Shown here one piece after another: positions 1 through 64,000 of a stretch of DNA of 64,000 nt (positions within the stretch are counted from its first letter, which is position 1; each line of letters starts with the position of its first letter). The DNA is from Chionis minor. Lineage: Eukaryota > Chordata > Aves > Charadriiformes > Chionididae. The DNA lies in NCBI GenBank assembly GCA_013398295.1, contig VZSF01007805.1, positions 1,128,752 through 1,192,751 of the forward strand, written 5' to 3'. Position numbers and translations under genes: made by a program. The notes below the pieces were generated by a model, which was not told the DNA's origin, made no database searches, and saw only the letters and a list, made by a program, of their open reading frames with translations.

Positions 1-3000
1 TATCTCATAAAGGATTTGCTGAATTCTGGTTTTGTGTAGGAAGATATCCACATGGAGAGCACAGGAAAACTCTTCTAAAGCTAAATCTGAAGCTTGGAGT
101 GAAGCTGGTCAATGAAGGCAGGAGTTTGGCTGTAGAAACACAATCAATCTTGTCTCTGTTACGGCAGTCTGCTCCTCAACTGGGCTTTGGAGGGTGATAA
201 AGATAGTATAGCAGTGTGTTAGGATGGATGTTTGTGCTCTGTTGTGCTGCTTCCTCCTATTCCCCTCTGACTCATGGTTTGCACAGATCTCTAAATATTT
301 TAAATGCCAGTGGGCCCTGTAGCAGTAGGTGTGAGATTAAGCTCATCTTTTAATTGGCATGACTTTGGATAGACTACCCCCATTAGTGTCCTCCAGACTA
401 TTCCCTTTCCCATTTCAGAGTACAGAAACGGAAGAACTTGTCCCTTATTTAGACAAACTGATGGATTTTAGCAGTTTCCCTTGAAAGGTACTATTATTCT
501 AATTATGTGAAAATAATCACTGAAAAGTCTCAGTTGTTATAAAATTGAGATGTTGCAGTTCAATTGTATTTCCAGACTCGGGCGAGCTGCTGGAATGCAT
601 GCCGTTTAACTTTCCTCTATGATATAATAGTTTAAAAGAGATCAGGGTACATTTTACCATAGTGTCTAGCAATGTGAGTTTATTCAGACTTTTGGCAGGC
701 AGTTCTGCACACTCTTGCTAAAACTGTGAATCATCCATTGTTGGCTGATTGCACTCTAGTTGCTAAGAGATCTGTCAAGTGCATACTGAGGCTTAATTCT
801 ACATTTGCTCTAAGAAGGGCTAAATGTATTAAATTGGAACATGTCACATCCTTCCTAAACAAGTAATTAAGGCACTGCTATGAGCCTGTCTGATGGAGAG
901 AAGAGAAGGAGCCGGCAACAGCTGGAAGATTTAACTTGAGTTGAGGTTGGTCTCCTCTGTCTGGGAACACTAGACTTACTGCATGTTGAATTTTCACAGC
1001 CTGATGCATAGTGGAAATAGAAAGGGGAGGGAGGCATTAAAAAAATAGAATTTGCAAAAGGACTTGTTTTTTAGTGTCCTTATATAAACCTCTTAAAATG
1101 ATCTAATGCTGTTTCACAAAGTGTAATTTTTAGTAATGGAAAGACAATACGTCAGTGTTCCCCAAGCCGCCTTGCCCCCCGCCCCCTCCCAAGTGAACTC
1201 TGCCGTTCACACTGCTCCTTCCCAGTTACCCCATTGCTCAGATGTGCTGGATACGTATCGCAGATGCTGTGTGCTTTCATTCAATATCATACCGTTTAAA
1301 GTTCCTGTTTGCTAAGTACACCAGCAGAAGTGGTGAGTAAGTGGTACTCTAAGGTATCTTTAACCACCTTGTCTGTCCTAAATAGCCACAAGCTTTTTCA
1401 GGGAGGCCTTTTACTACCCGCAAAGAGAAAATTGATCCATTTGTCAGTAGTAAACCAAGTACGTCATCTGTTTCTGTGAGCATACTCCTGCCTGTGTGGG
1501 GATGTGTGGCAGCAATTTAAAAAAAAAAAGAAAAAAACAACAAAAAACTTCTTTAGTCAAGCTTTTCAGACTCATCTGTTCCTAAAATTACATCATTTGC
1601 ACTGGCATTAGCCACTGTCTGAAAAGTGCCTTAGTTTCTCACCAGGCTCTGTATCTTCTTCCCCTTCACTGAACAAAGAGGAAAAGTTGTGAAGTTGCCA
1701 TTTGTCCATCAGTGTTTTCCAGTGCCTGGACTAGCAGTAGGCTCCTGGGTTCAGCCTTTTGCCCATCATCTTCTCCCAGACCTACTCTATCTGCTTTGGG
1801 GGTGGACTACTCGCTGCTGAACCATGGGTGCCCTCTGCTTCGACTGCAAAGAAGGGAAGGAGTTTAACACAATCCTTGTTATCTAAATAATAAATTATCT
1901 TCCATTTAAAAATAAAAATACTATCCCTTCATCAGCCATGGGTCCTGGTTTGGATTCAGCTTTTGGGTGCTGTATTTTGTCTCAGCTTGTTACTGAATTT
2001 CTGTTCCTTGTGTAGGTCTTTGCAGGCATGATTGAAGGCCTTTATAATGCTCTCTTTGATCAGCGAAACAGATTGAGCTCCATGAATGCTGCTTTGATTG
2101 AAGTTTTGGAAATGATACCTTCTTCCTGGTGGCTCCTCTCTGAGCCCTTCATGACTATTGGATGTTCTCGATGTGGTCAATGTGGTACTAGGAGCAGCTG
2201 TGGCATCGACATGCACCGGGATGGTAGATTTCTCTGTCCCTTACATGGTGTCCCTCTGCTTGTCCATCCAAAGGTCTCTCTTCAGCTGCAGGTCACAGAG
2301 CCCATGTGCAGATGATGATGCTCTGTGGTGGCTTGGTTTACAAAACTAAACAGATGGCCCATCCTCTGGCCGTGGCCTGAGGTCCTCGTGCCAGCCACAC
2401 AGCCTTTGTGGTGGCCATATGGCAGTGCGAGTTGGTGGCTTGTACTTTTGTGCCCTCCTCCCTGCCCGTGACCTGGTTTGCTCACAGTTTAACACTCCTT
2501 TGGTCACTGACCAGTGATGATTGTGTGCCCGCAGGCTATTTGTGTGAAATTTGAGTGACCTTGCACCAATGGGTTTCTGTTTGAAACACACCTATTCAGG
2601 AATGATTTCCATTCTCATCATGTCTCGATGTGTGAAAAGTCTCTTTGCATACCAGCAGCAATATCCACTTATACAGCTTAACCTGGTGTGTCAGTGCTAT
2701 TGCTGCTATTGACTGGAGTTACCCTTTCATCCAAAGTTGTATCAAACTACACAAGATTGGCTTTATGTAAACATATGCTGAGTGGTATCAATTATTTTAT
2801 CCTTCAATTTATTATTACTCCCCTGTCAGTCACTTTGCAAATTATTCTGGCGTCCCCATTAGGCTGTGAAGGATTATGAAAGCTACATAACTTCTTCTTA
2901 GGTGGAAATCATCCTGTCTTGCTGTTTTAAAACTGCTTTTTAATAACTGCTGTTTAATGTCCTCCTGTGTTACGGTTGGGATGAAAATTACTCTGAATGT

Positions 3001-6000
3001 TTAACTAGCTTTTTCCCTACGCAGAGCAGAAATACTTATTCAGTACTCTTGGTGCGAATATTGAAAATTGACCCTTTCCAGGTAGTAATGAATCGGCACC
3101 ACTCTTGTTCTTCCTGTAGTTCCTAAGGTAGGGAAGCAAAGGAGGGGAAAAAAAAAAAGCAGCCCTTGTAAATGGTGATTCTGCTATCCAGAGATTATCA
3201 CTAGGTCCTTCTGCTTTTATAAGTTCTCTTAACTTCTGATATGTTGTACTAAAGCTTACTTGTTATAATTGTTTTGGCTTCTATATATGATTTAATTTCC
3301 CCTCTACACCAATTAACTTAGCCATTATCTTTGATCCTTAATCTAGTACAGCATTCTTCCCTCACATATGAGAGCGGGCTTTCTGGACATTTAATGACAT
3401 TTTCTTAAAACTGCTCTTGGGCATCACTTATTTTTAGCATGTGAATTAGCTGCTTAATGATTTGGCTCAACGATTTCAGCTTTGTGGAAATAAGGCTTTT
3501 AAAAGGTACTTATTCTCTGTGTTCATTATGTAACTACTTTTCCTTATCAGGGGCATCTGTTTTGTCAGTGAAATCTGTTGCTTGTTTGGTGCATTTTAGC
3601 TTCACTCCTTTATCTGTAACTAAACAAGCATGGAGTGTTATCCATATTCTGAACAAATCATTGTGCCTTTATAAATTAATACCTGTTAGTTGTGCATTAG
3701 GTTTTTCAGGAGCATTATCTTTTTGTTCATTGTAACAAGTGGTCTCTGAAGGAGAAGCTGTATTTCTTCCTTTAGAGCCAAGTGAGTATTGAAAAGACTT
3801 GGTGTATTCCAGCGTGTTGGAGACTTGCTTCCTACCTTCACCCGCTTTTCAACCTGTTACTCTACTGAAGTGGAAGGTAGATGTGGAACAGGCCAAGCAA
3901 AATACCGTGTTCCTTTTGCTTTGACCTTGCAGACTGTATTCGTTTCTGCAGCTTCTCTTCGCTGTTGCATAACCACAGTTATAACTTTCTTTCACCAGCC
4001 AGAACAGGCAAGAAAACAGGCTTTTCCCTTGAGCACTTACCACGTGTAGGATGTCAAAAGCATTCAGCAGTAGAGACAAGTTTCAAAATCAATGCTAACA
4101 CCTACAAAGAATATAGCAGTCATTACTTTCTCAGGTTTCTACCCTATTACTTAACTCGCAGATCTGTAAGCATGTGCAGTGTGGAGTTACACCAGTCAGC
4201 AGAAGACCCTTCCTACTGAAGAAGCTAAAAAAAACTTATGTACAACATATGCTTGTCTCTGCTCTTCCTAAATGTAACCCAGTGATCATGAGGAGTGAAT
4301 GAAGAACTTGAGCTGTGTTCCTTACACGAGGGTACATAACTAGCAAGTTTTAGAGCATCTTTATTTTCTCTATGATGCTTTCAGGAGTTGCATTAATTAG
4401 GGCTTGATGCTGCAGTCACAAGTGGTTCATAGACCAGGTGCTCACAGCAGTTTCCCTCTCACTTGCCACATGGTGCAGGCATTGTTTCCTTCTTCCTGGG
4501 CTGGATGACATGGCATGTCCACAGCTGAGCCCTCTTGGTAGGGCTGGGGGGTTGCCTGGCTGGGATTGTGGTCCCTGGGGGGAGGCTCAGCCACCTTCCA
4601 CAGCAGTGACGTTCTCCCCAGTGGGGCAGGAGCCCCCAGCAGCCAAAACCAAATACAGCTGCTAAAGAAGTGCATAGTTCAGCTGCTCAGTGGCAAGAGT
4701 GCATTGAGTGATTTTAATTTAACTTTTTCATGACTGACTGCTGCTCCAGCCCCAAGCTCACCTCTTGCTTGCAGCAGGTCCTTCAGGTACCAGCGCGCTC
4801 TGGCATCGCCTTTGTCTGGGAGCATAGCAGTTACAAGCTGTCAGGTTACTTCCACACCTCTGATGGTATTGATAGCATCTGGTGAAGTAATAGTTTCCAT
4901 TTAGTTACAATTTTATAAATTGCAGTATTTCCCTTTATTTCTGTATGGCAGTGAAGTTGCGTAGTACTGTGGAAAAGCCATTAGGCTGACTATAAAGTAA
5001 TACTGGAGTCTGCTGTATCATCGACTCTTGGCTGTTATTCCAGCAGACGTGCTCCCTATTCCCACACGAGTCTGGAAACAGGCTGCTCTTACCTTGTGTT
5101 CATCGGTTGTGCCACCGCTCTGTGCAGCAGTGGGTTAGGGCCAGGCTCCTGCGAGGCAGGTATTGCTCTGAACTTGGGACCTGTTGGGGGGATCATGGCA
5201 TCACCATGTCCTGCAAAGCGGTGCCAGCTCCACATGGCAGGAGGGCAGAGCTTGGATGCTCCAGTATGTAATCCCTTGGGAGCATTGAAGCTTCTCTGCA
5301 AAGGGTGCTGGCTTGAATGCGGTGAAACACGGGCATGTTCTCCCTCAGAAACAGGAGGCGTAATTAGGAAATGTAGGTCATGAAATTCAATTAGCCCAGT
5401 GCAGTCTAACTGTGAAGAGTTCTTACTGGATTTACTCCCTCTTCAGACTAGCTCTTATTAAATAATACTTTAAGTGAAACCCTAATTTCTAAGGTGCATT
5501 GAAAAGCCTGTAGGGCGATATTTCCTTTCCCAGAGTAACTGCGAAACAAAGTGGTAAGATACTGAAGCAGTGGTGTCTCCAGCACAGTGCCCGACTGGTG
5601 AGCAAGTGAAGTGGAGACGGCTCAGCTGGCAAAAGCACACCTTGCTGAAGGAGCATGGTTGAACTAGCAGTGTCGCCTCTAAATTGCCTTTCTGCTAGAA
5701 GAGCTTTGAGTATAATCTTTGAGAAGTTACTTTTTACTTTGCTATTATTTTGCTTTTCTTCATTTTTTTCCTCTGCTGTCCCTGTGCATTGCAAGTTTCT
5801 CTTTGTTTAAATCTACTTTTATTTTATACATGTGCAAGCAGAAGATGTTTATACGGTAGCAATGGGCAGAGGAACCAAGTTGCAGGCATGTCAAGGAAAC
5901 ATTTCTTTTGAAAATGTAACACCACCACCCCCCGATTTCACTGCACTTCTTAGTTGAATGCAATATTTAGCTCTGTTGAAAGAATATGGTCTCCAGATAT

Positions 6001-6131
6001 GTAAAAGTGTATAGCAGCTTGTTTGGCAGGGAAAAGAGCAAAACAATGAACCATGTTGCACCTGTTAGTGCTGGTAAAATGCTTTCCTTACAGGCGTACT
6101 GACACTTGCATTTCTGAATTCATTGTCTAAA

Positions 6132-7026
6132 GTCACAGAATCACAAGGGTTGGAAGGGACCTCTGGAGATCCCCTAGTCCAACCTCCCTGCCAGAGCAGG
6201 TCCACCTGCAGCAGGATGGTGTCCAGGCGGGCTTGGAATGTCTCCAGAGTTGGAGACTCCACCACCTCTCTGGGCAGCCTGTTCCAGTGCTCTGTCACCC
6301 TCAAAGAAGTTCCTCCTTGTGTTCAGATGGAACTTCCTATGTTCAAGTTTGTGCCCATTACCTCTTCTCCTATCACTGAAAAAAGACTGGCCCCATCCTC
6401 CTGCCACCCTCCCTTTAAGTATTTATAAGCATTGTTGAGATTTCCCCCCTCAGTGTTCTGTTCTCCAGACTAAAAAGACCCAACTCCCTCAGCCTTTCCT
6501 CATAAGAAAGATGCTCCAGCCCCCTAATCATCTTTGTAGCCCTTTGCTGTACCCTCTCCAGCAGTTCCCTGTCCTCCTTGAACTGGGGAGCCCAGAACTG
6601 GACACAGCACTCCGGATGTGGCCTCACCAGGGCAGAGTAGAGGGGGAGGATGACCCCTCTTGACCTGCTGGCCACACTCCTCTTGATGCACCCCAGGATG
6701 TCTTTGGCCTTCTTGGCCACAAGGGCACATTGCTGGCTCATGGTCATCCTGTTGTCCACCAGGACTCCCAGGTCCCTCTCTGCACAGCTGCTTTCCAGCA
6801 GGTCAGCCCCTAACCTGTGCTGGTGTGTGGGGTTATTCCTCCTCAGGAGCCGTACCCTACGCTTGCCTTCGTTGAATTTCTTAAGTTTTCTCTCTGTCCA
6901 GGTCACGTTGAATGGCAGCACAGCCTTCTGGTGTGTCAGCCACCCCTCCCGGTTTCGTGTCACCAGCAAACTTGCTGAGGGTATGCTCTGTCCCCTCATC
7001 CAGTAGTGTATATAAAGGAACATCTC
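6132..7026 (-). mobile_element. CR1 non-LTR retrotransposon fragment (antisense)
   Basis: The + strand starts with the inverted CR1 3' end (agtcacagaatcac, then ggttggaagggacc) and continues through the CR1 body in reverse. On the - strand, an open frame of about 240 codons at 6415-7140 includes the C-terminal CR1 reverse transcriptase region, with motifs such as [39 protein letters not shown] and ELLERVQQRATKMIRGLEHL. The frame breaks before the end of ORF2, so a shift or deletion near 6410 separates it from the final segment ([16 protein letters not shown] at about 6250-6300). The copy is 5'-truncated, as most CR1 copies are. The exact 5' edge is uncertain. Confidence 0.93.
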
Positions 7027-8053
7027 AGGTGGGGGAGATTTTGGCTTTGGTGGGGCCAGGATTTCTTCCTTTTCTGACTGCCTAGAGCTCAGGTTTGACC
7101 CTCCTAATTTCCCACCTGCAACTAAATGCTCTCCTGGCAAAGCTGTGTGGAGTTGTGTTGATGCTTGCAGGTGATCAGAGCAACAGTGTCCTCTGAAATC
7201 TGAAATTACTATGATTTGAACTTAAAATAATCACCTAAACAATTTCTGTTTAAAAAAAAAAGTATTAATATTCTAATGTAGGTTTTAAACTTGATCAGTA
7301 TTCATCCATTATTGAGTACTAAAAGGATGCATGTTGCTATGCTGTATCTTTACAAAATGTTTTCAATTCTCTATACTTGTGCCTATATTGCAGAAATTGT
7401 TTGAGGGAGTTGTGTAAATGTCACTGCGCTGAAACTCACGTAGACTTCAAAGGAATTAAATGTAGGGGAGTGTTAAAGGAATTCCTTTGGCTTGTACTTT
7501 GTTATTATTTGTTGCATAGATAAGGGTTTTGTAGATCAGTTTGTGTGTGTGCCCTTTTTGTCTGGGTGAAACATCACTGTGTGAAGGGTGGGTGGCTATT
7601 TCCTTTTTCCAAGCGTTGAAGGGTCAGTCCCAAACAAGAAATTCACATTTTCTCAGGACTTTTGGTGATGTATCACCTATATCTGAAGTTGGTGCTCAAT
7701 CACGGGGTGGAACTGCTGGGAAAGGCACCCATCTGATGGCAAGTTTTTGGAGTGGTTTTGGGAAGGCTGCCGTGCTCCCTCCTTGGGGCTGAGGGCATGG
7801 ATCTGTGTCTGGGGTCGTTGTTCCTCCTTGGGCAGTAGGACTCGATGCTGTGACATAGGAATTTTGATCACCATAACCTTCCTGTTCTATAACTCTTTGG
7901 TCTTGTATTTATACCAAGCGACTGTCACCTGAGTTCCCCGAGACATTAGTGAGGGGAGGCAGGGGGTGAGCGGCTGCTTTAAAAGTAGGCGTTATGTTAA
8001 TGTAACATACACGACAATGAAGGTAATCTGCCTATGGTTGTTGATGCTTTAAA

Positions 8054-8275
8054 ATCACAGAATCACTTAGGTTGGAAGAGACCTTAGAGATTGAGTCCAA
8101 CCATAAACCTAACCCTGCTAAACCACCCCTAAACCATGTCCCTCAACACCACGTCTACCCGTCTTTTAAATACCTCCAAGGATGGTGATTCCCCCACTCC
8201 CCTGGGCTGCCTGTTCCAATGCTTGATAACCCTCTCCGTAAAGTTTTTCCTAATATCCAACCTAAACCTCCCCAT
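8054..8275 (-). mobile_element. CR1 fragment, 3' end only (antisense)
   Basis: The + strand reads atcacagaatcacttaggtt followed by ggaagagacc, and later contains accacgtctacccgtctttt. This is the reverse complement of the last 220 or so bases of a CR1 subfamily whose ORF2 ends in ...[19 protein letters not shown]. It is strongly 5'-truncated. The opposite strand encodes the tail of the CR1 protein at 8129-8280. It carries the same diagnostic phrases as the copies at 30.8 kb, 44.3 kb and 63.0 kb, so these four are probably one subfamily, distinct from the copies at 6.1 and 54.8 kb. Confidence 0.92.
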
Positions 8276-11200
8276 GCATAATGAAATGAAATAATGCCTG
8301 TGAGTTTTACAGCTTAAAAATGGCAAAAGGCAAGAAGAGAGGTTTTCCTGCAGTCCTCCTGTCACCAGAGGCAGAGGAGGGTGAGGGATGTGCTGGCAGA
8401 GAAGCTCACGAGGTGGCATCATCCCTCTCTACCTTTGCAGGGGGTGCAGCAGGGGTCCGGGGGGGCACAGAGGCTCTTCTCTGCCCAGCGCTGCAGGCAG
8501 CTGCCTCAACCCTCGGTGAGCGTGCAAGGAAAGGCAGGGCACTGCATTTGCACAAGTTCCTACCTCTTAAAAACATGTGATTATGGAGAGGCTGTGTCAA
8601 CGGCTGTATCTTGCATGTGCTCTTCATGTTTTGGCACTTGCTGCTTTATTCTCATTTCTTCCTTATGACTTTCAGCCTGAAATGGAAAGTCGGTGCAGAA
8701 GCAGGACTTGGCAAAGCTGGGTCTTTCTACGCCTTTGTCAGTTTGAGTTCAGGGAACAGTAGCCAGAGATGGATAATTGCTTATGCTTACGCTTACTGAA
8801 TATTTTTCTTTAAAGCTTAAGAACTTATTAAAACTCATCGGTATAGTATTAGACTGCTACAGGTTATTTTCAGGTTGAAATATCCCAGCTAGCACTGTGA
8901 TGGGCAGTTTGTTCAATAGATGACTCCCAGTTTGTTTATTTGTATTGAGCTATATTTTTTTTGACTACTTACAACTGTTGGTGTGTCTTGAAGGATTTAA
9001 TCCCATTTCACGTATACCAGCAAAATTCCATAATCCTACTGGGATGACACTTTTCTTAGCCGGCAGTGGAAACCTTACTGGAACTAGCTGGGAGACGGAA
9101 AATGGTCAGAATTTACATTTTCTGCCATTATTGTTGTTATATATGTCTAGACACTTCAGGGCACTCTTGCAGGATATGTTAGCATAGATAAAATAAGACA
9201 GGCAAGTCAACTTCTCTGAAAGCATGAATGAAACCTATTATTAGAGGGGGAAAAAATGCTGGGTTAGTATAACCTCTGCCCGTGGGGCCCTTGTTATAAA
9301 ATAACACAGAGCAACCAGATGCTCCCCAGTGAAAGGCCAGTTATTGAGTGAACTCAATGTGAAGAAAAATATTCTCTTTGCTGCCTGTGACGATGGTCAT
9401 TGCTCCTCGAACTGGGCTGGCTCCAGGGGGCTGTGGGCAGATGTCCGCTGGAGGAATTGCTTCTCTTCCCTGCCCATTGTCAGTACATGGCAATGGGGAC
9501 ATGGTGGCAACCAATGGGTATTGTCCATGACTCCCCACCAGACAAACTAGATGGGGCCAAATCTTTCTGATGATGATCCTTGGCCATTTATTTGTGCAGC
9601 TGAAATCTGCAGGTTGGCTCTCTCATGCTTCAGAGAGGCGATGGGAAGAGTTCAGACCTGGATGGTGATGATGGTTCCCTGCTGGGATGGAGGTGGGTGG
9701 GAGCTGCTTTTCAGCAGTATCAGGTTAGTTAATATAAAATTAAAGCTTCTAAATCCCTTTCTGGGGGAGGAGACTGACATGCTTTTCAGTGTTTGAAATT
9801 ACAAAATTGGGAGACCTCTTGGCACAATGACATGTGCACACAGCAAGATCAGAAGGCAACAGCAGGTGTGCCAGCAGCTTGGCAATTAACTGCAAGGAAA
9901 CTAAGCAAAATCCACTTTAATGCAAAACAAACCCTCTTGAAGTTTTTTTCAGAAGTTTTTTATATTTATTTTGGTTGGTAAAACTAAGATTTGGTGGAAG
10001 GAGGAGGAAATGAGGTGCTGGACTGCAAACTCAACTGAAAATTCAGACCAGACCAAGCTAGACCGGGCGCTAGGGAAGCCGGGAGGTGCTCGTACCATTG
10101 ACCACTACGTTCACATTGTGAGCACCCTGTTCAAGAAATTACAAAACCCCAAATATCCCGGTTGAGGTATAATTATTTTTTCACTTCTTTAGCATAGATT
10201 TTCCTTTGAAAAGAGTTCCCTACCTTAAAATAAGCAGAGTATTATCCTTGCCAAAGATCTTTCAGCCTCTTTAGAATGGGGCATTTAGATTACTGGGGAC
10301 AAAGTGAGTATCCTGAATGCTCTGTGTCAAGGCACGAACAAACGGCACAGAAACAGTAGTACAGTACAGAGTGAAACCTGACAACTCGGTGTTAAAGGAA
10401 AGGAATGCTACTGTATGGTTTGATTGTGATCAACTTATCTTCAAGTGGGTTTATTAGCAATTTAATGGAATATTGGTTATTCAAGAGCCATAATAGCCTT
10501 GGTTGAAATGTCCCTTCTGCGTGGTTTTCCCATACCCTGTGGAATGAGCAGAATGTGACAGTCGAGCTTTCAACAGGCTTCATGAATTTTAAATACTTTT
10601 CAGCTGTGAAATGGGGCACATGGCATGTGGTCAAGGGTGGACAAGAAGCTGGCAGTCACTGGGGGTATTATGGGATATTGAGTGTCTGGGAGATAATGAA
10701 TGCTTGGCTTATCCAGGTGCATTCTTGGCCTGCTGTGCATGTCCAAGCAGAATAGAATATATTTCTCTGTCCAACGCTTAACAATTGATCATTTTGTAAT
10801 TGTAAGCAGAAAGTATTTAGAACATTACTTTCTCAGTATGCCTGCGTACGACTTAAATTTCATGTTATCATCTTTATCCGGCAAAATCTTCACCATTTTT
10901 CTGTAACAATGCATTTATGGCACTTAAACTTTTCCACTAACCTGATTTTATGCTTAGTGGGTCTTAATGAGCCTTTTCTTCTAGTGACTTTAAATCTCCA
11001 TCTTTTTAAGCAACCTTTTTTTTTTTCTGTGAAATTTTTATACCTGATTGAAATTATTTCCACTTGCTTTGGGTTGAAATTTCAGCCCAACTTTTTGTAG
11101 CAAGTGAGCAGCTTGCTGGCTCCTGTTTTGTGGGAAATAGTGTCCCTGCGTTTTAAAGGCTAAGTGGTGGAAGAGAGGAAGGGGAAACCCAGGTATGGCT

Positions 11201-14200
11201 TAGTGCTGGTGAGCCACGTAGGGTTGTTCTCAAGTGCTTCAGTTCTGCTTAGCTATTACAACACAACATGCTCCAAGGACATCGAGATTAGTTGTGTTTT
11301 TAACTGCGTCTACCTAGAAGAAGAGGTTGCCTCTTGACCTCCCAAGACCTGCCAGACTGGAGCTCTCCTGCATGGCCAAGAAGCTTTCCTGGGACAAGAA
11401 GCCCTGGAGGCCACCTTGCCACTTTCTGCTCATCTTCCATGTGTGGTCCCTCTCTGTGCTGCCCCTGCTCCAGCTCTTTCCATATGTCCCCTTCCCTGTT
11501 AATCCCTAGTCATGCTGTGCTCGCCCCAATCTTGGGTCACTCCCTAGGGGCAGTGGATATTTGGAACTGGGTACATCAGCTCTAGGCACATGGTTTGTGA
11601 CTCTCAGTAGTAGGGCAGTAAGTAGGTTTGGATCCATAATTAACTGTGTGGGCAATAATGAATGGGGTAATTATCCACATGGCCCTTTTTGAACTCCGTG
11701 GTTCATAAACTACCCAAACTCTGTAAAAAGCTGCGCTTGCTTGGTGCAAGCTTTGGGTAAAGGTGAAACTGCCTCAGAGCTGCAACCTGAAAGCATTGGT
11801 GTGGGATCTGTGCATCGGGGACAACTCACAAATTATGTTCTGCTTGAGGACATGGCTTAGGAGTACCTCGGTGTTCCCTCCTGGCCCTCCTGTGGCCTTG
11901 TTTGATGAAAAATGGTTGAGGGCGAGCGGTGCTGTGTGCATGGTGGTCAGCACGTCTGGCTGAGCAGGGTGGAAGGAGCAGCACATCTGCCAGCCAAGAG
12001 CAGTGCTGGCTGTGTGCTGGTGGGTACTCCAACACTGCCACTACGAGTCTCATGCCATGGTGCAACCGGCCCACCATTTGGGTAAGGACTTGGCCCTGGA
12101 GCTCCATGTCAGCAGAGTGCGGCAGGGTAGGATCAACTGAAACTCCCAAAAATGGTTTCCTGGGTGTTCTGATGTAACATTGCGTTTTCCATGTGACGTG
12201 ATGTGCATCCTAGTTTGAAGTTGTGCTCGGATCACTCTGAACTGAGCTGTCTGGATGCGATTTGTGCCGGTGCCTTGGGAGCAGCATGTCCACTCACGCC
12301 ATCCAGGAACATGCTGCTGAGCAGCGAGTTGCTTCAGGACCAGGCTGGTGCCAGTCTTCACCTTCTCTCCCATTCCCAAAAGAGGCAGTGGTCTAGACAC
12401 AAAGGCCCTGTGTGGGTGGAAAGGAGGATCAGTTGCCAAAACAAACTGTGGTCTGTCATGGGATGGGAATGGCAGGTACAGGGTGTCCTTACCAGGCTGT
12501 GCTGGCAGCTGTTTGTGGGACAGAGCTGACCTTACTTGTCTTGCGCTGAACACTCTCTTACAGCATAATCTGCATCGAATAGCTGTGCTGGAGCATTTCG
12601 TTCTTCTGTGGCTTTCCCTGATGACCTCTAGAGCCAGAGCCCTTTCTGGTATCAATACTAGGAAACTCTGCCACAACTGAGATCCCACGAGTTTCCAAGA
12701 TCAGTATACATGAGGGTGTGTATCTGACCTACTTAAAGCAAGAAAACGACTAGTAGTGGGCTTTTCTCAAAAATCTCAAAACTAATACAGTGACACTTTA
12801 TTTTCTTTGAAGCCTCTGCAAGCCCAGAAGGGCAGTGCTTATCATCAAGGGGAGACAGACTTTCCTCATCTCCAAATGGAGCAGATTCAGACGGGCAAAG
12901 TCCGGGGTCGTGACTAAGACTGGTGTCTGGTTTTGCAAAATCGGAGCCTACCCTTTCCTGGCCCTAGATTTGTCCATCTCTATTTATAGCCTTCACTCGG
13001 AGCCTTGCTGAAAAATGCATTATATATTGACAGTGGCACTTCGTGAACTCAGAGCTAATGGCTCCAGAAATAGTCACCTCAGAGATAGCATAGTCTAACT
13101 TCTGAATATATTAAGTGTGACGCTTCCTTTGCACAGCTATGAATGACAGTTTAAAACACAATGAAGTGGAGACTGTGAAACCCAGTAATTGTGATTTACC
13201 ATGCTGGAGAAATTGGTGGTGGATGTAAAATTTCAGGAGACAGTGCGGTGGCGTGTCTTGGGCTGAGAGTCGTTTTTCTTAGGGCTGCAGTCAGTCTCCG
13301 GAGAACCGAACTGTTAGCGGTTACAGCTGAGCTCTGCTGGTTTAGAATGGATGGTCTTCTGCTCTCCGAATCTCTCTGCGTCCTGTCATTCAAAACAGGT
13401 CTGCAGACACCTTCCCCCTTTCACTGAGAGCTTGGAGGTGAAGGTGGATGGGTAATTGCAGCCATTAGGGGACGCCTGACTTGGTACCATCCACCAGTTC
13501 TGCAGAGCCCCAGCTGTGCCCCTGCCCATGGGGCATTTGGGAGCCTCGGTGGTGCCTTGTCCGCGGCCCCACAGCCCAGCCCCGGCATCCCGGGGGAAAA
13601 GCTGCCCTGCTCTTGGCAGGGGTGAGCCCGTGGCTCGCGAAATCATTTCCTTGTTCCCACTGTCTTTTGAAAAGATAATTTCCTTCTTACTGTCAATAAC
13701 GTAAATCCCATAACGTGGTTAGTGCACAGAAGACCAGTAAATAATTTAGGAAGCAGCCTCCGTTTAGAGTGCATCAAATACTAATATAGAGAAGGAAAAA
13801 TCCCTGCACATCAGTTACAGTAATTGGTGGAAGGCACCAGGCCGGAGGGTAATGAGCTCCATTTTTAAAGCACGAGGAAATTAGATTCTTATAAATGTCA
13901 AACGCAGTTATTGTCCTCTTTCCTTGAAACAGAGCTGAGCTCGCTGGAGCCCATTGTCTCTCAATCAGCTTTGCTATGGATTAGACACATCCCGTCTCAC
14001 ACCAGGAATGTGCTTATTAGAAAAAAACATCACTACACAAAGCATATGAGCTTTAACACTCAACCGATGTACTAATGGGTACATGTACAATAAAACCCAG
14101 TATCGTGTTACAAACCTTAAGCTGACCTGAGATAATACGATACAGAATTCTTAAAGGATACAGATGAGTGTTTCTTTTGTCTGCTACAATTCTGACTACC

Positions 14201-15584
14201 TGGGATTTTATTTTTTTTAAGTAAAGGAGATAAAATGAGGGAAGGTGACTTTTCCTCTTGGCTACTTACGATAAAAGCAAGCAGTAAGTCGTCTTCATAG
14301 TGAATATGCTTGTAATCAGGTCATGTCCAAATACTTTGTGTATTTTACTGGCGTCTCCTGGGTAACTGTGGCTTCACAGAGGACTTTCTCCATCCACCTT
14401 TTTCCAGTTCTGTCCTGGAGAAAAAAGCAAGAGGTAGTTTTTCATACATCAAAGCCAGCTCTGAATTAGTCTTTAACTATAAAATCTCACAAGTATGTGT
14501 TAAGGCTCCATGCTTCAGAAAAAACTGGTATCAGTTGTTTGGGGAGGGTAAAATGTGAGGAGGATGGAGGGCTTCGTAAAATCAAACCCCTTTGCTGCAT
14601 CCCTATTTTTAACTTCTCACTTGAGGATAACAATCACTTGTCCCTCCTTAGCTAGAGATTGTATCTTGTTTTCTCTCCGGGGAAAGTGGCGCAATCCTTC
14701 CTGATGTGGGAAGGATTAAGGATGGAGACAAGCTCTCAATTCCCTTTTGCAAGGATGAGATACAGACTCAAGCTACTTGTGTGGACTTTACACACTATCC
14801 CGAACTCTGAATGATGCAGTTTCCAAGGTGGTTGTGTGTCAGACACATACTGTGGAAATACTGCGTTGGAGACCCCTACTCGGAACTGCTGCAGGATGGC
14901 TTTAAAGATGATGTGGTGGGAGTAATGCTAGTCTGTGCTATCCCCCTGTGCAGGAAACTCAGCTATATGCCAAAGCAGATGGGCTATTAGTTTTTGGTTT
15001 TGTTTTTCTGGAATCCTATATTTACAAGGTTTTTTTTTCCAGTTGCCTATTTAATAATATCAGGTCTTCCTTCCAATCTTCTCCATCTTGCTTTGTGCTC
15101 CTTTTTTCATTTCTGCTTCTGCTGAATTCCTGGTGTTGCCCATAGAAAGGAAACAGTAACTTGAGATTTCTATTTTACACAACCGACTGATATTGAAAGA
15201 TATTCCTAGCGTATGTCACCAGATGTGTGAACAGCACTTTCCAATTAAAACTCTAGGAATTTCTACTGGTTGCTTAAGGCCCCTGCAAAACATTGAACCA
15301 TAGATTTGAGTCCATTAACACCCATCATGGAAAAAGATCCAGTTATTTATAGCAGTCATTACATTTATTTAAATTTGGTTTCACAAGCTAAAATGAGCTC
15401 AACTGTTGCGGAAAAACATTTCAAGCATCTTAGAAATCTATCTTCAAAGCCTGGAACAATCATGAAGCAAATTAAACTGGTTTTCTGTGGTTTTGGACAA
15501 CTTTTAGTTCTGATAACTTTCCTTAATGTCTATGCTACAGCTGCATCAACCCCTGTAAACTAAAGAAACAATTCAAGGCATCTC

Positions 15585-15722
15585 TGCGGTAGCCTGGTGG
15601 TTAAAGGGTAATCATCAGCTGGTGATACATATGACTCAAATCACAAATCCAAAGTCAGCATTTACCTTCCACTATTCTCATTAGCCAGGCACTTTACTTA
15701 ATTGGTACTCTAGTGTAAGTGT
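15585..15722 (+). mobile_element. MIR-like tRNA-derived SINE fossil
   Basis: The segment opens with a tRNA A-box-like string (ggtagcctggtggttaaagg), has a B-box-like string about 45 bases later (gactcaaatc), and continues with a run resembling the MIR core and tail (ccaggcactttacttaattg, then gtactctagtg). The order matches mammalian-wide interspersed repeats. Divergence is high, as expected for an ancient amniote SINE surviving in a bird. It is inside DDAH1 intron 1 and has no coding capacity. Chance similarity or another tRNA-derived SINE is possible. Confidence 0.5.
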
Positions 15723-18700
15723 TATTAATTGGCCCTTCTGGCTGAGGGATGTGAAATGCTGCCGCCTCCCTGCCTGCCTGCTACCCCCGGGAAGCTCTGC
15801 GGCCCTTTGCCGACTGTATTGGAGTCGCTTCTCAGGATGGTGCGGGCGTTTTGCATGGTTGCACGGCTCCAGTAAAATGCAGGTTTCCCACCTGCCGGAG
15901 GGAGCCCACACACGCCTCTGTGACTGGTGTTTGTTTGCTCTGGTCACAGGCAAGTCTTCTCCCACGCAGATCCACCTTCAGGTCTTCATAGCCAAGATGC
16001 ATGCGGCTTTTCTTTTTCCCTTTGGGAACACCTCCTTCTGACCATTACGTTTATTAAACCATTAACAGTCACAAATTTTCTAGCCTGCACGCCTAGCTCG
16101 CTTGCAGTGTTTGTTGCACAGTTCCTGGCTCCGTTAGGTCTGCAGGCAACATGGCAACACACAGCGTCACCTTTATGTCTTCTCCATAGGCTGCCCAGGT
16201 TTTACATGTTATCTTACCCCTCTTAGATGGTATTTTGTGGTCCAGAGAAGCTTTTGCTTTTGGCTCTCCCTGCAGAAATCGGGTAGGGTGATCCTCTGCC
16301 ACCATAACTAACATCCGCAGCTCTGCTGATGCTCCAGACTGGTGGGGACACGGTTTTGGGGAGGAGGACAGGAGCAGAGCGGGTGCTCGGTAGGGGCAGC
16401 TGCTGCCTTGGCTTCTGTGGCAAGCCCAGACAGCTCCCCCTGGGAGCACCTGATCAGCAGCACGTCTTCTGAAAGGGCTTTCTTCTTGGTGTTTTGGAAA
16501 CTACAGGAGGGGGTGGATTAAGTGGAGATAGGTGACCACACAACAGGCTGGGCGATCCTGTTTTTTCTTGTGGTTTGGACTTCTGCCTTAAGTAACCCTA
16601 TCTGATAGGTATATTTATTTATTCCAACTGCCTGTGGCTGGTGTACTTGTGTGTCAGGGTGTCCCAGTTGTGAGTTTGCTTTTCTGCTTCATGTCAGTGC
16701 GAAACAGTGAGTCTGGGCGTTCTTGGACTGGGAACCTTCTTATATAATGCTGCAACTCTATGAGTCCATAGTCAGCAATTTTTTTCTTTTTTGCGGTCTT
16801 ATGGCTCTTATGCATATAGCACCTGCACAGTAAAAACCACTGGGCTTGAAATGCAAAAGAGGTCATTCTGTTATCAGCACACAAATGTTACGAAATATTG
16901 CTGTGTTTATACAACAGTCCATTTTCCAATATTAACCCGGCTGTTTCCCATTTATTTTTAAAATACCACATGGGTCCAGTCCTCCTTATAAACCTAATTT
17001 TAAAGATCACTGGAGATAGAGCAGCAAGACTAAGAAAGATGAAGCCTTACTACTAAGCCTGGAGACTCTTGAGTGCCAAGTTTCAGCCTGAAGTTGTTTT
17101 AGCATCAAGTGAAAGACAGGAGCAAAAAGAAGTGTTAATAATTGTAAAGGACGTGCTGCAGGCTTGCTCAAGTCTGCGTGCCAGAGCCTTAGATGGGATT
17201 TTGTGTGGAGAGGATGAGTTCCTTGGTCTTGGGAGGCTTCTGGTCTAGTTCTGCGTTGCAGCGTAACCCACCAACATTCTCCATGCAGCACAAAGACCTA
17301 CCTTTGTCCCATTCAACTTTAAACTGAGACACCTACTTTGCCAGTGTGCTTGTCCGAGGTTTTTTCTGTAAAGTGACTGGAGAGCGAGGATGTGCTAGAA
17401 AGAAAGAGGAACCTCCAGAGAGCAGATCAGTCTTGGATAAGGTGATGTCCCCAGTGTATCCCTTATAGACCTACATCACCTCTTCTGGCAGCCTGTGGAG
17501 ACCTGCTCTTACCTTTTTGGGTCTTCAAGGTTAATGGTATCATTCACAAATGCCACATAGCCAAGTCATGGAAAAGGGGCAGGAAAAGGCGGCTTAGGTG
17601 GATTGCGTCTGCCGTCTCCATTATTCCCAGAAGCCAGCACTGCTTTTAGGAAGGTATGACAGCCAAAGCATGTGCTGCTATTGCTCAGAGGCTGCTGTAC
17701 TGAGGGGTCAAGGGACTAGTCGCCATCACATCTCCTTTCTCTGTCATGACAGGTATAGTTTGGCAGAGCCCAAGAGTAGAACTGCTAGAGTTGCTTCTGT
17801 TGGTATATGGTGCTAGAAGACAAGTACTATGTCACCTGCTTTAGCTTCTTGTCTTTCTTCTAGAAATACTTAATTTATCACATTAAATAAATGACCTGTG
17901 GGACATGCAAAAATCAGAGCTGTTTAACAGATCTTCATGGTGTCTTCTGTGTTCATTAATGATTGCTGGGCACCTCTGGTTAATCATGGTGAGGAGGTTT
18001 CATTAAACATGAACACGTTTCTGTGTGGGACCAGGTTCACGGGTTTTTGCAGATAAGCTTGTACTTATATTGACATTCTGCAAGCTGTAGTCATAAGCTT
18101 TTAGTGAGGGGTTGGTTGCGTGTAGGTGCTTCTTTTGGCTTACAAGCACCAGATGGTGCTTGAACGTAGCGAGTGTCAGTCCCTCTTATGGATGTCCGAT
18201 GATGTGAGCTTCTATAGAAACGGGTTCTGCTTTGTTCATCCTCAGCAGCCCTCATGGGAAAGAGGAAACCTGCTAAAGCTGCATTCCCTGCTCCTGTTAC
18301 GTGCCTTTCGGGGGGAAATGGGCTCGGCAGCCCCAGGCTCCCTGCCCTGTCTGCGGCTCTCCGTGGCCAGCAGCCAGCCGCACAACGCATAGGCATGAAA
18401 GGTGACTCTGTAGCAAGGTAGCTCAAACGTGCAAGGAAAACTAATGCCCAGTAAAATTGCAAAACCGTAAAGAAAAAGATGATTTACTGATTTGGGGATT
18501 TTTTTTTTTCCTCCCCTGACTGAAAAGAGACTTGGGGTAGAGCCGCATCTTCTGTTTCAGCAGCGTGGAAGGAGAGGATGTCACTCCTCTGCTGGTGCTT
18601 TGTCCTGCTCAAATCCAAGGGACAGGATTTGCAAGAGAGACTATTACTGTGCAGAGGCACTGGACTTAACACGCATTTTGGACCCCTCGCCTATCTCCCC

Positions 18701-18878
18701 TGGGTGCTGCGTGGTTCCCGTGCAAAGGCAAGAGCCCAATCACTGCTGCTTGACGCCCCATCCCCGCCAGACCACAAAGGCCTCTGGAGAGGGTTGGGGG
18801 GCTGTGATGGGCAAGGACACAAAGGACCCTGCTGTCCTTCTTGCTAAAGGCCTGTTAAAGGACGTTAGTTCTTATTAA

Positions 18879-35172
<16,294 letters not shown>

Positions 35173-38100
35173 GTTTACAGAGTCCCTCCCTTGTACCTGG
35201 CAATAATGTTACACACAAGGTAGACGAATCTGTATCCACACTTTTATTGTTTTTATTGACAATCTACTGTACCACTGTGCTACTAACCCTTGTTTACAAA
35301 TTTTTTGCTTTGTGTATTTTTATTATGTCCTTGCAGATGGTATTTAAGATGGATGTACGGTTTGTTGGGGGGCACATAACTCTGAAGTATGTTAGTCCCA
35401 TGGGCTAGCAGAAGACAATTATAATGGCTAACCCCTAGCTTTAGTGTTTTAACATACCTGTGTGAGAATTTTACGAAAACCAACTAATTCTCAACATTTC
35501 AAGCACTTCTGTTATCTTTACGCTCTTCCCTTTTCCTATCTTTTTTTCTCTTGCTTCCTCACTCTGCCTCTTTTTTTCCTTCCTCAGTCCTCTTTACTTT
35601 CAACGATGCAAGGTATTGGGGACTGAAGAAGACTCGGTGGGCTCACGAATTTGGTACCTTGCACGGTAGGGAAGCTTTCTGTACACTAACTGGAACAGTG
35701 GGCAGTGGTCTGTGCTCGCTGTCTCAGCCGTATCACATTGCTGCTGCTGGGCAGAGTTGCGGCTGGAATCCGTTTCAGACGCCAGGTGGCAACTTTGGAG
35801 AAAGCGTCTTCCGACAGGAGCATTCAAGGGCAATGTCTGCCTGGGAAACTTGAACGACAGAAAAAGAGAGCAGTGCAGCCACTCAAGATACATCCTGCAA
35901 GTTCAGGTCCCAGTTTGCTGCTAATGCCATGACTTTCAATTCGGTGAGAATGGAAGGAGGAGGTTTTTAAACAGGCCAGATCCCAGGGAGCACCCTGACC
36001 ACAAAAATGAAAGATTGAGATGCCTTTGGAAAAGTTAAACCTACAAAAGTAATCTAAAGTATGGGGGGGGTTAATTCTCTGTTTACTTTTTCTATTTAAT
36101 TCTGTCTCTCCTTTCTGTTTTCTCCTCTTTTGGAGGCCACTTATTAGCAAAATTCAAAAGAATAGGGTGATAGAAGGAGTTGAAGGACAGTTGTTCCTGG
36201 ATTATGCTCATGATAAGGAAGGCTATTTTTTCCTGAAAGATTGGCCTTTTTTACTTTATCTGCCCTTGGGACAGTTTTCCTTGGAACAATAACAATCTTA
36301 TTTTGTTTAATTGCATGAATACTTACTGTGGTATTCAGTTAAAACAAATCTAATTTTTGTAGCAAATTCCACAACATGTTTACTCACTGAATCATGCTTT
36401 TTTTTCACCACAGTAAAGTGAAGCATACCCCATTGTATTCACATGCTTCTTTTTAAATCATTTGTAAACTAAGGATGGAGAAATTCCCAAACAGAGGCAG
36501 TAGTGGAAACTCTCCAGAGACTGACAAATAGTCTGAACATGTTATCAACTTCCTAGACATCCCCTCCACCTTTCCTGAACCACTTGGGGCGTGTTGCTAA
36601 GGTACAGTAGGAAGCGAGCTGGGGGGGGGCCTCAGGCAATGTGGTCTGCAGGAAAACAAACAGTATTAACCAAGCACACGCTTGGATGTCCTTTGGAAAC
36701 CCGCATGCTTTTTTGTGGAGTCATAAGGGAGGAAACAAGTACTCATATCCGTAGGTACTCCTCAGCTTATCTCTCACTTCATCTCAGTGGCTAATGAGGA
36801 GGAAACCTGCTGGCAGCTACCACGATACATCTGATGCCTTGTGGGCCCACCGTATGTTGTGATGACACGAGGTATCACGAGGGAGAGAGCAATGACGAGC
36901 AAATATGATGTATGTGAAAAGACCGCGTGTCCCAAAAGAAGTCTTGAGCTAGCCAAACAGCAACTGCTGGGTTTATGGCTATGTGCTGTCCCAAAGTGAT
37001 CTCCTAATGTTTCCCCTTTGTCTCCTCCATTCCCATGCACCGTCATTTAAGCCTGACCCAGGTGATTGGGCCCTAAGGATATACACGTTGCAGGGGGGAA
37101 TCTCTTTTTCTGCCTTCCCTTGATGCTTTTTAAATATCTGATAAAGCATCTTAAAGCATTTTAAAATGACTTGACATTAAACAAAGGTTTTGTGGCAAAA
37201 AGAGGCCCTGTCGTATTTAACTCTGACATTCTAGAGGCAAACTGTACTCTGTTAAAAATCTGTGCAGCTGTGGGAGCTGTTCTACAAAGCTGGAGCAGAA
37301 TCCCCATGGCCTATCCATGCACCTCCTGGGACCTGGTCCCCATCCATGTCCTTCAGTCCCTCTTCCCTCCTCTCACTAGGGAGCCACAGCATCTAGCTAC
37401 ACTGGGACAGCATTAGGCTGTGGGATTTCTATTCAATGGATCTCTCAAACTTTCTGTTGGGGTTTGCTGGTTTTTTTAACTTCTTCCACCCTCTCCCACT
37501 TTTCATCTGTCTTTCCCTCCCTCAGACTCTTGTTTCTAGTTTATGGCATGGTGAGCACTTTTCTCTTTTAACCCCAGGTGATTTTTGCCTTCTGTTGCCT
37601 CAGTTCTCCTACTGAAGTCGTCTTTTTCTGTACTCCTCCTTCTTCACTGTTCGCTCCAGTGTATCCCAACCCATGTTGGACTATCCTAAACTCCTCCCTC
37701 GAGTAGGTGCCAGGGGGGAGGAGAAACTGAGGTGTCCACTTTGGCTTTGAGTGACTTCTTCTGAGCTGGAAGGATGACTGTCAACAGGAGCTATAGATCC
37801 AGAGAGTGACAAGGGTGGCTCCTTATCTTTAGGATTACTCCAGAAAAGAGAAACATTTGTGATGGACATTGCTGATATCTTGTGTCCCTGAAAGGAATGG
37901 AATAGGTGATAATGAATTTCCCTGCCTCCCCAAGGGCGGGAGAGGGGGTGTCAGGATCTCTGACTGAGAAACATCTGCATTGACAAGAGAGGTTGGTCTT
38001 TCACCTACTGCCCTTTAGATTTTCTTGCCTTCAAGGCTGCCTTTTGGTATAGTGAAAGGAGCAAGGGAGTAGCTGAGGGACCTGAATTCCCTCAGGCGAC

Positions 38101-39855
38101 GATCTCAAGTTGTATTCTAACTTCAGGCACAGAATTTAGGTGCTCTAAATCACACCTGCTTTTCTCTCTGTTGGTCCCAGTAGGTATCACAGCCTCCTAG
38201 CACAGGTGCTCTAAATTACATCTTAGCCTGATGCCAGAAGTTACCTAAGCTGGTTAGTGGGATTGCCCTTACCTCTCTGCTTTTAGCGTTATTCTTTGGT
38301 TTGGCATTATAAAGCAAAAACACTAAGAGCACTCTGTTTGTGCATTTGCAGTATGGTACTAAGAACTAAAATCATGCCAAATGCTTCTTGTTCTTGCTGT
38401 TTGCTTTTTTTTTTTTTCCCCTGTTGTTGCCCAAACGAAGAATTCAGTTGTGAGGACATTTCTGCTGTGATACATACGCATCTGATGGGCATCTTGCATT
38501 ACACTGCAAATGTCCATAAAGGACGTTTACACCTTGTCACCAGAACATTTCTCAGATGCCTGATATAAATCATCATCCTTGATTAATATAAATAATAAAA
38601 TCCCAAACCAGAGAAGGAGATGAGACACTGAACACTAATAGCCGCCCACATAAAACACTTGATAACAACTGTCAGGCTGTATGATATAGCAGGCCAGTGC
38701 AGAAGTTCTTGAGGTTAATAGCTCATCAGTGGGGCTTGAATTACTCATCAAAGGGTTTTTTGTTTTTTTTTTTGCTTTTGAGCAATCAGTTTAACTCAGT
38801 TCAAATGAAAGAGCTGCAATGTGCATTATAGATCTTTCACAGATGTTATCTTTGCTAAGAGTTTAGGGAGAGCTGTGATATGTGGGTTTCTTTCTTCACC
38901 AGAATGTGAATACAGTGTCTCTCTCTCTGCAATGAAAATGTGAATGCATACTGTACCTTACAAGATAAACTTGAATTCTTCCATTTCGGCATTTTTGTCT
39001 TTTCCATGCTAATATATTCCTTTCGGGTCTTAAATAGATGCCACTGTATGAAGCTATGCTCTGATTTTTTTGGTGATTTCCATGTGATAGGTACAGAGCT
39101 CATAGGCAACACTATGTCCAGTTTTAAAAACAAAAAGTCAGTGCACAGAACACTGTTTGTTCACAGTAAATTGGGGATGAAATACGGAAAAAAGCAAGCT
39201 TTTGATTTCATTCAGCTTCTTATACATTATATCAATGAAGTCAGAGCCAAATTACTTCAATATCAACATTCACATGGAACCATTTGGAGAAAATAATTTA
39301 CTATTTAAGATTCTGTATTTTTGTTTTTATCAATAAGGAAGCTGAAAAGATAAGACTGCTTGAAGAATGGTATTTGTTAAGTGATTGTGAACAAAGTGCC
39401 ATTGGACATCCCATGTATTTTCAGAAAAGTTTTAACTGGACGTATGATGTAACTTGTATAGAGTTGCATGTGAATCGTGTTAGTCACTGTTTTACATTGT
39501 ATTGTTCTGCAGTGCACAAATATGACTACTGAACACAGAAGTGTTACATTTCATTGAACTTAAAATCTTGTTGCAGTATAGTTCCCCACTTTTTGTGCCA
39601 AAACCATAAATACATTCCATAATCTGTTCTGATAGAGGTTTGCACATTATTTTTTTTTTTGTGACTCTTGCAGTTTCCATACTATATATCCCCATCATGA
39701 AGGAATAAAGTGTCAGTTGTACTGTGTGCTGTGTAGTTTTTGCCTTTTGTTTTGAAACTGAAAGCATATGCATGTAATTTAATAGTGTTTCATGCCATCT
39801 TTTAATTTGGAAGCTTGTTACACGCCTAGGAATAAAGACAATTATAGACAATAGC
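35173..39855 (+). other. DDAH1: Probable DDAH1 3' untranslated region
   Basis: After the stop there is 4.5 kb of AT-rich, non-repetitive DNA with no convincing frame. Strong poly(A) signals appear only at 39704 and 39831, with an earlier AATAAA at 38594. A DDAH1 3' UTR of several kilobases is known in mammals, so the whole interval is inferred to be terminal exon. Transcript data would be needed to choose the end; a shorter form ending near 38.6 kb is possible. Confidence 0.5.
39704..39709 (+). terminator. DDAH1: Candidate DDAH1 poly(A) signal
   Basis: An AATAAA within aggaataaagtgtcagttgt, followed within 30 bases by the GT-rich string actgtgtgctgtgtagtttt, which is a good downstream element. 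A second AATAAA at 39831-39836 lacks such a clear GT-rich stretch. Cleavage is expected near 39725. Confidence 0.55.
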
Positions 39856-42800
39856 GCTAAAACCTTTAAGCCTGTTTGAAGATATCTTGACTCTTTGAAA
39901 AAAAAAATCATGATTTTAGCCTCTACATTTATGATTAAGGCATAGAGAAGGGGATATTACCCCTTGTGTGTTCTGGATACAATGGTTGAAACTAAATTTT
40001 ATTATTGTCCAAGAGAACTAACCAGATGTTACTGTAGTATAGTATTTTCTCAGCAGTTCCTGTGTTTATTGTAAATTACAAAAAGTGAAACTACAAAGGT
40101 TTAGTGGTATGACCATTACGGGTCAATTATTCACGTAGCTCTTGTGTCTTTTCTCCTCCAGGATGTCGGGAGAGGTGACTACATTTCAGACGTTGCTTTG
40201 TGAGAACATGACAGATGGTCGCATGTTTTATATCTAAATACTACTTGTCGCGTGCTACAAACAGGGCATGTGGGGCTAATCTCTGCTTCTACCCTTGTGC
40301 TCTAATACCATTAGGTATTGGTATTAGGATTAACAATCGCGGGAGACAATGCAGTTATTCCAGGCCTTCAGTGCCACCTTGTGGCAACCCGAGATTCAGT
40401 TGTTCCCGGCCTCGATAATGTTGCTTCAACTTTTTAAGAAACCCAACGTAAATTAACAGTACTGTAGCAAAAGAATTACGTCACTTCCAAACTATACAGC
40501 TTTGCTAGTAATAGTACTTTAAATGAGCCATAATCTAATACTTTTCTTGCTGGAGAGCGGGGACAAGGAAAGATTTAATTATGGCTGATCTAAATATAGC
40601 CGTTGGACTAATTTAACTACACTGGTTAAAAGGATGATTTTTATACTAGAATATTTAAATTAGTGCTACACCTAATGTGGATACATATAGATTGGTGCAA
40701 TTAATATAGTAAAGTACTGCATTTTTGTGCATCTTTGTGTACCCATATCTACAGGAGAGAGTTGGTACTAATATAATTAAATGTTTCTAAATGGCAATAA
40801 TTGAAAATAACAAAAGCTATACAAGCCACTCCCACTTGCCACATTGAGAAGCTCCTCATAGAATATCAAAACCTTCAAAAGCATAATAGTCATTTGAAAA
40901 GGAGTGTCCTTTGCAAAATTTAGCTGTAGAATATTAGCTCAGCAAGTAGAGTCTTCTGCACTTGGGTGTATGAATTCACTCTCCACTGTAAGTACGTCCT
41001 GCCAAAAAAGCGTCAGTCACAGTCTCCTGCATCATAAACTGCAGACATTCGGATGCTCTCAACAACCTCAGCCCCAAAAATTCATGAGCTGTAGGTTGAT
41101 TGCTATGGGTTTGTAGTTGAAAATTTGCCATTGATAGCTGCGAATACCCATTCAGTTTGGGCAAGGCCCTCGATCTGGATCTGTAACTAAACCAAACTCT
41201 CTTTGCCTTCTCTCCACCTGGCATCTTTTCTCCTCCTTTCTAGAGAATTGTGGGTGTAGAGCCCTGCCACTCCGACAGGGGCCAGTGGGGTCCTGCCAGC
41301 TCCAAAAAGGAGTTGTCCCGAGGCAGGACGGAGACCCATCAGTAAGGACCAGGAGCCAGAATGCGATGGGAGCACATGAAGCTCCCAGGTGGAAGCCCCC
41401 ACTCTGCAGCAAGGACAGGCTGCCTGGAGAGGAGTTGATCAATGGCAGCAGAGGGGTAAGAAAACCTGGAGACAGTCACAGCTCTGAAAAGCGCAACCAA
41501 CCTCTTCTGACAAACTGTGACAGCGTTACAACATTTTCTAGGACCGATATTGTGAAAGATTTGACCAGCCCTGTGTTACAAGCAGTTTCCAAAACTTGCT
41601 TGGAAATTTACTCCAGAAATTTATTCTAGATGAACAATACATATGTATATACTCATAAAACCAATGCTGTGTCCAGAATCTTCCCAGCTCCCCTGAAAGA
41701 AATAATCTCTAACTCGCTCTTCGTTGAGGCTCACTTTTTAATATTGATGTTAACCTCCTGAAATGAGTTTCATGCTGAAAGTAGTCTTCTTCCAGCTGCC
41801 TGGACCATTAAATCCTGTTAGGGTTTATTGGCATTAAGTCTGCTAAAATATATTACATCCTTGTATTCTCTAACTACATGGTCTTTTCCTGGTTGCTAAA
41901 GTTAATTCATTTCAGTTTGTCTCATACGTGGCTCAGGAATCCAGAAGCCTAACCCTGCAGACATCAGGAGGCTTTGAACTGCGCCTCTCACTGAGCAACA
42001 TTATTAACAAATTCTCTAAACCCAGAATGCACGATACCTGGTTTTATCAGCAGTATTGTACAGAGCCAGCAAAGTCTACAGTATAATTCACCTTGAAGAG
42101 GAGGAGCTGGAAGGCATTGGTTTAATGAACAAGGATAGGAGTCAGGGGCTGGGAAGATGCCTGGCTCTGTCTCAGAAGCACCACGATCAGCTCACTTCAG
42201 AATCTGAAACCTTTTCATGTATTTGGGTGCCTAGTACAGATTAGGGAGGATCAACGTAGGCACTTAGACTTGAAAAAAAATGGCCTGCCCTGCAGCCCGC
42301 TGAGCAGGAAAACAGGAGATAAATACTCATTTACCTTGTATTTCAGATGTTTAATCCAGAGATACACAGACGGCTTTCAGAAATTCAAATGCACTATAGC
42401 AAACTAAAGGCTTCTTGGGGTGTGAATAACACCACAGAAGGATGTGGGTTGTGAGCAGGTGTGTGCTGCCAGATTACCAGCAACTGGGTCTGCAGGGCTG
42501 GATGGCGAGGGCGAGCCTGAAGGAGTTTTCCCTGGGCAGAAGCGACCATCACAGCAGTGGCAAGTAGCAGAACTGGCTGGGTGTTTTCTGGCAACCAGTT
42601 TGGGGCTGGCTGTGACTTTAACACCCAGCTCTACACAAATCAACCCTGTCACCAGGTAAGAACAGTGACTAGTCCTTTATTTTTCAAATGTTCTGGGCAG
42701 GACCTTCGCTATCCAATGGATTTATTGAAAAGCTGGGAATGCTAGTACTGTAAAATAGATATCATTAGTATTTGAAGTATGATTACATTAACAAGACACA

Positions 42801-43200
42801 TCAAGCAAAAGGACTTTGTGAAAGATCATCAAACTGGTAGTTTTGCCTTACAGGCAGCAAAACCCAGTATTGATTGCCTCTACTTTTATACGCTTTCATG
42901 TTTAACTGCTGGAAACTAAGTTTTCGATACTACAGCAGTAGCCCAAGTTTTACCTTTGACAGCTGAAAAAAAATACCAATTAATTAAGTTTTGTCTTCTG
43001 GCCCCGGGATGGGTGAAGCGGGAGCTCCCGAGCGCTCCATGGGGTCCAGCCTGGCTTCCTCTCAGACCCGCAGCAGCCGGGGAAGACGGCCCTTTACAGC
43101 GGTGCGTTTTGGCCACTCTCAGTCCCTAAAAACCTGCTAAATCCCCATGTCCTCCTACCATCCATCGTTTCTCTTAAAAACGCTGCGTGCCTGTCATCAC
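39856..43200. other. DDAH1-BCL10 intergenic region
   Basis: This is AT-rich single-copy sequence between the probable DDAH1 end and the BCL10 CpG island. A short inverted repeat (aatacca...tggtatt, about 40306-40327) is the only structure noticed. Small open frames at 41.1-41.6 and 42.4-42.7 kb occur on both strands and resemble nothing known. In human an antisense transcript starts at the BCL10 promoter and could have a counterpart here, but the sequence alone does not show it. Confidence 0.6.
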
Positions 43201-44040
43201 CCAGACGAACCGCAGCCTGTCCGTACGGCGTCGCTGAGCACGAGTAAGGCCGGGAGCCGCAGGCCGAGGCACCCGCCTCCGCCCGCCCTTTCCAGGCACC
43301 GGTGTTTCACGGAGGGGGGGTGAGGGCCGCCGGCGCTGCCGCGGTCCGGTGGCGGTTCCGGGGAAGGGCAGGGTCTGACCCGCGCTGGGGGCCGCTCCCT
43401 GCGCCCCCCCAGGGGAGGCGGCCCTTGGCCCGGCCCCGCCGACGGCCGCCTCGCGGGGCTTGGGGAGCGTGACACCGCGCTGCTCACGCGCCAGTGGGCC
43501 GTGCCGCGGTGGGGGCGGGGCGCCTTCCCTGAGGTCCCATTGGTGGAGGGGCGGGCGCGGGGCGGGGCCGGGCGCGCGCGGGCGGGGCCCGGGCCGGAAG
43601 CGCCTCTGCAGGCGGTTTTCCCCGGCGGCGGAGGCGCCGGCGGAGGGGTTTCCGCCATGGAAGGCCCGGGCCTGGGCTCAGGCTCGGGCGCCGCGGGGCG
43701 GCTGCTGACGGAGGACGAGATGGCCGAGGTGAAGAAGGATGTAAGTGGCGGCCGGGCCGAGAGGTCGGAGCGCCCTGGGCGCGGAGCGGCGGGGTGGGGC
43801 CAGGGCCCGGGTCCGGGCGGGGGAAGCGGAAGCTCTGTCAGAGCGGGGGGGGCCGCCCGTAGCCGCCGGGCCGTGCCGTGCCATTCCCCGGAATTCCCCG
43901 TCGCCTTCCCGTGGGGGCGGGCGGGTGACGTAGGGCGGGGGCGGTGGGACCGGCCCCGGCCCTGGGGCGTCCTGCCCGCAGCGCGCCGGGAGCGGCAGCC
44001 CGCCGCTATGGCCGCCGGGGGCTTCCAGGTGCAAGGCTGG
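43200..44040 (+). promoter_or_regulatory. BCL10: CpG island and BCL10 promoter
   Basis: Base composition changes sharply to very GC- and CpG-rich across this interval and returns to AT-rich just after 44040. Just before the BCL10 start codon there are several GC boxes (gggcgggg at about 43514, 43550 and 43560), a reversed CCAAT box (attgg, 43539-43543) and an ETS-type site (ccggaag, 43594-43600). There is no TATA box, so this is a typical housekeeping-like dispersed promoter. The transcription start probably lies between the ETS site and 43650. The island may also drive a divergent transcript. Confidence 0.8.
43657..43740 (+). CDS. BCL10: BCL10 coding exon 1
   Basis: 28 codons: a Gly/Ser-rich leader [17 protein letters not shown], then [11 protein letters not shown], the first CARD residues. 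The donor is gtaagt, a perfect consensus. The exon lies inside the CpG island. Confidence 0.95.
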
Positions 44041-47000
44041 TAATGACTCGCAGAAACTTAACCCTGGGGCCAGGTGTTCACCTGAAAGTTCCATTTTCTT
44101 TTGTTTCCTTCTAAGCGTACCGGTCCTCTGTCGCGTTTTAAGGCCGGAGTAGCAAGGGTTTGGCTTTCACGGTGTCCCTCTGTACCGCAGTTAAGTGCTA
44201 GGAGACGGGCTAGAAGTGATGAGTAATTAATATGGTATCCAAAGTTTAGTTGCAAATGTATATGTTTCTCCTGGTGTCTTGTAAAGCATGAGTATTTGAA
44301 TTAAATCATAGAATCGTCTAGGTTGGAAGGGGCCTTTAAGATCATCGAGTCCGGCCATCCACCTAATACTGCCAAAACCACCCCTAAACCATGTCTCTCA
44401 GCATCATGTCTACCCATCTTTTAAATACCTCCAGGGATGGTGATACCACCACTTCCCTGGGCAGCCTGTTCCAATGTTTGATAACCCTTTCTGTGACGAA
44501 TTTTTTCCTAATATCCACCCTAATCTTCCCCTGGTGCAATTTGAGGCTGTTTCCTCTTGTGCTATCACTTCTTACTTGGGAGAAGAGACCGACTCCCACC
44601 TGGCTACACCCTGCTTCCAGGTAGTTGTAGAGAGTGAGGTCTCCCCTCAGCCTCCTTTTCTCCAGGCTAAGTAACCCCAGGTCCCTCAGCTGCTCCTTAT
44701 GGGGCTTGTTCTCCAGACCCCTCACCAGCTTCACTGCCCTTCTCTGGACACGCTCCAGCACCTCAATGTCTGTCTTGTAGTGAGGGGCCCAAAACTGACC
44801 ACAGTATTCGAGGTGGGGCCTCACCAGTGCCGAGTACAACAGGATGATCACTGCCCTAGTCCTGCTGGCCACACTGCTCCTGATACAGGCCAGGATGCTG
44901 TTGGCCTTCTTGGCCACCTGAGCCCACTGCCAGCTCATATTCATCCAGCTGTTAACAAACACCGCCATGTATGGCTGGGGTTTTTAAGCTTTTTGTTCTA
45001 TGGTGTCCTTGGTTTTACTTTCCCCATATTTATTCACTGATGCCTGGAATCTGAGGAAAGACTTCATCCTGATTGAGTCTGGATTTACTTACCTCTGTTA
45101 GACTGGGAAGCAAGCAATTTGCTAACCAACCTCAACAAGTGATTTATTAATTTAAAAAGAGTAATTTGAAAAAAATTGCAGTTTATCAATTTTTTTAATT
45201 GGTCATCCATAGCTTTTGTTTGCAATTTACAATGTCTTGTGTTTGACTTATTTGATTTATTAATGTTCCTTTAAAGTACAATAAAGAATGTTTGGAGTTT
45301 GGTTGTGGTTTTTTACTAGCTTTATGCATATATAGTTTTCCTTAAGTGTTTTTTCGTAGTTTTGAGGCATGTTTTTCAAGTTATTACTTGCTTCTGTGGA
45401 ACCCTAGGGTAATACTGAAATCGTTATAATCCAGTACTTGTACCAAAAAAATTAAGAACTACTTAAATCAGACTATCTATGTTAAATGATGTGTGTTTTA
45501 GTCTGTGTCGGTGACTAAATTCACGACTGCATCTCATAGAAGTGCATCTATGTTGCTTCAGCCTTTAATCTTACAGGTTCTCCCATAATTGGAGGACTTG
45601 ATGGAAACCTTGTATGTAGAAAGTAGTAACATTAGTTTTATCATCAAAATGCAATTAAAAAAATCTGACTTCAGAGTTTCTTCTCTCAGATTTTAAATGT
45701 TGCGGCTTCGTGATACAAAGTGCTGGTTCAGCATAAACTCGCTTAGCTGTTTCAGAGTTGTTTAAATAACTCTGGTAGGTTCACTTCAAACAGAAGCGCT
45801 GTGTTACCAGAAGTTCTGTGTATGTGATGTGACATGACAGCACACCGCAGAAAGCTAACTTGTAAGGATGACTTGGTCTGAGTAAACTTGTCTTGAGGCA
45901 GAATTATAAAGTCTTACATTCAGGATCTGGGAAGGAGGCAGTGAGCCACACAAAATCATCGATATAGAGCAAAGTATATTTAAAGTGTCTGTTCTAATGT
46001 GTTTGCTCTTTCTGTCCCTCATAAACTGTTAACCTATGAGAACAGTGCGGAGGGGAATTCAGAACCAATACTATTTTACAGTGAAAGACTCATTACAAGA
46101 AGATGTTAGTCAAAACACAATAGTCTTTCTATTCAATAACAACTTGCTTTATTCTTCTAATGTTGAAATGTTGACTGATTCTTGTATTTCAGAGTTTGTT
46201 GATTGATCCTCCTGGTAGTAGGATGAGATTTCCATGAGAATTGAAGAAATCTGTATTGGCCGCTACATTTGCACCATTCAGGCACAGGCTTGTTGCAGTT
46301 GGACACTTGAGACATATTCCAGAGCTGCCTAAATTGATATAAGCTGTACTGTTGCGTTTTTCTGCTCTCACTATAGTTGTTGTGCCACCGCTAGTGCCAA
46401 CATGACTCCACATTAAACTGGAGTGGGTAATTAATCTGGCTGGGCGGGAAACACCAATTCAGTTTCTTGACTGGCTCCTCTCATCCACCAGTACAATGGA
46501 AAGGGCAGGAACACGCAGCTGCCGTGGATGGGGGAGTGTTGTTTGCACTTAAATTAGCCACCATGGAGCTGCACCTTTAAATTTTTGGTTTTACATTGAA
46601 TTCAATCTAATGGTGACAGTTGACTGCCAAAAGCTGCCTTTTATCTTCCATGCTTGCTCATCTGTTGTTTTCTTTAACAACTGTGTAACCATGGGCTGTT
46701 TATATCAATAAACAATATATCAGCTTAGTGTTTGTTGGATCCTGAAGAGCAACTAGAAGAACACATTTATCCTCTGCTATACTTACTGTCCAGGAGATTT
46801 TTTTCTTTAAGAGTTATTGGTGCTTTCCCTAGCACCAGTATCCCAGATGGTAGTTTGCTGTTTCAAATAATCTTGTCTTAAAGTGCGCCTTTATGTCTCG
46901 CTTTTCTTCTGCTTCTATTTATTGAGCTAGTAAGGCTCAAATGATGGCTATAAGGTAGTAATTTTCAAATTTTATCTAATCTCAAAAAGCAGGAGGCTAT

Positions 47001-50000
47001 TTGAAACATTTATTCAGGAAAGAAGTTTTATTTCTTTCCGTCTCTTCACATGTCTTGTATGTAAGGGTGTTTTTCCTTCTGGCTCTCAAATCTTTTCTTT
47101 TTTTCCCCCCTCTCTTTGAATCAAATAAGACTTTGAGGGGGTGTTGTTTTCACCTTGGTAATATTCAGCCAGTGGGTATCTGACTTCTTGTGTAATTCTG
47201 CACAGTGAAAAATGTTGGCAGGAGAAACTGCCAATTTTGTACTATTATATAAAATGAGAGCTTTTTTTCAAGCAGAGATGTTACTTGTGACTCACCTTCG
47301 TGGAATAGTAGATATTGAAACCAGAGAGTTGTGAACACATGCGTTAATTCTATTTCGATGTTGATACCAAGTAGGCTTGCTAAGGTACAGATTAAAATTA
47401 TATTAATATCATTTACATTTTTGGTGATGTTTGTGCCTGTATGTAGCCTCTGAACAAGGTGGAGGAGGACTATTATTTGTTTTGATAACTGTGAAAATAA
47501 ATTGGTCAGTATAGGAGAGGACACTTGATCTTCCAAGGAGGAAATCAAAGTGGCGACGTGGCATTCTTTAGTTCTGACGTTGCACCTATAATAAATAATT
47601 TGAAATAAATGGATAGTCAGGTTAGAATATGGTTACAAAAGATGGCATGTTTCCCCAGGAAGAAGATCTCAGAGGAAATGTGATCTGATAGTCGGTGTTG
47701 CAGTTCCTGAAGATGCAAAGTGGCACTGCTGCTCAAGTGCTCAAGACGGATGTCTCTGCTTCATCATACCCAATGTTAATTGACTCTGTATTAGGGTCTT
47801 TAGATGATGGAGTCTCCTCCCATGGGCAGATTGTTCCACCTGGGGCTTTTTTCTGGTTATAGAGGGGACTTAAGCAACCAGCTTACGCTTGTAAGCTGAA
47901 GCTGTGCTGCAGAGGGTAGAGTTGTTACGCTTTTGCTAGAGTCATCAGTGTTGCACTAACTCTGAGTCATCTATGCAATGTGTCAGGGGTGTCCAAGTTG
48001 CTTTGGGTATTTAATATAAAATCTTAAACCAAAAGAAGGCAGTTTGTTGAAGACAAAAAGAAGCCAGTAAAATTGTTGAATAGATACATCTGTGGATGAA
48101 AGTGCATGTATTTTGGATGCCAGTCATCTGTTGAACTTGTAAGTAATGGTCTTTATTTAACAAAGCTTTTAAACAGTGAGTATATTCACGCTGTTGCTTT
48201 GAGACTGCTTTTTGTACTCAGTGTACAGAAAACATCAATAAATGCAATATTTTGGAGTTGTGCCTCATGGATACAAGTAGTATGGAAATGCAGCAGTCAG
48301 GTAGTCAGTGAGAATGAGTGTTGACAAAGTAAGTAGTAGCTGTTGTTTTTCATTGGTATAGTTTCTTTTCATTTTACTTGGTGACTGTTCTGAAATGTGA
48401 TAACCACAGAGTTGATGTAATCAACATTTTCAGTAAGTATTCACCTTATTACTTAACATACATTAAAACTCCGGCGTTCACTTGAAGGAAACTAATGAAA
48501 GGGATAAGTAAATTAGATAATGTTTTGGTTTTTTAAAAAATAAAATTTAAACTGAGAAAAATCTCTGCTGGGTAATGCAGTGGCAGATTTAAAAATTGTT
48601 TCATTAACCTGTATCAAAATCATATAGGTTTCAAATAGAGGCTTCTAAATAAATGGAAAGATTGACTAGTTTGTTTTGTTTTTCAGGCTTTAGAAAGGAT
48701 GCGTCCTTACCTGTGTGACAAAATCATAGCTGAGAGACACTTTGATTACCTTCGTTCAAAGAAAATACTCACTAGAGAGGACACAGAAGAAATTTCTTCT
48801 CGATCTTCCAGTAGGAAAAAAACTGGGAAGTTACTGGACTACTTGGCTGAAAACCCAAAGGGACTAGATGCTTTAATTGAATCTATCAGACGAGAAAGAA
48901 CACAAAACTTCCTGTTACAAAAGATAACTGACGTAGTGTTGAAAGTCAAAAATGAAAAACTTGAAGCTCTCAAGGGTGAGAAGTTTATAATAATATTTTG
49001 TAAGATGTAAGTTCTGTCTCGAGGGCCTGCAGAATTAAACTCCAATAATTCTTTAAATCATGTTTCTTCGTACAGATTATTTTTTTTACTTCCTCTAGTG
49101 TTTGGGACAACATTCTTGGAAATATTGCCAGTTTCAGTTTAAGATACTAGTGCACGTATCCTAGCTCTGCCTTTTTACTATCTGAACATATCATAAATAA
49201 CAAATTGCAAAAAACCTTACCGTGTGTTGCTGTGATGGATAAGTCTGTCTTCACATCTCAGTTTTGCTTTCTATGAAGTTCTAATTCAGAACTCAAAATA
49301 GGTGGTTATCTTCCATCTTGCATTTCTCTTGAAGCTATTTGCTGCAGTGGCAGGATGCTCTGGTTTTGTTAGACTTTGCACCTCTGCAGAAGGTAGGCCA
49401 GCAAATGCAACCCGAGGGGAATTCTGCTGCTTGCCTTCAGTGGCAAAACTCCAAATTAGGCACTGTAAATGTATGCATGTGTTGTATTGTACAGGTAGAG
49501 GAGTTTTTGACACCCCCAAAGCCTGAAGTGACTATACATACTCAGATTTTAAAGCAGATAAAGCATTCTAAACCAAAAAAAAAAAAAAAAAAACAAAACA
49601 AAAACCCAACCTTACTTCCCCTTCCACACCCGTGAAAAGAGAAATAAAGAAGGAAGAAAGTATATTTTTAACCCTAGAGATGCAAGGCCTGAAGTTTTCT
49701 CTGGCTTCAGGTAAAACAGCCTTCAAATGCAGTCCACTCTGGAGAACCATGTAGCTGAAGCTTTTAAAAGTTGAAGAACCGAGTGAGAAAAATCTGTCAA
49801 AAGATGGGTCAAAGGGCTAAAGTGACTTCGTAAAATGAAGCTTAAATTACGGTGCATCTTTGGGAAGTAGTAGCTGGTACAGAAATATAGAGAAATCGGT
49901 CGCATAAGCCTAGATAACCTGCATGTGTGGTTTTTTTTTTTAATTTGTCATGAATATTGGGCTGTCACATGTGAGACGAAGAGGCTGAAAATACAGACAT

Positions 50001-50451
50001 TCGATCTTTGACAATCTTGATATTAAATCAGAGCACAGTTTTAAGAGTGCACTATGTTGTAACTGGTCTGTTTTTTGTCTTAGGTCTAAGCTGCAGCACC
50101 TGTATGACCTCACTGTATGGAGGAACGAATGATCTCTCTAGGTCCTATTCTGATGAATCTAATTATTTTGATAAAACAAAAGACAAAGAATCTACCCAGA
50201 TACATCATCCAGAAGAAGATTATAGCACCGCCGCGTTTGTGTCTGCTGTCTCTCTCCATTCAATGAATGTGCCAGTCGCGGAGATGGGAAATGCCGAGAG
50301 TGCTGTGTTCTCAGCCACCCTTCCAGGGCCCGGAGACCCCGGTGCACCCCCTCTCCCCCCAGACCTCCAGGCAGAGCAGCAGGAACCATGTACTAGTTCA
50401 AGTGACAATTGCTTTTTGCCTTTAAGATCGCGTTCTCTTCAACCACAGTGA
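43657..50451 (+). CDS. BCL10: BCL10, CARD-containing immune signalling adaptor
   Basis: BCL10 polymerises through its CARD when nucleated by CARMA/CARD proteins and recruits MALT1, activating NF-kB downstream of antigen receptors and some GPCRs. Three coding exons, 43657-43740, 48687-48975 and 50084-50451, join in phase to 741 bp, 246 aa (human 233). The CARD spans about residues 22-110, with motifs [35 protein letters not shown] and [14 protein letters not shown]. The MALT1-binding stretch follows (LEALKG). The rest is a Ser/Thr-rich tail ending with [14 protein letters not shown] and [12 protein letters not shown], both conserved in mammals. The start is chosen from the Kozak-like gccATGg and the match of exon 1 to human TEEDLTEVKKD. 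Relative to human the N-terminus has about nine extra Gly/Ser-rich residues. No disruption is seen. Confidence 0.97.
44304..44968 (-). mobile_element. CR1 fragment (antisense) with uninterrupted ORF2 C-terminus
   Basis: The + strand starts aatcatagaatcgtctaggt followed by tggaagggg, the reversed CR1 3' end. On the - strand a frame of 194 codons (44384-44968) is open to the natural ORF2 stop and covers the last part of CR1 reverse transcriptase. Motifs are [68 protein letters not shown] and [10 protein letters not shown]. It is 5'-truncated just upstream of the first listed motif. The lack of stops suggests a younger insertion than the other copies in the window. It is not a host gene. Confidence 0.95.
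46189..46413 (-). other. Unexplained antisense small open frame in BCL10 intron 1
   Basis: A 74-residue ATG-initiated frame on the - strand ([20 protein letters not shown] at the start, [13 protein letters not shown] at the end), preceded by six more open codons. The AATAAA poly(A) signal on the same strand at 46153-46148 sits 36 bases after the stop. The composition is protein-like rather than low-complexity, with four Cys/Asn-rich turns, but no family is recognised. It could be a chance frame, the tail of an old inserted gene, or a terminal exon of an antisense transcript. No upstream exon was identified. Confidence 0.25.
48687..48975 (+). CDS. BCL10: BCL10 coding exon 2 (CARD)
   Basis: A 289-bp exon, acceptor tttttcag, donor gtgaga, leaving phase 1. 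It encodes most of the [44 protein letters not shown], then [20 protein letters not shown] and the helix [18 protein letters not shown]. The leucine equivalent to human Leu41, needed for CARD function, is present in DYLRSKK. Confidence 0.97.
48976..50083 (+). other. BCL10: BCL10 intron 2
   Basis: A 1.1-kb intron, gtgaga to tcttag. It includes an 18-20 base A-run at about 49577-49595 followed by an A/C-rich tract (to about 49610). The A-run could be a retroposed tail, but no donor sequence upstream of it was recognised. A frame at 49339-49635 runs into the A-run and is not considered a gene. Confidence 0.9.
50084..50451 (+). CDS. BCL10: BCL10 coding exon 3 (C-terminal tail)
   Basis: 368 bp of coding sequence after acceptor tcttag, completing the Gly of LKG. 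It encodes [20 protein letters not shown], then YSDESNYF and a variable acidic/Ser-Thr stretch. The end is the conserved [14 protein letters not shown] and [12 protein letters not shown], with TGA at 50449-50451. The middle is much more diverged from mammals than the CARD, as is usual for this protein. Confidence 0.97.
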
Positions 50452-52480
50452 ACATAGTGATTTTTGTCTGTTCATCCCAATAGTACTGAAACGTTGTCTG
50501 ATGTCTCAAAAGGATAAAAAACAAAAAAAAGTTTTCAACTGCTAACTAGCCAAATCAGAGGAGACAGTTTGTGCTATTTACTGTTTTTAAGGAGTCGGGT
50601 GTTTTGTAATTGGGTGACTCTGGAGCTGCTTGATTTTTATGTTCTTTAGGGAGCTTTTTTTCAAAAGATCATGGTATTACACCAGCAAAGGTTTGTTTTT
50701 TAAACCAATGTATTTAAGATTTCACATTTAGTTGCAGATATTTAAGCTGCAGTTATAGACCAAATGTGTTTTTTTTCTTCCTGCAGAAACTAAGAAATCA
50801 GTTTTTCTTAAAGTTTCTGTGCCAGGTGAGTTGTGAAGGATGGTTAGGAAAAGTATTCAGTATTGAAAAATAACTTTCTGAACTAAAAAGCTTAAGCTTA
50901 CTTATCAAAAAGCTTAAACTCATTCACCAAATTAAATGTTTCTCTGTAGGATAAATTCTGCCTTCTATGTATGCATGTGGAGCTCTAGTTGCAAAAAAAC
51001 CCACCCGAATCTGGCCAAATCTGTAGCTATCCTTACTTGCAAAAAGTTTAATTGTCTGAACTTTGTTCTCTGTCCTAGCAGTAAATCAAAAGGCACTCGG
51101 TGTTGCAGTAATTTGAATTAGCAGATATACTTCCACAAGTCATAGCATATTATTGTACATTAGTTAAAAATTTATCATTTGAGATGCACTTTAAATATAA
51201 ATTCTCATCAGTACTGGAAAAGGAATGTAAACTGCTGTAACAGCATCATGTGGGCTGTAAGAAAATAGTATTGTATAATGCTGTTAAGGACCAAAGCTTG
51301 TATATTTTGTCCCAGAAGGTAAGTAGAGGAGGAGTCCTGTAGCAAGAAAGTATCCCTACCCAAAGGACTCTTGGAAATGTTGCACTTCAGATACCTTCAG
51401 ATAGGCAGGTTTACATTTCAAATTGTTTAGTGTCAAATGCATTTTAAACTATTTCAACATGGGAAGGTTCTCATTTCTTGACACAACGTAACATGCTGTA
51501 TTCCTCTCATACTCCACTCTCGAGTTGTAATTATTTTTTATGAGGTTGGCCTATAATCACTTTAAAATTACTAGGCAAAGACAAACTGTTACTTGGAAAT
51601 GTGTACAGTTGTGTTCTACAGTACTACACTTCAAAGTGATGGGATTTTTTTTTCAGTATATCAAAGGGTTGGTTTGTATTTAAGGCTTTAAATTATTTTG
51701 GCTGTCGTACAGTGCTATAGCCATGTCATTCAATTCAAATTCAAAGCCAGGTGATATTCCTAAACTGTGTTCTCCTTTTGTGGAGGCAGGGCATCTGCAG
51801 GACCTCAATGTAGTCTCTAATTTTTTTTTTTCCATGTTTACTCTGGTTTTGGAGGTAGGTTAAAATAAACTGCAATGTTCAACTACCCTCCATGCTTAGT
51901 ATATGAATAGCTTACATTCGATAAAGATGTGAGCTTCTGTTTAGTATTTATAAACATCCTCGTTTTTCTTCTGTACATCTACTGTCATAGACTGTCAGGA
52001 CAGTGAAAATGCTTTTCAACAGAACTGCTTGGTTCAGAAGGCCCTCTGGAAGTGAAGTGTCTAAATATGCAAGCAGAATTTTGCTCCGTAACATGAAATT
52101 AACGGTAGGCTTAAATACCTCTCTTCCATTAACTGGAACTGCAGTTGCACATACTCTAAGAAATTATTTGTCTAAATGCCCGCTGTAATCACCTTCAAGA
52201 GCCGTGCTTAGGTTTGGGTCCCTTCTTGGATTCTTGTAAATGGAAGAGAGCGAGCAAGCTTGGCCTTAACTGAAAAAGAGCATCAGCTGAGGGTGCAGAT
52301 AGCCTTGGAGATCTAAGTCCCGCGCCTGCCCTGTAGCCTGCAGGGATCGCTCCTCCAGTGGAGCCTGTTAACCTGAGACTTTAAATGAATGTATTATCTT
52401 ACCAAATGTTTATAATGTGCATTTTTTTTTTAATTTGAAATACTTCTATCAACTTTTGGAATAAATTCTTTTGTATAATT
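50452..52480 (+). other. BCL10: BCL10 3' untranslated region
   Basis: About 2 kb of AT-rich, repeat-free DNA between the stop and the strong AATAAA at 52460-52465, which is followed by the T/GT-rich ttcttttgtataattgcctg. The length agrees with the roughly 2-kb 3' UTR of mammalian BCL10. A weaker AATAAA at 51864 could give a shorter form. Confidence 0.7.
52460..52465 (+). terminator. BCL10: Candidate BCL10 poly(A) signal
   Basis: AATAAA in ggaataaattcttttgtata, with T-rich sequence downstream and then single-copy DNA leading to the next gene. Confidence 0.6.
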
Positions 52481-52489
52481 GCCTGTTTT

Positions 52490-55898
<3,409 letters not shown>

Positions 55899-56885
55899 GC
55901 AAGGTGTGCTGGATTTAGCCATAATGAGAATTTCAATGAACTTGAATTCCTCTGCTGGAATGGGAAACAAATACATGTTTACTGAATTTCTCTCTCCTAT
56001 CGGGTAGGGAATTTTATTTCTGTAGTATGCTTGCCTTTTGGAAAGCGCAAAATTAAATGGACAGTGTCATGATAGGAGCTCATCTACTGAACAAAACTTA
56101 AACCTGTTTATTTAAAAGATCCGTTGTGATGGATACTTGTACTGATGCCAGTTACAGGGCTTCGTGGTATTTTGTTTATCAAGAAACCTGGTAACGTGAA
56201 CTTTTCTGGACTGACTTTTCCATTGTGTCAAAACCTTTTATAAAGGAGTATATACTAAAGATTCTCTAAGTACTGTCCTGTGATATGTTTGCATAATGTT
56301 GTTTTGAAGTGTATGTAAAGACTGCAGATAGATCACTGGAATAAAACTACATTTGAAAAAGTCTGCGGTATAAATATTGCGTTACATGCTCGGTGAATAG
56401 GAGGATGAATTCTGTACTTTATGCATTTCAGTGACGTATTTCTTGGGAAAAAACAGATTCCTCAGGGTTTTGTTTGTAATAAATACGCAACTGCAAACTG
56501 AAAAAAACATGGACCCAATAATGGAGTTTAATATTTGATAATGAGTTTTGATGTTATGTGATCTGCATCAGTGAAATACGAGACTAACTGGTACAGGAAG
56601 AATTGAAACATTTAACGTATTCTTCCTAAAATTGAAAACAGAATCTAGATATTTATGTAGAAAAAAAATATGACAAAGGTGAGATAGAGTCTTTACTGCC
56701 AAATTGTATTTATTTCAGTCCAAACAGTTGATAATCTTCTCAAAGTGTTAGTATTTGTTGTGTTTGTGATATACTGCTGCATGGATTTTTGGGTCCGGAT
56801 ATGAAAAGGTACCAGCAAAACTGGGTTGGAGGGAGGGGTGTTCTGGGTTTATTTTCAAATAAAGCTTCCATGCCTTAGGAAATCT
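55899..56885 (+). other. C1orf52: C1orf52 3' untranslated region (probable)
   Basis: AT-rich sequence with three AATAAA signals: 56340-56345, 56478-56483 and 56858-56863. The first (ggaataaaactacatttgaa) and the third (caaataaagcttccatgcct) are the best candidates. The end of the transcript is therefore between about 56365 and 56885. Confidence 0.5.
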
Positions 56886-59800
56886 GCAGTGAGATCAGGC
56901 CTACTAATAGAAGTTTATGTAATTAAACTATTAATGTAAACATTCATAACTTTTATTTTCCTTCTGTCTTGGATTAGCTTTAATTTGGCAGAATGGATTC
57001 TGTATGCATATGTGCTAATACGATATTAATATTTTTTAAAGTTATTTTTAAAAAAAATTCTTATGAACCTCAATAGATAGAAAAATGTACCCCTCTTTAA
57101 TGAGTATATGGAATTAGTGACAAGTTACGTGATTCTAGCCTTGGCAGTGTGATAATGCTTTCTCTGCATCCTTCTCTACCTGCAGACTCCGTAGCCGCTC
57201 CTTGCCAATTGCACAGGCCTTTGGGCCAAATGGGTGATATATTCCACCTCTTCTGTGCTGCCGGTCTGGAAACAATTCAAAAAATGGTAATTGTACACAG
57301 CTGAGGGTTCCCTGCACACCAGCTCTCCTAGCACAAGCCCAAGTATCTGAGGCTGTCGTAGCAAGCCCTGAGGCGAGGGGCGGTGTGGTGGCAAAGCTGA
57401 TGTAGGGCCACATCTGCGTGTGGTTTCTCAAAAGACTCTGGCTCCGGGAGAGGTGGCTGGGCTGGAGCAGGGACTGGGCTGGCAGGGAGCAGAGCAGAGC
57501 TGGCCTCCGCACTGTGAGGGGAACCTCCCGTGCCCTTAATGACGATCCTGCTGAGTTCCAGCTGGGATGGAGGCTCCCTCGCAGCAGTCATTCAGCAGTT
57601 TATCCCTTGCCAAAATGGAGCTTTTACTAGGTGGGCAGCCAGTGAGCGTGGCAGTGGAGGAGCTGTGGATATCTGCATTTTGTTGAGTTGAGAGGCCATA
57701 AATGCCTGTACTTTGCTTTGTCTAGAATGCTAGTGTAAACTCTCCCTTATTCTAGTAATAGTGCATGAAACTTCTACTAAAAATTGCCTAAAGCTGACCA
57801 GTTCTCTTATAGGAACTGCTGTGTCCACGCAGGTAATGCAGCCTTACATCATCCGCTTCAGGATGTGGATTGTCCTGTCCCAGCTGCTCAGGTAGCTGGT
57901 CACTAGGTCCTGGTCATCTGGGATCAAATGGTTTCCGTGAGCTTCACTTACAGGGAAAGAAAGGATGTTTTTCTTGCAGTGCTGAAGGCATGAAGTCTCT
58001 GAATGAAAAGGCTTGCTCTAATCTGTTTGGTTTTTTTCTGTGTCTGCTGTCCTAACGTAGCTAGGCTGAAGGTGCTGATCTTCAGAGAATGTGGTAGAAA
58101 AGATGACTGCTTGTGCTCCTTTTTTAATGGAAATATGTTTATACTGTAGCTGGCATAGAGAGCCGAGCATGGGGAATAGCAGTGAGCTCCTGTTCAGACA
58201 GGAAAATCAGATGTTTGGGCAGTTTCCCAAAGGTTTGGTCTGTGTCCAGACAGTGAGTTGCAGATTTAGTATGTCCAGCTAGACACTTCTTGAGAAATCC
58301 GCCTCTGCTGTCCTCTATGTACAGGATTTATTCCAAGGTTATGTGGGATGAATGGTACCATTTCTTCAAATGTGAGGGATTTGACATGAAGTACACGGTT
58401 CGATGGACTGATTAATTCTCAAGTCTGACAGTTCTGTTTGCTACTGAAGTGTTCCTTGAAGAGCGCTAGAGCTGAAGGTTAATTCACCAGCTGTGGAAGT
58501 AGGATGCATCCCTACAGCTGCCATGGCCAAGGAGGCTTTTGTCCTTGTATTGTTTGCTCTGCTGTTCTGAGGGGCTGTTTGGGAAGTTACCATGTTAATC
58601 ACTCCTTTTGTTTTCAGATTATATGATGTATGGGATATCCAGTTGTCTTGAAGTTAATACCAGCTGATACTCAGTTTCCAAGGAGGAAACCAGTGTGGCT
58701 AATCCGGGAGAAAAATGATTAATTGTATTATGTACAGGTTGAGGAAATCTTCGTTGTAAGCGGTGACCATGGCAGCTTCCCTATTCAGGAGAAACGGCAA
58801 AAGGAACTATGCTCCTTTTTCTTAAGTAAGACATCTGAAAGAAGGCTGTGAGAGCCTGTCTGAAGCCGAGTTATCCAGGTGGAATGCTTCTGCTGCTGGA
58901 AGTTTTTTGGTAGTGATGCTTCAGTGCATCGTCTTCAGGAGAAGATAGTGAGAGAAGTGCTAGTGCCGCAGCTTCTGGAGCAAGTCAGATTTCTTGACAC
59001 ACAGAGCATACAAAAAAGCCCAGAGCAGGGAGGGGACTGCTCAGAGATAAGAGACAGCATGTGCATTTTATTGTAAGTAAATGAGATTACATAAAATAAA
59101 GGTTATGTTTGTATCATCAGTGACTTGTAAAACGACTGCAGAACTCCCCATAGTGGAAAAAACGCTCACCACCTAACTGTGGTGAGAAAATGGCTGGAAA
59201 GGTAGAAAATGTTCCCAGCGATCGGCTTTGGTAGTATGAGAAGCACGTGCTTCTGTCGGAGGGGAAAAACCACAGGTTTCTATAGTTGGTACAAAGAGGC
59301 TGTTTTGGAACAGCTGGATTGAGTGAGACAGAATGTAGCTACTAGCCAGGAGAGGAAGAAAAGGAGAGAAAGCCCACTGATTTTGCCAAGAATCTGTATG
59401 GTCTTACTCAGATCACATAAAAAGCTTCTAAGAAAAACAGGCAATAGGCTAAATTATAAATGTTCATCTGGAGTTGGGCTTCTAGATCAAGATTACTGAT
59501 AACGCATCCGTGGCATTCATAGCTATGAAGCTGTAAAATTAACAGCCATTGTTCACGTTCCTCAACAAGTCCCTGGAGAGAGCACTCCCAGGAAAGATGC
59601 AGTCACGGTAAGCCTTGCAATTACAGGAGTGCATCCAACAGTCCCCAAAAGGGGATTCAAGTCTTCTCTGTTCCCTTTTTGCATGATTAGGAGAAGTGAC
59701 ACAGATTTACAAACCAAGAAAAATTAATAATGATGTGGTGCTTAATGAAAGCAGATAGGATAAGCGTGAAGAAATGAGCAATAAGAAGATTTTCGCATTT

Positions 59801-60280
59801 GCTTTGAAAGTAGAAGCGGGAAAGACTCGGAAGAAGCTGAGGGACAAACCTTGGTGGAACAAGAAACAGACTTGAAGGTTTTCTTCAGGTCTGGGCAGGT
59901 GATCATGCAAAATTGGCTACTCTGTGCATGAGGATCAGTGAAATGTGTGAGTGAACACTGACTAAACTTAAACCGATAGCTCAGATGTTCCAAAAATCTC
60001 TCGCTAGAGAACAGTTTATCCTGGATTGTCTTTCAAGAGGAGACAGTGACAGCGACAGTGAACATACACCCCCGCTGACAAATGGGGAAGATTGGCGCTG
60101 AAAATGAGCCCTCTATTAACTCATCATCATGCTGTTTTTATGATGAATCAAATGTGATGATGATCATTATGTGTAATGGGGAAAAAAAGGCAGTAAAAAA
60201 AGGTGTACAAGTTTGATCGGAGAAAATTCTCTTAAAAATTTGTCAAGATTAGAAAAACAGTGTCTGGAAGGCAATTAATT
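56886..60280. other. Intergenic region downstream of C1orf52
   Basis: No gene is supported. A GC-richer patch at 57.13-57.65 kb has overlapping frames on both strands and one exon-like segment on the - strand (57180-57265). A few ATG-less open stretches occur on the + strand at 59341-59490, 59503-59727 and 59955-60102. They precede the retrotransposon pol fossil and could be its upstream gag or protease part, but no motif confirms this. Confidence 0.5.
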
Positions 60281-60300
60281 TGCTGTGAAAGCATTGTGTT

Positions 60301-61935
60301 GCCTCCAGATGCTGGCACAATAGCAGCTACATTACTTGGATTTCCAAGAAAGGCAGGATGATGTGGAAAAGCAGAAGTCACATCGGTATAAAAGTACAGC
60401 TGTTGCGGATAATGGCTTTCATGGCAGGCAGTGCTTCCTCCCAGAAATGTTAATGCAGAGGTTGTTGCAAGGCATCCCTCCCTCAGTCCACTGTTCCTAT
60501 GCGACAGCTTGATGCGCGCTAACACTATGGAAGAAATTATTCATTTACAAATGGTTTGTGATAAGCTTAAGGCTGCCAATCTGAAAATGAATCCAGGGAA
60601 ATGCAGTGTATTCCGCAAAGGGTAATTTATTGTGAAACCGTAATCAGTGCAGGAGGATGATAATTTTTTTTTTTTTATCAACAGAGAGAAACACAAGCTG
60701 TGCGGTGCTGCCTGGCTCTTACTTTCTCTGGGGTCAGGAAGCTCATTTGCCAGCTTGCTAATCTCACAAAATCACGTCAGAATTTGGGTGAAAAGATGCA
60801 ATGCTTTCAGTCACCAGCAAGATACAATTTGGGTTTTCTTTTCAGGCTTGAAAGCTTCTTGTGCCTCTTTCTGTCTTAGCTTGCTGATTTTTTCCAAACC
60901 CCTTTGACTACTGGTCACAGACGTTTGTACTTTGCTTTGGGTGTGGGTTTGATGCGAGAACAATGTGGAACCATCTTAAAAGCATGGGAGCTGGTTACCG
61001 CTGAAGTGTGCATCCTTCAAGGATAAACGGTGGTACCAGTTGAAAGGGACCTCTGGCAATGGCTACAGCTGTGCAGCATTTCCGTTTTGAAAGAAAATGT
61101 GCAAGGATACTGACAATTACTCGATAGACTGGAAAATACTGAAAGTTTGGTTTCTGAATAGCTGGAAAAATCCCAGCACTGTCAGGCCTGGGCAGAAGCA
61201 TGGCCATACTGGTGGGCTATGGAGGTGAGCTTGCTCTACCAGTAACAGTGGAAATAGCTGCCCAGGTGTGCTCAGGAGGAGAAGCTGAGTCCTCTCTCTG
61301 TAATTCACAGGAGGGCAAACATCACAGAGGCAAAAAAACTTCCCAAAAAGAAGACTAGCATGGGATGTATTTAAAAAACCCTTGAGCGAATGGAGGCACC
61401 TTGCTAAGCAATCCGATTCCATTACTGCCAGAGGTGCTTTCTGGGTGCATTTGCTGCGGTGAAGTTTAAAGAACGATGCAAGAAGAGATGGCGATGGGCT
61501 AGGCAGTCTGCAGCTGCCTCAAAATGTCAAGACTGAAAGAAAAGCAGGATTTCTGTAGAGTCAAGTGTTGGCAAAATACAGAAAATTGCTGAAAGAAATA
61601 CAGTGTTTTCATTGCACAGGAGGCTTCCCATGGGACACGGAAATCTCAGGGAATGGTTCTGTTCCTGAGACAAACGTGTTGGTAGCAGTGGACTGCCTTC
61701 CAAAAGCTTGTAAGTCGTATAATTAGGAACCAAGAAATAGTGGGAATAAAAGAGATGGAGATTCCAGCCAGCGAGCTCTTCGTGCACAGACTATCGCAGA
61801 CTGAAGGAAGCGACGTTGTCTTCAGAGGGGTCCAGAGAATTTGTGTTGCTGGCAGAAATGTGCAGCTGGGCCTGAAAGGCAAAGTCGCAGTAGAGATTGG
61901 AATGGGTTTATGCTGCTGGTCCCTTTGAACTATTT
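60301..61935 (+). mobile_element. Degenerate Ty3/Gypsy-like LTR-retrotransposon pol fossil
   Basis: Short coding remnants in different + strand frames appear in the order of a Ty3/Gypsy pol. Reverse transcriptase: LLQGIP at 60462-60479, then after a one-base frame change DSLMRANT (60503-60526) where the active-site YxDD/LI block is expected, and LKAANLKMNPGKCSVFRKG (60566-60622). RNase H: TDVC at 60917-60928 and NYSIDWKILKVW at 61115-61150, the latter resembling the NYS..K.E.LA..W block. Integrase: PWDTEISGNGSVPETNV at 61628-61678 with LVAVD just after, and SDVVFRGVQ at about 61803-61829, where the second catalytic Asp is expected. The spacings YxDD to NYS (about 205 codons) and PW to SD (about 59 codons) are close to those of the family. 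Every segment is interrupted by stops or shifts, so it is inactive. No LTRs were found. The lineage within Ty3/Gypsy is undetermined. The assignment is from memory of family motifs, not a search. Confidence 0.6.
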
Positions 61936-62377
61936 TCTTCAGGGCACTTCTGAAAAAAGCAGGAATTTTCAGGGAAGCCAGGACCTGTGAAGCTGGATTG
62001 GCAGAAGAATGCAATGAATTCAATGAATGGAGGTAAGCATTTTTGGTCCTATTCAAATAATTTTATCAGTGCTCTTCATTTAGAAGATGAAGTGCTTTTC
62101 ATCTTTAGAATGTTTTCGTCTTAGTGGCTTCAAAAGATAAATCACAGCTTTGCTTTGCCGTAGCTGTGAGCAACAATGCAAGTGCTCTGTGTTTTGCTGC
62201 CTTCTCACAAGGTGAACCTATTCTTTGGAGCAAACATTGATTTCTCATCCCTTCGCTTAACTTCTCCCACCATCTGTGTCTTCCTGTAGATGGATTGATA
62301 CGAAAACAAATGCAGGATTAATACAGGGTAACACCAGGAGAGTGTAATGGGGAGTTAAACCTAAACCACAGGATTTA

Positions 62378-62436
62378 CCAGGAGAGGATTAACATATTCA
62401 CCTCAAACCAAGCCAACCAACCAACCCCCCCCCCCC
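62378..62436. repeat. Left flank of gap: repeat unit ending in CCAA and C-run
   Basis: The sequence aggagaggattaacatattc (from 62380), then an A/C-rich stretch with ccaa repeats, ends in a C-run that abuts the N block. Nearly the same order recurs right of the gap. Confidence 0.7.
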
Positions 62437-62579
62437 NNNNNNNNNNNNNNNNNNNNNNNNNNNNNNNNNNNNNNNNNNNNNNNNNNNNNNNNNNNNNNNN
62501 NNNNNNNNNNNNNNNNNNNNNNNNNNNNNNNNNNNNNNNNNNNNNNNNNNNNNNNNNNNNNNNNNNNNNNNNNNNNNNN
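62437..62579. other. Assembly gap (143 N)
   Basis: A run of undetermined bases sits between two copies of an agaggattaacatattc...C-run unit. The real content and length are unknown; a C-rich tandem array is likely. Confidence 0.98.
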
Positions 62580-62631
62580 AGAGGATTAACATATTCCCCC
62601 AAACAAAACCACCAACCCCCCCCCCCCCCCC
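62580..62631. repeat. Right flank of gap: second copy of the repeat unit
   Basis: agaggattaacatattcccc followed by an A/C-rich stretch and a C-run (to about 62631) repeats the left flank with small differences. It is either a tandem satellite unit or an unmerged overlap. Confidence 0.7.
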
Positions 62632-62978
62632 AGCAGCAGGCTGCCAGCAAAAGTAACTGGGGAGCCTGTCTGTTGGGAAGCACAACATGGTCCAGTTTTG
62701 TTAAACAAGTAACTTCTCTGACATGTGGTGGTAAGAGATGCCTTGAGGAACCCGACCAGGTGATGTGAGAGACTAATTACCTTTCTTTTGTAGGAAGGAA
62801 CACATCTACGTAAAAAAGACCTAAAGAAGGGGCTTACACAAAAACATTTCTCTCTGTTAGGTTTCTGGTCCAGTAAAAGTATCACTTTCTGTTGTGATTA
62901 GAAGAAGCCTAAGAGAAATGCACAGATCCCTTCTTCAGGACTGATAAAATGGTATTTTGTGAGACTAAGAGCTTACAT

Positions 62979-63098
62979 TTAAAAGACAGGTAGATGTGGT
63001 GCTGAGGGACATGGTTTAGGGGTGGTTTTGGCAGTGTAGGTTTATGGTTGGACTTGATGATCTTGAAGGTCTCTTCCATCCCAAGTGATTCTGTGATA
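62979..63098 (+). mobile_element. CR1 fragment, 3' end only (sense)
   Basis: ttaaaagacaggtagatgtg followed by gtgctgagggacatggttta, later ggacttgatgatcttgaagg, and the end aagtgattctgtgatact. This is the last 120 bases of a CR1 copy of the 8.05/44.3 kb subfamily, in sense orientation, heavily 5'-truncated. Confidence 0.92.
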
Positions 63099-64000
63099 CT
63101 ATGCATTGTCTGAAATGTTTTAAAGAGTTGTATTATTTAATGCAACTGTAAGGTTGGCAATGGCAAAGACTTGTTTAAAAACATACTGGTTTGATAGTTA
63201 GGAATACTGTTTTTTATACAAGACCTAAGGTTTTTCATACCATCAGTGACTTGTTCTCACAGGAACCTTTGTGCATGCCTTTTGAATGGTTGTAAATAAG
63301 CTCTCTCTCTCTGACAGTTTAAATAAGCCATGCCACCATGACCTTTGACATAGTAATGAAATACTGCTTACATTTTATAAACTTAGATTTTTCAAAGCAT
63401 CTATATAAAGCAGCACATAGACTTATGTAAGGCAACACACAGAGTTACATGCTATAGAACTATTATATTACTATAATATTACTAGATTCTTTGTATTTTT
63501 TTCCTACAGAAGCATAATTGACACTTCAAGCTGGCAATAAGAAAATAAGGAGAATCCATGTCATTAAGAGATTCCAATGCTGATGAAACAGGGAGACTTA
63601 CTGGATACAGACTGTATATATCCAAATTCAGGGCTTCTTGAATGATCAAGAGCCAGCAGCGAATAAATTTTGATCTGACCTTATTAGGATCCCAGGTATG
63701 TATCATCCCCATCCTCCTGCTGGGCATCCCGTATTTCCCTGTCTTTTCTCGCCTTTTTGGAACAGCTGATGAGTCAGTAAAGTATCACAGAAGTAGCAGA
63801 AATGTGCACTGCTCCATCAGCAAAATCATCCAGCAGACCACTGGGCAAATGAAGCCCTGCAATAATTTAGCTCTTTATATTCTACATTTGTTGGCTTTTC
63901 AGCTGTGCTGCTCCAGTAGAGGGTGCTTTTGTTAACTGCTGGCATATTGCCTGTTTGCGTTTCCAGTACTACTGTAAACAACAGACCCCAATTTTCTTCT
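63099..64000. other. Intergenic, nothing recognised
   Basis: AT-rich single-copy sequence with short TA-rich motifs at 63460-63490. In human the next gene in this direction is SYDE2, but no SYDE2 exon is visible here. Confidence 0.5.

What the first reader, a model, noticed from the sequence alone, without database searches (positions are those of the whole stretch)
60301..61935. Ty3/Gypsy-type pol fossil in a bird genome
Reverse transcriptase, RNase H and integrase-like remnants occur in the correct order and close to the correct spacing on one strand, broken by stops and frameshifts. Independent short matches at family-typical distances are unlikely by chance. Ty3/Gypsy elements are abundant in fish, amphibians and some reptiles but are scarce in birds, where recognised LTR elements are mostly retroviral. 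This may be an old amniote insertion, or the remains of a domesticated gene lost in birds. Direct observation: the motifs and positions. Family assignment: from remembered motifs. Age: inferred from decay.
Basis: partly seen in the sequence, partly recalled or inferred. Interest (0 to 1): 0.75.

Follow-up and report, generated by a model that had tools for sequence, protein, structure and literature searches.

The report
Ancient Ty3/Gypsy retrotransposon fossil in bird
A stretch of bird DNA between two ordinary genes is the badly decayed remains of a jumping gene of a kind (Ty3/Gypsy) that is common in fish and reptiles but scarce in birds; it is real and very old, but of a kind already known from other land vertebrates.

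Summary
The finding holds in the main. A frameshift-tolerant comparison with a profile of 208 Ty3/Gypsy pol proteins scores 72.7 bits for reverse transcriptase (RT) plus RNase H on the + strand. The best of 44 other 10-kb strands of the same genome gives 34.0. RT (about 60183-60905) and the adjoining RNase H (about 60908-61225) are secure together. An integrase remnant (about 61655-61866) is in place but weak. Protease and LTRs were not found. The best single relative is 36% identical over 321 codons. The four retroviral or retrovirus-like comparators score 30 bits or less, so Ty3/Gypsy is much the likelier class. Simulated decay matches 0.3-0.5 substitutions per site. At published bird rates that is roughly 77-250 million years, so it may predate living birds. 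Five more Ty3/Gypsy RT fossils were examined in the same genome. The locus lies between C1orf52 and SYDE2. It is most simply an inert, neutrally decaying insertion. Frith (2022) reported dozens of old Gypsy fossils in human, so this is a new member of a known kind. Orthology in other species could not be tested here.

The parts
60183..60905 (+). remnant of the Ty3/Gypsy reverse transcriptase domain, spread over three frames with many frameshifts
   Evidence: profile score 56.0 bits, 44 real strands max 33.1; pieces and, against P0206 from 60241
60545..60657 (+). best-preserved block of the reverse transcriptase, after the place of the YxDD site: two adjoining pieces in neighbouring frames
   Evidence: 38.9 + 9.5 bits; 12/26 identical and 22/26 similar to P0206 in its first piece; Pfam RVT_1 match at model positions 166-192, E 0.18, below cut-off; 8 of 101 neutral simulations have a block as good
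60908..61225 (+). remnant of the Ty3-type RNase H domain directly after the reverse transcriptase
   Evidence: 27.6 bits, 0/300 shuffles of 60850-61350, not beyond the genome-wide null of 30.3 on its own; extension given RT 0/200
61655..61866 (+). weak integrase core remnant in the expected order
   Evidence: 24.0 bits; 8/300 shuffles of 61231-62436, 1/300 of 61500-62000; not beyond the genome-wide null of 26.5
59001..62000 (.). purine-rich stretch that may outline the body of the old element
   Evidence: purine fraction 0.545 over 58201-62300; 2 of 197 4.1-kb windows as skewed; 60501-61000 is not purine-rich; range chosen after looking

Best explanation
An LTR retrotransposon of the Ty3/Gypsy kind inserted between C1orf52 and SYDE2 in an ancestor of this bird, by copying its RNA with its RT/RNase H and pasting it with its integrase (inferred from the family). 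It has since decayed without selection into frameshifted pol pieces and now does nothing as an element (inferred). Shown here: the RT-RNase H homology, its strand and order, its nearest lineage among those compared, and the degree of decay. Inferred: insertion before the crown of living birds.
For: RT+RH profile score 72.7 bits versus max 34.0 in 44 real strands. 226 of 226 relatives score above their own two shuffles; best relative 115/321 identical. RNase H follows RT directly and no shuffled continuation of 200 reaches it. Retroviral or retrovirus-like comparators score 18-30 bits, and a foamy piece 9.6, versus 80 for P0206 (49.7 for the same piece). The number of frameshifts, 21, fits neutral decay simulations of like score (group means 15.7-26.1). 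Five further Ty3/Gypsy RT fossils, also nearest to P0206/P0071 among those compared, lie in the same genome (one of them, L098, ties with L063).
Against: No protease or LTR pair was found; gag and target-site duplications were not tested. Integrase is weak. Pfam does not reach its cut-offs. One ERV-like frame, L109, scores above shuffles at 30.1, as high as most Ty3/Gypsy proteins of other lineages (17-35). The block 60545-60657 is better kept than most simulations (8/101 as good), which could hint at constraint.
Confidence: 0.88

Rival explanations
1. It is the remnant of an endogenous retrovirus, whose pol shares ancestry with Ty3/Gypsy.
For: One ERV-like frame of this genome (L109) scores 30.1 against the window, above its null maximum of 22.3 and level with distant Ty3/Gypsy lineages. 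Pfam's Ty3-type RNase H families also match the ERV-like frames L109 and L110, so those families do not discriminate.
Against: P0206 scores 80 and P0071 68; OVEX1-like RT 20, L109 30, L110 18; a foamy RT piece 9.6, below its null mean of 13.0, where 208 Ty3/Gypsy pieces have median 35.3 and 55 of other lineages median 20.2. RNase H positions 609 and 675 read Asp in the fossil, whereas the OVEX1-like protein has Ala and Ser there (that these are catalytic is recalled).
Confidence: 0.06
2. It is a pseudogene of a host gene domesticated from Ty3/Gypsy pol and lost in this lineage.
For: Vertebrates have genes derived from such elements (PMC11011659, passages). One block is relatively well kept.
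Against: The one long intact pol-like frame I examined in this genome (C409) is not close to the window (20.4 bits, null max 26.0); intact relatives were not searched for systematically. The decay fits plain neutrality.
Confidence: 0.04
3. It is an old Ty3/Gypsy insertion part of which was exapted as non-coding regulatory DNA, so that a piece such as 60545-60657 has been kept.
For: Frith 2022 (abstract, two sections and passages seen) reports strongly conserved TE fossils with signs of exaptation. This block is at the upper edge of neutral simulations, 8/101.
Against: 8/101 is not significant. No other genome could be compared.
Confidence: 0.08
4. It is a chance resemblance.
For: Pfam does not detect RT at its cut-offs, and a chance-like alignment elsewhere reaches 41.8 bits with the whole profile (L073).
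Against: 78.5 bits with the same whole profile; RT+RH 72.7 versus 34.0. A Gumbel fit to the 44 strands (my arithmetic on the printed mean and sd) expects about 0.002 such scores per genome.
Confidence: 0.01

Closest known systems
Pre-amniote Gypsy protein fossils in human (Frith 2022, PMC9004415)
   Same: remnants of Ty3/Gypsy proteins in an amniote genome, found by sensitive DNA-protein comparison
   Different: those were dated by overlap with inter-genome alignments, and the abstract stresses extreme conservation of the oldest; here a bird, no orthology test, and decay that looks neutral. The main text has no occurrence of BCL10, SYDE2 or chicken
Ty3/Gypsy elements near P0206 and P0071 (most without a name; named hits include molluscs, fish, insects and a pseudoscorpion)
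   Same: closest pol sequences found, 33-36% identity over 319-327 codons, same RT-RNase H-integrase order
   Different: long open frames; the fossil is broken. Clade name within Ty3/Gypsy not assigned
Yeast Ty3 (PDB 4ol8, 7q5b)
   Same: same RT-RNase H arrangement; a 103-residue piece scores 21.0, reached by 0 of 100 shuffles
   Different: more distant than P0206 (49.7 for the matching piece)
OVEX1 (PMC2717909, passages seen)
   Same: ancient retroelement pol in birds
   Different: described as retroviral, with intact frames; the OVEX1-like locus of this genome is not close to the window (20.4 bits)

Membership tests
Ty3/Gypsy (Metaviridae) LTR retrotransposon | RT closest to Ty3/Gypsy RTs | tested here: met
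   P0206 80 and P0071 68 versus 18-30 for retroviral or ERV-like comparators; six further Ty3/Gypsy sequences 23-35, overlapping the best ERV-like one; one piece: 208 relatives median 35.3, 55 other Ty3/Gypsy median 20.2, foamy 9.6
Ty3/Gypsy (Metaviridae) LTR retrotransposon | RNase H directly after RT, without a retroviral tether | tested here: met
   alignment runs from RT into RNase H at 60905/60908; extension 0/200 shuffles; positions 609 and 675 read Asp, 650 Asp for Glu, 718 Gly for Asp. Caveat: the retroviral tether is itself RNase H-like (recalled)
Ty3/Gypsy (Metaviridae) LTR retrotransposon | integrase downstream of RNase H | tested here: inconclusive
   24.0 bits at the right place, but weak
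Ty3/Gypsy (Metaviridae) LTR retrotransposon | protease upstream of RT | tested here: not met
   PR score at null level (80/100 and 230/300 shuffles reach it); loss or decay beyond recognition is expected at this age, so it lowers completeness rather than lineage
Ty3/Gypsy (Metaviridae) LTR retrotransposon | long terminal repeats | tested here: not met
   no direct repeat of LTR size in 55500-64000; at about 0.4 substitutions per site they need not be visible to this ungapped method
Ty3/Gypsy (Metaviridae) LTR retrotransposon | gag | not tested
   no gag profile was built
Endogenous retrovirus | pol closest to retroviral pol | tested here: not met
   only four comparators: one foamy piece from PDB, and three of this genome whose retroviral nature is inferred
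Ancient (pre-crown-bird) protein fossil | orthologous insertion in distant relatives | not testable with these tools
   no other bird, crocodilian or turtle genome was available to the tools used

The most novel reading that the evidence does not exclude
The insertion is older than the bird-crocodilian split, and one short RT block (60545-60657) has been kept for a host function. It would be one relic of a Ty3/Gypsy wave in early archosaurs or earlier amniotes, of which this bird still carries at least six RT fossils.
Probability: 0.15. Interest if true: 0.55.

Novelty: new member of a known kind. Interest (0 to 1): 0.36.

Why it matters
Birds are described as poor in retrotransposon diversity (PMC5486457, passages). 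A fossil that can be dated by orthology, and five more in the same genome, make it possible to ask when Ty3/Gypsy elements were lost from the bird line. Crocodilian and turtle genomes evolve much more slowly (3.9e-10 and 4.77-8.43e-10 substitutions per site per year, passages of PMC4263362), so an orthologous copy there should be better preserved and would settle the age.

Tried and rejected
Pfam hmmscan of six frames with X at stops: no RT family. PDB sequence search with window pieces: no RT hit. Protein search with the window's own RT piece: 10 candidates, none scored. Distant blastn against phages and plasmids: none. RT-motif pattern in viral contigs: 0. Rfam on the window: 0 at gathering threshold. 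An LTR search by direct repeats found two short pairs only, one of them low-complexity. A 41.8-bit alignment in L073:3153-3744 was examined and judged chance: it lies in the weakly conserved linker and zinc-finger part of the profile, in fragments, although local shuffles reach only 34.8. The intact pol-like frame on G000:C409 first looked like a new domesticated Ty3/Gypsy gene. For OVEX1 instead: open frames on both sides and a 67% direct repeat of 379 nt, two of three RT aspartates lost and a Glu at the first integrase position, much as described for OVEX1 (PMC2717909, passages), and PDB best hits to foamy integrase (96 bits) before Ty3 (68). Against: its RT scores higher with P0071 (227) than with the two ERV-like frames (155, 149), Pfam's Ty3-type RNase H families match it well (64 and 75 bits), and no OVEX1 sequence was compared. 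I lean to OVEX1. Integrase-only remnants (L103-L108) score nearly alike with P0206 and the OVEX1-like integrase, so I do not count them as Ty3/Gypsy. The first version of the alignment script failed on import. The row labelled P0167 is a placeholder, because that protein was not in the alignment used; it carries no information. L051 is not independent of the profile (its protein is P0001, a member).

Full report
What was checked. The finding claims RT, RNase H and integrase remnants of a Ty3/Gypsy element at 60301-61935, + strand. The three forward frames show RT-like pieces broken by stops and frameshifts. Standard searches hardly see it: Pfam on six frames with X at stops lists no RT family, and PDB and protein searches with window pieces find nothing relevant. 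Of seven separate window pieces, one (60413-60625) lists one family, RVT_1, at E 0.18 and 11.9 bits against a cut-off of 29.6; the other six list none.

How relatives were found. A degenerate DNA motif for the Ty3-type RT found 63 contigs in the prokaryote genome collection. They are probably eukaryotic contamination (inference). 61 long frames, in 60 of the 63, carry the motif, and 55 of them gave a first profile. With it, a frameshift-tolerant local alignment scored 63.4 bits on the + strand of 59000-62436, against 25.3 on the - strand, at most 32.8 in 100 dinucleotide shuffles, and 35.2 in the next-best of 72 window tiles. Taken singly, the 55 proteins score 17.3-35.3; the best, L051, has a null maximum of 24.4. 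L051 was used to fetch further Ty3/Gypsy proteins (120 listed of 3592). The best of those, P0071, was used again (120 listed of 5524). Of the 226 distinct proteins, 226 score above their own two shuffles; the best, P0206, scores 79.7. An earlier run on the first 120 with six shuffles had 119 of 120 above.

Significance by domain. A profile was built from 208 of the 226 proteins; 18 were left out, mostly for length. It gives 78.5 bits for the whole pol, 56.0 for RT, 27.6 for RNase H, 24.0 for integrase core and 17.9 for protease. Real controls were 22 stretches of 10 kb from the same genome, both strands (44 strands). Their maxima are 41.8 whole, 34.0 RT+RH (fossil 72.7), 33.1 RT, 30.3 RNase H and 26.5 integrase. 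The 41.8 is in L073, 10-20 kb beyond the window's end, a scatter of fragments in the weakly conserved linker and zinc-finger part of the profile. RNase H and integrase do not exceed these maxima on their own. RNase H is secured by its position: none of 200 shuffled continuations of the real RT reaches the real one. Integrase is not: 26 of 200 shuffled continuations do, and its shuffle counts vary from 1/300 to 85/300 with stretch and penalties. Protease and the integrase zinc finger are at chance.

Anatomy. Pieces of RT run from about 60183 to 60905, RNase H from 60908 to 61225, and possible integrase at 61655-61866. Against P0206, 115 of 321 aligned codons are identical and 55.8% similar. The profile alignment of RT+RH holds 21 frameshifts. 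Stops are few in the aligned codons (0 in RT, 1 in RNase H, 1 in the integrase part), partly because the method penalises them. Conserved columns (90% or more in the profile) read unchanged in 48 of 132; seven intact elements outside the profile keep 93-103 of 132, and L051, whose protein is in the profile, 127. A mostly purine-rich stretch covers 59001-62000. No LTR pair was found.

Class. For the window, P0206 and P0071 score 80 and 68; six other Ty3/Gypsy sequences 23-35; the OVEX1-like RT 20 and its integrase 20; two ERV-like frames of this genome 30 and 18. So distant Ty3/Gypsy lineages mostly do no better than the best ERV-like frame; the assignment rests on the P0206/P0071 cluster and the profile. 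For one 100-residue piece, 208 relatives have a median of 35.3, 55 other Ty3/Gypsy proteins 20.2, yeast Ty3 21.0, a foamy RT piece 9.6. The retroviral side is four comparators only, three of them of inferred nature. RNase H positions 609 and 675 read Asp in the fossil, 650 Asp for Glu, 718 Gly for Asp.

Genome and place. The window lies at 1128752-1192751 of a 1.24-Mb contig of a 1.146-Gb assembly. A CARD exon (BCL10; name recalled) lies at 48666-49007 and DUF4660 (C1orf52; name recalled) at 53431-54192 and 54057-54479. A C2_SYDE domain and RhoGAP exons lie about 28-40 kb beyond the window's end (L094, L095). So the fossil sits between C1orf52 and a SYDE gene, SYDE2 by synteny (recalled).

Other copies. 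A search of the genome with P0206 lists 39 places; 38 of 326 candidates were scored, so the list is not complete. I fetched 15 of the 39 rows, choosing mostly higher-identity ones. Five RT rows (L096-L100) score 127-192 bits with the profile against shuffle maxima of 26.7-29.2, and 88-154 with P0206 against at most 50 with the retroviral or ERV-like comparators. Six integrase rows (L103-L108) cannot be assigned. Two rows are ERV-like (L109, L110), and two are one OVEX1-like locus (L101, L102). The other 24 rows were not examined. The window's own fossil is not in that list, as expected for a search that reads single frames.

Age. Random decay of RT-RH stretches of four contaminant elements gives a score of 55-95 at 0.30-0.50 substitutions per site (101 of 480 simulations, which ran from 0.20 to 0.50, so the upper end is bounded by the range tried). 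A first set up to 0.80 puts a score of 72.7 between 0.3 and 0.5 by medians. At 2-3.9e-9 substitutions per site per year (PMC2946954, passages) this is about 77-250 million years. Slower ancestral rates would make it older. This is an estimate, not a date.

Literature. Frith 2022 (PMC9004415; abstract, sections 8 and 15, and passages) lists Gypsy fossils in human that predate the amniote ancestor: four in the part of one table seen, 83 in another; and finds ancient Gypsy but no ancient ERV fossils. PMC11011659 (passages) counts one metaviral capsid-like frame in chicken against 13 in alligator and 32 in painted turtle. PMC5486457 (passages) describes low retrotransposon diversity in birds. My searches list no paper that I recognise as on this locus; supplements were not read.

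Conclusion. This is a real, old, broken Ty3/Gypsy pol fossil, ordinary in kind, of moderate interest because it is in a bird and can be dated by orthology.

Noticed in passing
G000:C4057:184903-185490, C217:197480-197797, C1250:418767-419231, C175:209809-210342, C2973:46782-47453 (L096-L100): Five further Ty3/Gypsy RT fossils in the same genome, 127-192 bits with the profile, higher-scoring than the window's.
   Followed up: partly
G000:C409 about 1146925-1150593 with flanks L111, L112: Pol-like frame reported open over 1222 aa, with RT, RNase H and integrase positions that are usually catalytic changed, zinc-finger H and C positions kept, an open frame of at least 569 aa before it and one of 853 aa after it (no Pfam family in either), and a 67% direct repeat of 379 nt in the flanks: most like the published domesticated retrovirus OVEX1, though a domesticated Ty3/Gypsy-like gene is not excluded (PMC2717909 passages).
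   Followed up: partly
L103-L108 (G000:C3798, C2405, C2126, C90, C2205, C768): Integrase-only remnants scoring 80-110 with P0206 and 75-102 with the OVEX1-like integrase; could be Ty3/Gypsy, retroviral, or pieces of GIN-type genes.
   Followed up: partly
window 62376-62631: Assembly gap 62437-62579 of N with closely similar sequence and C-runs on both sides (about 195 bases apart): possibly a scaffolding artefact of a duplicated contig end.
   Followed up: no
L001-L063: 63 contigs titled as bacterial or archaeal genomes match a Ty3/Gypsy-type RT motif, 60 of them with a long frame that carries it: probably eukaryotic contamination in public prokaryote assemblies.
   Followed up: no
window 6418-7221 (-) and 44387-44983 (-): Long frames resembling the 3' part of CR1 LINE RT (recognised by eye; Pfam lists no family at E 0.01).
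   Followed up: no
window 60664-60676: Run of 13 T inside the RT remnant where the alignment breaks; possibly a small later insertion.
   Followed up: no
L073:3153-3744: Alignment of 41.8 bits to the linker/zinc-finger part of the Ty3/Gypsy profile, above local shuffles (max 34.8) but fragmentary; judged chance.
   Followed up: partly
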